A stretch of 48,372 nucleotides of DNA. It comes from Halorubrum lipolyticum DSM 21995. Lineage in GTDB: Archaea > Halobacteriota > Halobacteria > Halobacteriales > Haloferacaceae. The notes beneath the pieces were generated by a model. The model was not told where the DNA came from. It worked only from the letters and a program-made list of their open reading frames with translations, and made no database searches. The translations under genes were made by a program, and so were the position numbers. Each line of letters opens with the position of its first letter. Position 1 is the first letter of the stretch. Of this stretch, positions 1-48,372 are shown one piece after another. The stretch is taken from NCBI RefSeq assembly GCF_000337375.1, contig NZ_AOJG01000030.1:66585-114956 (forward strand), in the 5' to 3' direction.

Positions 1-54
1 AAACGACAAGTCGATCCACGCGATACCTTCGCTGAGGCGGTCGAATTCTGCCAT
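1..54 (-). CDS. possible 5' end of a minus-strand gene, truncated by the window edge
   Basis: An ATG at 54-52 opens 18 codons (MAEFDRLSEG...) that run off the left edge. An AT-richer stretch near 86-95 sits about 35 nt upstream and could be a TATA box. The peptide is too short to assign. The opposite strand carries a frame that leads toward the acetyltransferase remnant, so this may be a shadow. Confidence 0.2.
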   Translation of the reverse strand, partial: MAEFDRLSEGIAWIDLSF

Positions 55-87
55 AGACACTCAGAACTCGTCCGCCTCATCCTCTAA

Positions 88-546
88 CTTAACGCGACCC
101 AGTGGGCGGGCCCAATATTTTCGTACCCGCTCGACGAGTCGCAACTCCGAGAGCATCTCGAAGCTACGAACGACCCTGAACCGAGTCGACTGGCCTTCAA
201 AGCCGTTGATTCGATGGAACAGATGGTCGGGTACGTCGAACTGAATACCATCGACCGACGAAATCTCTCGGCGAGTGTTTCTCGGGTCATCGTGAGTCCA
301 GACGAACGCGGGCGCGGTCACGGAACGTCGATGCTTCACCGTCTGCTCGAAATTGGCTTCGAGGAACTTGGCCTCCACCGTATCGAACTACGTGTCTTCG
401 ACTTCAACGAATCTGCAATTACGTGTTATGAGAAGGTCGGTTTCACCCGTGAGGGTACACTCAGGGAGGCACGGCGGCACGAGGACGAGTACTGGACGCT
501 GGTTCAAATGAGCGTCTTGGAAGACGAGTGGCGGACGGGCGCGTAG
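88..546 (+). pseudogene. GNAT-family N-acetyltransferase, 5' end broken
   Basis: The frame ends in an intact GNAT core. The acetyl-CoA loop SPDERGRGHGTSML is at about 300-340, followed by LGLHRIELRVFDFNESAITCYEKVGF, typical of RimJ/RimL-like acetyltransferases. The first ATG in frame is at 214, but GNAT-like sequence (WAGPIFSYPLDESQLREHL) is already readable from about 100. In-frame TAA at 85-87 precedes it and no ATG, GTG or TTG lies between 88 and 213. An ORF of 110 residues from 214 would lack the first beta strands and helix. I infer a decayed gene, although a short protein from 214 could still be made. It lies directly beside an orphan transposon end. Confidence 0.65.
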
Positions 547-554
547 AGGTTACG

Positions 555-610
<56 letters not shown>

Positions 611-693
611 ATTCAACCGCTGACGATGGCTCCGAAGGGTGTGGTAGTGACAAGAGGGCAAGCGTTTTGCAACCATACACACAATGTACACAT

Positions 694-1014
694 ATGAGTT
701 CCGAGTCCAAGAAGAAGCGCGTTCAGTTTCGTGCGCCGAGGGGACTGGTAGACCGGGCCGACGCGCTCGCTGCGGTGTTCGAGACGGATCGGACGGACAT
801 CCTCATCTCCGCGCTTCGGGATTACCTGCGGGACGCCGCGCACTCCGACGAGGTGAAACAGGAGATCGCGGAGGCCTTCTACGACGACGACATCGCGTTC
901 GAGGAACTGAAAGACCTCGTCGGGCACGAGGAGGCCGCCAACTTCCGACTGCTGAAAGAGCAACTGACCGACGAATTCGTGGACGAGGTCGCGGAGGAGC
1001 TGGCCGACTCGTAG
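694..1014 (+). CDS. ribbon-helix-helix-type antitoxin
   Basis: 106 residues. The N-terminus (KKRVQFRAPRGLVDRADALAAVFETDRTDILISALRDYL) fits a MetJ/Arc-type ribbon-helix-helix domain: one beta strand, then two helices. The acidic C-terminal part would bind the partner toxin. ATG 694 is preferred over an in-frame TTG at 667 because it opens directly on the RHH strand. The stop codon is immediately followed by the ATG of the PIN gene, so the two form an operon in the antitoxin-toxin order. A TGTACA palindrome at 685-690 just upstream could be part of an autoregulatory operator. Confidence 0.75.
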   Translation: MSSESKKKRVQFRAPRGLVDRADALAAVFETDRTDILISALRDYLRDAAHSDEVKQEIAEAFYDDDIAFEELKDLVGHEEAANFRLLKEQLTDEFVDEVAEELADS

Positions 1015-1554
1015 ATGGTTCTGATAGTCGCCGACACGTCGGCTCTCGTAAGCCTCGGGACGGTGGCGAGCACCTCACCGAATCCACTCGACCTTTTCCT
1101 CGATTCGCACACCGTGGTCGTCCCAGAGCAGGTCGTCGACGAACTCACCGAGACGGCGTCCTACGACGACGCATCCGGTGAGGCGGCACAGGCGGTTCTC
1201 GACCGTCGCTCTGCGTTGGGGACTCGTTTTATCGAACTGGACGAGACGTTCCCGCTGGACGACGGCGAGAACGCGGCGGTCACGCTGGCGAACGATATCG
1301 ACGCCGTACAACTGCTCTGTGACGAGTTCAATCGACTTGCGCTCGTCCACGCCTCGCTGGCCGAGACACGCCTCGTCACGACGCCTATCCTCCTCACCGC
1401 ACTGGTTCGCAACGGCGCGGTCTCGCCGGACGCTGCCGACGAGTTTTTGGCCGAGATGAGTGACGCTCGCAGTTGGTCGTCGAACTCCTACGTCGAGCGG
1501 GCGCGGTCCACGCTTCGACGGCAACGCGATAACGAGCAACCCGATCCGAAGTGA
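1015..1554 (+). CDS. PIN-domain toxin (VapC-like)
   Basis: 179 residues. The PIN fold is visible from its acidic metal-binding residues: D in VADTSALVSL at the N-terminus, the acidic DDGENAAVTLAND segment in the middle and LLCDE after it. PIN proteins of this type are Mg2+-dependent RNases that cut tRNA or rRNA when unopposed. At 179 residues it is longer than the usual 130-150 of VapC; the tail is charged (RSTLRRQRDNEQPDPK). Its start abuts the antitoxin stop with no gap, giving translational coupling. The substrate is unknown. Confidence 0.75.
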   Translation: MVLIVADTSALVSLGTVASTSPNPLDLFLDSHTVVVPEQVVDELTETASYDDASGEAAQAVLDRRSALGTRFIELDETFPLDDGENAAVTLANDIDAVQLLCDEFNRLALVHASLAETRLVTTPILLTALVRNGAVSPDAADEFLAEMSDARSWSSNSYVERARSTLRRQRDNEQPDPK

Positions 1555-1639
1555 TCGACTCGTTAGTACGTTTTTAAACGGAGTTCATCGGTCACTAGTT
1601 ACGGTTCTTCGACGAATATACCTCGACGTGCTCTACTAC

Positions 1640-1778
1640 CTTTCTTCGACACTACTCGCGGACGCGCAGTTGCGATCCGATCTCGGACGACGAGCGCGTC
1701 GGGACGTCCGGCAGTACAGCTGGGAGAACCGGGCACAACGGAGCCTCGAGAACATTCGGGCGCGATCCCGATCGAGTT
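1640..1778 (+). pseudogene. glycosyltransferase C-terminal remnant
   Basis: In one frame this stretch reads STLLADAQLRSDLGRRARRDVRQYSWENRAQRSLENI. This is the ordinary C-terminal helix of GT4-type glycosyltransferases (LL.D..LR..LG..AR......SWE..A...L). The residues upstream, within the 303-bp gap after the PIN gene, do not resemble the rest of a glycosyltransferase, so only the tail survives. The gap from 1555 to 1857 holds nothing else that I can support. Confidence 0.45.
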
Positions 1779-1857
1779 CGTTCCCGATCGAACTGCGAGT
1801 CCGTGACCGAGCACGCGCTCGGCTACCCCGATGCGGGAGCCCCCCGCGACTCCTCAG

Positions 1858-2256
1858 CTACGTTTCGGCGTCGTCTCCCCCGGCGTCGCGGCCGGTCACC
1901 TTCCGGATACACGACGAGCCGAAGGGGCCGAGTTCGCCGGCGTCGAGCTTCACGAAGTGGCCGGTCGTGATCGTCGTCCCGCAGCGGCGACACTCGAACT
2001 CCCCCTCGCGCCGGACCACCTGACTCTCGTAGTTCACGTACGTCCCGCCGCGCCGGACTCGGAGGCGGGCGTTCTCGCGCTCGATGACGCCGCGCTTCTC
2101 GGCGGCGTCGAGGATCTCGCGGGTGAGCGAGGGGCTCGTCGTCACCGTCTCGATCCGGTCGATCGCGTCGGAGAGCGCCAGCTCCTCGTGTTCGAGGTGG
2201 GCCAACAGCTCGACGGCGAGCTCCAGCTTCTCCTCGCGCGAGGCCGGCTCGTTCAC
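1858..2256 (-). CDS. small haloarchaeal Zn-ribbon protein, probably DUF5830
   Basis: 132 residues from a GTG start. The N-terminal two thirds look like a winged-helix module (REEKLELAVELLAHLEHEELALSDAIDRIETVTTSPSLTREILDAAEKRGVIERENARLRVR). The C-terminus has a CRRCGT pair and a later Cys in FGSSCIRK, suggesting a partial zinc ribbon. I chose the GTG at 2256 because the frame upstream crosses the TATA-like CTTAAG (about 2283-2288), which gives a leaderless start, and no ATG fits. It is divergent from pus10. The family name is from memory. The function is unknown; a DNA-binding or regulatory role is an inference. Confidence 0.7.
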   Translation of the reverse strand: MNEPASREEKLELAVELLAHLEHEELALSDAIDRIETVTTSPSLTREILDAAEKRGVIERENARLRVRRGGTYVNYESQVVRREGEFECRRCGTTITTGHFVKLDAGELGPFGSSCIRKVTGRDAGGDDAET

Positions 2257-2373
2257 GCTCGGCGAAACGACGCGGACCTTCTTAAGTCGGCCGGGACCCG
2301 ACCGAGCGCCGCACGGGATCCCGACCGCTCGCCATGTAGTAAGACAGTTACCACGGGGGACGCTGGGGACCGT

Positions 2374-3657
2374 ATGGACGTACTGGAGGTCGCGGCGCGG
2401 GCGACCGGGACGGGACCGGTGTGCGACGCGTGTCTCGGACGCCTCGTCGCCGACCGGAGCTTCGGGCTGTCGAACGCCGAGCGCGGCTCGGCGCTGCGGG
2501 TCTCGCTCTCGCTGCGCGACGACGAGGACCACGAGCCGGTCGAGACGGGAGACTGCTGGGTCTGCGAGGGGCGCTGCACCGAGTTCGACGAGTGGGCCGA
2601 GCGCGCCGCCGAGGCGGTCGAGGGGACGGAGTTCGCCACCTACAACGTCGGCACCCGCCCCCCGCCGCTGATCGAGGAGAACGAGGCGCTGCTCCGCGAG
2701 GAGGCCGGGCTCGACGACGACGCGGGCGAGCCGTTCAAATCGGAGTTCAACCGCGAGGTCGGCAAGCGGTTCGGCCGGCTCACGGGCGCGGAGGTCTCCT
2801 TCGACCGCCCGGACGTGCAGTTCACGATCGATCTGGCCGAGGACGCGATCGACGCGAAGGTGAACTCCACGTTCGTCTACGGGAGGTACAGAAAGCTGGA
2901 ACGCGACATCCCCCAGACCGAGTGGCCCTGTCGCGAGTGCAAGGGCTCGGGGCGACAGGGCGCGGACCCGTGCGACCACTGCGGCGGCTCCGGCTACCTC
3001 TACGACGACAGCGTCGAGGAGTACACCGCGCCCGTCGTCGAGGACGTGATGGACGGCACGGAGGCGACGTTCCACGGCGCGGGCCGCGAGGACGTGGACG
3101 CCCTCATGCTCGGTACCGGGCGCCCGTTCGTGATCGAGGTCGAGGAGCCGCGCCGGCGCCGGGTCGACGTCGAGCGCCTGCAGAGCGACATCAACGCCTT
3201 CGCCGACGGCGCCGTCGAGGTCGAGGGGCTCCGGCTCGCGACCTACGACATGGTGGAACGCGTGAAGGAACACGACGCCGCGAAGCGCTACCGCGCGGAG
3301 GTGACCTTCGACGCCGACGTGGACGACGACGCGCTCGCCGCCGCGATCGACGAACTCGAGGGGACGACCGTCGAGCAGTACACCCCGAACCGGGTGGACC
3401 ACCGCCGCGCGAGCATCACCCGCGAGCGCGATGTGTACGAGGCGACCGCCGAACTCGACGACCCGCGGCACGCGACCGTCGAGATCCGCGGCGAGGGCGG
3501 GCTCTACATCAAGGAGCTGATCTCCGGCGACGAGGGCCGGACCGACCCGAGCCTCGCCGGACTGCTCGGCGTCGGCGCCGCGGTCACCGCGCTCGACGTG
3601 GTCGCCGTCGAGGGCGAAGCCGAGCCGTTCGAGCGCGAGGAGTTCTTCCGAGACTGA
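2374..3657 (+). CDS. pus10: tRNA pseudouridine synthase Pus10
   Basis: 427 residues. Pus10 isomerises U54 and U55 of archaeal tRNA to pseudouridine. The N-terminus has two Cys pairs (VCDACLGR and CWVCEGRC) for zinc, followed by a THUMP-like region. A second Cys-rich insert (CRECKGSG...CDHCGGSG, about residues 190-208) is typical of the family. The catalytic motif follows, in GAGREDVDALMLGTGRPFVIEV, with the aspartate in GREDVDA. The C-terminal GEGGLYIKELISGDEGRTDPSLAGLLG is the conserved pseudouridine synthase end. The length is normal. ATG 2374 gives a start directly on the zinc domain. Confidence 0.93.
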   Translation: MDVLEVAARATGTGPVCDACLGRLVADRSFGLSNAERGSALRVSLSLRDDEDHEPVETGDCWVCEGRCTEFDEWAERAAEAVEGTEFATYNVGTRPPPLIEENEALLREEAGLDDDAGEPFKSEFNREVGKRFGRLTGAEVSFDRPDVQFTIDLAEDAIDAKVNSTFVYGRYRKLERDIPQTEWPCRECKGSGRQGADPCDHCGGSGYLYDDSVEEYTAPVVEDVMDGTEATFHGAGREDVDALMLGTGRPFVIEVEEPRRRRVDVERLQSDINAFADGAVEVEGLRLATYDMVERVKEHDAAKRYRAEVTFDADVDDDALAAAIDELEGTTVEQYTPNRVDHRRASITRERDVYEATAELDDPRHATVEIRGEGGLYIKELISGDEGRTDPSLAGLLGVGAAVTALDVVAVEGEAEPFEREEFFRD

Positions 3658-3711
3658 CACGTCGGATTCGGGACCAACGGGATTTATCAGACGCACGTCT
3701 GACGGTAGGGC

Positions 3712-4359
3712 ATGAACGGGAGCGACGCCGACGGCGGGAGCGGGGGCGGCGGAGCGGCCGACGCGGGGGTCGACGAGGAGCCGAACGCGCTCGAGGACGC
3801 CCCGCGCGTCGGCGAGCCGGTCGTCGAATCGGCCGTGGCGGAGGCGGCCGCGGCGACGCCGACCGCGGCCGGCGCGACGCTCGAGGGGCTCGACCGCGCG
3901 ACGCGGCTGGACCGCGTCTCCTCGGTCCTCGTCGCGGTCGGTCCGGGGCCCCACTCGGGGGCGACCGTCGACGTGGCGCGGGCGGTCGCGGACGCGACCG
4001 ACGCGTGGCTCGAGCTCTTCCACGTCGTCCCCACCGACGCCGCGCTCGCCGACGCCTCGGAGCCCGGAACCGGCGACCCCGACGACTACGGCGCGACCGG
4101 CGAGCGGCTCCTCGACGCCGCCCGCGACCGCCTCGGGGGGTTCGATCGGGTCGACCGCTGGCTCGTCGAGGACCGGTCGGCCGCGGGCGCGATCGTCGAG
4201 CAGTCGCCGTACTACGACCTCGTGGTCGTCGGCGCTCCCACGACGGGGACCGTCGGGCGCTTCGTCTTCGGCTCCACGACCGACACCGTGATCGACGACG
4301 CCGAGGTCCCGGTGGTCGTCGTCGAGGCGGACGGGGAGACCGCCCTCGACGCGGCGTAG
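3712..4359 (+). CDS. universal stress protein (UspA family) with acidic N-terminal extension
   Basis: 215 residues. The first 70 or so are a low-complexity Gly/Asp/Ala-rich extension with no recognisable domain. The Usp alpha/beta fold starts at RVSSVLVAVGPGPHSGATVDVARAVADATDAWLELFHVVP and ends in DLVVVGAPTTGTVGRFVFGSTTDTVIDDAEVPVVVVEA. The GAPTTG...GRFVFGS segment corresponds to the nucleotide-binding loop of ATP-type Usps. It stands alone between pus10 and the Lrp gene, with a TATA-like ATTTATCA about 28 nt before the ATG. The role in stress is known only at family level. Confidence 0.85.
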   Translation: MNGSDADGGSGGGGAADAGVDEEPNALEDAPRVGEPVVESAVAEAAAATPTAAGATLEGLDRATRLDRVSSVLVAVGPGPHSGATVDVARAVADATDAWLELFHVVPTDAALADASEPGTGDPDDYGATGERLLDAARDRLGGFDRVDRWLVEDRSAAGAIVEQSPYYDLVVVGAPTTGTVGRFVFGSTTDTVIDDAEVPVVVVEADGETALDAA

Positions 4360-4388
4360 AGCGCGTCGACCGCGTCTCGTTCTCGGAG

Positions 4389-4426
4389 TTTAAATACGAT
4401 ATATAAATATAAAGTGGCTCTGCCAC
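4389..4426 (+). promoter_or_regulatory. promoter and possible operator of the Lrp/AsnC gene
   Basis: An AT-rich box (TTTAAATACG then ATATATAAATAT, 4389-4410) lies 28-49 nt before ATG 4438, right for a TATA box with a leaderless transcript. GTGGC-TCT-GCCAC (4414-4426), a perfect 5-bp inverted repeat, sits between TATA box and start codon, where a repressor could block initiation. Autoregulation is inferred. Confidence 0.55.
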
Positions 4427-4437
4427 GGAGGTTCCGT

Positions 4438-4911
4438 ATGGCCGACGACGCGATCGACGACGTGGACAGGGCGATCCTGTACGCGTTACAAGAAGACGCT
4501 CGCAACACCTCGTCCGGAGACATCGCGGAGCGGGCCGGCACGTCGGACAGCACCGTCCGCAAGCGCATCCAGCGCCTCGAGTCCGACGGCGTGATCAAGG
4601 GATACAGCGCCGAGGTCGATTACCAGAAGTCCGGGCATCCGCTCCGGATGCTGCTCTACTGCACCGCCTCGATACCCGAGCGCGGCGATCTGCTCCCGGA
4701 TATCCTCGCGATCGACGGCGTCGTCTCGGTTCAGGAGCTGGTCACCGGCGAACAGAACCTCCTCGTGACGGTGGTCGGCGAGTCTGACGACGACATCACG
4801 CCCGTCGCACAGGAGCTCCTCGACATGGGTCTCACGGTCGCCGACGAGGTCCTCGTCCGGAGTCACGAGACGACGCCCTTCGGCGAGTTCGACGCCGAGA
4901 CGGACTCCTGA
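4438..4911 (+). CDS. Lrp/AsnC-family transcriptional regulator
   Basis: 157 residues. The N-terminal winged helix (DDVDRAILYALQEDARNTSSGDIAERAGTSDSTVRKRIQRLESDGVIKGYSAEVDY) is the standard Lrp reader of DNA. The C-terminal half (LRMLLYCTASIPERGDLLPDILAIDGVVSVQELVTGEQNLLVTVVGES) is the RAM/AsnC ligand and oligomerisation domain. Its ATG at 4438 is 28 nt after a strong TATA box. The next genes on the same strand, after a 287-bp gap full of inverted repeats, are dabB-dabA, so it is a good candidate for their regulator. That link rests on position only. Confidence 0.9.
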   Translation: MADDAIDDVDRAILYALQEDARNTSSGDIAERAGTSDSTVRKRIQRLESDGVIKGYSAEVDYQKSGHPLRMLLYCTASIPERGDLLPDILAIDGVVSVQELVTGEQNLLVTVVGESDDDITPVAQELLDMGLTVADEVLVRSHETTPFGEFDAETDS

Positions 4912-5057
4912 CCGGCGGCGCTTCTGCCGTCAAGCCGGCGACGTCCGCGCCCGAACCGAGTCGCCGGCCCGAGCGACAAACGACGAGCGCCGCCTGCGAG
5001 TCCGCCACGACGGCCCCAACGTCGATTCGCTCGCTCGTGCATCTGAATAACTATAAT

Positions 5058-5121
5058 GTTCTTTAACGACATTCTAACGAACGATTTGTGAAGATAAGTA
5101 GATTTAATACACAATCTGTTC
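5058..5121 (+). promoter_or_regulatory. dabBA promoter region with nested inverted repeats
   Basis: In an otherwise GC-rich gap this AT-rich stretch carries two imperfect palindromes sharing a GAAC half-site. GTTCTTTAA...TCTAACGAAC spans 5058-5082, and GAACGATTTGTG (5079-5090) pairs with CACAATCTGTTC (5110-5121) at 9 of 12 positions. A TATA-like GATTTAATAC (5101-5110) lies inside the second repeat, so a bound protein would cover the promoter. The transcript would start near 5130 and leave a leader of about 70 nt. Binding by the upstream Lrp protein is inferred. The rest of 4912-5198 shows no gene. Confidence 0.5.
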
Positions 5122-5198
5122 TCAAGACGGAGTGAAGACGACCAATATCGGTCTGCCGGCCCGGGTCGGCCGCCGATCGTGGTCGAACGAACCGAACG

Positions 5199-6701
5199 AT
5201 GTCAGGATCTACCTCGAAACCGACGGTCGGAGCGCTTCCGGACACGACGACGGACTCGCCGTTCGTGCCCGTCGCACTCACGTGGCTCGCGTGGTCTCTG
5301 TTCGCCGCGAGCGTCGCGGCCCTGATCGCTCGAGTCCGACTCGGTTTCGCTCCGGAGGTCCCGGGCGTGATCGCCGTGGACGGGCTGACCGTCCTGCTGT
5401 GGGTGGTCGTCACCTTCTTCGGCGGCGTCGTCCACAGCTACTCGCGCCGCTACATGGCGGGGAGCGCCCACGAGACGGCGTTCTTCCTCGCCGTGTTCGG
5501 CTTCGTGACCGTCGTGATGACGCTCGTCGCGGCCGACCACCTCGCTCTGTTCGGGCTCCTGTGGCTGGCGATGGGTCTCGTCATGGCGAAGCTGATCGGC
5601 GTCGTCGACGACTGGGAGCAGGCGCGGGCGGCCGCGGCGGTCGCGCGGCGCTCCTTCCTCGCCAGCAGCGCGCTCCTCGGCGTCGCGCTGGCGGCGCTCT
5701 GGCGGGCGACGGGCGCGACGACGGTCTCCGGTGTCGCCGCGAACGCCGACGCGCTCGGCGGCCCGGTCTGGCTCGTCGCCGCCGTCGCGCTCGTGCTCGC
5801 GGCGATGATCCAGTCCGCGCTCGTCCCGTTCCACGGCTGGCTGCTCTCCTCGATGACCGCGCCCACGCCGGCGTCGGCGCTGATGCACGCCGGGTTCGTC
5901 AACGCGGGCGGCGTCCTCCTGCTCCGCTTCGCGCCGGTGGTCACGGTCGACGAGGGCCTCATGCTCGCGATCGTCGCGGTCGGCGCGGCCAGCGCGCTGC
6001 TCGGGAAGCTCCTCAAGACCGTCCGGCCGGACGTCAAGAGCAAACTGGCCTGCTCGACCGTGGGGCAGATGGGATTCATGATCATGCAGGCCGGACTCGG
6101 CTTCTTCGGGGCTGCGATCACTCATCTCGTGCTGCACGGCTTTTATAAAGCGTATCAGTTCCTCAGCTCCGGCGGGCGGGTCCAGCGGACGAGCCCGGAG
6201 AAGACGTCGGGACGCGCGACGGGCGGTTCCGGCGTCGTCGACGCCGCCGTGACGCTCCTGACCGGACTGGCAGGCGGCGCGGTGTTCGTCCTGCTGACGG
6301 GGAAGGGAACGAGCGTCGACGGCGGCCTCCTGCTCGTCCTGTTCGTGGTGTTCACCACCCTCCACGCGGCGCGGGGCGCGGTCCAGCACGCGTCGCTCCC
6401 GGCGACGGTCCGCTACGGGGCGGTCCCGCTGGTGTTCCTTCCGGCCATCGCGCTGTACGCGCTCGTGTATCGGGGGATCTCGGCGCTCCTGACCGGGCTC
6501 CCGGTGGTCGCGGCGCCGACCGAGCTGACCGCGCTCCACGGCCTCGTGGCCGTCGCCTTCCTCGCCGCGTACGTCGCGATCGAGACCGGCGCCCACGAGC
6601 GCAGCCGGCGGCTCTACGTCGCGCTCCTGAACGCGAGCCAACCGTCGCCGAGCACCGTCCTGACGAACGCGAGAGAGTACGACGACGGAGGCGCACAATG
6701 A
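5199..6701 (+). CDS. dabB: DabB: proton/Na+-conducting NuoL-like subunit of inorganic-carbon transporter
   Basis: 500 residues, about 12-13 hydrophobic segments. It belongs to the Mrp/NuoL antiporter family: the core motif QSALVPFHGWLLSSMTAPTPASALMHAGFVNAGG and the later KLLKTVRPDVKSKLACSTVGQMGFM carry the buried charged and His residues of the ion channel. In the DAB system this subunit couples cation flow to CO2/bicarbonate uptake by DabA. It is shorter than respiratory NuoL (about 600), as expected for DabB. A stop at 5133-5135 in frame and no better start make ATG 5199 the choice. The stop overlaps the dabA start (ATGA), so the two are co-translated. Confidence 0.85.
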   Translation: MSGSTSKPTVGALPDTTTDSPFVPVALTWLAWSLFAASVAALIARVRLGFAPEVPGVIAVDGLTVLLWVVVTFFGGVVHSYSRRYMAGSAHETAFFLAVFGFVTVVMTLVAADHLALFGLLWLAMGLVMAKLIGVVDDWEQARAAAAVARRSFLASSALLGVALAALWRATGATTVSGVAANADALGGPVWLVAAVALVLAAMIQSALVPFHGWLLSSMTAPTPASALMHAGFVNAGGVLLLRFAPVVTVDEGLMLAIVAVGAASALLGKLLKTVRPDVKSKLACSTVGQMGFMIMQAGLGFFGAAITHLVLHGFYKAYQFLSSGGRVQRTSPEKTSGRATGGSGVVDAAVTLLTGLAGGAVFVLLTGKGTSVDGGLLLVLFVVFTTLHAARGAVQHASLPATVRYGAVPLVFLPAIALYALVYRGISALLTGLPVVAAPTELTALHGLVAVAFLAAYVAIETGAHERSRRLYVALLNASQPSPSTVLTNAREYDDGGAQ

Positions 6702-9169
6702 GCACTCACCCCACCATCGACGACGCTACCATCGAAGAGAGCATCGACAGCGCGGCGACGACGGTCGGCTCGGTCTGGCCGATCCACTCGTTCGTGACCG
6801 CCAACCCCCTCTCGGGGTTCGAGGACGTGCCGTTCGGCGAGGCGGTGACGCAGGCGGCCGACCTGCTGGGCGGGCGCGGCTACCCGAGCCGCGAGACGTT
6901 CCGCGCGGCGCTCGACGACGGCCGGATCGATCGCGAGACGCTCGAGTCGGAGCTCGCCGACCGCGGCTACGAAGCCGAGCCGGAGGCGGCGCTCGAACGC
7001 GTGGACGGGAGCGCCGAGTCGGAGACGCCGGGCGACGAGGCCGACACCGACGCCGAACGGGTCGACCGCGTGCTAACGAAGTGGCTGTCGGCGTTCCTCG
7101 ACGAGGGCCACGCCACGTGGTCGATGCCGAACCGCGAGGACGGGTTCTACGCCGCCTTCCGCGGAGTGGCCGCACACGACGGTGAGGTCCCCGACGAGGT
7201 CAGCGAATCGCTGCCCGAGACCCCGACCGAGGCCATCGAGACCGCCTTGGAACCGTATCCGGACAGCCAGTGGGTGCCGGTATTCGAGGAGCAGCTGGCC
7301 GCGCTCCCCGGCTGGACCGGCTTCATCAAGCAACGCGTCGACGACGAGGGGACGTGGCAGTCGGCTCACCCGATCACGCTCGCGGACTACCTCGCGGTCC
7401 GGCTCGCGCTGCTCGACGGGTTCGGCGTTGACATCGAGCCGTCCGTCGGCCCCGGTACCGCCGACGCCGACCCGACCGACGAGATCGCCGAGGCCTTCCT
7501 GAGCGCGTGGGAGGCGACCTACCGCTCCGCGGTCGTCGACCGCGTCGCCGCCGAGGGGCGGGAGCGGGACGAGGAGCGGGAGCGGCCCGACGGCGACCAG
7601 TCGGAACGCCCCGACGCGCAGTTGGTGTTCTGTATCGACACCCGCTCGGAGGTGATCCGCCGTCACGTCGAGGCCGCGGGCGAGTACGAGACGCACGGCT
7701 ACGCCGGCTTCTTCGGCGTCCCGATGGAGTATCAGGGGTACGACGCCGAGACGCCGGTCGACGCCTGCCCGCCCATCCTGGAACCGCAACACCGTATCAG
7801 CGAGGTCCCGACCGGCGGGGACGCGCGGGAACGCCACGACCGTCGGTCGAGCGTCCGCGAGGTCGCGGGCGAGGTCGTCAAGAAGCTGAAGACGAACCCC
7901 GCCAGCGCCTTCGGCTTCGTCGAGAACGCCGGGAGCGGCTACGGGCTCGCGCTCGCGGCGCGCACGCTCGTTCCCGGCCGCGTCCGCGACCTGTTGGGTA
8001 CCGTCGACGACGCGGTGCCGGACGAACACGAGTTCTGCGAGCAGATCGTTCAGCACCAGCACACCCGCGCCGACGGGCTTCCGGTGGGGCTGACCCGCGA
8101 GGAGCGCGTCGAGTACGCCGCCACCGCCTTCGATCTGATGGGGTGGACGGAGTTCGGTCGGCTCGTCGCCTTCGTCGGGCACGCGAGCGAGACGACGAAC
8201 AACCCCTACGACTCGAGCCTGGACTGCGGCGCGTGCGCCGGTAACCCGGGCGGGCCGAACGCCCGCGTGCTGGCCGAGATCTGCAACGACCCGGACGTGA
8301 CGGCGGCGCTGCGCGACCGCGGCTTCGAGATCCCGGAGGACACCGTCTTCCTCGCCGGCGAGCACAACACGACGACCGACGAGATCGAACTCTACGGCGA
8401 CGCCCCCGAGAGCCACGCGGACGACCTCGCGCAGTTGCGCGCGGACCTCGACGACGCCCGCGAGGGCGCGACCGCCGAGCGCGTCGGCCCGGACGCCGAG
8501 GGCTCGGCCGTTCGCGAGACCGAGCGCCGCGCCGGTGACTGGGCCGAGACGCGCCCCGAGTGGGGGTTAGCGGGCAACGCAGGCTTCGTCGTCGGCCCCC
8601 GCGAGCTGACGAGCGACCTCGACCTCGACGGCCGCGCGTTCCTCCACTCGTACGACTGGTCGACCGACCCCGACGGCGACGCGCTGGAGGCGATCCTCGC
8701 GGGGCCGATGGTCGTCACCCAGTGGATCAACGCCCAGTACTACTTCTCGACCGTCGACAACGCGGCCTACGGGAGCGGGTCGAAGGCGACCCACAACCCC
8801 GTCGGCAACGTCGGCGTCTACCAGGGGAACGGTGGCGACCTGATGACCGGGCTTCCCCGCCAGTCGCTGATGGCGGCCGACGACGAGCCGTACCACCAGC
8901 CGCTCCGCCTCTCGACGGTCGTCCACGCGCCGGTCGAACGCGTCACCGACGCCCTGGCCGACCACGAGGAAGTGACCGAGCTGCTGGACAACGACTGGCT
9001 CTCGCTGACGGTCGTCGACCCGACGCGGGACCACCGCGCGTTCGAGTACGAGCGCGACTCGGAGTGGCAACCCGCCTCCGAGCCGACCGCCTCCGAACCG
9101 TCCGCGACCGAGCCGGAGGCGCCGACCGCTCCGGAGCGTGAGCACGCGCCCGCTGCCGCGGACGACTGA
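6698..9169 (+). CDS. dabA: DabA: carbonic-anhydrase-like subunit of inorganic-carbon transporter (DUF2309/UPF0753)
   Basis: 823 residues. The Zn site of DabA is complete: C312 and D314 in LVFCIDTRSE, H495 in FVGHASETTNNP and C510 in LDCGACAGNPGGPNARVLAEICND. These are the ligands of the beta-carbonic-anhydrase-like centre known from Halothiobacillus DabA. The N-terminal WPIHSFVTANPLSGFEDVPF is also a family signature. Low-complexity Asp/Glu/Arg stretches (about residues 110-125 and 285-305) and a Pro/Glu/Ala tail look like halophilic inserts. It overlaps dabB by 4 nt. The pair should hydrate CO2 vectorially at the membrane, driven by a cation gradient; activity in this organism is inferred. 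Confidence 0.9.
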   Translation: MSTHPTIDDATIEESIDSAATTVGSVWPIHSFVTANPLSGFEDVPFGEAVTQAADLLGGRGYPSRETFRAALDDGRIDRETLESELADRGYEAEPEAALERVDGSAESETPGDEADTDAERVDRVLTKWLSAFLDEGHATWSMPNREDGFYAAFRGVAAHDGEVPDEVSESLPETPTEAIETALEPYPDSQWVPVFEEQLAALPGWTGFIKQRVDDEGTWQSAHPITLADYLAVRLALLDGFGVDIEPSVGPGTADADPTDEIAEAFLSAWEATYRSAVVDRVAAEGRERDEERERPDGDQSERPDAQLVFCIDTRSEVIRRHVEAAGEYETHGYAGFFGVPMEYQGYDAETPVDACPPILEPQHRISEVPTGGDARERHDRRSSVREVAGEVVKKLKTNPASAFGFVENAGSGYGLALAARTLVPGRVRDLLGTVDDAVPDEHEFCEQIVQHQHTRADGLPVGLTREERVEYAATAFDLMGWTEFGRLVAFVGHASETTNNPYDSSLDCGACAGNPGGPNARVLAEICNDPDVTAALRDRGFEIPEDTVFLAGEHNTTTDEIELYGDAPESHADDLAQLRADLDDAREGATAERVGPDAEGSAVRETERRAGDWAETRPEWGLAGNAGFVVGPRELTSDLDLDGRAFLHSYDWSTDPDGDALEAILAGPMVVTQWINAQYYFSTVDNAAYGSGSKATHNPVGNVGVYQGNGGDLMTGLPRQSLMAADDEPYHQPLRLSTVVHAPVERVTDALADHEEVTELLDNDWLSLTVVDPTRDHRAFEYERDSEWQPASEPTASEPSATEPEAPTAPEREHAPAAADD

Positions 9170-9294
9170 GTCGGGCCGTCGATTGAGTTGGGCCGGCGAC
9201 CCCTCTCCGCTTCCTCGCCGCTTCGGCTCTCCCTTACCTCCCACTTTCTCCTCCATTCGCGGCGCGTGCTATCGATCGTCACCCCGGCGACAGC

Positions 9295-9350
9295 GTTATA
9301 CCGATGTACATACTTGTACATCACAACGCGAAACACTACATCGGTGTACA
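9295..9350 (+). promoter_or_regulatory. trp operon promoter with palindromic operator
   Basis: A TATA-like GTTATA is at 9295-9300. Directly after it GATGTACA-TACT-TGTACATC (9303-9322) is a perfect 8-bp inverted repeat with a 4-bp spacer. ACCGATGTA at 9300-9308 also pairs perfectly with TACATCGGT at 9337-9345, and TGTACA occurs three times (9305, 9315, 9345). The repeats cover the expected transcription start and the short leader, which suggests a repressor site or a leader hairpin. The regulator is not identified. The remainder of 9170-9294 shows no gene. Confidence 0.6.
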
Positions 9351-9352
9351 CA

Positions 9353-10408
9353 ATGAATATCAACGACACGGTCGAGCACGTGACGGACGGGGCGGACCTG
9401 ACGGTCGACGAGGCGCGCGAGGCCGCGCGGCTCGTCTTCGAGGAGGCGACCGAGGCGCAGATCGGCGCGCTGCTCGCCGCGCTCCGCGCGAAGGGGGAGA
9501 CCGAGGCGGAGATCGCGGGCTTCGCGCAGGGGATGCGCGACGCCGCGCGCACGATCGAGCCCGACCGGGAGCCGCTCGTCGACACCTGCGGGACCGGCGG
9601 CGACGACTACGACACGATCAACGTCTCGACGACGGCCGCGATCGTCGCCGCGGGTGCCGGCGTGCCGATCGCCAAGCACGGCAACTACTCCGTCTCCTCC
9701 TCCTCCGGGAGCGCCGACGTGCTGGAGGTCGCGGGCGCCGACGTGGAGGCCGAGCCGCCGGCGGTCGAGGACGCGATCGAGGCCGACGGGATCGGGTTCA
9801 TGCTCGCGCCCGTCTTCCACCCGGCGATGAAGGCCGTCATCGGCCCGCGCAAGGAGCTCGGGATGCGGACGATCTTCAACGTGCTCGGCCCGCTCACCAA
9901 CCCCGCCGGCGCCGACGCGCAGGTGCTCGGCGTGTACGACCCGGATCTGGTCCCCCTCATCGCGCGGTCGCTCGCGCACATGCCCGTCGAGCACGCCTTG
10001 GTGGTCCACGGCGCGGGAATGGACGAGATCGGGATCCATTCGGAGACGGTCGCCGCCGAGGTCGACGGCGACGAGGTGCGGGAGTTCACCCTCTCGCCCG
10101 AGGATCTGGGCCTCGAACGCGCCCCGATCGAAGCCGTCGCGGGCGGGACCCCCGAGGAGAACGCCGCCGACCTGCGCGGGATCGTCGACGGCTCCGTGAC
10201 GGGCGCCAAGCGCGACCTCGTCCTCGCGAACGCGGGCGCGGCGATCTACGTCGCCGGCGAGGCCGACACCCTCGCCGAGGGCGTCGAGCGCGCGGCCGAG
10301 GCGGTCGACTCCGGCGCGGCCGCGGCGAAGTTCGCCGCGCTGTGCGGGGACGACGCCGGCGAGGGCGGCGACTCGGTGGCGGAAGTCCCCCCGGAGGACG
10401 ACGACTGA
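9353..10408 (+). CDS. trpD: anthranilate phosphoribosyltransferase TrpD
   Basis: 351 residues. It joins anthranilate to PRPP, the second step of tryptophan synthesis. The PRPP and diphosphate-binding motif DTCGTGGDDYDTINVSTTAAIVAA, then AKHGNYSVSSSSGSADVLEVAG, and PRKELGMRTIFNVLGPLTNPA are all present. The usual KHGNRSVSSKSGSAD has Tyr and Ser in place of the basic residues here, a difference that other haloarchaeal copies may share. ATG 9353 was chosen because upstream frames cross the promoter palindrome. It is first of four genes; its TGA shares one base with the trpF ATG. Confidence 0.95.
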   Translation: MNINDTVEHVTDGADLTVDEAREAARLVFEEATEAQIGALLAALRAKGETEAEIAGFAQGMRDAARTIEPDREPLVDTCGTGGDDYDTINVSTTAAIVAAGAGVPIAKHGNYSVSSSSGSADVLEVAGADVEAEPPAVEDAIEADGIGFMLAPVFHPAMKAVIGPRKELGMRTIFNVLGPLTNPAGADAQVLGVYDPDLVPLIARSLAHMPVEHALVVHGAGMDEIGIHSETVAAEVDGDEVREFTLSPEDLGLERAPIEAVAGGTPEENAADLRGIVDGSVTGAKRDLVLANAGAAIYVAGEADTLAEGVERAAEAVDSGAAAAKFAALCGDDAGEGGDSVAEVPPEDDD

Positions 10409-11052
10409 TGGCCCGGGTGAAGATATGCGGGCTGACGCGGGGCGCGGACCTCCGGGCCGCGGTCGACGCCGGCGCCGACGCGGTCGGCGTGATCTCGGAG
10501 GTCCCGGTCGACTCCCCCCGCGAGGTCGACCCGGCGGCGGCGGCGGAGCTGCTCGCGGACGTGCCGCCGTTCGTCACCGCGACGCTCGTCACGATGCCCG
10601 ACTCCGCCGAGCGCGCGGTCGAGCTCCTGCGGACGGTCACGCCGGACGCCGTCCAGCTCCACGGCGAGTGGACGCCCGACGAGATCCGATACATCCGCGC
10701 CGAGACGGAGCGGAAGGTGCTGCTCGCGGTCGACGCCGACGACCCGGCCCGCGCCGAGGCGTTCGACGCGGTCGCCGACGCGCTCGTGATCGACTCGACC
10801 GACGAGTCCGGCGCGGGCGGCACCGGGGAGACCCACGACTGGGAGCGGGCCGGCGACCTCGCCGCCCGCCTCACCTCGCCCGTGGTCCTCGCCGGCGGGC
10901 TCACGCCCGAAACCGTCGCCGAGGCGGTCCGCACCGCCGACCCGTTCGCGGTCGACGTGGCCTCGGGCGTCGAGCTGTCCGACGGGCGGAAGGACCACAA
11001 CGCGGTGGCCCGCTTCGTGGCGAACGCGGGCCGGGAGATGGAGTTGATATGA
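10408..11052 (+). CDS. trpF: phosphoribosylanthranilate isomerase TrpF
   Basis: 214 residues, a TIM barrel that carries out the Amadori rearrangement of phosphoribosylanthranilate. The catalytic Cys is in VKICGLTRGADLRAAVDAGADAVGVI at the N-terminus. The later motifs VQLHGEWTPDEIRYIR and PVVLAGGLTPETVAEAV, and DVASGVELSDGRKDHNAVARFV at the C-terminus, form the phosphate-binding end. The usual catalytic Asp is likely in VIDSTDESGAGGTGETHDW. Overlaps of 1 nt with trpD and 4 nt with trpE show tight coupling. Confidence 0.95.
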   Translation: MARVKICGLTRGADLRAAVDAGADAVGVISEVPVDSPREVDPAAAAELLADVPPFVTATLVTMPDSAERAVELLRTVTPDAVQLHGEWTPDEIRYIRAETERKVLLAVDADDPARAEAFDAVADALVIDSTDESGAGGTGETHDWERAGDLAARLTSPVVLAGGLTPETVAEAVRTADPFAVDVASGVELSDGRKDHNAVARFVANAGREMELI

Positions 11053-12719
11053 CCGCGTCGACGACTCCGCTCGACCGCTCGAAGGCCGAGTTCGTCGACC
11101 TCGCAGCGGACGCCGAGAGGCCGGTCGTGGTCCGCGCGTCCGCCTCGCTCGACCCCGACGTGACCCCGCTCGCGGCGTACGCGACGCTGGTCGGCGAGGG
11201 GCCGTACGGGTTCCTCTTGGAGTCCGGCGAGAAGGTCGCCTCCAGCGACCCCGACGGGGCGTTCACCGCCGAGGGCGACGCCGACAAACACGCGCGCTAC
11301 TCGTTCGTCGGCTACGACCCCGAGGCGATCGTCTCGGTCCACCCCGACCGGACCGACGTGACCCGGCTCGGTCCGGCGGCCGAGTTCGTCGGGACCGAGT
11401 CCGAAGGGGACCTGGGCCCCGACGCCGGCGACGCGATCGATCGGATCCGCGCGGCGTTCCCGGACGTGAGCCTGCGCGGCTTCCCGGACACGGACCGGCA
11501 GATCCTCTCGGGCGGCTTCGTCGGCTTCCTCGCGTACGAGGCCGTCTACGACCTCTGGTTAGAGGAGGTCGGCGTCGACAGACCCGAGACCGAGTTCCCC
11601 GACGCCGAGTTCGCGCTGACGACGCGGACCGTCGTCTTCGACGACAAGGAGGGGACCGTCGAGCTCGTCTTCACCCCCGTCGTCGGCGTCGACGACGATC
11701 CCGCGGCCGTCTACGACGACCTCGTCGCCGAGGCGGAGCGCGTCGGCGCGGAACTCCGAGAGGCGTCCCCGCCGGCACCCGACGGGATCCGGGTCGACTC
11801 GGAGTCCGCCGGTCCCCGCGAGGAGTACGAGGAGGCGGTCCGGACCGCCAAACGGCGCGTCCTCGACGGCGACATCTATCAGGGCGTGATCTCTCGGAGC
11901 CGCGAGCTCCGCGGCGAGGTCGACTCGCTCGGGCTGTACGCGGCGCTCCGCGAGGTGAACCCCTCGCCGTACATGTACGTCCTGCGCCACGACGACCGGA
12001 GCATCGTCGGCGCGAGCCCGGAGACGCTGGTGTCGGTGCGGGGCGACCGGATCGTCTCGAACCCGATCGCGGGCACCTGCCCCCGCGGGACGAGCCCGGT
12101 CGAGGACCGCCGTCTGGCCGGGGAGATGCTCGCGGACGGAAAGGAGCGCGCCGAGCACACGATGCTCGTCGACCTCGCGCGCAACGACGTGCGGCGCGTC
12201 TCGGAGGCGGGCTCCGTCCGCGTCGAGGAGTTCATGAACGTGCTGAAGTACAGCCACGTCCAGCACATCGAGTCGACCGTGACGGGGACGCTCGCGGGCG
12301 ACGCCGACGCCTTCGACGCGACGCGCGCGACGTTCCCCGCCGGCACGCTCACCGGCGCGCCGAAGGTGCGCGCGATGGAGATCATCGAGGAGCTGGAGGC
12401 GACCCCTCGAGAGGCGTACGGCGGCGGCGTCGGCTACTACGCGTGGACCGGCGACGCCGACTTCGCCATCGTGATCCGGACGGCGACGCTCGACGAGTCG
12501 CCGCCGGACGCGAGTTCGCCCGGCGAGACCGCGGTCACCGTCCGCGCCGGCGCCGGGCTCGTCGCCGACTCCGACCCGGCCGCCGAGTACGAGGAGACCG
12601 AGCAGAAGATGGACGGCGTGTTGACCGCGATCGACCGGATCCGGGAGGACGGCGAGAACGGGGAGTCCGACTCCGACGCCGACGGCCCCCTCCCCGCCGG
12701 CACGGAGGTCGACGAATGA
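11049..12719 (+). CDS. trpE: anthranilate synthase component I TrpE
   Basis: 556 residues. With TrpG it makes anthranilate from chorismate and glutamine. The N-terminal domain holds the tryptophan feedback region (KHARYSFVGYDPEAIVSV; LLESGEKVASS). The C-terminal chorismate-binding domain shows GDIYQGVISRSRELRGE, VNPSPYMYVLRHDDRSIVGASPETLVSV, PIAGTCPRG, ERAEHTMLVDLARNDVRRV, HIESTVTGTL and FPAGTLTGAPKVRAMEIIEELE. A hydrophilic tail of about 20 residues follows the last helix. It overlaps trpF and trpG by 4 nt each. The gene order D-F-E-G with C, B and A elsewhere is the usual haloarchaeal split. Confidence 0.95.
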   Translation: MTASTTPLDRSKAEFVDLAADAERPVVVRASASLDPDVTPLAAYATLVGEGPYGFLLESGEKVASSDPDGAFTAEGDADKHARYSFVGYDPEAIVSVHPDRTDVTRLGPAAEFVGTESEGDLGPDAGDAIDRIRAAFPDVSLRGFPDTDRQILSGGFVGFLAYEAVYDLWLEEVGVDRPETEFPDAEFALTTRTVVFDDKEGTVELVFTPVVGVDDDPAAVYDDLVAEAERVGAELREASPPAPDGIRVDSESAGPREEYEEAVRTAKRRVLDGDIYQGVISRSRELRGEVDSLGLYAALREVNPSPYMYVLRHDDRSIVGASPETLVSVRGDRIVSNPIAGTCPRGTSPVEDRRLAGEMLADGKERAEHTMLVDLARNDVRRVSEAGSVRVEEFMNVLKYSHVQHIESTVTGTLAGDADAFDATRATFPAGTLTGAPKVRAMEIIEELEATPREAYGGGVGYYAWTGDADFAIVIRTATLDESPPDASSPGETAVTVRAGAGLVADSDPAAEYEETEQKMDGVLTAIDRIREDGENGESDSDADGPLPAGTEVDE

Positions 12720-13309
12720 AGGTCGTCGTCGTCGACAACTTCGACTCGTTCACCTACAACCTCGTCGAGTACGTCTCCGACCAGCCGCTCGGCGGCGAGG
12801 AGATCGACGTCGAGGTGTTCAAGAACACCGCGTCGCTGGCGGCGATCCGCGACGCCGACCCGGACGCGATCCTGATCAGCCCCGGCCCCGGCCACCCGAA
12901 GAACGAGCGCGACGTGGGCGTGACGATGGACGTGTTGCGCGACCTCTCCCCGGAGGTCCCGACGCTCGGCGTCTGTCTCGGCCTCGAGGCCGCCGTCTAC
13001 GAGTACGGCGGCACGGTCGGCCACGCGCCCGAGCCGATCCACGGCAAAGCGTTCCCCGTCGACCACGACGGCGAGGGGGTGTTCGCCGGGCTCGATCAGG
13101 GATTCCGCGCCGGTCGCTACCACTCGCTGGCCGCCACCGAGGTCCCCGACGCCTTCGACGTGACCGCCACCACGGACCACGAGAGCGAGGAGATCGTGAT
13201 GGGGATCCGCGGCCGCGAGCACCCGATCGAGGCGGTGCAGTTCCACCCCGAGAGCGTGCTGACCGCGGCGGGTCACGACCTGATCCGGAACTTCCTCGCG
13301 TCCGTTTAA
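12716..13309 (+). CDS. trpG: anthranilate synthase component II TrpG (glutamine amidotransferase)
   Basis: 197 residues, class I glutamine amidotransferase that feeds ammonia to TrpE. It opens with VVVVDNFDSFTYNLVEYV, the oxyanion strand is ISPGPGHPKNERDVGV, and the nucleophile is C87 in LGVCLGLEA. The His-Glu part of the triad is VQFHPES. The residue after LG in the nucleophile elbow is Leu where GHQ is usual; this position is not the catalytic one. The ATGA overlap with trpE closes the operon. TTTAAAAGG directly behind the stop is a weak termination signal. Confidence 0.94.
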   Translation: MKVVVVDNFDSFTYNLVEYVSDQPLGGEEIDVEVFKNTASLAAIRDADPDAILISPGPGHPKNERDVGVTMDVLRDLSPEVPTLGVCLGLEAAVYEYGGTVGHAPEPIHGKAFPVDHDGEGVFAGLDQGFRAGRYHSLAATEVPDAFDVTATTDHESEEIVMGIRGREHPIEAVQFHPESVLTAAGHDLIRNFLASV

Positions 13310-13332
13310 AAGGAACCGCGGCCGTCGCCCCG

Positions 13333-14070
13333 TTACTCCGCGTCGTCTGTGTCCGCGTCGTCTGTGTCCGCGTCGTCGGTCTTCGCATCGTCGGTCTTCG
13401 CATCGTCGGTCTTCGCATCGTCGGCCTCCGCGTCGTCTCCCCTCTTCGTCCCGTCGTCTCCCAGCTCTCCCTCGACGTCGTCTCCCGCCTCCTCCGCGTC
13501 CGCCACGCCTCGTCCCGCGAGCCCGACGAGGTGGCCGATCTCGGGGAGGATGATCTCGTCGACGCCGAGCCGGACCGCGTTCTCCGAGCCGGGCAGACAG
13601 AAGACGGGGGTGGCGGAGACGACCCCGGCGGTCGCCCGCGAGCCGATCGTCCGCGTCCCGACCTCCTCGTAGGAGAGCCGGCGGAACAGCTCGCCGAATC
13701 CGGGAAGCGCCTTGGCGAACAGGCCGCGAACGGCTTCGGGCGTCGCGTCGTCGGGCGTCACCCCTGTTCCACCGGTGGTCACGACCGCGTCGGTGTCCTT
13801 CCGGCGCGCGAGCCGGTCAACGGTCCCCTGCACGCTGTCGTAGTCGTCGGGAACCAGCTCGCGGACGGCGATCTCGTGACCGGCCTCCTCGAACGCCGAG
13901 ACGAGGTAGTCGCCGGATGGGTCGTCGTCCTGCGACCGGGAGGAGGACACCGTCACGACCGCGAGCGCGACGGAGTCGGCGTCGTGACTGTGGTGGTCGT
14001 GGTGAGCGTCGCCGTGGTCGTGAGCGTCGCCGTGGTCGTGAGCGTCGCCGTGGGAGATGTCGTCGCTCAT
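13333..14070 (-). CDS. moaB: MoaB/Mog-type molybdenum cofactor protein with His-rich head and repeat tail
   Basis: 245 residues. The central MoCF domain (about 33-195) is clear: ALAVVTVSSSRSQDDDPSGDYL, DAVVTTGGTGVTPDDATPEAVRGLF and CLPGSENAVRLGVDEIILPEIGHL, which together bind molybdopterin for adenylation. The first 30 residues are a His/Asp tract (HGDAHDHGDAHDHGDAHHDHHSH) made by an 18-bp repeat. The last 45 are DDAKT/DDADT pentads made by a 15-bp repeat at about 13336-13425. Both extensions are probably dispensable for the fold; the His tract could bind metal ions. ATG 14070 is favoured over 14097 because it starts on the His tract, like related proteins. Confidence 0.88.
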   Translation of the reverse strand: MSDDISHGDAHDHGDAHDHGDAHHDHHSHDADSVALAVVTVSSSRSQDDDPSGDYLVSAFEEAGHEIAVRELVPDDYDSVQGTVDRLARRKDTDAVVTTGGTGVTPDDATPEAVRGLFAKALPGFGELFRRLSYEEVGTRTIGSRATAGVVSATPVFCLPGSENAVRLGVDEIILPEIGHLVGLAGRGVADAEEAGDDVEGELGDDGTKRGDDAEADDAKTDDAKTDDAKTDDADTDDADTDDAE

Positions 14071-14182
14071 GGCACGACGTTCGACGGGGACGGCCAAAAC
14101 ACCCCGCGTCTCGATCGGATTGAAAAGGGAATGTCAAAAGGGGACGCGAAAGGGGGAACGCCGGAACGGGGGATCGGTAGGC

Positions 14183-14599
14183 CTACGGCCAGTCGTCGCG
14201 CGAGGGCTCCTCGGCGGTCTCCGTCTCCTCGTCGTCGGTGGCGAGGGTCCACCCGGCGGCGTCGGCCGCGTCTTCGACGTGGAGGAACTCCCAGCCGGTC
14301 GCTTCGGCCATCGCCTCGTCCTCCTCGTCGACGCCGACGAAGACGTGCCGGTCCGTGTCGAACTGCTGGGCGATGTTCTCCAGGCTCTCCTCGACGCCGC
14401 GCGGCCCCGAGAAGAAGTCCTGCCGCACGCGGTGTTTCCGGGTGAAGTTCGTGACGACGTAGGTCGGCTTCTCGCTGACGACGCCGACGTACTCCGTCCA
14501 CTGCCGGGCGTTGTTGAACACGTCGTTCGGGTCCGCGAGGGCCTTCAACGCCTTCAGCTCGAACGCCAGCGTCATGTCGGTAGATCCGCCACTGTCCAT
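14183..14599 (-). CDS. conserved haloarchaeal protein of unknown function
   Basis: 138 residues. A globular part (MTLAFELKALKALADPNDVFNNARQWTEYVGVVSEKPTYVVTNFTRKHRVRQDFFSGPRG) is followed by a second motif, RHVFVGVDEEDEAMAEATGWEFLHVEDAADAAGW, and an acidic tail. No catalytic motif is obvious. The composition and the regular acidic pattern say it is a real protein. I think it belongs to a small haloarchaea-only family but do not recall a reliable name. It is co-oriented with the MoaB gene, about 112 nt away. Confidence 0.7.
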   Translation of the reverse strand: MDSGGSTDMTLAFELKALKALADPNDVFNNARQWTEYVGVVSEKPTYVVTNFTRKHRVRQDFFSGPRGVEESLENIAQQFDTDRHVFVGVDEEDEAMAEATGWEFLHVEDAADAAGWTLATDDEETETAEEPSRDDWP

Positions 14600-14731
14600 G
14601 GATCGATGTTCTCGCGGCGGGCGAAAACAACTTCGCTTCCGCGGTACCCCCGTCCCGCCGGAACCGGCCGCGAGGATCGACGCGACCGGTGGCCTGACGA
14701 CCGACTCCACCGACCGAACGCGGCGACCGGC

Positions 14732-14947
14732 TCAGCGCGCCCGGACCTGGTAGTAGTCGGTGAACTTCACCACGTCACCGTCGTCGAGGTCGTCGGTCTC
14801 CGGTGCCGTCCGCGGCCGCCCCGCAAGCTCGCGGACGACCACCTGCGTCTCCTCGTCGAGCTCGTCGTAGTGGCGGACCCGCGCGTCCGCCGAGACCGTC
14901 CCGGTACGCCGGAGCCGCATGCGCCTGTTCGCCTCTCGAAGTGACAT
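14732..14947 (-). CDS. small conserved haloarchaeal protein
   Basis: 71 residues (MSLREANRRMRLRR...RHYDELDEETQVVVRELAGR...DDGDVVKFTDYYQVRAR). It is basic at the start and acidic after, with no known motif. A TATA-like TTTATCA lies about 27-33 nt upstream, so the ATG at 14947 is a good leaderless start. An inverted repeat lies between the two. It reads as a genuine small ORF rather than a shadow because no gene lies on the other strand. Confidence 0.6.
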   Translation of the reverse strand: MSLREANRRMRLRRTGTVSADARVRHYDELDEETQVVVRELAGRPRTAPETDDLDDGDVVKFTDYYQVRAR

Positions 14948-14964
14948 GTGTTACCATATAACAC
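14948..14964 (-). promoter_or_regulatory. palindrome over the start site of the small gene
   Basis: GTGTTA-CCATA-TAACAC is a perfect 6-bp inverted repeat placed exactly between a TATA-like element (about 14974-14981) and the ATG at 14947. That is the usual place for an archaeal repressor operator. No regulator is known. Confidence 0.4.
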
Positions 14965-14986
14965 CATAATTCGTGATAAATCTGCC

Positions 14987-15002
14987 GGCGGCGCGAGCCG
15001 CC
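14987..15002 (-). terminator. possible hairpin terminator behind the PAS kinase
   Basis: GGCGGC-GCGA-GCCGCC is a perfect 6-bp stem 35 nt beyond the stop of the histidine kinase. The following T stretch on the minus strand (ATTT) is weak, so this is tentative. Confidence 0.3.
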
Positions 15003-15036
15003 GCGAGACGTGCCCCGTCACGGTTCCGATCTGTCG

Positions 15037-17241
15037 TCACCGGTCCGAACGGGGGAGCGTGACCGTCACGACGGTTCCGCGGGGCGCCGCGTCGCGGACC
15101 GTCGCTTCGCCGCCAGACTGCTGGACCACCCAGTAGACGAGCCAGAGGCCGAGCCCGCTGCCGTGATACAGGGCGTCGATTGCCTCGCCGGTCTCTAACA
15201 CGTCCCGGTTCATCCCGGTCAGCCCCGGGCCGTCGTCCGTGACGGTGACCGCGACGGCGTCCTCGGTCGCGGCGACCGCGACCTCCACGGTTGGGGAGCC
15301 GCGGTCGTGGTGGACGATCGCGTTCCGGACGAGCTCGTCTATCGCCCGGTCGATCCACGCCGTCGCCGACGCGCGAACCGGCCCGTCCGGCGTCGACGCG
15401 GTCACCGACGCCGCGGGGAACTCGTCGCCGATCCCGGCCGCGAGCGTCTCGACCGCCTCCGCCACGTCGACCGGCTCGGTCTCCGGCGGATCGCTCAACA
15501 CCTCGGTTATCTGGTGGACCTTCTCGCTCGTCGACAGCAGCGCCTCGGCGCGCGCGACGACGTCGGCGGCCGCCGTCGCGATCGGACCGGCGGCTCCAGC
15601 CGCCCGCTCGTCGTCTGCGTCTGTCTCACGCGCTTGGGCGTCGTCGGCGATCTGCCGCGCCCGACCCCGGATCACGGTCATCGCGTTCCGGAGGTTGTGC
15701 TGGAGCACGCGGTCCACGACCCGGAGCTGGCGCGCCCGGTTCTCGCTGTCCGTCACGTCGCGGAGGACCCCGACGACGCCGACGGCGTCCCCGTCTCCTC
15801 CGTCGGGGTCGTCCAGCGGGTAGTACCGCACGTCGAACGTCCGCGTCCCGCGGCCCGGATGCGTCCGGGTCGCGCGGTACTCCACCGCTCGCCCCGCGAG
15901 CGCCCGACTCACCTGCCGCCGCACGTCGGGGTAGCGGTCGCCGTCGACGACGTCGGACAGCGTGAGCCCGGTGACGTCCGCGTCGTCGATCCCGTGGTAC
16001 GTCCGGTACTGCTCGTTCGCGAACAGGAACCGCTCGTCGCGGTCGACCGCGGCGATCAGGTCCGTCGCGCCGTCGACCGCGCGCTCGAACCGCTCCAGGT
16101 CGGCCTCGCGCTCCTTGATCTCGGTGACGTCCCGACAGATCGCGAACGTCCCCGCGAGCGTCCCGTCGCCGTCGTAGTACGGGTACCGCCGGGTGCTGAA
16201 CGTCGCCTCGCGACCGCTCCGCTCGAACGACGGCGACACCTCGTACTCGACCGGCTCTCCCGTCCGGAGCACCTCCCGTCGCCGTTCGTCGATCTCCGCG
16301 GCCGCCTCGGCGTCCATGAACGCGCTCTCGTCCTCGCCGTACAGCGCGTCGCGAGGGACCCCGGCGAACTCGCTCACCGCCTCGTTGAGCAGCTCGAAGC
16401 CGCCGTCGCGGTCCTGCAACAGGATCGGGTCGTCGAGCCGCTCGACGATGTCGCGGTACTGTTTCAGCTTCCACTCGGCCGCCTTCCGCTCCGTCACGTC
16501 GGTCTGGATGGCGACGAACCGAGACACGCTCCCCGCGTCGTCGAACACCGGTGCGATCGTCTGGTGGGCGTGGTAGCGGCTCCCGTCCTTCCGTCGATCG
16601 ACGATCTCCTCTTCCCACACTTCGCCGGCGCGGAGCGTCTCCCACAGCGAGGCGAAGTACCCGTCTGACATCTCGCCGGAGCTGAGCACCGCCGGCGTCT
16701 CCCCGATCACCTCGGCGGGCTCGTAGCCGGTGTGGCGGACAAACGCCGGGTTGACGTACTCGATCGTCCCGTCGGTGTCGGTGACGTAGATCGCGTGGCC
16801 CGCGTGTTCGACGAGGTTCCGGAACGTCCGGAGCTCGCGGTCGCGAGCGCTCGGATTCCGCTCGCGGAACACGCCGGAGTACACGGTCTCGCCGCCGACC
16901 TCGTGCGCGTGAAACCGCGCCGAGAAGGCGCGCGTCTCCCCGTCGGCCGCCGCCAGCGGCACCGAAACGTCCCCCGCGTCGACGAGTCGCGCCGGGTCGC
17001 CGAGACGGTCGCGGAGCGAGGCCGCCCGCCGCCCGGCGGTCGCGTCCGGGATCAGCCCGCCGAGTCGACGGCCCGTGAGGGACGCGGCCTCGCGACCCAA
17101 CGCGTCCTCGGCCGCCGGGTTGACGTAGACGATCGATCCGGCTCCGTCGACCGAGACGATCGGGTCCGCGCTCCCCTCGACGACGGAGGCGAAGAACTCG
17201 CCGTCCGGCGGGGAGGGCTCGTCGTCGCTTCCGGGAGACAT
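15037..17241 (-). CDS. multi-PAS sensor histidine kinase
   Basis: 734 residues, no membrane segment, so a soluble sensor. Four PAS domains follow each other: about 15-125, 135-252 (with DVTERK closing motif), 260-378 (DVTEIKERE) and 382-498 (DVTDSENR). The dimerisation domain carries the phospho-accepting H515 in LQHNLRNAM, the haloarchaeal form. The ATPase domain has N640 in DELVRNAIVHHD, the G1 box DDGPGL and the G2 box GSGLGLWLV. No receiver domain or response regulator lies nearby, so the partner is unknown. TATTATA directly upstream of ATG 17241 marks an AT-rich start region. Confidence 0.9.
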   Translation of the reverse strand: MSPGSDDEPSPPDGEFFASVVEGSADPIVSVDGAGSIVYVNPAAEDALGREAASLTGRRLGGLIPDATAGRRAASLRDRLGDPARLVDAGDVSVPLAAADGETRAFSARFHAHEVGGETVYSGVFRERNPSARDRELRTFRNLVEHAGHAIYVTDTDGTIEYVNPAFVRHTGYEPAEVIGETPAVLSSGEMSDGYFASLWETLRAGEVWEEEIVDRRKDGSRYHAHQTIAPVFDDAGSVSRFVAIQTDVTERKAAEWKLKQYRDIVERLDDPILLQDRDGGFELLNEAVSEFAGVPRDALYGEDESAFMDAEAAAEIDERRREVLRTGEPVEYEVSPSFERSGREATFSTRRYPYYDGDGTLAGTFAICRDVTEIKEREADLERFERAVDGATDLIAAVDRDERFLFANEQYRTYHGIDDADVTGLTLSDVVDGDRYPDVRRQVSRALAGRAVEYRATRTHPGRGTRTFDVRYYPLDDPDGGDGDAVGVVGVLRDVTDSENRARQLRVVDRVLQHNLRNAMTVIRGRARQIADDAQARETDADDERAAGAAGPIATAAADVVARAEALLSTSEKVHQITEVLSDPPETEPVDVAEAVETLAAGIGDEFPAASVTASTPDGPVRASATAWIDRAIDELVRNAIVHHDRGSPTVEVAVAATEDAVAVTVTDDGPGLTGMNRDVLETGEAIDALYHGSGLGLWLVYWVVQQSGGEATVRDAAPRGTVVTVTLPRSDR

Positions 17242-17303
17242 ATAATACGGATACGGCGTCGAGGAGGGAAAAGCTACTGACCGGCGCGTCGCTCGGGGAT
17301 CGA

Positions 17304-18545
17304 CTACTGCTGTTCGGTCGTCGCCGCGAGGTCGTCGACGGCGAAGCCGGGCTCCATCAGGAGGTCCGTCTGGTCGCTCACGTCGCGGCCCTCGCGCATC
17401 AGCTGTTTGAACGCGGACTGCGGCGAGAGGTCGCCGATGAGGACGCCCCCCACGATCTTCCCGTCCTTGAGCGCCACGCGGCGCCACTCGCCCTCCGCCG
17501 TGGTGGCCTCGACGGAGTCGTCGCCGAGCGTCGGGTGACCGAAGGAGAGGAACGGGAAGTCGAAGTGGGTGATCGAGTACGAGGAGACCCACTCGAACGC
17601 CTCGCTGCCGTGCTCGATCATGTTGCGGGCGGCGATCGTGCCCTGTTCCTTGGCCGACCCCCACGAGCCGTTCTTCGCCCGCTCGCCTAGGACTAGGTCG
17701 TTGAACGTGGTGATGTCGCCCGCCGCGAACACGTTGTCGACGTTCGTGCGCATGAACTCGTCGACGACGATGCCGTCCTCGGTCTCCAGCGGCGTGTCCT
17801 CGACGAGCTCGGTGTTGAAGTCGAGCCCGATGGCGACGCCGGCGAAGTCGCACTCGTAGCGCTCCCCGCTCGGGTCGACCGCGGCCGTGACGTGCCCCTC
17901 GTCGTCGACCTCGAAGTGGTCGACCCCGGAGTCGAAGACGGGCTCGACGCCGCGCTCGCGCATCGCGTCGTGCATGATCTCCGCGCCCTCCTCGGAGAGC
18001 GCGTAGCGCCACCAGCAGTCGCCGCGCATCAGGTACTTCGCCTCGACGCCCTGCGCGCCGCAGATAGCCGCAAAGTCGATACCCAGGAGCCCGGCGCCGA
18101 CGATGACGGCCTTCTCGGCGCCCTCGACGCTCTCCTTGATCTTACGGGCGTCCTGGAACGTCCAGAAGTGGTGGATCCCGTCGGCGTCGGCGTTGCCGAC
18201 CGGGAGCTGCTGGGGGGTGCCGCCGATCGCGAGCAGGAGGGAGTCGTACTCGAACGTCTCGCCCTCGTGGGTGCGGACCGCGTCGTTCTCGACGTCGATG
18301 TCGACGACGACCGTGTTGAGTCGGAGGTCCACGTCGTGGTCCTCGTACCACGATTCCTGGTGGATCGAGATCGGGGCCTCGGGGAGCTTTCCCTTCGCGT
18401 ACTCCTTGATCAGGATCCGGTTGTAGAGGGACTCCCCCTCGTCCGTGAGAACCGTGATCTCGGCGTCGGGCGCTTCCTCGCGGAGCGTCTCGGCCGCGGA
18501 CGCGCCCGCGATACCATCACCGATGATCACGTACGAATCGCTCAT
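17304..18545 (-). CDS. FAD/NAD(P)-dependent pyridine-nucleotide-disulfide-type oxidoreductase
   Basis: 413 residues. FAD is bound by YVIIGDGIAGASAAETLREE at the N-terminus, NAD(P) by KAVIVGAGLLGIDFAAICG (about 150-170), and the second FAD strand is NVFAAGDITTF. There is no CxxC redox pair, so it is closer to the rubredoxin/ferredoxin reductases and the NirB N-terminal domain than to thioredoxin reductase. The C-terminal RRVALKDGKIVGGVLIGDLS is the conserved small domain. It starts at ATG 18545 with the FAD motif five residues in. The electron acceptor is not apparent. Confidence 0.87.
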   Translation of the reverse strand: MSDSYVIIGDGIAGASAAETLREEAPDAEITVLTDEGESLYNRILIKEYAKGKLPEAPISIHQESWYEDHDVDLRLNTVVVDIDVENDAVRTHEGETFEYDSLLLAIGGTPQQLPVGNADADGIHHFWTFQDARKIKESVEGAEKAVIVGAGLLGIDFAAICGAQGVEAKYLMRGDCWWRYALSEEGAEIMHDAMRERGVEPVFDSGVDHFEVDDEGHVTAAVDPSGERYECDFAGVAIGLDFNTELVEDTPLETEDGIVVDEFMRTNVDNVFAAGDITTFNDLVLGERAKNGSWGSAKEQGTIAARNMIEHGSEAFEWVSSYSITHFDFPFLSFGHPTLGDDSVEATTAEGEWRRVALKDGKIVGGVLIGDLSPQSAFKQLMREGRDVSDQTDLLMEPGFAVDDLAATTEQQ

Positions 18546-18697
18546 ACGCGGGCGTTCGGATTCATGGTTAATGTGGGTTGTCATCCGTGTCCGAGACCGT
18601 GCGAATCCCCAGCAATGCCGGCCGACGGGGCGATCGACGGTCGCTCGGCGCGATCGGGACGCCACACATTCAAGAGCGTCCCGGCCCAATCACGGGT

Positions 18698-19294
18698 ATG
18701 AAGATCCGGCAGAACATCCGTCACTGGGCCGCCAAGAAGGCGTTGACGACGCCGGTCGTCGGCGACGTGGCGAACGACAAGCTGGTCGACCTTCACACGA
18801 GCATCTTCCTCAACAAGGCCGACGAGGACCGCCGCGAGGAGCGTCGCGCCCACCTCGACAGCTTCTTCGACGCCACGATGGACACCTACGTCGCCGCCCT
18901 AGAGGCCGGCTTCCCGGAGGCGGAGGCCCGAGAGATCACCCACGTGCAGGCCAACTTCGACTTCTTCAACCACGGCTGGACGGAGATGATGGAGATCCCG
19001 GGCGACGAATTGGAGCCGCACTACCGGCGGTACGAGTCCTTCTTCGGCGCCCACGGGATCACGATCGACGACCCGCTCGGCGAGTTCCGACCCGCAGACG
19101 GCGTCGTCGACGCGCCCGAGACGCCCGAGAAGCTGGAGACACCGGAGTACGAGAACGCGCTGGCCGGCTTCGCCGACGACGTGTACGTCGAGACCGACGA
19201 CGGGGAGACGGTCGTCGGCGGCGGGACCGAGGAGCCCGAGGAGGTCGACCCGTCCGCCGCGCCGGGGCTCGACGAGGACGAGGCGAGCGCCTGA
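18698..19294 (+). CDS. haloarchaeal protein of unknown function, probably DUF6149
   Basis: 198 residues. The first 140 form a conserved helical unit (MKIRQNIRHWAAKKALTTPVVGDVANDKLVDLHTSIFLNKADEDRREERRAHLDSFFDATMDTYVAALEAG...ITHVQANFDFFNHGWTEMMEIP). The remainder is an acidic linker and tail. The family name is from memory. The gene is divergent from the FAD oxidoreductase, 152 nt away; ATG 18698 starts the conserved block directly. Confidence 0.75.
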   Translation: MKIRQNIRHWAAKKALTTPVVGDVANDKLVDLHTSIFLNKADEDRREERRAHLDSFFDATMDTYVAALEAGFPEAEAREITHVQANFDFFNHGWTEMMEIPGDELEPHYRRYESFFGAHGITIDDPLGEFRPADGVVDAPETPEKLETPEYENALAGFADDVYVETDDGETVVGGGTEEPEEVDPSAAPGLDEDEASA

Positions 19295-19374
19295 CCGGCA
19301 GTTCGCGACCCGGCGGGGACCGCGTCGCCGCCCCCGCCGCCCACGTTTATACGTCGCCGACGTGACTGGCCGAC

Positions 19375-20415
19375 ATGAACCGCGGGCAATCGTTTCTCCT
19401 CCTCCTCATCGGCTCGGTCGCGCTCCTGACGCTGTACATCATCAACCCCTTCATCGAGTACGTCATCGCCTCCGCGATCCTCGCGTACGTCCTCTACCCG
19501 TTCCACGTGCGCCTCTCGCGGCGGTTTCGGCGGTCGCTCTCCGAGCGAGTTCGGAGGTCGGTGGCGACCCGGCTGGGGAACATGCTGTCGGCGCTGGCCC
19601 TGATCGGCTCGTCGATCGTCGCCGTCATCCTGCCGCTCGCGTACATCTCGTGGGTGTTCGTCCGCGATCTCACGGAGATCGCGCGGGGGAACACCGACAT
19701 CGACGTCGCGGCCATCGAGGCGGAGATCGCGGCGCTCACGGGCGAGCAGATCGAGGTCGGCGAGGTCCTCGCGACGGCCGGACAGGTGCTCGCCAACACG
19801 CTGTTCGGCGGGGTGGGCGGGATCGTCACCACCGCGATCCGCGCCTCGGTCGGGCTCTCGCTGGCGCTGTTCTTAGTCTACTACACCCTGCTCGACGGGC
19901 CGGCGTTCGTGCGGTGGCTCCGCCTGACGAGCCCCCTCCCGTCGAACGTCACCGCGGACCTCGTCGACCGCGTCGACGCGATGACCCGCGGGGTCGTGAT
20001 CGGTCACATCGTCGTGGCGCTGCTGCAGGCGCTGGTCGCGGGGGTCGGGCTCTGGGCGGTCGGGATCCCGAACGTCGTCTTCTGGACCTTCGTGATGGCG
20101 GTGTTGGCGCTGGTGCCGCTCGTCGGAGCGTTCTTCGTCTGGGGGCCGGCGGCGGCGTACCTCGTCGCGATCGACGAGGTGACCGCCGGGGTGTTCCTCG
20201 CGGTGTACGGGGTCCTCGTCATCGCCATGGTGGACAACTACGCGCGCCCGATAGTCATCGACCAGCAGGCGCATCTGAACCCGGCGGTGATCCTCCTCGG
20301 CGTGTTCGGCGGGATCTACGCCATCGGGTTCACCGGGCTGTTCGTCGGCCCGATCGTCATCGGGGTGCTCGCGGCGACGCTGGAGACGTTCCGGGAGGAC
20401 TACGACGTGATCTAG
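19375..20415 (+). CDS. AI-2E family transporter
   Basis: 346 residues with about eight hydrophobic segments. It begins LLLLIGSVALLTLYIINPFIEYVIASAILAYVLYPFH, and has the family block FWTFVMAVLALVPLVGAFFVWGPAAAYLVA followed by DNYARPIVIDQQAHLNPAVILLGVFGGIYAIGFTGLFVGPIVIGVL. Family members are diverse: AI-2 exporters and Na+/H+ antiporters are both known, so the substrate here is open. ATG 19375 is 28-33 nt behind TTTATACG. Confidence 0.88.
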   Translation: MNRGQSFLLLLIGSVALLTLYIINPFIEYVIASAILAYVLYPFHVRLSRRFRRSLSERVRRSVATRLGNMLSALALIGSSIVAVILPLAYISWVFVRDLTEIARGNTDIDVAAIEAEIAALTGEQIEVGEVLATAGQVLANTLFGGVGGIVTTAIRASVGLSLALFLVYYTLLDGPAFVRWLRLTSPLPSNVTADLVDRVDAMTRGVVIGHIVVALLQALVAGVGLWAVGIPNVVFWTFVMAVLALVPLVGAFFVWGPAAAYLVAIDEVTAGVFLAVYGVLVIAMVDNYARPIVIDQQAHLNPAVILLGVFGGIYAIGFTGLFVGPIVIGVLAATLETFREDYDVI

Positions 20416-20459
20416 CGCGCGGAGGTCCTTTTAAATCGCTCGCGCGCGTATCTGGTGTC

Positions 20460-20993
20460 ATGTCCACCTCCGCCGCCATGCGCCTCCCGGACCGCCGCGA
20501 CGCGCTCCTCCTCGTCGCCGCCGCGGTCGCGGTCAACCTGATCGGGGCGGTCGGCGTCCCCTTCACCGCCGCCGAGAGCGCGTGGTTCGCCGGGCTCGAC
20601 CTGCCCGCCTACTACCCGCCGAGCTGGGCGTTCGGCGTCGTGTGGCCGGTGCTGTACGCGCTGATCGGCGCCGCGGCCGCGCTCGTCTACCTCGGCGGTC
20701 GCGAGGGGGAGGGGCGCGCCGGCGGAGCGACGCGGCTCGCCCGCGACGCCCGGATCGCGCTCGTCCTGTTCGGCGTCCAGCTCGTCGTCAACGTCGCGTG
20801 GTCGCCCGTCTTCTGGGGGCTCGAACGCCCCGACCTCGGGCTCGTCGTCCTCGGGCTCCTGCTCCCGCTCGTGGTCGCGACGATCGTCGCGTTCGACCGG
20901 GTCGACCGGCGGGCGGCCCTCCTGCTCGTCCCGTACCTCGCGTGGAACTGCTTCGCGACCGCGCTCAACTACGGGATCTGGGCGCTGAACTGA
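20460..20993 (+). CDS. tspO: TspO/MBR family membrane protein
   Basis: 177 residues with five membrane segments, the TspO fold. The motifs ESAWFAGLDLPAYYPPSWAFGVVWPVLYALIGAAAALVY, LVVNVAWSPVFWGLERPDLGL and YLAWNCFATALNYGIWALN are the family signature, with the W-rich porphyrin-binding faces. TspO proteins bind porphyrins and affect tetrapyrrole or stress metabolism. ATG 20460 begins a short hydrophilic head before helix 1; TTTTAAAT about 30 nt upstream is the likely TATA box. Confidence 0.92.
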   Translation: MSTSAAMRLPDRRDALLLVAAAVAVNLIGAVGVPFTAAESAWFAGLDLPAYYPPSWAFGVVWPVLYALIGAAAALVYLGGREGEGRAGGATRLARDARIALVLFGVQLVVNVAWSPVFWGLERPDLGLVVLGLLLPLVVATIVAFDRVDRRAALLLVPYLAWNCFATALNYGIWALN

Positions 20994-21015
20994 CGGGCCG
21001 GCTACTCCCCGTCCC

Positions 21016-21777
21016 TCACTCTTCCCGCGTGTCTCGACCGCCGCGCTCCTCGCCCTCCTCGAGCCGCGCCGCGACGAACTCCCGTTCCACCGGATCGAGG
21101 TCGCGGTCGCCGTCGCGGAAGGCGCGGAGTCCCGCCCGGTACCGATCCCCGCCCGACTCGTCTCTCGCGGCCGCCTCGCTGTCTCCATCGACCGCGGCCG
21201 TCCCGTTCTCCCCGTCGACCTCGGCCGTCCCGTTCTCCCCGTCGACCTCGGCCGTCCCGTTCTCCCCGTCGACCTCGGCCGTCCCGTTCTCCCCGTCGAC
21301 CTCGGCCGTCGGCCGCTCTAACACCAGCTCGGCGATCCCGGTCCGCTCGCCCGTGTACGCGAAGCCGCACTTATAAAGCGCCGCGTAGGCGAACGGGTTG
21401 TTGACCGCGATCTTCACCCGGTCGTACCCGTCGGCCGCGAGCCGCGAGACCGTGCGGTCGACGAGTCGCGGACCGAGCCCCTCGCCGCGGCGCGCGACGT
21501 GGACGGTGACGTACCGGAGGCGACAGCAGTCGGGGTCGGTCCGGTCGGGCGAGAAGGAGACCGCCGCGACCACGTCGTCGTCGAACGCGCTCGCCTCGAC
21601 GGCCGGCGGAAGCGGCTCGTCCGGCTTCCACTCCGGGACCGCGGGCGAGCCGTCGGGCGTCCGCAACACGGCCTTGCCCGGCGCGCCGACGACGAACTTG
21701 CCGGCGTAGGCGAACGCCCGGTAGTCGAGCCGCAGCGTCGCCCCCGATCCCGGGCCGCCGAGGAACGCGTACTCCAT
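21016..21777 (-). CDS. GNAT-family acetyltransferase with nonapeptide repeat linker
   Basis: 253 residues. The GNAT domain (about 1-155) shows RLRYVTVHVARRGEGLGPRLVDRTVSRLAADGYDRVKIAVNNPFAYAALYKCGFAYTGERTGIAELVL, where RRGEGLG is the acetyl-CoA loop. It is followed by four perfect copies of a TAEVDGENG-type nonapeptide encoded by a 27-bp repeat, then a charged C-terminal domain (DRYRAGLRAFRDGDRDLDPVEREFVAARLEEG). The substrate is unknown. The start at 21777 places the ATG about 30 nt behind a TTTATCC-like element. Confidence 0.8.
   Translation of the reverse strand: MEYAFLGGPGSGATLRLDYRAFAYAGKFVVGAPGKAVLRTPDGSPAVPEWKPDEPLPPAVEASAFDDDVVAAVSFSPDRTDPDCCRLRYVTVHVARRGEGLGPRLVDRTVSRLAADGYDRVKIAVNNPFAYAALYKCGFAYTGERTGIAELVLERPTAEVDGENGTAEVDGENGTAEVDGENGTAEVDGENGTAAVDGDSEAAARDESGGDRYRAGLRAFRDGDRDLDPVEREFVAARLEEGEERGGRDTREE
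21196..21303. repeat. 27-bp minisatellite, four exact copies
   Basis: Units at 21196-21222, 21223-21249, 21250-21276 and 21277-21303 are identical, followed by a partial copy. The array is in frame and encodes the acidic linker of the acetyltransferase. Perfect identity of 27-bp units points to recent slippage or recombination. Confidence 0.92.
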
Positions 21778-21860
21778 GCCGACCGGTACGGTGCGCCCGG
21801 ATAAATGAACGGGGGCTCGCCGGGACCGGCATTTAAATATCGCCGCCGCCGACTCCCGCT

Positions 21861-22436
21861 ATGTACGGCCTCGGCGACGTTCGCTTCTTCGACCGGATCG
21901 CCCCGCTGTACGACCGCGTCATGCCGCCGGCCGACGGCGAGGCGCTGGCCGCGGGGCTCGCCCACGCGACGCGGTCGATCGACCGACTGCTCGACGTCGG
22001 CGGCGGTTCCGGGCGCGCCGCTGCCGCGCTGACCGGTCCCGAGATCACCGTCGTCGACGCCTCGCTCGGGATGTTGGCGCGCGCTCGGGAGCACCGCGGG
22101 CTCTCGGGCGTCGCCGGAGACGCGGGGCGGCTCCCGTTCCGCGACGGGTCGGTCGACGCGGCCACGATCGTCGACGCGTTCCACCACCTGCCCGACCAGG
22201 CGGCCGCGGTCGGGGAGGCCGCGCGCGTGCTCGCTCCCGGCGGCGCGCTCGTGATCCGGGAGTTCGACCCGACGCACCCCCTCGGCAGAGCCCTCGTCGC
22301 GGGCGAGCACGCGATCGGCATGGAGTCGCGGTTCCGGGCGCCGGACGACCTCGCCGCCGCGCTCGCCGACGCCGGGTTCGACCCGCGGGTCGTCGACCGC
22401 GGGTTCGGCTACACCGTCGTCGGCGTCCGGGAGTGA
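21861..22436 (+). CDS. class I SAM-dependent methyltransferase
   Basis: 191 residues. The SAM-binding motif is RLLDVGGGSGRAAAAL, followed by ITVVDASLGMLARAREH (acidic residue of motif II), GDAGRLPFRDGSVDAATIVDAFHHLPDQAAAVGEAARVLAPGGALVIREFDP. This is the UbiE/type 11 pattern. The substrate is unknown. TTTAAATATCG about 28 nt before ATG 21861 is a good promoter; it is divergent from the acetyltransferase gene, 83 nt away. Confidence 0.85.
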   Translation: MYGLGDVRFFDRIAPLYDRVMPPADGEALAAGLAHATRSIDRLLDVGGGSGRAAAALTGPEITVVDASLGMLARAREHRGLSGVAGDAGRLPFRDGSVDAATIVDAFHHLPDQAAAVGEAARVLAPGGALVIREFDPTHPLGRALVAGEHAIGMESRFRAPDDLAAALADAGFDPRVVDRGFGYTVVGVRE

Positions 22437-22579
22437 GTCGGCGAGAGACGGCGGCGTGAGCGGGCGGCCTCGCAAGTCTGTCCGGTGCCGGGGACGCGGA
22501 CGGGGCTGCCGTCGGAGCCGACGGTAACACGGGCCTCCACTAACAGGGTTATCGCGGTCACGCCACAACTCGCGACCGA

Positions 22580-23587
22580 ATGGACGACAGATCCACGCGA
22601 ACCTCCAGACGATCGGTGTTGGCCTCGGCGGGCGCGGCGCTCGCGGCGACGGCCGGCTGCCTCGGATCGACCGAGAGCGACGACGAGCGGCCGGCGGCGT
22701 ACACGACGCCCGCGGCCGCCGAGTTCGACGGCGTCGTCGACAGCCAGTGGCTCGAATCGAACCTCGACGACGCGCACCTGCTCGACGTCCGCGACGAGGA
22801 GGCGTTCGGCGAGAGCCGGATCCCCGGCGCGTACCACTTCCCGAACGCTGAGATGCTGGACAGCTACGCCGAGGAGACCCCGGACGGGTTCGAGGCCTCG
22901 CCGGAGGCGATCGCGTGGACGCTCTCGGAGGCGGGGATCGAGCCCGACGACGACGTGGTGGTGTACGGCGCGGAGTCGAACCTCTGGGAGACGTACGCCA
23001 TCTACACGCTCAACGCGCTCGGTCACCAGGGACGGGTCAGCCTGCTCGACGGCGGATTCACCGTCTGGGACGCCGCCGGCGGCGAGACCGTCTCCGAGGC
23101 GCCCGAGGCGCAGGAAGCGTCCTACGAGGCCGAACTCGACACCGGCGTGGTCGCGACGCGGGAGTTCGTCGCCGGCAACGTCGACGAGGAGGGCGCCGGG
23201 ATCCCGATCCTCGACATGCGCTCGCCCGCGGAGTACTGGGGCGAGGACCAGCGCGGCGAGCTCGACCGGTTCGGCCACGTCACCGGCGCGACCAACCTCA
23301 ACTTCGTCCAGAGCATCGACGACGAGGCCGGGCGGCTCCGATCCCCAGAGGAGCTGGAGACGCTGTGGATCGACGACGCCGGCCTCTCGCCGGACGAGAC
23401 GGCGGTCGCCTACTGTCAGACCGCGATCCGCGCGTCGGTCGGCTGGTTCGTCCTCGACCAGCTCGGCTTCGAGGACGTTCGCAACTACGAGGGGAGCTGG
23501 GCCGACTGGGGCACGCTCTCCGAGGACGACGGCTACTACTACACCACCGGCGAGGACACCGGGACGGTCGTCGACACGTTCGCGTAA
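22580..23587 (+). CDS. Tat-exported lipoprotein with two rhodanese domains (sulfurtransferase)
   Basis: 335 residues. The N-terminus RTSRRSVLASAGAALAATAGC carries a twin-arginine motif and a lipobox ending in Cys, so the protein is exported folded and lipid-anchored outside. Two rhodanese domains follow: residues about 50-165 (LLDVRDEEAFGESRIPGAYHF) and 185-320 (ILDMRSPAEYW). Only the second has the active-site Cys loop (AYCQTAIRAS); the first has VVYGAESN instead. This layout is that of thiosulfate or 3-mercaptopyruvate sulfurtransferases. Confidence 0.9.
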   Translation: MDDRSTRTSRRSVLASAGAALAATAGCLGSTESDDERPAAYTTPAAAEFDGVVDSQWLESNLDDAHLLDVRDEEAFGESRIPGAYHFPNAEMLDSYAEETPDGFEASPEAIAWTLSEAGIEPDDDVVVYGAESNLWETYAIYTLNALGHQGRVSLLDGGFTVWDAAGGETVSEAPEAQEASYEAELDTGVVATREFVAGNVDEEGAGIPILDMRSPAEYWGEDQRGELDRFGHVTGATNLNFVQSIDDEAGRLRSPEELETLWIDDAGLSPDETAVAYCQTAIRASVGWFVLDQLGFEDVRNYEGSWADWGTLSEDDGYYYTTGEDTGTVVDTFA

Positions 23588-23636
23588 GTCGAATTCGTCG
23601 ACGTCGGTGGCAGTTATTACAAGGACGGAGAGCCGA

Positions 23637-24053
23637 TCAGCCGCCGACCGCGTCTATCGAGGTCCAATAGTACTGACCGTCGTATTCGAGATACGTGTTG
23701 TAACACTCTGTATCTAGTAATTCCGCACTTCCGTACACATCGTGGCTTCCCCTATCGTCGGAGTCGGTGTCCAGATCCCTTATCGCGTTCTCGACTTCCT
23801 CTTGTGCCCCCTCGGGGAGTTCCTCGAAGTGACAGCTGTTGTCTGGCTGATCGACGTCCTCCCTTGAGACGGTGACCACGTACGACGGACGGTCGCCGTC
23901 CGTTTCGGTGTCGTCGACTGTGGAACTGTTGGCTGCGGTGCTGTTCGGTGTCGTCGTGTTGGAGGTGTTGTCGGTTGGTTCTCCGCCGCGGTTCAGACAT
24001 CCACCCAACCCGGCGAGAACGCCGCAAGAGACCAAAATCGCTCGCCGCTTCAT
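23637..24053 (-). CDS. small secreted lipoprotein, unknown function
   Basis: 138 residues. MKRRAILVSCGVLAGLGGC is a short signal with basic start and a lipobox Cys. A Thr/Asn/Ser-rich spacer (TDNTSNTTTPNSTAANSST), likely glycosylated, leads to a small domain with Cys pairs (NSCHFEELPEGAQEEVENAIRDL...LLDTECYNTYLEYDGQYYWTSI). ATG 24053 lies about 38 nt behind ATTTAAATACGG on the minus strand. Base composition is visibly more AT-rich than the neighbours, which suggests later acquisition. Confidence 0.7.
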   Translation of the reverse strand: MKRRAILVSCGVLAGLGGCLNRGGEPTDNTSNTTTPNSTAANSSTVDDTETDGDRPSYVVTVSREDVDQPDNSCHFEELPEGAQEEVENAIRDLDTDSDDRGSHDVYGSAELLDTECYNTYLEYDGQYYWTSIDAVGG

Positions 24054-24193
24054 GGGACGGTTCGAGCACGAAAGGATGTATGTTTTCGGTTCCGTATTTA
24101 AATGGGACACTCGTCGGCGTTCATCCGTGAGTCGCCGTTGGTACCGCAGACGGGACTGTTAGCAATGTCGTCCTCAAACTCTCATCGCCATCG

Positions 24194-24379
24194 GTTATAA
24201 ACAACCGCCGACGGCGAGGACACCGCTAAAGCCCCAGCCCGCTTAGTACCGCAGCCTCACACCTCCCCAACCTCGCGGTTCGCGCTCTCCGAGCGCTCAC
24301 CGCGTCCCTCGCGGGCTCCTCGCGCCCGGTGGGCGCTCGGAGGCGCGCCACAGCAACGTTCATTTATAAACAGTCGTCG
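24194..24379. repeat. repeat-bounded GC-rich segment in a gene-free gap
   Basis: The gap 24054-24506 has no gene that I can support. It contains two related 16-mers, TTATAAACAACCGCCG (24194) and TTATAAACAGTCGTCG (24364), on either side of about 155 bp of C-rich sequence with inverted GAGCGCTC-like motifs. This resembles dispersed intergenic repeats of haloarchaea. A second TATA-like run (ATTTATATACC, about 24393) follows. Confidence 0.35.
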
Positions 24380-24506
24380 CTCTCACGCTTGGCTATTTAT
24401 ATACCACGTTGCCAGCGACAGTCTGCAACACCCACTCCCGGTATAGACTGCAACCGGGATCAACTGAATTGCGGCACGTACCTCAAACGGATCTCTTCGC
24501 GGCGTT

Positions 24507-25913
24507 TCAGTCGTGCGAGTGACTGTGCGCGCCGTGGTCGTGGGCGGCGTCGTCGCCCTCGTCGTCGTGCGTGTGGTCCTGCCCGTCGGGGTCGGTCTCG
24601 CCGAGCACCTCCGCGCCCTCCCCGTCGATCATGTCCATATTCTTGAGGTTGTCCCGCTCCTCGAAGTCCTCGACGGCCTCCATCACGTCCTCCTGGGTGA
24701 TCGTCATCCGGTCCTCGGTGAGCGCGCCGAGGACCGCCTCGCGGAGCACCATCCGGAGGTCAGAGCCCGTGAGCCCGGTCGTTCGGTCGGCGACCTCCTC
24801 GGGGTCGAAGTCCGCGATCTGCATCTCGCGGGTGACCACGCGGAGGATGTCCGCGCGCATGTCGCGGTCGGGCTTGGGGAAGTTGACGATCTCGTCGAAG
24901 CGGCGCCACGCGGCCGCGTCGAGCTGGTCCGGGTGGTTGGTCGCGCCGATGAGGAGGACCTCGTCGCGCACGAGCGACACCTCGTCGATCGACTTGAGGA
25001 GGGTGTTGACCGCGCGCTTCAGGGCGGCGTGCTCGTCGGAGCGCCGGGTCTTCGCCACCGAGTCGAACTCGTCGATGAAGAGGATACACGGGGAGAGTCG
25101 CTTGGCGACCTCGAACGTCTTCTCGACGTTCTTCGCGGTCTCGCCGAGGTACTGGCTCGTGATCATCGACATCTTCACCTCGACGAGCGGGATTCCGAGC
25201 TCGTGGGCGAGAGCCCGCGAGACTGTCGTTTTTCCGGTTCCGGGCGGGCCGACGAACAGGAGCTTCCCGATCTCGCGGAGGCCGATGCTCGCGAGGTACT
25301 CGCGGTGTTCGATCGCCTTGACGATCTTCTGGATCTCGCCCTCCTGGTCGCCGGTGAGCACGAGGTCGGCGAGCGTCGTCTCGATCTCCTCGGGCGCGCG
25401 GACGTTGACGAGGTCGAGCATCTCGCCGTCCTCGTCCTCGTCGAAGTACTCCTCGAGGAGCGCGTCGATCCAGACGCGGTCGGCCTGGATCGGGCGGACG
25501 CTGTCGCGCGCCTCCTCGTGGCTCACGGGCGCGTCGAGGTCCTCGGCGAGCTCGAGCGCGGCGACGATCGTCGGGTTGGCGGCGACCCGCTCGTCGTCGG
25601 CGTGGTCGCGATACCACTCCAGCGCCATGGCGGGCTGGGTCAGGGATATCTCGCCGGAGAACTCCGTCCGCTGGGTGAAGAGGAGGTCGGAGACGGCGTC
25701 CCAGGGGTGGTCGACGCCCGTCGCGGTGCGGGTCGTCTCGCTCGTCGCCTTGAGCGGCCGCTCGACGCCGCCCAGAGCGTCGTCGGGGGTGTCGTCGGAC
25801 CAGAACACCTGCCGGAAGCGCGGCGGCAGGTCGTTCTCGTCGAGGTCGCGGTTCTCGGTGTAGAGGTGCGTCGTCAACACGAACTCGACGACGTCGAGCG
25901 CCGGGTCACTCAT
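24507..25913 (-). CDS. AAA-family ATPase with His-rich tail
   Basis: 468 residues. An N-terminal domain of about 190 residues, not recognised, precedes a single AAA module: Walker A GPPGTGKT (222-229, K228), Walker B ILFIDEFDS (277-285), sensor 1 GATNHPDQLD followed by the WRRFDE arginines, and the helical lid TGLTGSDLRMVLREAVLGAL. The lid resembles that of proteasome/FtsH/Vps4-type unfoldases. The tail ends in HDHGAHSHSHD, a possible metal-binding stretch. It stands alone; substrate unknown. Confidence 0.85.
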   Translation of the reverse strand: MSDPALDVVEFVLTTHLYTENRDLDENDLPPRFRQVFWSDDTPDDALGGVERPLKATSETTRTATGVDHPWDAVSDLLFTQRTEFSGEISLTQPAMALEWYRDHADDERVAANPTIVAALELAEDLDAPVSHEEARDSVRPIQADRVWIDALLEEYFDEDEDGEMLDLVNVRAPEEIETTLADLVLTGDQEGEIQKIVKAIEHREYLASIGLREIGKLLFVGPPGTGKTTVSRALAHELGIPLVEVKMSMITSQYLGETAKNVEKTFEVAKRLSPCILFIDEFDSVAKTRRSDEHAALKRAVNTLLKSIDEVSLVRDEVLLIGATNHPDQLDAAAWRRFDEIVNFPKPDRDMRADILRVVTREMQIADFDPEEVADRTTGLTGSDLRMVLREAVLGALTEDRMTITQEDVMEAVEDFEERDNLKNMDMIDGEGAEVLGETDPDGQDHTHDDEGDDAAHDHGAHSHSHD

Positions 25914-26030
25914 CCGCGCGACGTAGCCGCGGGAGGCGGTTAAGCGCGTCGAACCGCGGCCGCGAGCGGCGGCGAGGGAGGGACCGGAGCGCCGGTCCGC
26001 CCGCGGATCGCGCGGGCGCCGTATCGAACG

Positions 26031-26038
26031 CTTATTAG
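26031..26038 (+). promoter_or_regulatory. promoter of the Idi-like gene
   Basis: CTTATTAG lies 24-31 nt before the ATG at 26062, the right spacing for a TATA box with leaderless mRNA. It decides the start in favour of 26062 over the in-frame start at 26044. Confidence 0.5.
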
Positions 26039-26061
26039 CCCTGGTGATCGACCTACTTCGC

Positions 26062-26658
26062 ATGAGCTCCGAGGACGCGGCCGCGGCCGGCGATTCCGCC
26101 GGTGAGGCCGGCACCGACACGGACCACGAGAACGCGCTCCAGGACGTGATCGCCGTCGACCCCGACGACGTGGAGCAGGGGACGGTGAACCGGCTCGACG
26201 CCCACACCGGCGACGGGATCCGCCACCGGGCGTTCACCTGCCTCGTGTACGACACGGACGACCGAATCCTGCTGGCCCAGCGCGCGCCCACCAAGCGGCT
26301 GTGGGACGGCCACTGGGACGGGACGGTCGCCTCTCACCCCGTCGAGGGGCAGTCGCAGGCGGACGCGACCGAACAGCGCCTCGAGGAGGAGCTGGGGATC
26401 ACTCCGGACCAGTACGACGACCTCCGGGTGACGGACAAGTTCGAGTACAAGCGCTACTACCCCAACGAGGGCGTCGAGTGGGAGGTCTGCTCGGTGCTGA
26501 AGGTGACCTTAGACGACACCTCCCTCGATCCCGACGAGGCGGAGATCGGCGGCATGCTGTGGGCCGACTACGAGCACCTCCACGAGAACCCGGCGTTGTA
26601 CCGCCAGCTCCGCCTGTGCCCGTGGTTCGAGATCGCGATGCGGCGCGACTTCTCCTGA
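26062..26658 (+). CDS. idi: type I isopentenyl-diphosphate isomerase-like Nudix protein lacking the catalytic Cys
   Basis: 198 residues. Relative to E. coli Idi the metal ligands are all present: the two His of AHTGDGIRHRAF, H92 in VASHP and the Glu pair in EWEVCSV. The Nudix-like helix is EGQSQADATEQRLEEELGI. The position of catalytic Cys67 (NSVCGHP in E. coli) is alanine, A90 in GTVASHP. Idi interconverts IPP and DMAPP for isoprenoid lipids. Without the Cys the normal isomerase chemistry should fail, so either the mechanism differs or the protein has another role. A type II enzyme elsewhere could do the isomerisation. Confidence 0.85.
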   Translation: MSSEDAAAAGDSAGEAGTDTDHENALQDVIAVDPDDVEQGTVNRLDAHTGDGIRHRAFTCLVYDTDDRILLAQRAPTKRLWDGHWDGTVASHPVEGQSQADATEQRLEEELGITPDQYDDLRVTDKFEYKRYYPNEGVEWEVCSVLKVTLDDTSLDPDEAEIGGMLWADYEHLHENPALYRQLRLCPWFEIAMRRDFS

Positions 26659-26741
26659 CCGGCCCCTGAGCGGACCGACCGACCTTTTCGAGACCGCGAT
26701 CGAAACGGCGACTTGAAGGCGCGCGGGCGACTCCGTCCGGT

Positions 26742-27497
26742 ATGACCGTCGTCGCCGTGCTTGCGAAGCCGCCCCGCGAGGGGCTCGTCGCGACCGGGCT
26801 CGCGGAGTCGACGCCGCTGTCGACCGCCGAGGCCGCCGAACTGTACGAGGCGCTGTTCCGCGACGCCGTCCTCGCGGTCGACCGCTCCGGCGGCGAGCTC
26901 CTCGTGAACTACCCGGTCGACGACGACCTCCCGGCCGAACACCGCACAGACACCTCGCCCGAGGCCGAGCTGCGCGCCCTCGTGGCCGACACCCTCGGCG
27001 GCACCGAGGAGGTCCGGTTCGAGCGGCAGGTCGGGTCGTCGTTCGGCGCGCGCGCCGGAAACACTGTCACCCACCTGCTCCGCGAGGAGAACGCCGACTC
27101 GGTCGCGGTCGTCACCCCGCAGGCGCCGATGCTCTCGCGGACCGTCATCGACTCCGCCGCGATGAAGCTCCGGACGAACGAGGTCGTCCTCGGCCCCTCG
27201 ACCCGCGGACGCACCTACTACGCCGGCTTCACCGCCCCCATCGACTTCGACGGCGCCTTCGAGGACCCCGGCCTCCCGACGCTCGCGGCGCGCGGGGCCG
27301 ACGCCGACCTCGACGTGGAGTTCCTGGCGTCGTCGCCCTCGATGGTTGACGGGGACGACCTGCTCGACGCCGTCCCGCTGCTCCGCGCCCGGTTCGCCGC
27401 CGAGCGCGTGGTCCCAGACTACACCGCGGCGTTCGTCCACGAACACGGCCTCGACGTGGTGGTCGAGGACGGGGAGGCACGGGTCGTCCGAGACTGA
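26742..27497 (+). CDS. DUF2064-type nucleotidyl/glycosyltransferase-like protein
   Basis: 251 residues. It opens VVAVLAKPPREGLVATGLAESTPLSTAEAAELYEALFRDAV, the DUF2064 pattern (K.P..G..KTRL...L....A..LY..FL.D) with the usual basic residues replaced. AVVTPQAPMLSRTVIDSAAMKL and EVVLGPSTRGRTYYAGF continue the GT-A-like Rossmann fold, where the DxD-type position reads TPQAP. The lost acid suggests altered or no transferase activity. It forms a same-strand series with the Idi-like gene and the next gene. Confidence 0.7.
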   Translation: MTVVAVLAKPPREGLVATGLAESTPLSTAEAAELYEALFRDAVLAVDRSGGELLVNYPVDDDLPAEHRTDTSPEAELRALVADTLGGTEEVRFERQVGSSFGARAGNTVTHLLREENADSVAVVTPQAPMLSRTVIDSAAMKLRTNEVVLGPSTRGRTYYAGFTAPIDFDGAFEDPGLPTLAARGADADLDVEFLASSPSMVDGDDLLDAVPLLRARFAAERVVPDYTAAFVHEHGLDVVVEDGEARVVRD

Positions 27498-27563
27498 CAC
27501 GGGTCAGAACTCCGAGCAGCGCGGCTCGAAACCCCGAAAAGGCTCGGCCGCCTATCGCCGGTA

Positions 27564-28034
27564 ATGACCGACGAGAAGGAGGGCACGTTCCTCGTCACGC
27601 ACGCCGAGAGCGACGCCGCGGTGCTGAAAGACGTCACCGACGGGCAGGTGCACACGCTGAGTTCGAACCCCGGGCTCGCGGTCGACGACGCCGTCGAGGC
27701 GACCGTCGCGCCCGACCCGCCGATGGAGGTCACGTATCGGGTCGTTGAGGTCGCCGAGCGGCGCTCCCTCTCGATCGAGGAGAGCGAGGAGCCCCCGACC
27801 GTCCACGAGCGCGAGCTCGCGGCCGAGACGGAGACCGGCGAGCTCGCCCGCGAGGAGCGCGCGGGCGTCGGCGAGGTACACGTGTTGACGCCGCCGGAAG
27901 CAGACACCGCGGACGCGGTCGCGGACGTGATCGACGACCGCGAGGCGACGCTCTCGCGGGCGGCCCGGCTCGGCGTGAATCGCGTCGAGATCCGGTCGGA
28001 GCCGGGCGTGGTCAGCGTTCGGTACCTGCCCTGA
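27564..28034 (+). CDS. haloarchaeal protein of unknown function, probably DUF5812
   Basis: 156 residues. The N-terminal part (GTFLVTHAESDAAVLKDVTDGQVHTLSSNPGLAVDDAVEATVAPDPPMEVTYRVVEV) looks like an OB/beta-barrel-type module. The C-terminal part (GVGEVHVLTPPEADTADAVADVIDDREATLSRAARLGVNRVEIRSEPGVVSVRYLP) is an alpha/beta unit. The family name is from memory. It follows the DUF2064 gene by 66 nt on the same strand. Confidence 0.72.
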   Translation: MTDEKEGTFLVTHAESDAAVLKDVTDGQVHTLSSNPGLAVDDAVEATVAPDPPMEVTYRVVEVAERRSLSIEESEEPPTVHERELAAETETGELAREERAGVGEVHVLTPPEADTADAVADVIDDREATLSRAARLGVNRVEIRSEPGVVSVRYLP

Positions 28035-28058
28035 GCGCGGTACCGAACGGAGGGGCGG

Positions 28059-28406
28059 TCACTCTCGAGCGTCGGTCGAACACGACGGGCCGGCGGCGCT
28101 CTGGACGCGCCAGCCGCCGTCGACGTCACCCGGCCGCGTCTCGTAGTCGACTACCGTCGCGTCGGTGACGGTCGCCGCGCGTACCGGCTCTCCGTCGACC
28201 TCGACCCGCTCGACGCGGAACGGCACGTCGAGGCTGTCCCCGCAGCAGCCGACGTCGACGAACTCCTCGCGGGCGTCCCCGACGGCGACGCGGTCGAGGA
28301 CCCGGGCGAAGTACCCCCGGTAGCGGTCCGTCTCGATCTGGTCGCGTCCCCAGTCGCTGAGCCCCTCCGGGTACGAGAGGACGACGCGGGTGGCGCTCGG
28401 TTCCAT
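28059..28406 (-). CDS. small haloarchaeal protein, unknown function
   Basis: 115 residues (MEPSATRVVLSYPEGLSDWGRDQIETDRYRGYFARVLDRVAVGDAREEFVDVGCCGDSLDVPFRVERVEVDGEPVRAATVTDATVVDYETRPGDVDGGWRV...). The CCGDSLDVP motif is distinctive, and the acidic beta-rich composition is protein-like. It is divergent from secF. No function can be given. Confidence 0.65.
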   Translation of the reverse strand: MEPSATRVVLSYPEGLSDWGRDQIETDRYRGYFARVLDRVAVGDAREEFVDVGCCGDSLDVPFRVERVEVDGEPVRAATVTDATVVDYETRPGDVDGGWRVQSAAGPSCSTDARE

Positions 28407-28548
28407 GCGTCGCGGTACGGTCCCTGCCGTCTAAGCCGTTGCGGCGCGGTGCGTCGCCCCGCGACCGACCGCGAGCGATCCCTGCGGACGGAACGCGCTC
28501 GCGAGTGAGTAAGAAGGCTTATTCGCGCCCGCGCAGGAAGCGGTATTT

Positions 28549-29430
28549 ATGGTAGCGATCGAGGTACCGGAGGTCAACTACACCGAGTACTCGAACCGGC
28601 AGCTCGTGGCGGTCCCGCTCGCGGTCCTCGTTCTCTCGCTCGCCATCATCGGCGGGTGGTACCTGGTCACGGGCGCGCCGGCGAATCTCGGGTTGGAGTT
28701 CACGGGCGGCGTGGAGCTCCGGATCGCCGACGACGGCGGCGACGTAGAACAGCAGATCGAGACCGCGTTCGAGCGACAGCCCGACTCGGTCCGGTCGATC
28801 CCCGCGGACGACGTGTACGTGGTGACGTTCCGGGCGGCCGACGAGGACCCCGGTAGCTTGGCCGAGGACCTGTCCACACAGGCCGACGAGGCCGGCTTAT
28901 CCACGAGCGCGATCGACCAGGTGTCCCCCAGCTTCGCGTCCGACACGGCCCGGACCGCGGTCTTCGGCGTCGCGCTCGCCTTCCTCGGGATGAGCGTGCT
29001 CGTGTTCGCGCTGTTCCGGACGTTCGTCCCGTCGATCGCGGTCGTCGCGTCGGCCTTCTCCGACCTGGTGGTTCCCATCGCGGTGATGAATCTCCTCGGG
29101 ATCCAGATGACGCTCGGAACGATCGCGGCGCTTCTCATGATCATCGGATACAGCGTCGACTCCGACATCCTGTTGAACAACTCCGTGCTGCGCCGGACCG
29201 GCGACTTCTACGAGTCGGTGAGCCGCGCGACGCGGACCGGTGTCACGATGACGCTCACGTCGATGGCGGCGATGATCGTGATGGCGGTCGTCGCGTCGCT
29301 GTTCGGCGTCGATCTCCTCCGAAACATCGGGATCATCCTCTCCGTCGGCCTCTGTGCCGACCTGATGAACACGTACCTGCTGAACGTCTCGCTGCTTCGG
29401 TGGTACAAGTTCGAGGGGGTGAAAAACTGA
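28549..29430 (+). CDS. secF: protein translocase accessory subunit SecF
   Basis: 293 residues, six membrane segments. The periplasmic-type loop follows helix 1 with the signature ANLGLEFTGGVELRI. The C-terminal membrane block has AFSDLVVPIAVMNLLGIQMTLGTIAALLMIIGYSVDSDILLNNSVLRR and SVGLCADLMNTYLLNVSLLRWY. With SecD it aids export after SecYEG translocation. ATG 28549 lies about 28 nt behind CTTATTCG. The stop shares one base with the secD start. Confidence 0.93.
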   Translation: MVAIEVPEVNYTEYSNRQLVAVPLAVLVLSLAIIGGWYLVTGAPANLGLEFTGGVELRIADDGGDVEQQIETAFERQPDSVRSIPADDVYVVTFRAADEDPGSLAEDLSTQADEAGLSTSAIDQVSPSFASDTARTAVFGVALAFLGMSVLVFALFRTFVPSIAVVASAFSDLVVPIAVMNLLGIQMTLGTIAALLMIIGYSVDSDILLNNSVLRRTGDFYESVSRATRTGVTMTLTSMAAMIVMAVVASLFGVDLLRNIGIILSVGLCADLMNTYLLNVSLLRWYKFEGVKN

Positions 29431-31019
29431 TGCTCGAACCCATCAAGAACAACTGGCGGATCCTGCTCTTGGTCGTCGTCGTGCTCGGCGCGACGGTGGC
29501 GCTTTTCGCGCCGCAGTTCGGCCCCGAGACCGCTCCCGGCGAGGACGTCTCCGAGGCCCAACAGGGCGTCACGAACCTCCAGTACGGGCTCGACCTGGCG
29601 GGCGGGACCCGAGTCCGGGCCCCCCTCGTCGGCTACACCGCCACCGAGGTCGACTTCGGCGGCGATCAGCCGGACGACGTCGCTAGCGCGATCGCGGGCG
29701 AACTCGAGAACGCCTCGGAGAGCGATATCACCGCAGTCCCCGAGGAGAACGCGGTCGACGTCACGGAGCCGTCGGTCACCGAGGCGCAGTTCAGGGCGGC
29801 GATGGACGCCTCGGGATACGCCTACGAGGACGTTCGCTCCGGCGTGACTCAGGAGACGCGGGACGTCGCGCAGGGGATCATCCAGGACAAGATCGACCAG
29901 ACCGGGCTCTCCGGCGGGACGGTCCAGCAGGTCCAGTCGCTCAGCGGCGAGTACTTCATCCTCGTCGAGGTGCCCGGGGAGAACCGAAGCAGCGTCACCA
30001 GCCTGCTCGAAGAGCGCGGGACCGTCCAGATCGACATCGCGTACCCGACCGACAACGGGACCGCCGTCGAAGAGGAGGTGCTGACGCAGGACGACTTCGC
30101 GGAGCTCGGCTCCGCGGCCCAGAGCGACCGGGGCACCGGAGCGTACGTACCGGTGACCGTCCGGAACACCGCGCCGGAGGGCGAGCAGTCGCCCGCCCAC
30201 AGCTTCCAGCAGGCGGTCGCCGACCGCGAGTTCGCCGAGGAGTACAACTCCGACCTCGACCAGTGCGACTACAGCGAGAATCCGGACGACGTGAGCAAGC
30301 CGTGCCTCCTCCTCACCGTCGACGGCGAGGTCGTCAACTCCTTCGGGATGGACGCCGAGCTCGCGGACAACATGGCGAGCGGCTCGTGGGCCACCGACGG
30401 CGGCTTCCGGCTCACGACGAGCGAGTTCAGCGAGGCCGAGCGGATCGCCATCAACCTGCGCGCCGGCGCGCTCCCGGCCGACCTCGACATCAGCGGACAG
30501 GGGACCTCGCGGTCCATCTCGGCGTCACAGGGTGAGAACTACAAGAACTACTCGCTGGTGACCGGGGTTCTCGCGGTGTTCGCGGTCGCCGGCATGGTGT
30601 TCCTCCGCTACCGCGAGCCCGCGGTGGCGCTGCCGATGATCGTCACGGCGCTCGCCGAGGTGTACGCGCTGCTCGGCTTCGCCGCGCTGTTGAGCTACCC
30701 GGTCGAGCTGGCCGTGATAGCCGGCTTCATCGCGGTGGTCGGGACGGGGGTCGACGACCTCGTGATCATCGCCGACGAGGTGATGAGCGAGGGCGAGGTG
30801 AACTCCCGGAAGGTGTTCAACTCCCGGTTCCGCCGCGCCTTCTGGGTGATCGGTGCGGCCGCGGCGACGACGATCATCGCGATGTCGCCGCTGATGGTGC
30901 TGTCGCTCGGGGACCTGTCAGGGTTCGCGATCTTCACCATCCTCGGCGTGCTGATCGGCGTCCTGATCACCCGCCCCGCGTACGGGGACATCCTGCGTCG
31001 CCTGCTGACGGTCCGGTGA
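29430..31019 (+). CDS. secD: protein translocase accessory subunit SecD
   Basis: 529 residues. Helix 1 is ILLLVVVVLGATVALFAP, followed by the D1 motif LQYGLDLAGGTRVRAPL. A long extracytoplasmic domain (about 60-360) precedes INLRAGALPADLDISGQGTSRSISASQG. Five membrane helices close the protein with VAGFIAVVGTGVDDLVIIADEVM. The order secF then secD is the archaeal one. TGATG coupling with secF indicates one operon. Confidence 0.94.
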   Translation: MLEPIKNNWRILLLVVVVLGATVALFAPQFGPETAPGEDVSEAQQGVTNLQYGLDLAGGTRVRAPLVGYTATEVDFGGDQPDDVASAIAGELENASESDITAVPEENAVDVTEPSVTEAQFRAAMDASGYAYEDVRSGVTQETRDVAQGIIQDKIDQTGLSGGTVQQVQSLSGEYFILVEVPGENRSSVTSLLEERGTVQIDIAYPTDNGTAVEEEVLTQDDFAELGSAAQSDRGTGAYVPVTVRNTAPEGEQSPAHSFQQAVADREFAEEYNSDLDQCDYSENPDDVSKPCLLLTVDGEVVNSFGMDAELADNMASGSWATDGGFRLTTSEFSEAERIAINLRAGALPADLDISGQGTSRSISASQGENYKNYSLVTGVLAVFAVAGMVFLRYREPAVALPMIVTALAEVYALLGFAALLSYPVELAVIAGFIAVVGTGVDDLVIIADEVMSEGEVNSRKVFNSRFRRAFWVIGAAAATTIIAMSPLMVLSLGDLSGFAIFTILGVLIGVLITRPAYGDILRRLLTVR

Positions 31020-31087
31020 GGCGACGCGGGCGGTGCGCCGGGTCGTTCGGCTCGCCGAAGAAAGCTAAGAAGTCGACAAACTATTAC

Positions 31088-31103
31088 TTTAGACCCTTCT
31101 AAA
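31088..31103 (+). promoter_or_regulatory. metalloregulator-like palindrome before the GDT1-family gene
   Basis: TTTAGA-CCCT-TCTAAA is a perfect 6-bp inverted repeat in the only AT-rich part of the gap. A TATA-like ACTATTAC lies directly upstream (about 31080-31087). The pattern is close to the TTAGG...CCTAA-type operators of DtxR/MntR/SirR metal repressors, and the next long gene is a candidate Mn/Ca transporter. The regulator itself is not in the window. Confidence 0.45.
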
Positions 31104-31109
31104 TTGACC

Positions 31110-31250
31110 GTGACGACCGACGACCGCCTCGGAGCGATCGGTGTGGCCGGCCCGACCGGCAGGCGAAACCGGACGACAGTCGCCGTGCGGGCGGGGACGC
31201 TCGGGCGGTCGGTTCTGACCGGCGAACGGAGGGAGCGGGGGAGCGCATGA
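31110..31250 (+). CDS. candidate 46-residue leader ORF coupled to the GDT1-family gene
   Basis: A GTG at 31110, about 25 nt behind the TATA-like element, opens 46 codons (MTTDDRLGAIGVAGPTGRRNRTTVAVRAGTL...) without a stop. Its TGA (31248-31250) overlaps the ATG of the transporter as ATGA. The distance fits a leaderless GTG start. The peptide is Arg/Gly/Thr-rich without a known motif. In GC-rich DNA a stop-free stretch of this length occurs by chance, so it may simply be untranslated leader. Confidence 0.3.
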   Translation: MTTDDRLGAIGVAGPTGRRNRTTVAVRAGTLGRSVLTGERRERGSA

Positions 31251-32110
31251 CCGCCTACTCGGAGATCCTGATCGTCGCGTTCGTGGCCCAGTTGGCCGTG
31301 CTCCCGGGCGAGAAGGTGCAGTTCATGATCGCCGCGCTGTCGACGCGGTACGACCCGAAGGTGGTCGTCGCCGCCGCGGGGTCGGCGTTCGCCGGGTGGA
31401 CGGCGGTGGAGATCGCCTTCGGGCAGGCGCTGCAGTCGGCGCTGCCGGGGATCGTGCTCGACGCCGTGACCGCGGTCCTGTTCTTCGTCTTCGCGTACCT
31501 CCTGTACCGGTCGATGCCGGACCGGAGCCAGGGGCGCGTCACCGCCGACGGCGACGACCCAAGGGAGGTCGATTCCGCCGCCGACCCGAAGACTGTCGAT
31601 TCCGACGACGACGACGCGAAGACTGTCGATTCTGCTGACGGCGACGACGCGAAGACTGTCGATTCTGCTGACGGCGACGACCCGACGGCGGCCGATTCGG
31701 GTCCGACGCCGAACGACGCGACCCTCGAGGCGTTGGACTCGGTGACGCTCCCCGGCCCGCTCGACCGGTACGAGGGATCGCTCGGCGGCTTCCTCCCGAT
31801 CTTCGTGCTCATGGCCACCGGGGAGTTCGGCGACAAGACGCAGCTGGTCACGATCGGGCTGGCGGTGCAGTACGGGGTGACCTCCGCCATCTGGGTCGGC
31901 GAGATGCTGGCGATCATCCCGATCAGCCTCGCGAACGCGTACTTCTTCCACACCTTCGCCCACCGGTTCGACATGCGGCGGGCACACCTCGCGTCCGCGG
32001 GGCTGTTCGCCTTCTTCGGCGCCGACACCGTGCTCTCCATCGTCGCCGGCGTCTCCGTCTGGGAGACGTTCATCGGCGCCGTGAGCGCGGCGGCCGCCGG
32101 GCTGGCGTAG
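31247..32110 (+). CDS. GDT1/TMEM165 (UPF0016) family cation transporter
   Basis: 287 residues in two homologous halves of three membrane helices each. The second half has the intact E-x-G-D-K-T/S motif (EFGDKTQ, E193); in the first half it is degenerate (LPGEKVQ, residues 19-25). The family exports Mn2+ or exchanges Ca2+/Mn2+ for H+ across the membrane. The central loop (about 95-165) is acidic and contains repeated DDAKTVDSADG units coded by a 33-bp repeat near 31585-31690. Divergence of the first motif may change coupling or selectivity. Confidence 0.83.
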   Translation: MTAYSEILIVAFVAQLAVLPGEKVQFMIAALSTRYDPKVVVAAAGSAFAGWTAVEIAFGQALQSALPGIVLDAVTAVLFFVFAYLLYRSMPDRSQGRVTADGDDPREVDSAADPKTVDSDDDDAKTVDSADGDDAKTVDSADGDDPTAADSGPTPNDATLEALDSVTLPGPLDRYEGSLGGFLPIFVLMATGEFGDKTQLVTIGLAVQYGVTSAIWVGEMLAIIPISLANAYFFHTFAHRFDMRRAHLASAGLFAFFGADTVLSIVAGVSVWETFIGAVSAAAAGLA

Positions 32111-32137
32111 GTCGTCGAGCGCCTCCGGGACCACGGG

Positions 32138-32842
32138 CTAAAATTCGTCCAATCCGGACTGCTCGGCGGCCGCCAACACGTCGTCGCAGGTCGCCCACGA
32201 CCGCCGGGCGCAGTCCGGCACCTCGCCGTGGTCGTCGACGTGGGCTCGGAGGAACGACCGCGTCGTCGGATCGCTCGGATAGCCGCTGCCGACCCCGTCG
32301 TACGCGGCGTACTCCGCGTCGACGGCGGCCATCCGTTCGTCGCGGGCCACCTTCGCGACGACGCTCGCGGCGCCGACGACCGGGTCGTCCTCGTCGGCGC
32401 CGTGGGCGGCCGACACGTCGACCGCGGGGAGGTCAGTGTCGGTGGTAGCGGAGCCCGTCCCGGCCACGAACTCCCCCAACCGACGGGCGAACCGCGACTC
32501 GCTGGTGTCGCCCGCGTCGGCGACGACGCGGACCGGTTCGTCGAGGTCGGCGGCGACCGCGCCGCCGAGCGCAGCCCGAGCCGCCCGAGCCTGTCCGCGC
32601 ACGGTGAGCGTGTTCATGTCCGTGTCCGGGCGGTCGATCTCGGCGGGTTCGACGAACGCGACGCCGACGGCGACGCGGTCGGTCGCCCGGATCGCTTCGT
32701 CTATCGACTCGCGGCGAGCGGGAGCGAGCCGCTTCGAGTCGTCCACGTCAGCCGGGAGGACCGACGGGTCGGCGAGCACGGCCGCGGCGACCATCGGTCC
32801 GAGCACGGGGCCTTTTCCGGCCTCGTCGACGCCGAGATACAC
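32138..32842 (-). CDS. rnhB: ribonuclease HII
   Basis: 234 residues from a GTG start. It removes RNA from RNA-DNA hybrids. The motif GVDEAGKGPVLGPMVAAAV begins four residues in, with the catalytic Asp-Glu; DDSKRLAPARRE and the acidic residues in VVADAGDTSES and GAASVVAKVARDERM complete the active site, and GSGYPSDPTTRSFL is the C-terminal signature. CTATTTAC about 30 nt upstream of GTG 32842 supports the leaderless start. Confidence 0.93.
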   Translation of the reverse strand: MYLGVDEAGKGPVLGPMVAAAVLADPSVLPADVDDSKRLAPARRESIDEAIRATDRVAVGVAFVEPAEIDRPDTDMNTLTVRGQARAARAALGGAVAADLDEPVRVVADAGDTSESRFARRLGEFVAGTGSATTDTDLPAVDVSAAHGADEDDPVVGAASVVAKVARDERMAAVDAEYAAYDGVGSGYPSDPTTRSFLRAHVDDHGEVPDCARRSWATCDDVLAAAEQSGLDEF

Positions 32843-32913
32843 GCGTCGCTCGTCGGCTCGGACGGGTAAATAGGTTCAGAAAGCGGTCTGGCGCGCGGCG
32901 AACGGGGAGCCGT

Positions 32914-33285
32914 TCAGTCGAGGAGGACCGCGTTGACCTGACCGGTCTGGCCGGGGCGAGAGGTGACGCGGGCGCGGCCCGCGGACGTCTCGATGATGGC
33001 GCCCTTGGTGACGATGTTCCGGCGGGCGTAGTTGACGTTGGAGGGGTTGTCGACGACGTTCTCGATCTCGGCCTCGCTGACCTCGTCGCCGTCGGCGACC
33101 TGCGCGACGTTCGTCGAGAGCGCGCGGACCTTCTTCTCGTTGCCGCGGGAGTCGATGTACTGGACCCGCGTCTCGCCGACGGTCGTCTCGGCGGGCTCGC
33201 GACCGAGCTGGTGGCGCTTCTTGTTCGAGGCGTGCTTGAGTCGGCCGCCCGTCCGCTTGCGCGTGGAGCGTCCCTGGTCTTTCAT
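32914..33285 (-). CDS. rps8e: 30S ribosomal protein S8e
   Basis: 123 residues, full archaeal length. It opens MKDQGRSTRKRTGGRLKHASNKKRHQLGREPAETTVGETRV, the basic rRNA-binding head, and continues RGNEKKVRALSTNVAQV and NPSNVNYARRNIVTKGAIIETSAGRARVTSRPGQTGQVNAVL. It is separated from rnhB by 71 nt and read in the same direction, so the two may be co-transcribed. Confidence 0.96.
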   Translation of the reverse strand: MKDQGRSTRKRTGGRLKHASNKKRHQLGREPAETTVGETRVQYIDSRGNEKKVRALSTNVAQVADGDEVSEAEIENVVDNPSNVNYARRNIVTKGAIIETSAGRARVTSRPGQTGQVNAVLLD

Positions 33286-33399
33286 ACAGGGACGAACACC
33301 CAGCGAATACTTGAAGCGTTCGACTCGTGCCGGCGGCGAGGCGGCCGAGACCGGCGACGAGGCGGGCCCGACGCCGGCGACGCGCCGCGATCCGACCGG

Positions 33400-35034
33400 T
33401 CAGGTGAACCGCCCTTCGAACTCCCGGATCCCCTCGTCGGTGCCGACCACGACGAGCTCGTCGTCCGTACCGATCCGGGTGTCGGGACCGATCTGCGTCA
33501 CGGTCTCGTCGTCCCGCTCGATCGCGATGACGGTACAGCCGGTCGCCTCGCGGACGTTCGCTTGGCCGATGGTCCGCCCGGACAGCCGCGGCACGCGACT
33601 CCTGACGACCTCGATCTGCTGGTTGAGCGAGAGCACGTCGCGGTCCTCGATGACGGTCGAGGCGGACAGCCGCCCGGTGACCGTCGCGAGCGAGAGGACG
33701 TAGTCGGCGCCGGCCCGGTGCATCTTCCGGACGCTCGTCGCCTCCTCGACGCGGGCGAGAACCTGCGTGTCCGGCGCCAGATCGCGGACCACGAGCGTCG
33801 TGAACTCCGTCGTGGTGTCGTTCGGCAGCGCGAGCACGACCGTCTGCGCCGTCTCGACGCCGGCGTCGCGCAGCGTCTCCGGTTCGGTCGCGTCGCCGAC
33901 CACGTCGACGCCCTCGGCGTCTTCCCGGTCGACGACCGTGACGGGGAGGTCGGCGTCCGCGACCGTCTCGGCGACGGTTCGCCCGACCTGTCCGTACCCG
34001 ATGACCACGGTCTCGCCGGCTCCGAACCGGCGCGTACCGGAGTTCGTCAGATCGACGAGCCGCTCCAGCTGGTCCGACCGCCCGGAGACGAGCAGGACCG
34101 TTCCGGCCGACAGCGTCGCGTCCGGCGGGGGCGCCGCCTCGAACTCGCCGTTGAACCACGCGCCGATCACGTTGACGCCGGCCCGCTCGCGGATCCCGCT
34201 GTCGGCCAGCGTCGAGCCGGCCAGCGGGCTGCCGTGCGGCATCGACACCTCCGACAGCCGCAGCGAGTCGCCGATGGCGACCGCCTCGCCGAGATCGGTC
34301 TGGAGCGCGGTCGTCACCTTCGCGGCGAGGCTCTCGCCGAGCAGCGACCGCGGCGAGAGCACCTCGTCCGCGCCGGCGAGGCGGTGGTACCGCTCGCGGT
34401 CCGGGTCCTCGACGACGCTGATGACGCGCAGGTCCGGCGCCAGCTCCTTCGCGGCGAGCACGATGCTCGCGTCCACCTGGTCGGAGACGTCGGTCACGAG
34501 CGCTCGCGCGGCGGTCAGGTTCGCGGCCGCCAACCCCTCCGTGGACTCCGGATCCGCGCAGACGACGCTTCGCCCCGCCTCGTGGAGCCGCACCGCGCGG
34601 TCGGCGTTCGGCTCGACGATCGTGTACGGGATATCGCGCGAGTCGAGCTCCTCGATGAGCGCCGCCGACCGCGACGTGTCCGAGCAGACGACGACGTGTC
34701 CGGTCCGGTCCCCGTCCACCGACGTGGGGGCGGTCGTCGAGAACGCCTCCTCCAAGAGCGGCGTCACCACGACGGGTAACGCGCCGATCAGGAGCACCAT
34801 GCCGACGAGGTCCATCACGGCGATGAACGCGTTCAGCCGCTGGCTCTCCCACGGCGAGTCCCCGCCGAACCCGGTGGTCGTGAACATCTCGATCGAGAAG
34901 CGCATCGCCTCGATCATCGTGACCGCGTCGCCCTCGTACGCCCGCATCCCGTAGCGGTAGACGACCGCGGTGAAGATCAAGACGAAAAGAACGAAGGCGA
35001 AGTATCCGCCGGCGCGGCGCTTCCACGTGTCCAT
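33400..35034 (-). CDS. potassium channel/TrkA-type protein with two RCK domains
   Basis: 544 residues. Two membrane helices (about 11-30 and 66-92) flank the pore loop TTTGFGGD (52-59), a K+ selectivity filter variant. Two RCK repeats follow. The first Rossmann strand (HVVVCSDTSRSAALIEEL) has lost the GxGxxG motif; the second (TVVIGYGQVGRTVAETV) keeps it. Each is followed by a TrkA_C domain (AIGDSLRLSEVSMPHGSPLAG... and VRSRVPRLSGRTIGQANVREATGCTVIAI). It should gate K+ flux by ligand binding to the second RCK, which matters in a salt-in organism. Confidence 0.87.
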   Translation of the reverse strand: MDTWKRRAGGYFAFVLFVLIFTAVVYRYGMRAYEGDAVTMIEAMRFSIEMFTTTGFGGDSPWESQRLNAFIAVMDLVGMVLLIGALPVVVTPLLEEAFSTTAPTSVDGDRTGHVVVCSDTSRSAALIEELDSRDIPYTIVEPNADRAVRLHEAGRSVVCADPESTEGLAAANLTAARALVTDVSDQVDASIVLAAKELAPDLRVISVVEDPDRERYHRLAGADEVLSPRSLLGESLAAKVTTALQTDLGEAVAIGDSLRLSEVSMPHGSPLAGSTLADSGIRERAGVNVIGAWFNGEFEAAPPPDATLSAGTVLLVSGRSDQLERLVDLTNSGTRRFGAGETVVIGYGQVGRTVAETVADADLPVTVVDREDAEGVDVVGDATEPETLRDAGVETAQTVVLALPNDTTTEFTTLVVRDLAPDTQVLARVEEATSVRKMHRAGADYVLSLATVTGRLSASTVIEDRDVLSLNQQIEVVRSRVPRLSGRTIGQANVREATGCTVIAIERDDETVTQIGPDTRIGTDDELVVVGTDEGIREFEGRFT

Positions 35035-35134
35035 CGGGCTGCCGTACGCGACCCATCCACAAAAACGGGGCGCGTTCCGCGGCGTCCCGAGCGGAAGTTC
35101 GATGGTTTAAGTCCCGGCGGGCGAACGGTCACGT

Positions 35135-35530
35135 ATGGTGCGGGACCCGTCGCGCGAGGAGGATCCGCCGTCGGTCGACGACGTGCTGGACGCGCTGGCA
35201 GACGACGACGCACGGCGGATCGTCTCGTCGCTCTCCGAGCCGAAGACGGCCAGCGACATCTCGGAGGAGTGCGACATCCCCCTGTCGACGACCTACCGGA
35301 AGCTGGAGCTGCTCACCGAGGCGTCCCTCCTGTCGGAGTCGACGGACATCCGCCGCGACGGGCAACACACGACCCGCTACGCAGTCTCGTTCGAGACGGT
35401 CACCGTCTCGCTCGACGAGGGCGACGACGTGGAGACCGACCGCGAGTTCGAGATCGAGTTCACGCGTCCGGACCGGACCCGGGACGAACGGCTGGCCGAC
35501 CTCTGGTCGGAGCTTCGCGAGGAAACATGA
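35135..35530 (+). CDS. winged-helix regulator paired with membrane protein
   Basis: 131 residues, ArsR-like winged helix: SVDDVLDALADDDARRIVSSLSEPKTASDISEECDIPLSTTYRKLELLTEASLLSESTDIR. The C-terminal half is acidic and beta-rich. The stop overlaps the ATG of the next gene, so the two are coupled. The role is inferred to be sensing via the membrane partner. TTTAAGTC about 29 nt before the ATG serves as promoter. It is divergent from the K+ channel gene, 100 nt away. Confidence 0.82.
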   Translation: MVRDPSREEDPPSVDDVLDALADDDARRIVSSLSEPKTASDISEECDIPLSTTYRKLELLTEASLLSESTDIRRDGQHTTRYAVSFETVTVSLDEGDDVETDREFEIEFTRPDRTRDERLADLWSELREET

Positions 35531-35805
35531 CTACGCACATCAACCTGCTCATCATCGTGGCAAAGACCGCCATCCTGGTGCTCGGTGGCAGCATCACCTA
35601 CTACGCGCTCCGGGCGTACGGCCGGACCGGCGACCCCTCGCTGCGGGCGCTCGGCATCGGCTTCGGCGTCGTCACCGTCGGAGCGCTGATCGGCGGCGTC
35701 TCCCACCAGATCATCGGCTCGGACCTGGCCGTCGGGATCGCGATCGACAGCCTGCTGACCGCGGTCGGGTTCGGCGTCATCGTCTACTCGCTGACGGTGG
35801 AGTAG
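35527..35805 (+). CDS. small three-helix membrane protein, probably DUF7521
   Basis: 92 residues with three hydrophobic segments (NLLIIVAKTAILVLGGSITYYAL, ALGIGFGVVTVGALIGGVSH, AVGIAIDSLLTAVGFGVIVYSL). The family is known to sit behind winged-helix genes in haloarchaea; the name is from memory. Overlap ATGA with the HTH gene. No enzymatic motif, so a sensor or anti-regulator role is an inference. Confidence 0.72.
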   Translation: MTTHINLLIIVAKTAILVLGGSITYYALRAYGRTGDPSLRALGIGFGVVTVGALIGGVSHQIIGSDLAVGIAIDSLLTAVGFGVIVYSLTVE

Positions 35806-35898
35806 CGTCCCCCCGTCGCCGGTCTCCGATCCGCTGTCGACGTTCGACGAACCCCGTTTTCGGTAGCCTTTTGCGGCGCTCGGTCGTCGGATCGCGGT

Positions 35899-36600
35899 AT
35901 GAGCGACGCACGCGAGGAGCTCTCCCGCCGGATCGCCGGCGAGATAACGCTCAGCGACGACCCCGGAGCGACCCTCCGGAAGTGGCGGACCGACTTCGAC
36001 GTCTCCCAGACGGAGCTCGCCGACCAGCTCGACGTCTCCTCGTCGGTCGTCTCGGACTACGAGAGCGGGCGCCGCGAGAGCCCGGGGATCGGCGTGGTCC
36101 GCCGGACCGTCGACGGCCTCCTGGACATCGACGAGCGGCGCGGCGGCGGGCGGCTCCGCCAGTACGCGCGCGTGCTCTCCGCGGGGTTCGAGAGCGACAT
36201 CGTCCACGACCTCCGGGAGTACTCGACGGCGGTCCCCTTAGAGGAGTTCTACGAGGCGATGGACGCGACGGAGATCGTGCGCGGCGAGCAGGACCACGTC
36301 AACGGCCACACCGTTATCAACTCGATCGAGGCGATCACCCGCCTGTCGAGCGAGGAGTTCTACCGGCTGTACGGCCAGTCGACGAACCGCGCGCTCGTGT
36401 TCACCCGCGTCACGCGCGGCGAGTCGCCGCTGGTCGCGCTGCGGGTCGTGAGCCCGACGCCGAACGCGGTCGTGCTCCACGGGATCGAGGACGGCGACCT
36501 GTGGGACCACGCGGCCGACCTCGCCCGGGTCGACGGGTTCTCGCTGGCGATCTCGACTCGCGATCTGGACGACTGCCTGACCGACCTCCAGGCGCTCTGA
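35899..36600 (+). CDS. XRE-type helix-turn-helix regulator (COG1709-like)
   Basis: 233 residues. The XRE helix-turn-helix is at about 24-75 (ATLRKWRTDFDVSQTELADQLDVSSSVVSDYESGRRESPGIGVVRRTVDGLL). The C-terminal domain (HTVINSIEAITRLSSEEFYRLYGQSTNRALVFTRVTRGESPLVALRVVSPTPNAVVLHG) resembles the archaeal COG1709 regulators. No cognate operon is obvious; the next gene is 73 nt downstream. Confidence 0.78.
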   Translation: MSDAREELSRRIAGEITLSDDPGATLRKWRTDFDVSQTELADQLDVSSSVVSDYESGRRESPGIGVVRRTVDGLLDIDERRGGGRLRQYARVLSAGFESDIVHDLREYSTAVPLEEFYEAMDATEIVRGEQDHVNGHTVINSIEAITRLSSEEFYRLYGQSTNRALVFTRVTRGESPLVALRVVSPTPNAVVLHGIEDGDLWDHAADLARVDGFSLAISTRDLDDCLTDLQAL

Positions 36601-36673
36601 GGCGACGGCTCCGGCGCCGAGGTCATCGCCCCGGACCGCGACCCTGAAACCCCCGGCGGCCCTCGCCCCGGAC

Positions 36674-37219
36674 ATGAGCGACGACTACGCCGAGCGGCTC
36701 CGCGCGAACCGCCGCGAGAAGGACGACTTCTTCGCCGACCACCCGCAGTCGCCGATCCCGCCCGAGCACCGCGACGAGTTCGACGGGCTCGACTACTTCG
36801 AGCCGAACCCCGACTACCGCGTCGAGGCGACCGTCACCGTCCACGACGATCCAGAGCCGGTCGAGATGGAGACCACCGCGAGCAACCCGGTGCGGTACCT
36901 CCGGGTCGTCACCTTCGCGTTCGCGGTCGGCGGCGAGGAGCACACCCTCGCGGGCTACCGGCAGGAGGGCGACGACGGGGCCGTCTTCGTCCCCTTCCGC
37001 GACAAGACGACCGGCCAGCAGACGTACCGCAACGGGCGGTACATGGAGCTGGAGCCCGACGGGGAGCTCGCCGACGGCGATACGGTGACGGTCGATTTCA
37101 ACCTCGCGTACAGCCCCTTCTGCGCGTACAGCGAGACGTTCTCGTGTCCGCTCCCGCCCGAGGAGAACTGGCTGGAGATCGTCGTCCCCGCGGGCGAGAA
37201 GGCGCCCGACATCGAGTAG
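36674..37219 (+). CDS. DUF1684 family protein
   Basis: 181 residues. The family signature is clear: RREKDDFFADHPQSPIPPEHRDEFDGLDYFEPNPDYRVEA, LAGYRQEGDDGAVFVPFRDKTTGQQTYRNGRYMELEP and VDFNLAYSPFCAYSETFSCPLPPEENWLEIVVPAGEK. The pattern of a small beta-barrel of unknown function, seen in bacteria and halophiles, is complete. Function unknown. Confidence 0.85.
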   Translation: MSDDYAERLRANRREKDDFFADHPQSPIPPEHRDEFDGLDYFEPNPDYRVEATVTVHDDPEPVEMETTASNPVRYLRVVTFAFAVGGEEHTLAGYRQEGDDGAVFVPFRDKTTGQQTYRNGRYMELEPDGELADGDTVTVDFNLAYSPFCAYSETFSCPLPPEENWLEIVVPAGEKAPDIE

Positions 37220-37324
37220 TCGGGAGCCCTCGAGGAGACGAGGGTGTCGAACTATTCGCAAGAATTTGATTTCACTCGTGAGTAGCTGAATCAGCCGTCA
37301 GAATTGACCTGCATGAACAACGAA

Positions 37325-37612
37325 TCATCCTGCGCCGCCACCGCCACCACCGCCCGACCCGCCGACCATTGCCTTCGCTTTCTTTTCGGTGTCAGAAGTC
37401 TTCGAATCGTCGTCACCGCTTTGCTGCTCTTCTTTCGTACGCGCACTTCTTCGCATCGCAACTGTCATAATGCCGACTGCGAGTCCAGAGAACCCAACAG
37501 AAACCGAACTTGGAACCCCGACGAGGGCCGTCACTACGCCGGCAACGACACAGCCGACGATGCTTTTTCCGTAGATGTTCAGCCGAGGTCTTTCGAGATG
37601 GAGGCCAGACAT
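37325..37612 (-). CDS. small membrane protein in an AT-richer patch
   Basis: 95 residues. Two hydrophobic stretches (SIVGCVVAGVVTALVGV and SVSVGFSGLAVGIMTVAM) are followed by a charged tail ending in a Gly run (GGSGGGGGGGAG). The ATG at 37612 lies about 30 nt behind AAATTATTC, so it is preferred to a GTG at 37666. The whole patch 37220-37680 is lower in GC than its neighbours, suggesting insertion or lineage-specific DNA. Overlapping plus-strand frames look like shadows. Confidence 0.5.
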   Translation of the reverse strand: MSGLHLERPRLNIYGKSIVGCVVAGVVTALVGVPSSVSVGFSGLAVGIMTVAMRRSARTKEEQQSGDDDSKTSDTEKKAKAMVGGSGGGGGGGAG

Positions 37613-37787
37613 ACCGGCGAGTTCGCCAGAGATCGGTGAATAATTTCGCTGTACTGACCGGTTCACGGATCGGTCACTGAGGTGTGTGGACCGTTCGACA
37701 CCGTCCCTTCGAACAGGCGGGAACCGCTTCCGTACGCACCGGTCCCCGCGCGGAAAGCCTCAAACCCTCCCCCGCCGAAGCCCGCGT

Positions 37788-38306
37788 ATGCGCACCCGGC
37801 TCGCCGCCGCCGGCCTCGTCGCCGTCGGCGTCCTCCTGATGGCGAACCCGCTGTACCTCCCCGTCCCCGTCGGCGAGCCCTCCCCCGCCTACACCCACAC
37901 TGCACAGCCGGTCGGAGACGGCTCGCCCGTCGCGGGGGTCGACGCGCCCGACGGGGAGAGCGAGACCGCGGACGGCGTCGTCGACTACGCCGACCTCGAC
38001 CCCGCGGCCCGCGACGCGTTCGACCGCGCGCTCGACGCGGAGGGCGGGTTCGGCGTCGAGGACCCCGACGCGCGCGTCGACTCGCTGTCGTATCCGACGG
38101 ACCCCTCCCTCGGCGACGGCCTCCTCGTGGTCGAGCACGAGGGCGAGCGCTACGAGTTCTGGACGCGGACCGTCGAACGCGAGCCGGGCGCGGTCGTCGC
38201 CCAGCGGATCGCGGTCCAGCCGGTCGCGTTCCTCGCCGGGTTCTTCGCCGTGACCGCCGCGGCCGCCCTCGGAGTCCGGCAGCGGTCGAATCGGAGCCCG
38301 AAATAG
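37788..38306 (+). CDS. haloarchaeal membrane-anchored extracytoplasmic protein
   Basis: 172 residues. An N-terminal hydrophobic segment (LAAAGLVAVGVLLMANPLYL) and a C-terminal one (PVAFLAGFFAVTAAAALGV) enclose an acidic domain with YADLDPAARDAFDRALDAEGGFGVEDPDARVDSLSYPTD. The topology suggests a domain outside the cell, anchored at both ends. No catalytic motif. Confidence 0.68.
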   Translation: MRTRLAAAGLVAVGVLLMANPLYLPVPVGEPSPAYTHTAQPVGDGSPVAGVDAPDGESETADGVVDYADLDPAARDAFDRALDAEGGFGVEDPDARVDSLSYPTDPSLGDGLLVVEHEGERYEFWTRTVEREPGAVVAQRIAVQPVAFLAGFFAVTAAAALGVRQRSNRSPK

Positions 38307-38334
38307 CGCGGGCCGCGGCTCCGACCCGGTCGGG

Positions 38335-39381
38335 CTACCGGTCTCGGTCCGCCGCGCTCGGCTGTCCGACGGGTTTCGGAGCGTCACCCGTCTCGATCGC
38401 CCGCCGAGTCGACTCGTCGATCTCGACGAGGTGACACAGCGGGTTGCCGGGGTAGACGACGGGGTTCTCTAGGAGGCCGATCAGCAGACCGGTGAACGGC
38501 GCCTCGACCCCCACGGCGTCCTCCTTGAACGGGTTGGTGATGGTCGCGATCCGCTCGCCCTCGCGGACGAGGGAGCCGCTCTCGAAGTGGGTGTCGACGA
38601 TGCCGCCGGAGTCGGCGCGGAGCCACGTCTTCTCGCCCGCGCCGGCGACGATCGTCCGCCAGCCGGGCCAGCGCACCGTATCCGTGTCGAGTAGTCCGTA
38701 CTCGGCGAAGACCGACCGCACGCCCTCGAGCGCGTCGTCGATGAGCGGGCGCTGGAAGCGGTGGGCCTCGCCCATCTCGATCGTGATCGTGGGGACGCCG
38801 TCGGCGGTCGCCTCACCGCGGAGGGTGCCGCTCGGTCCGTCGCTGTCGATGATCACCTTCGAGCCGAACGCCATCGAGAGGCGGTGGACGCCGTCGTCGG
38901 TCATGTCGCCGCGGACGTGGAGCATGTTCGTCCGGCCGCGGGTGGAGGTGTGGAAGTCGAGCCCGAAGTCGCAGGGCGCGATGAAGTTCGAGTAGATCTG
39001 GTCGGCCATCCGCTTCGAGCTGGTCGACCCCGGCTCGCCGGGGAACGAGCGGTTGAGGTCTCGGTCGTACACCGGGAGGTATCGCTTCTGCGCGATGAAC
39101 CCCGGGACGTTGAGCACGGGGAGGCAGACGAGGGTGCCGCACAGCGACGAGAGGTCCCAGTCGTGGGCGACCTCGCGGACCACTTCGATGCCGTTGAGCT
39201 CGTCGCCGTGCGCGGCCGCCGTGAGGAACACCGTCGGGCCGTCGCGCTCGCCGTTGACGATCGTCACGGGGATCCGAACGGGGTCGCCGAGATACGTCTC
39301 GCTGATTCCGTAGCGGATGTTCTGCGTCTCGCCCGGCGGGACCGCGCCGCCGTTGTACGTGAACACCCGGTCGTCGCTCAT
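38335..39381 (-). CDS. succinylglutamate desuccinylase/aspartoacylase-like deacylase
   Basis: 348 residues. It is a zinc carboxypeptidase-fold deacylase: AAAHGDELNGIEVVREV provides the His and Glu ligands, GLDFHTSTRGRTNML the second His, and IEMGEAHRF the catalytic Glu. The C-terminal beta domain (GGIVDTHFESGSLVREGERIATITNPF) is lipoyl-like, typical of AstE/AspA relatives. TATATATAC about 25-30 nt upstream gives a strong leaderless start at 39381. It is divergent from the RimK fusion, 201 nt away, which suggests a joint pathway of adding and removing an acidic amino acid. Confidence 0.88.
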   Translation of the reverse strand: MSDDRVFTYNGGAVPPGETQNIRYGISETYLGDPVRIPVTIVNGERDGPTVFLTAAAHGDELNGIEVVREVAHDWDLSSLCGTLVCLPVLNVPGFIAQKRYLPVYDRDLNRSFPGEPGSTSSKRMADQIYSNFIAPCDFGLDFHTSTRGRTNMLHVRGDMTDDGVHRLSMAFGSKVIIDSDGPSGTLRGEATADGVPTITIEMGEAHRFQRPLIDDALEGVRSVFAEYGLLDTDTVRWPGWRTIVAGAGEKTWLRADSGGIVDTHFESGSLVREGERIATITNPFKEDAVGVEAPFTGLLIGLLENPVVYPGNPLCHLVEIDESTRRAIETGDAPKPVGQPSAADRDR

Positions 39382-39582
39382 GCCACGAGGGAGCACGGCA
39401 GGGGGTATATATATGGCGACCCGACTATCAGACGGGGAAATCGCCCGTCGACGACGGCGGAGAGACGTGACATCGAGGCGATACCGATCCGGCATCGAGG
39501 CCACATCGACCTAGCACCGAACCGACGTCGGCGGCGACGCTGAACCGGGCGACCTTTTACACCGGCACGCGCAGATGCGTCC

Positions 39583-40938
39583 ATGAGTTCGGACTCGGTA
39601 CGGGTGGGAGTGCTGTCGCTGCACAACAGCAAGGAGACGAAAGCGATCTGCAACGCGGTCGAAGACCTGGGCCACGAGCCGGTGTGGCTCCGCGAGGAGA
39701 ACGCCGCGATCAGCGTCGAGGACGGCGACGTCTCGGTGGAGCCGTCCGTCGACGTCATCGCGAACCGGCTGCTGCTCTCGAACACCGACCAGCCCGCGGA
39801 GCTGCTCGGGCTGGCGACCACGTTCGAGCGCATCCGGCCGATGTTGAACGAGCCGAACGCCGTGCTCGCCTCGATCCACAAGTTCGCCACGGCGGCGACG
39901 CTCGCCGACTGGAACATCCGCGTGCCCGACGCGCTGCTCGCGCTGTCGAACGACCGGCTCAACGAGGGCCGCGAGCGCTTCGGCGAGGTCGGCGTTTATA
40001 AAACCGCGATCGGTACGCACGGCGGCGGGACGTGGAAGGTCGACCTCACCGAGCGGGTGAACCCGAAGGTGGGGAACCGGCAGGCGTTCCTCCAGAAGCT
40101 CATCGACCGCGACGACGAGAAGCACCGCGACCTGCGCGTGTACATCGTCGGCGACGAGATCATCGGCTCGATGTACCGCTACGCGCCCGAGGGCGACTGG
40201 CGCACCAACGTCGCGCTCGGCGGCGCAGTCGAGGACGCCACCGACGACATGCCCGACGAGGCCGCCGAGACCGCGCTGTACGCGGCCGACGTGATGGACC
40301 TCGACTACGCCGGCGTCGACCTCGTCGAGGGGTACGACGGCTGGTACGTGCTCGAAGTGAATCCGACGGCCGGATTTAAAGGGCTGTTCGAGGCCACCGG
40401 CACGAGTCCGGCCCCGCACATCGCCAAGCTCGCGATCGAGACGGTCGGCGGCGAGGTCGACGACGACGACGTGGAGCGGATCTCGGCGACCCTCGACGAC
40501 TCGCGACCCTCGTGCGCCCCGATGCCGAAGCCGAGCCCGACCGAACAGCCCGTGATCGGCTACATCGAGGAGGTCGTCGTCACCGGCACCTCCGGCTCCA
40601 CGCAGGCGCTCGCGAAGTCGGACACTGGGGCGACCCGGACCAGCATCGACACCCAGCTCGCCGCCGAGATCGGCGCCGGGCCGATCAAGAGCATGACCCG
40701 AGTCAAGTCGGGCAGCATGAAGGGCGGGAAGGCCCGCCCCGTCGTCGACCTCGTGATCGGTATCGGCGGCAACCAGCACACCGTCACCGCGAGCGTCGAG
40801 GACCGCGGCCACATGGAGTACCCCCTCCTCCTCGGCCGCGACATCCTCACCGACTACCGGGTCGACGTCCGGAAGCGCGCCGACGTGGAGGAGGCCGAGC
40901 GCGACGAGGCCGGCGAGATCCTCGAAGAGGAGGAGTAA
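39583..40938 (+). CDS. rimK: RimK-type glutamate ligase fused to retropepsin-like (RimB/Zn_protease) domain
   Basis: 451 residues. The first 300 form an ATP-grasp ligase: KFATAATLADWNIRVPDALLALS, YKTAIGTHGGGTWKVDL, YIVGDEIIGSMYRYAPEGDWRTNVALGG and YAGVDLVEGYDGWYVLEVNPTAGFKGLFEATG carry the ATP/Mg sites. Residues about 325-430 form a retropepsin-like domain with the active Asp, D347, in KSDTGATRTSID, and LLGRDILTDY. Such RimB domains are usually separate genes beside rimK. The ligase would attach Glu to a protein or peptide C-terminus. Substrate unknown. Confidence 0.88.
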   Translation: MSSDSVRVGVLSLHNSKETKAICNAVEDLGHEPVWLREENAAISVEDGDVSVEPSVDVIANRLLLSNTDQPAELLGLATTFERIRPMLNEPNAVLASIHKFATAATLADWNIRVPDALLALSNDRLNEGRERFGEVGVYKTAIGTHGGGTWKVDLTERVNPKVGNRQAFLQKLIDRDDEKHRDLRVYIVGDEIIGSMYRYAPEGDWRTNVALGGAVEDATDDMPDEAAETALYAADVMDLDYAGVDLVEGYDGWYVLEVNPTAGFKGLFEATGTSPAPHIAKLAIETVGGEVDDDDVERISATLDDSRPSCAPMPKPSPTEQPVIGYIEEVVVTGTSGSTQALAKSDTGATRTSIDTQLAAEIGAGPIKSMTRVKSGSMKGGKARPVVDLVIGIGGNQHTVTASVEDRGHMEYPLLLGRDILTDYRVDVRKRADVEEAERDEAGEILEEEE

Positions 40939-40984
40939 GGAGCGACCGCCGGCCGTCGGCCGTTGGCCTCGGCCGTCGAGAGGC

Positions 40985-41554
40985 TCAGCCGAAGAGGGCG
41001 ATGACGAGCGCCACGAACAGCAGCTCCCCGCCGATGAGGACCGCCGCGAACAGCCAGTAGCGGTACGTCCAGAGCCACTCCCTCGACCGTTTTAGCGTCG
41101 ACCGGGAGCGGCGAGGGTCGCCCTCCGCGTCACCGTTGGTCGCGTCCTCAGAGGAGTCGGGGAGGTACGACTCGTCGAGCCGCCACTCGTCGCCGTCGTA
41201 CGTCGCCGACACCCGGGTCCCCACGAGCTCCTCGACGTCGAGCGGGGAGACGCCGGCGGCCTCGAGGAACGCGACGAACGCCGCCGACTCCGACAGCGAG
41301 CCGTGCCGCGGGGCGGGGAATCGCTCGGTGTGCGTCGCGTCGCCGTGCGGGGTCCGGAACTCCACGACGACCTCCGAGCCCGCCGACCGCACTCCGGTCA
41401 CGATCAGGTCGCGCTCCGCGTCGTTGAGGTACGCCGCTCTGAGGCGGCGCTGCACCTCGTCGTCCACCTCGGCCGTCGCTCCGTCGACGGAAACGTCGTC
41501 GGCCTCGGCCGAATGCTCCGCCTCTCGGCCGCCGCTGGAGGGTCGGTCGGGCAT
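40985..41554 (-). CDS. haloarchaeal tail-anchored membrane protein, unknown function
   Basis: 189 residues. A conserved soluble part (DDEVQRRLRAAYLNDAERDLIVTGVRSAGSEVVVEFRTPHGDATHTERFPAPRHGSLSESAAFVAFLEAAGVSPLDVEELVGTRVSATYDGDEWRL) precedes an acidic linker and a single C-terminal helix (YWLFAAVLIGGELLFVALVIALFG). This is a tail-anchored or hairpin topology. ATG 41554 begins a low-complexity head. Confidence 0.7.
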   Translation of the reverse strand: MPDRPSSGGREAEHSAEADDVSVDGATAEVDDEVQRRLRAAYLNDAERDLIVTGVRSAGSEVVVEFRTPHGDATHTERFPAPRHGSLSESAAFVAFLEAAGVSPLDVEELVGTRVSATYDGDEWRLDESYLPDSSEDATNGDAEGDPRRSRSTLKRSREWLWTYRYWLFAAVLIGGELLFVALVIALFG

Positions 41555-41748
41555 CCGGGTCGCCCTTGGCGGCGCGGTACAATAAGCGCGCCGTCGGAAC
41601 GGGCGTGAACGCCCTGTTCGACCGATTCGAAGAGCGGGGATCTCCCGGTGAGAGCGGGTCGACGTCCGCCGGCGAAACCGCTTCGAGACCCCGCAGTAAC
41701 GTCGAATCCCGAACAACGCTTTTGTACTTCCGGGTCGGACCGGCGCGT

Positions 41749-41958
41749 ATGAACGAGGGGACGGTGTCCGTGCCGGACGAGCAGTACGACCGGCTCGCGG
41801 CGCTCGCGGCCGCCCGCGGCGTGAGCCCCGAGACGCAGCTGGCCCGACTCATCGACGACGCCTACGAGGGGCTCGACGCCGACGCCGCTCACGCCGAGAG
41901 CCTCCCGCTCGGGGTGTGCGACGCCGACGGCGAGGAGACGGGAGACGGCGGAGAGTAG
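41749..41958 (+). CDS. small ribbon-helix-helix-like protein
   Basis: 69 residues. GTVSVPDEQYDRLAALAAARGVSPETQLARLIDDAYEGLD fits a ribbon-helix-helix or RHH-like DNA-binding unit (beta strand, then two helices), with an acidic tail. CTTTTGTAC about 30 nt upstream of the ATG is the likely promoter. No toxin partner follows. The gap 41559-41748 holds only this promoter. Confidence 0.65.
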   Translation: MNEGTVSVPDEQYDRLAALAAARGVSPETQLARLIDDAYEGLDADAAHAESLPLGVCDADGEETGDGGE

Positions 41959-41973
41959 CGCAGCGTCGCGCGC

Positions 41974-42309
41974 TCAGGCCGGATCCTCTTTCGTCACTTC
42001 GATCTCGACGCCGTCGGGGTCGACGCCGATCCGCGCGAACTGGGTTCGGACGTGCTCTTTCGCCGCGGTCAGCGCCTGATCGCGGGTGTCGAACCCGCGG
42101 GGCATCGGCTCCTCGAAGGCGACCCGGATCTCCTCGCCGTCGACGAGGAGGGCGGAGCCACCGCTCTCGACCTCGTAGAAGGAGTCGCACACCCAGACGT
42201 ACGGGGCGTCCTCGTCTGGCGCGCCCTTGTAGGCGGGGGGTTCCTCACCGCGCTCGAACACCGTGCCGGTGAGCTCCGTCCCGCCGCCGCTGCCGCGAAC
42301 GAGTATCAT
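41974..42309 (-). CDS. small haloarchaeal protein, unknown function
   Basis: 111 residues. MILVRGSGGGTELTGTVFERGEEPPAYKGAPDEDAPYVWVCDSFYEVESGGSALLVDGEEIRVAFEEPMPRGFDTRDQALTAAKEHVRTQFARIGVD is compact and beta-rich with a helical end. It is divergent from the HerA-like gene, 102 nt away. I recognise it only as a haloarchaeal conserved type. Confidence 0.7.
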   Translation of the reverse strand: MILVRGSGGGTELTGTVFERGEEPPAYKGAPDEDAPYVWVCDSFYEVESGGSALLVDGEEIRVAFEEPMPRGFDTRDQALTAAKEHVRTQFARIGVDPDGVEIEVTKEDPA

Positions 42310-42411
42310 GCCCTCGATACGGTCCGGAGACTCAAAAGGGGCCCGTGAGAACGTCCCGGAACCGGACGGCGAGGGGGAAACGCTTTCGGCGCCGGAGGCG
42401 GTGGGTCCGCC

Positions 42412-44307
42412 ATGACGCTGGAGGACTTCACCGAGTTCGGCGACGGCGAGGGCGACGGTGGCGGCGACGCCAACGTCGACACCGCGAACTCCGCGACCGC
42501 CGAGTCCGGTGCCACCGAACCCGCTGACGCCGAACGAAGCGACACCGAACGCGGTGCCGGCGAGGGAGTCGACACCACCTCGCCCGGCGGGGACGCGACC
42601 GGCGACGGGTTCGCCGCGTACGACGTGGAGCCGGCCGGCGAGGACGCCGGTCTCGGCGTCGTCTCCGTCTCGCAGGGGCTTCGCGTGGCGGAGGAGGAAG
42701 ACGAGACGACGCTGAAGGCGTTCGTCACGACGGGGAACCGCGAGGCGGTCCGGCTCGGGAAGTACCTTCTCGTCCCGTACCCGGACGGCGAGCGGCTGTT
42801 CTGTCGGATCACGGGGTTGGAGTACGCACAGGAGTTCCGGTCGGACGACGCCACCGAGATCCACGCTCGTCGACAGATGCGCCGCGACGACTTCGCCGAG
42901 CGCGACTACAAGTTCATGGCCGAGCTGGAGCCGATGTCGGTCGTGTACGGGTCCGGCGACGACATGAAGCGCCGGATGACCGACCGGGTTCCCAAGCCCG
43001 GTGCGGTCGTCGAGGAGGCCTCCGACGACGCCGAGATCAAGACCGGGCTGAAGATTCCCGAGGACGGCGTCTTCCTCGGTCACCTCTCCGTCGGCGGCGA
43101 GAAGGTGCGGACGGCGGCGGAGCCGCCCACGGTCGACTACCGGGTGAAGGACGACTACGCCGACGGCGACCCGCTCGCGTTCCGGCACACGCTCGTCGCC
43201 GGCGGAACCGGGTCGGGGAAGACCCACGCCTCGAAGAACGTCCTCCGGCAGTACCTCGATGCGGACCGCACCTACCCGACCGGCGACGGCCGGGAGTCGC
43301 GGATGGCCGTCGTCCAGTTCGACCCGCAGGACGAGTACGCGCAGATGCACGACGACAACACGGACCTCGGCGCCGACTTCGCCCGACGGCTGGACCGGGA
43401 GGGGATCGCCCACGGCGGCCACGACGACACCGTCGCCCTGGTGCCGCGGGCCGCGAACGCGACGTATCCGGGAGAGGGGCACCGCGCCGAGCGCGTGGAG
43501 TTCACGATCCCCTTCTCGCTGGCGCGGGACATGCCGTGGCTCGTCGCCGGCTCCGGGCTCAACGAGAACCAGTACCCCGCCCTGTTGACCCTGATAAATC
43601 GCTTCTTCCGCGACTACGGCGACTCGGGCACCTACAGCCAGTTCCTCTCGTACCTCGACGACCCGGCGCTCAAAGAGGAGCTCGACGAGAGCGGGCGGAT
43701 CCACGAGGCGACGTTCGACGCCGTCAAACGGCGGGTCCGCGGCGTCCCCGGCGGGATCTTCGACCAGGACGCGAAGCCGATCACGGAGCTGGACCACACG
43801 CTCGTCCGACCGGGGGGGCTCTCCGTGATCCCGACGTACCACCTCCCGACCTCCAGACAGAAGGAGATCGTCGTGCTCGCGGTCGCGGGGCTGCTCGTCG
43901 ACGACAAGCTCTCGAACGACCCGGACAGTGACCGGATCGAGGAGACGCCGCTGCTCATCGGGATGGACGAGGCGCACAACTTCCTCGCCGACGCCGACAC
44001 CGTGCAGGCCCGGAAGGTCGTCCAGAAGTTCACGGAGGCCGCGAAACAGGGCCGCAAGGAGCGGCTCGGTCTGTTCCTGATCACGCAGGACCCGCAGGAC
44101 GTGGCCGAGTCGGTGTTCAAACAGGTGAACACGAAGGTCGTCTTGAACCTCGGCGACGAGGACGCGATCTCCAGCGTGAACATCCCCGCGAACCTCGCCG
44201 GGAAGGTCCCGTACATGGAGAAGGGACAGATGGTGGTCTACTCGCCCGACAACTCCGAGCCCGTCGAGCTGATCGGGCTCTCGAAGTGCGTGACGCGGCA
44301 CGAGTAA
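42412..44307 (+). CDS. HerA-like ATPase (DUF87 helicase)
   Basis: 631 residues. A Thr/Ala/Asp-rich head (about 1-80) precedes a HAS-like beta barrel (RVAEEEDETTLKAFVTTGNREAVRLGKYLLVPYPDGERLF). The motor has Walker A LVAGGTGSGKTHASKN (K270) and Walker B LLIGMDEAHNFL, then LFLITQDPQDVAESVFKQVNTKVVLNL with the sensor glutamine. HerA proteins are hexameric DNA translocases in end resection or plasmid-type transfer. No nurA lies beside it, so the partner is open. A tnpB element is inserted right behind its stop codon, leaving the gene intact. Confidence 0.85.
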   Translation: MTLEDFTEFGDGEGDGGGDANVDTANSATAESGATEPADAERSDTERGAGEGVDTTSPGGDATGDGFAAYDVEPAGEDAGLGVVSVSQGLRVAEEEDETTLKAFVTTGNREAVRLGKYLLVPYPDGERLFCRITGLEYAQEFRSDDATEIHARRQMRRDDFAERDYKFMAELEPMSVVYGSGDDMKRRMTDRVPKPGAVVEEASDDAEIKTGLKIPEDGVFLGHLSVGGEKVRTAAEPPTVDYRVKDDYADGDPLAFRHTLVAGGTGSGKTHASKNVLRQYLDADRTYPTGDGRESRMAVVQFDPQDEYAQMHDDNTDLGADFARRLDREGIAHGGHDDTVALVPRAANATYPGEGHRAERVEFTIPFSLARDMPWLVAGSGLNENQYPALLTLINRFFRDYGDSGTYSQFLSYLDDPALKEELDESGRIHEATFDAVKRRVRGVPGGIFDQDAKPITELDHTLVRPGGLSVIPTYHLPTSRQKEIVVLAVAGLLVDDKLSNDPDSDRIEETPLLIGMDEAHNFLADADTVQARKVVQKFTEAAKQGRKERLGLFLITQDPQDVAESVFKQVNTKVVLNLGDEDAISSVNIPANLAGKVPYMEKGQMVVYSPDNSEPVELIGLSKCVTRHE

Positions 44308-44480
44308 ACTACCCCGCCCTACTCGCTCACGGCTTCGCCGTTCGCTTCGTTGCGGGCGGGGCTTTCACGTGGACTCCCGTTCTGGCCATCGCTGGCAGGC
44401 TCGTAATTACCGTTCACGTTCAACGTCCCGCGATTCAAGCGCACGTTTACGGGTGCGCCTCCACCCGACGACGTTTGCGC
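44308..44480 (-). ncRNA. right end and probable reRNA (omegaRNA) scaffold of the tnpB element
   Basis: At the element end CCCCGCCC (44312-44319) pairs with GGGCGGGG (44354-44361), and an inner hairpin ACGGC-TTC-GCCGT lies at 44329-44341. The outer stem covers the tnpB stop codon at 44319-44321. In TnpB systems the guide RNA scaffold is the 3' end of the tnpB transcript and the flanking DNA forms the guide. Here the guide would come from the herA-like stop region, just below 44311. The 5' boundary is only approximate. Confidence 0.5.
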
Positions 44481-45602
44481 CGAGCGGAGATACTTCAGAC
44501 CGATATTCTTCGCCGCGTTGTAGTCGGCGTGCGGTGAGTATCCGCACTTCAGGCACTCGAATACCTCTTGGCCGTCCGAGGTCGGGCGGTTGTCCTCATG
44601 AGTGAACCCGCACTTTGAACATCGCTGGGAGGTGTAGGCGGGACTCACCTGCTCGACGGAGATGCCGACAACTTCGGCTTTGTACTCGACGTACTCGAAC
44701 AGGCGTCGGAACGCCCACGCGTGGAACTTCTTGGCGTTCGGCATCCGCTCACGAATGCCGGTCAGGTTCTCGAACGCGATCACGTCACAGTCGTGTTCGA
44801 CGGCTTCTGCGACGAGTTCTTTCGAGACGGTGTGTAAAAAGTGGTCGTAGCGTCCCGTCTCCGTGCGCCCGACCGATTGGATGGTTTCGTGAGCGGCCCG
44901 CGTCCCGCGCTGTTGAAGCGACCCGCGTCGCTTCTCGAACTCGCGGCGCCAGTGGTTCAACTCCGACCCGTTCCAGAACGTGCCCGTTGACGTGACAGCG
45001 ACGTTTTCGATGCCGAGGTCAACGCCGAGGACTGTGTTGTGCTCGTCGTTGCCGTCGTCGGCAGTCTCGAACTCTACGTCCGCCTTTGTGCGGACGTGAA
45101 GGTAGAACTCGCCGTCTCGGTAGTGAAGTTCTGCGCCCGTCACCTCGTAGTCGTCGTTGAACAGATACTCCGAGTGGGGCGTCTCGTGGCTCCCGTCTGG
45201 AAGGACGTACTCAGCAGTGATGCGACCTTCGACGGTTGCGAGCGTCGCATGGTCGTCGTTGAACGTCGCACAGCGCTTGTCGTAGACGAGTGTGGGGGCG
45301 GAAAAGGACGGTTTCCCTGCGTAGTCGCCTTGTTTCCACCGAGCGACGACACTTTGGACGGCGTCGGCGGCCTTGTTACGAGCGTTCTGAACGAGATTCG
45401 CTTGTAACCGTGTCTCTGCCCGCACGTCGTCGTAGGTCTCTCGTTGGAGTTCGGCTTTGCTCGTCGTTTTATACTCGCCTTGCCAGGCGTGGTCGACGAC
45501 GTAGTTGGCGGCCCACAGGAACTCGGAGATAGTTTCATGGAGGAGGTCGGCGTCGCTGTCGGCCATATCGAGCTTGACTGGCACGGTGCGTCGTACCTCC
45601 AT
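44319..45602 (-). CDS. tnpB: RNA-guided endonuclease TnpB (IS200/IS605, IS1341-type)
   Basis: 427 residues. An OrfB N-terminal part precedes the RuvC nuclease with D195 ([10 protein letters not shown]), E278 (IAFENLTGI) and D360 ([11 protein letters not shown]), and the zinc finger C328, C331, C350, C353. All catalytic and zinc residues are intact, so it should be active. No tnpA (Y1 transposase) is near, as in IS1341-type elements mobilised in trans. The tail after residue 375 is hydrophilic and is coded within the right-end structure. It lies tail-to-tail with the HerA-like gene. Confidence 0.93.
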
Positions 45603-45900
45603 CCGTACTTCAGACGTATTTTTTACTTTTTATATTAGTGACGATTCAGTGAGAAGTCGGCCGACGATCGAACGTGGCTGGTGTAGTGCCTGGTCGGTTT
45701 CCTCTCCGACCCACTCGCTCGCTTCGCTCGCTCTCTCCTCACGGGCCGCAGGCCCGTTCGGATGGTCAGCGGGACCTACGGTCCCATACGACTTGAGGTC
45801 GGAGGCTCCACCTTGTATTATGCTGACGGGACGCGCCGGCGCCTCGAGAGGCGACCGCGCGCCGGATTGCCGTCGGCTCGGAGCCGCCGCCGACCTTTTT
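45603..45900. mobile_element. left part of the tnpB element with two perfect hairpins
   Basis: The 322 bp between tnpB and the next gene contain an AT-rich promoter (TTTTTTACTTTTTATATTAG, about 45619-45638). They also carry two perfect palindromes: ACGGGCC-GCA-GGCCCGT (45741-45757) and GGGACC-TAC-GGTCCC (45771-45785). Hairpins of this size near the left tip are expected for IS200/IS605 elements, but the exact left end is not visible. No gene was seen here. Confidence 0.4.
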
Positions 45901-45924
45901 ACGCCGAGCGAGCGAACCGCGGGT

Positions 45925-46377
45925 ATGACCAAACGGATCCTCGTCGCGATCGACGGCTCGACCGAGGCGGCCGAGGCGCTCCAGTTCGCGGCGTCGGAGT
46001 GGCCCGACGCCGAGCTGACGGCCCTCCACGTGATCAACCCCGCGGACTCGGCGACGGGCGCGGAGGGCGGGTTCCCGGGTGCCGCCGACCAGTGGTACGA
46101 CAGCGCCAAGCAGCGCGGCGAGCGGATCCTGACCGAGGCGACCGCGGCGGTCGACCGCGAGGTCGAGACGAGACTGGAGGTCGGGCGCCCGACGGCGACG
46201 ATCCTCGGCGTCGCGGGCGGCGAGAAACCGGTCGGCGGGGACGACGACGACGGCGAGCCGTACGACCACGTCGTGTTGGCGAGTCAGGGTCGGACCGGGC
46301 TCTCCCGGGTCCTGCTCGGGAGCGTCGCGGAAGGCGTGGTCCGCCGCGCCGAGGTGCCCGTTACCGTCGTTCGGTGA
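45925..46377 (+). CDS. universal stress protein (UspA family)
   Basis: 150 residues, a single Usp domain: MTKRILVAIDGSTEAAEALQFAASEWPDAELTALHVINP at the start, and DHVVLASQGRTGLSRVLLGSVAEGVVRRAEVPVTVVR at the end. GRTGLSRVLLGS is the ATP-binding loop (G-x2-G-x8-9-G-S). It differs from the Usp at 3.7 kb in having no N-terminal extension, and has an Asp-rich insert (GGDDDDGE). CTTTTTACG about 28 nt before the ATG at 45925 is the likely promoter. Confidence 0.9.
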   Translation: MTKRILVAIDGSTEAAEALQFAASEWPDAELTALHVINPADSATGAEGGFPGAADQWYDSAKQRGERILTEATAAVDREVETRLEVGRPTATILGVAGGEKPVGGDDDDGEPYDHVVLASQGRTGLSRVLLGSVAEGVVRRAEVPVTVVR

Positions 46378-46416
46378 GGGGGGACGGGAGCGCTGGCGTG
46401 AAGCGGGCGTTGGCGA

Positions 46417-46707
46417 TCAGCCGTCCGCCCGCTCTGCCTCGACCACCTCGCCGACAATCGTCCATCCCTCCTCGTCGGGACCCGACCGCCCGAGAAGCAC
46501 GGACTCGTGGTCCTCCGAGGTGATCAGCCGGAACTCGGCGTCGCCGTCGGTATCGGTCCGAACGCCCTCGCCTCGGAACTCCCGCTGGAAGAACTCGGTC
46601 GAAGAGAACTCGAAGACGCCGGCGGTGTCGCCTCCGTCGAGGGTGAGCCGAACGGCCCGGGGTTGGATGTTGTGGATGCGCTTAGCGACGGGGTGGAGAT
46701 CGGGCAT
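46417..46707 (-). CDS. small haloarchaeal protein, unknown function
   Basis: 96 residues. MPDLHPVAKRIHNIQPRAVRLTLDGGDTAGVFEFSSTEFFQREFRGEGVRTDTDGDAEFRLITSEDHESVLLGRSGPDEEGWTIVGEVVEAERADG looks like a compact beta barrel. It is convergent with the Usp and divergent from the DUF4013 gene. No function can be given. Confidence 0.72.
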   Translation of the reverse strand: MPDLHPVAKRIHNIQPRAVRLTLDGGDTAGVFEFSSTEFFQREFRGEGVRTDTDGDAEFRLITSEDHESVLLGRSGPDEEGWTIVGEVVEAERADG

Positions 46708-46852
46708 GGTCGCGAGTCGGTGCGGATCGGAATAAAGGCGCCGTCCGAGCCCGGACTCCGACGAGATCGAGATATGAGTCCCATCCCGCGCAGGTCTCGG
46801 AGCCACCGTACGAAGTTAATACGTTCCGGCGCGTTGATACGTGGGATCACCC

Positions 46853-47575
46853 ATGTTGTCAGAATCCATAAACTATCTCCGCGACGGCGAAGACGCCATC
46901 GTGACGGTCGCGATCGGCGGAGTGCTGCTGATCGCGAGTCCGCTCCTGATCCCGTCGTTCCTCGTGCTCGGATACCTCACGCGCGTCATCCGTCGGACGG
47001 CCGACGGCGACGCCGAGCCGCCGGTGTTCGAGGCGTGGGGTGACCTCCTCGTCGAGGGGGCGAAGGCGTTCGCCGTCACGTTCGTCTATTCGCTGCTGCC
47101 GCTCGCGATCCTCGCGGTCGCCGCGGTGTTCGGTGTCGGCGCGGTCGTCGTCGGGTCCAGTGACGGCGCCGGCGGCCTCCTCGGCGGGCTGATCGGCGGG
47201 CTGCTGGCGCTGGTGCTCGTCGTCGTCGCGCTCGCCGTCTCGCTCGCCGGCCTCTACGTGACTCCGGCCGCGCTGGCCGCGGTCGCCGACTCGGGACGCG
47301 TCGGCGACGGCTTCGCGGTCGGCACGCTCTGGGGCGTCGTCACGAAGCGGGCGTACGCCGTCGGCTGGCTCACGACCGCCGCGGTGGTGTTCGCCGGAGC
47401 GCTAGCGATCGGCGTGCTCTCGGTCGTGCCGGTGCTCGGCACGATCGCCGGGTTCTTCGTCCAGTTCTACGCGATCGTCGCCGCGGCCGCGATCATCGGC
47501 TGGACGTGGACCGACGTGCGGCCGGTCGCGACCGACGTTACGGACCCCGACCCCGCGAATCGGCCCGCCGTGTGA
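46853..47575 (+). CDS. DUF4013 membrane protein
   Basis: 240 residues, five to six hydrophobic segments. The family opening is SESINYLRDGEDAIVTVAIGGVLLIASPLLIPSFLVLGYLTRVIRRTADGDAEPPVFEAWGDLLVEGAKAF, followed by Gly/Val-rich helices and a conserved GWTWTDVRP end. DUF4013 proteins are widespread in halophilic and methanogenic archaea and have no known role. ATG 46853 is favoured over a GTG at 46841 because it opens on the family motif; TTAATACG lies about 35 nt upstream. Confidence 0.86.
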   Translation: MLSESINYLRDGEDAIVTVAIGGVLLIASPLLIPSFLVLGYLTRVIRRTADGDAEPPVFEAWGDLLVEGAKAFAVTFVYSLLPLAILAVAAVFGVGAVVVGSSDGAGGLLGGLIGGLLALVLVVVALAVSLAGLYVTPAALAAVADSGRVGDGFAVGTLWGVVTKRAYAVGWLTTAAVVFAGALAIGVLSVVPVLGTIAGFFVQFYAIVAAAAIIGWTWTDVRPVATDVTDPDPANRPAV

Positions 47576-47631
47576 CATCGTCGGCTAGCCGAGACTCGTC
47601 AAGGCTCGACGGCGACGGAACGGACGGCGGG

Positions 47632-47636
47632 AAAAA
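47632..47636 (-). terminator. T-tract terminator behind rpl11
   Basis: On the minus strand the L11 stop is followed after 18 nt by GCTTTTTCCCG, a run of five T in a GC-rich context. T-tracts of this kind terminate archaeal transcription. Confidence 0.45.
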
Positions 47637-47654
47637 GCTGCGACTGCGAGAGGA

Positions 47655-48131
47655 CTACGCTTCGAGAACGTCGTCGTAGTCGCCGGCGTCGACGCGGTCG
47701 TCGAACGTCCGGGCGTCCTCGCCCTCGATGGTGACGCCGAGGGAGGCGCAGGTGCCGCCGACCTCCTTGGCGGCGTTTTTCACGTCGTACGCGAGCAGGT
47801 CGCTCGACTTCTGCTCGGCGACCTTCTTCACCTGTTCGATGGACATGTCCGCGACGAAGTCCGTCTGGGGCTCGCCGGAGCCGGTCTCGAAGCCGGCTTC
47901 GTCTTTGATCAGTTCGGCCGTCGGCGGGACGCCGACCTCGATCGTGAAGGAGCCGTCGTCGTCGTACTCGACGGTGACGGGCACTTCCATGCCGTCGAAC
48001 GCGGCGGTTTCCTCGTTGATCTGCGCCACGACATCCTGAACGTCCACCGGCGTCGGACCGAGCTCCGGACCGAGCGGCGGGCCGGGGTTGGCCTGCCCGC
48101 CGGGGACGAGCGCTTCGATAGTTCCAGCCAT
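47655..48131 (-). CDS. rpl11: 50S ribosomal protein L11
   Basis: 158 residues, archaeal length. The N-terminal domain is GTIEALVPGGQANPGPPLGPELGPTPVDVQDVVAQINEET, followed by FDGMEVPVTVEYDDDGSFTIEVGVPPTAELIKDE. The C-terminal rRNA-binding domain reads AYDVKNAAKEVGGTCASLGVTIEGEDARTFDDRV. It binds the GTPase-associated centre of 23S rRNA. No L1/L10/L12 genes follow on this strand, so it is detached from the usual cluster. TTTTAACGG about 25 nt upstream of ATG 48131 is the promoter. Confidence 0.96.
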   Translation of the reverse strand: MAGTIEALVPGGQANPGPPLGPELGPTPVDVQDVVAQINEETAAFDGMEVPVTVEYDDDGSFTIEVGVPPTAELIKDEAGFETGSGEPQTDFVADMSIEQVKKVAEQKSSDLLAYDVKNAAKEVGGTCASLGVTIEGEDARTFDDRVDAGDYDDVLEA

Positions 48132-48282
48132 ATCCGTACGAACCCGGCGGCGACTTTTAACGGTTGTTCTTTCGAGCAGCGGGAGCCAGCGGTTCGCACA
48201 CTTCCGAAATCGGCCGCGGCGCGGCGGTTACGTTGCATTGTACGGCGAGCCGAAGGTGAACGGTCATTTATAAGCTCCCGCT

Positions 48283-48372
48283 TGCGGGCTGTGCGGACCT
48301 CGCGGGCTGTGCGGACCTCGCGGGCTGTGCGGACCTCGCGGGCTGTGCGGACCTCGCGGGCTGTGCGGACCT
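48283..48372. repeat. 18-bp tandem repeat, five copies, cut by the window edge
   Basis: The unit CGCGGGCTGTGCGGACCT is repeated at 48283 (first base T), 48301, 48319, 48337 and 48355 without other mismatch, and the window ends on a unit boundary. TTTATAAGC just before it (about 48268-48276) is AT-rich. Because 18 is divisible by three, the array could be coding if it lies in an ORF beyond the edge. The rest of 48132-48282 shows no gene other than the rpl11 promoter. Confidence 0.9.

Follow-up and report, generated by a model that had tools for sequence, protein, structure and literature searches.

Can a protein that resembles the type I IPP isomerases, and has alanine in place of the cysteine that is their presumed hallmark and essential catalyst, serve an archaeon as its isomerase? 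The question is raised by a gene (Table 1) in the window analyzed here, a stretch of 48,372 nucleotides from Halorubrum lipolyticum DSM 21995. Archaea that use the mevalonate pathway depend on an IPP isomerase for DMAPP, an essential lipid building block. We conclude that in this Halorubrum, as in nearly all haloarchaea, the gene very probably encodes the working IPP:DMAPP isomerase, one that has taken the place of the type II enzyme. The isomerase activity is inferred from the distribution of the gene together with operon replacement.

Table 1. Features of the idi-like gene and its surroundings, and of related loci (positions are those of the window unless a locus is given).
Feature	Position	Strand	Description
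AAA+ ATPase gene	24507-25940	-	directly upstream of the idi-like gene, divergent; C-terminal tail His/Asp-rich
idi-like CDS	26062-26658	+	Idi1-like member of the Nudix family (198 aa, starts with ATG); Ala replaces the catalytic Cys
Asp86-Gly87	26317-26322	+	replace E. coli Thr63-Asn64 beside the active site; 81/81 haloarchaeal, 0/8 bacterial sequences
Ala90 codon (GCC)	26329-26331	+	position of E. coli Cys67; residue invariant, with all four synonymous codons in use
Glu139-x-Glu141	26476-26484	+	E. coli Glu114 and Glu116 (metal ligand, catalytic acid)
Cys143 (EVC)	26488-26490	+	same position as E. coli Cys118; invariant in haloarchaea
Cys186 (CPWFE)	26617-26619	+	E. coli Ser159; Cys in 81/81 haloarchaea, Ser/Thr in 8/8 bacteria
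DUF2064 and DUF5812 genes	26742-28034	+	downstream of the idi-like gene, followed by secF/secD
TnpB-like frame, own genome (C41)	L223:656-1870		just upstream of the mvk-ipk pair
Type II idi, Halorubrum genome G027	L049:1216-2550		on a small contig
Frames flanking the G027 type II idi	L049:96-1151, 2707-3942		transposase-like frame and geranylgeranyl-reductase-like flavoprotein

The start methionine of the protein aligns with that of its homologues; a second in-frame start, GTG, lies at 26044. The protein gave a Pfam NUDIX match (9.8e-13), and its best solved relatives are the IPP isomerases of Salmonella, E. coli and human. The closest named relative of the gene is the Halorubrum kocurii copy (96%). 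With the curated isomerase families the scores were below the cut-offs, about 92 versus 105.8 for TIGR02150 and 123.1 versus 127 for NF002995. Other mevalonate genes are unlinked to the gene in its neighborhood. A Haloferax mediterranei gene with 32% identity to the E. coli enzyme has been annotated as idi (PMC6282799).

We aligned the haloarchaeal proteins with only eight bacterial Idi sequences, that of E. coli and seven encoded on plasmids. The preliminary description had placed alanine at the position of E. coli Cys67 and the metal ligands and ExE pair intact around it, and both points are borne out: translation and alignment to E. coli Idi put A90 at this position, and H48, H55, H92, E139 and E141, all invariant, correspond to E. 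coli H25, H32, H69, E114 and E116. Y129 and W188 (E. coli Tyr104 and Trp161) are also invariant, as are R74, K78, R106 and E110 (Arg51, Lys55, Arg83 and Glu87). Besides the Cys67 position, E. coli K21 is the only ligand or substrate residue that is changed, conservatively, to arginine. Four invariant lineage-specific changes separate the haloarchaeal proteins from the eight bacterial enzymes, T63D, N64G, C67A and S159C in E. coli numbering. The type I signature W-x-N-[ST]-x-C-x-H-P is replaced by WDGTVASHP in all aligned carriers. Asp86 lies four residues ahead of Ala90, and Cys186 two residues ahead of the active-site tryptophan; the haloarchaeal proteins have only two to four cysteines each. 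The canonical Nudix box GX5EX7REUXEEXGU is incomplete, with Q105-R106 at the R-E pair and Q97 at the leading E, and the remnants E109, E110, G112 and I113 are kept.

The alanine is not peculiar to this locus, as the preliminary description would have had it. The Ala protein is present as a single copy in 289 of 292 haloarchaeal genomes, and a DNA pattern containing the alanine codon also matched 289 of the 292, missing the same three genomes as the gene search; hardly any of the matched copies is disrupted. An alignment of haloarchaeal Idi1 proteins, proposed earlier as a check, found WDGTVASHP without variation, first in 80 homologues and then across 138 distinct loci. All four synonymous codons (GCC, GCG, GCT and GCA) are used for Ala90 across these loci, and the residue is therefore held by selection on the protein. 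Alanine at the Cys67 position is neither a quirk nor decay; it is fixed throughout the class, in 289 of 289 carriers. Sequencing error or local mutation as the source of Ala90 is ruled out by its invariance in 289 genomes.

Strong matches were confined to Halobacteria among 393 genomes of the phylum, in which four genomes of one non-haloarchaeal genus gave weak matches at the Nudix level only. The search for the Ala form beyond the phylum covered viral contigs, plasmids and E. coli. No match was found on the viral contigs, and the plasmid matches were bacterial Idi proteins of less than 60% identity, of which the seven that were fetched all have the cysteine. In a tree with the eight bacterial sequences the haloarchaea formed one group, with very long branches, and this tree did not identify a donor. 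The IDI1 genes of haloarchaea were probably acquired from bacteria (PMC3533463).

An AlphaFold2 model of the Halorubrum protein had a mean pLDDT of 77.7, with the first 20 residues disordered. It matched human IDI1 (2i6k) with Z 19.3 over 180 residues (rmsd 2.8) and E. coli Idi (1hx3, a chain that also has alanine at the Cys67 position) with Z 19.0 over 166 residues (rmsd 2.7), versus Z 12-14 for most Nudix hydrolases, the exception being YfcD (2fkb) with Z 18.6. The predicted fold is that of Idi1, and a fold by itself is no proof of function.

Other sources of DMAPP were then considered across the haloarchaeal genomes. Type II isomerase was scored with TIGR02151, for which the cut-off is 281. 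In the Halorubrum genome (3.4 Mb, 99.4% complete) the best match reached 20 bits, so the search for a type II idi that the preliminary description had proposed gave a negative answer; a hidden type II enzyme is ruled out in this genome, where other proteins give only such weak matches. Isopentenyl phosphate kinase (ipk) is present. IspH was found in none of the 292 haloarchaeal genomes, which rules out DMAPP formation by the MEP pathway, and type II was above cut-off in 85 of them. Thus about 207 of the 292 genomes, the Halorubrum genome included, have the Ala protein without type II or IspH and therefore no other recognizable source of DMAPP. Annotation by motif or by curated score would leave haloarchaea seemingly without an isomerase.

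Both proteins occur together in 82 genomes, so possession of type II does not usually entail loss of the Ala protein. All three sampled genomes without the Ala protein (G021, G217 and G285) have type II, and no sampled haloarchaeal genome lacks both. The hypergeometric probability of this complementarity is about 0.024, uncorrected for relatedness; because the genomes counted are related, they cannot be taken as independent cases. In the G217 family, two further genomes (64% and 88% complete) also have type II and no Ala protein. G021, G217 and G285 are small genomes (1.9-2.3 Mb) from two families.

The position of the type II gene is informative as well. In G021, G217 and G285 (loci L224, L225 and L226), idi2 lies inside the block rpsB-mvk-ipk-idi2-rnj-idsA-gltX. 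The operon with idi2 in this place is probably ancestral, because the mevalonate genes of methanogens are arranged in this order too. Nineteen genomes that carry the Ala enzyme, the Halorubrum genome among them, lack idi2 in the block; in G001, G003 and G070 most of the rest of the block is in place, with only about 0.2 kb between ipk and rnj. Type II genes of other haloarchaea lie outside the block, for example in G042 and G046. Absence of idi2 from the block and type II copies elsewhere are what replacement by the Ala enzyme predicts, and the case documents a clean non-orthologous replacement in which a type I-like enzyme took the place of a type II one.

The type II gene of Halorubrum genome G027 has a transposase-like frame on one side and a geranylgeranyl-reductase-like flavoprotein on the other, a setting that suggests later re-acquisition by a mobile element. 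In the genome that contains the window, a TnpB-like frame precedes the mvk-ipk pair, and rnj, idsA and gltX were not found within several kb downstream of it, unlike in the intact block.

A different enzyme, for example a Nudix hydrolase acting on isoprenyl diphosphates, was among the readings offered in the preliminary description. We consider it improbable that the protein is such a hydrolase, derived from Idi and acting on isoprenyl or other diphosphates, with some other enzyme as the true isomerase. The loss of the catalytic cysteine from a Nudix domain, the 82 genomes that keep this gene beside type II, and the appearance of plant NUDX1 at a lower rank in the fold comparison agree with it. 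However, the R-E pair of the Nudix motif is gone, whereas the isomerase residues E139, E141, H48, H55, H92, Y129 and W188 are invariant. Were it a hydrolase, about 207 genomes would have no isomerase at all, and the Ala protein anti-correlates with operonic idi2. A decayed or non-catalytic paralogue with a regulatory role would also fit the missing catalytic residue, but this we regard as very improbable indeed, given that every other catalytic residue is invariant and that the gene is single-copy throughout the class with next to no disrupted copies.

The reading of the protein as an isomerase has points against it too: its scores fall below both curated cut-offs, the 82 genomes with both proteins may indicate another role, there may be an unrecognized third isomerase, and the engineered C67A mutant of E. 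coli Idi is reported to be inactive. In the openly accessible literature we found neither an assay or genetic test of a haloarchaeal Idi nor a mention of its missing cysteine. Overexpression of the Haloferax mediterranei idi gene did not raise lycopene, but the step was not limiting (PMC6282799).

If the protein is an isomerase, the type I mechanism indicates which part has to be replaced. There, the double bond receives its proton from a glutamate, and a conserved cysteine acts as the base that takes the proton from C2 (PMC3509576). The missing part is therefore the C2 base and not the proton donor, so that the earlier suggestion of an isomerase with another proton donor stands as far as it supposes a different acid/base, which gene distribution and operon context support indirectly, and fails in the group that it names. 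We propose that a Nudix-fold, metal-dependent relative of the bacterial and eukaryotic type I Idi proteins displaced the ancestral archaeal enzyme, the FMN-dependent type II isomerase encoded in the mevalonate operon. The newcomer would hold the diphosphate and metals in the manner of the E. coli enzyme. Protonation of C4 of IPP would fall to Glu141 with Tyr129, Trp188 would stabilize the resulting tertiary carbocation, and loss of the proton at C2 would proceed without the canonical cysteine. Cys186, Asp86, Cys143, bound water or the glutamate itself may be the C2 base; our guess from the sequences falls on Cys186 or Asp86 before the others, with no ranking between the two.

That the cysteine has moved rather than vanished, with Cys186 beside the active-site tryptophan taking over its role, is possible, although we would not call it probable. 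The strict difference at this position between haloarchaea (Cys, 81/81) and Cys67-bearing bacteria (Ser/Thr, 8/8), the use of both TGC and TGT codons and the small number of cysteines per protein argue for it, but the stem of the haloarchaeal group is long and lineage-specific residues are expected anyway. On the other hand, Asp86 or a bound water may act as the C2 base, or the glutamate may work in a one-base mechanism, and this we also entertain tentatively. Asp86 is invariant and lineage-specific, its neighbor is changed from Asn64 to glycine, and at four residues before Ala90 an extended chain would point both side chains the same way; the known type I enzymes offer no precedent for such a solution. 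Whichever base is used, a whole archaeal class probably runs the essential conversion of IPP to DMAPP on a cysteine-less Nudix isomerase with a relocated base or another proton-transfer geometry, the flavin enzyme having been displaced from the mevalonate operon. If this is true, in cells that seem to have no alternative enzyme, the Idi fold supports at least one mechanism besides the two-base one.

Comparison with known systems places the haloarchaeal protein closest to the type I isomerases of E. coli, Salmonella and human (IDI1). It shares with them the fold, the His/His/His/Glu/Glu metal site, Tyr104, Trp161, the diphosphate-binding Arg/Lys residues and the second-metal Glu87, and differs in Cys67 to Ala, Asn64 to Gly, Thr63 to Asp, Ser159 to Cys and Lys21 to Arg, in an identity of about 27% and in scores under the family cut-offs. 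In human IDI2, serine takes the place of the cysteine. The FMN-dependent type II archaeal isomerase has the same inferred pathway step and an unrelated fold and cofactor. Plant NUDX1 and other Nudix hydrolases have the Nudix fold in common with the haloarchaeal protein, and NUDX1 belongs to the Nudix enzymes able to hydrolyze prenyl diphosphates, but the structural match is weaker (Z about 12.7 versus 19 for Idi) and the catalytic motif is different. The C67A mutant of E. coli Idi (PDB 1ow2, 1q54), whose crystallization is cited in PMC3509576, has the same residue at the site, folds and binds inhibitor, but it is a laboratory mutant without the other haloarchaeal changes.
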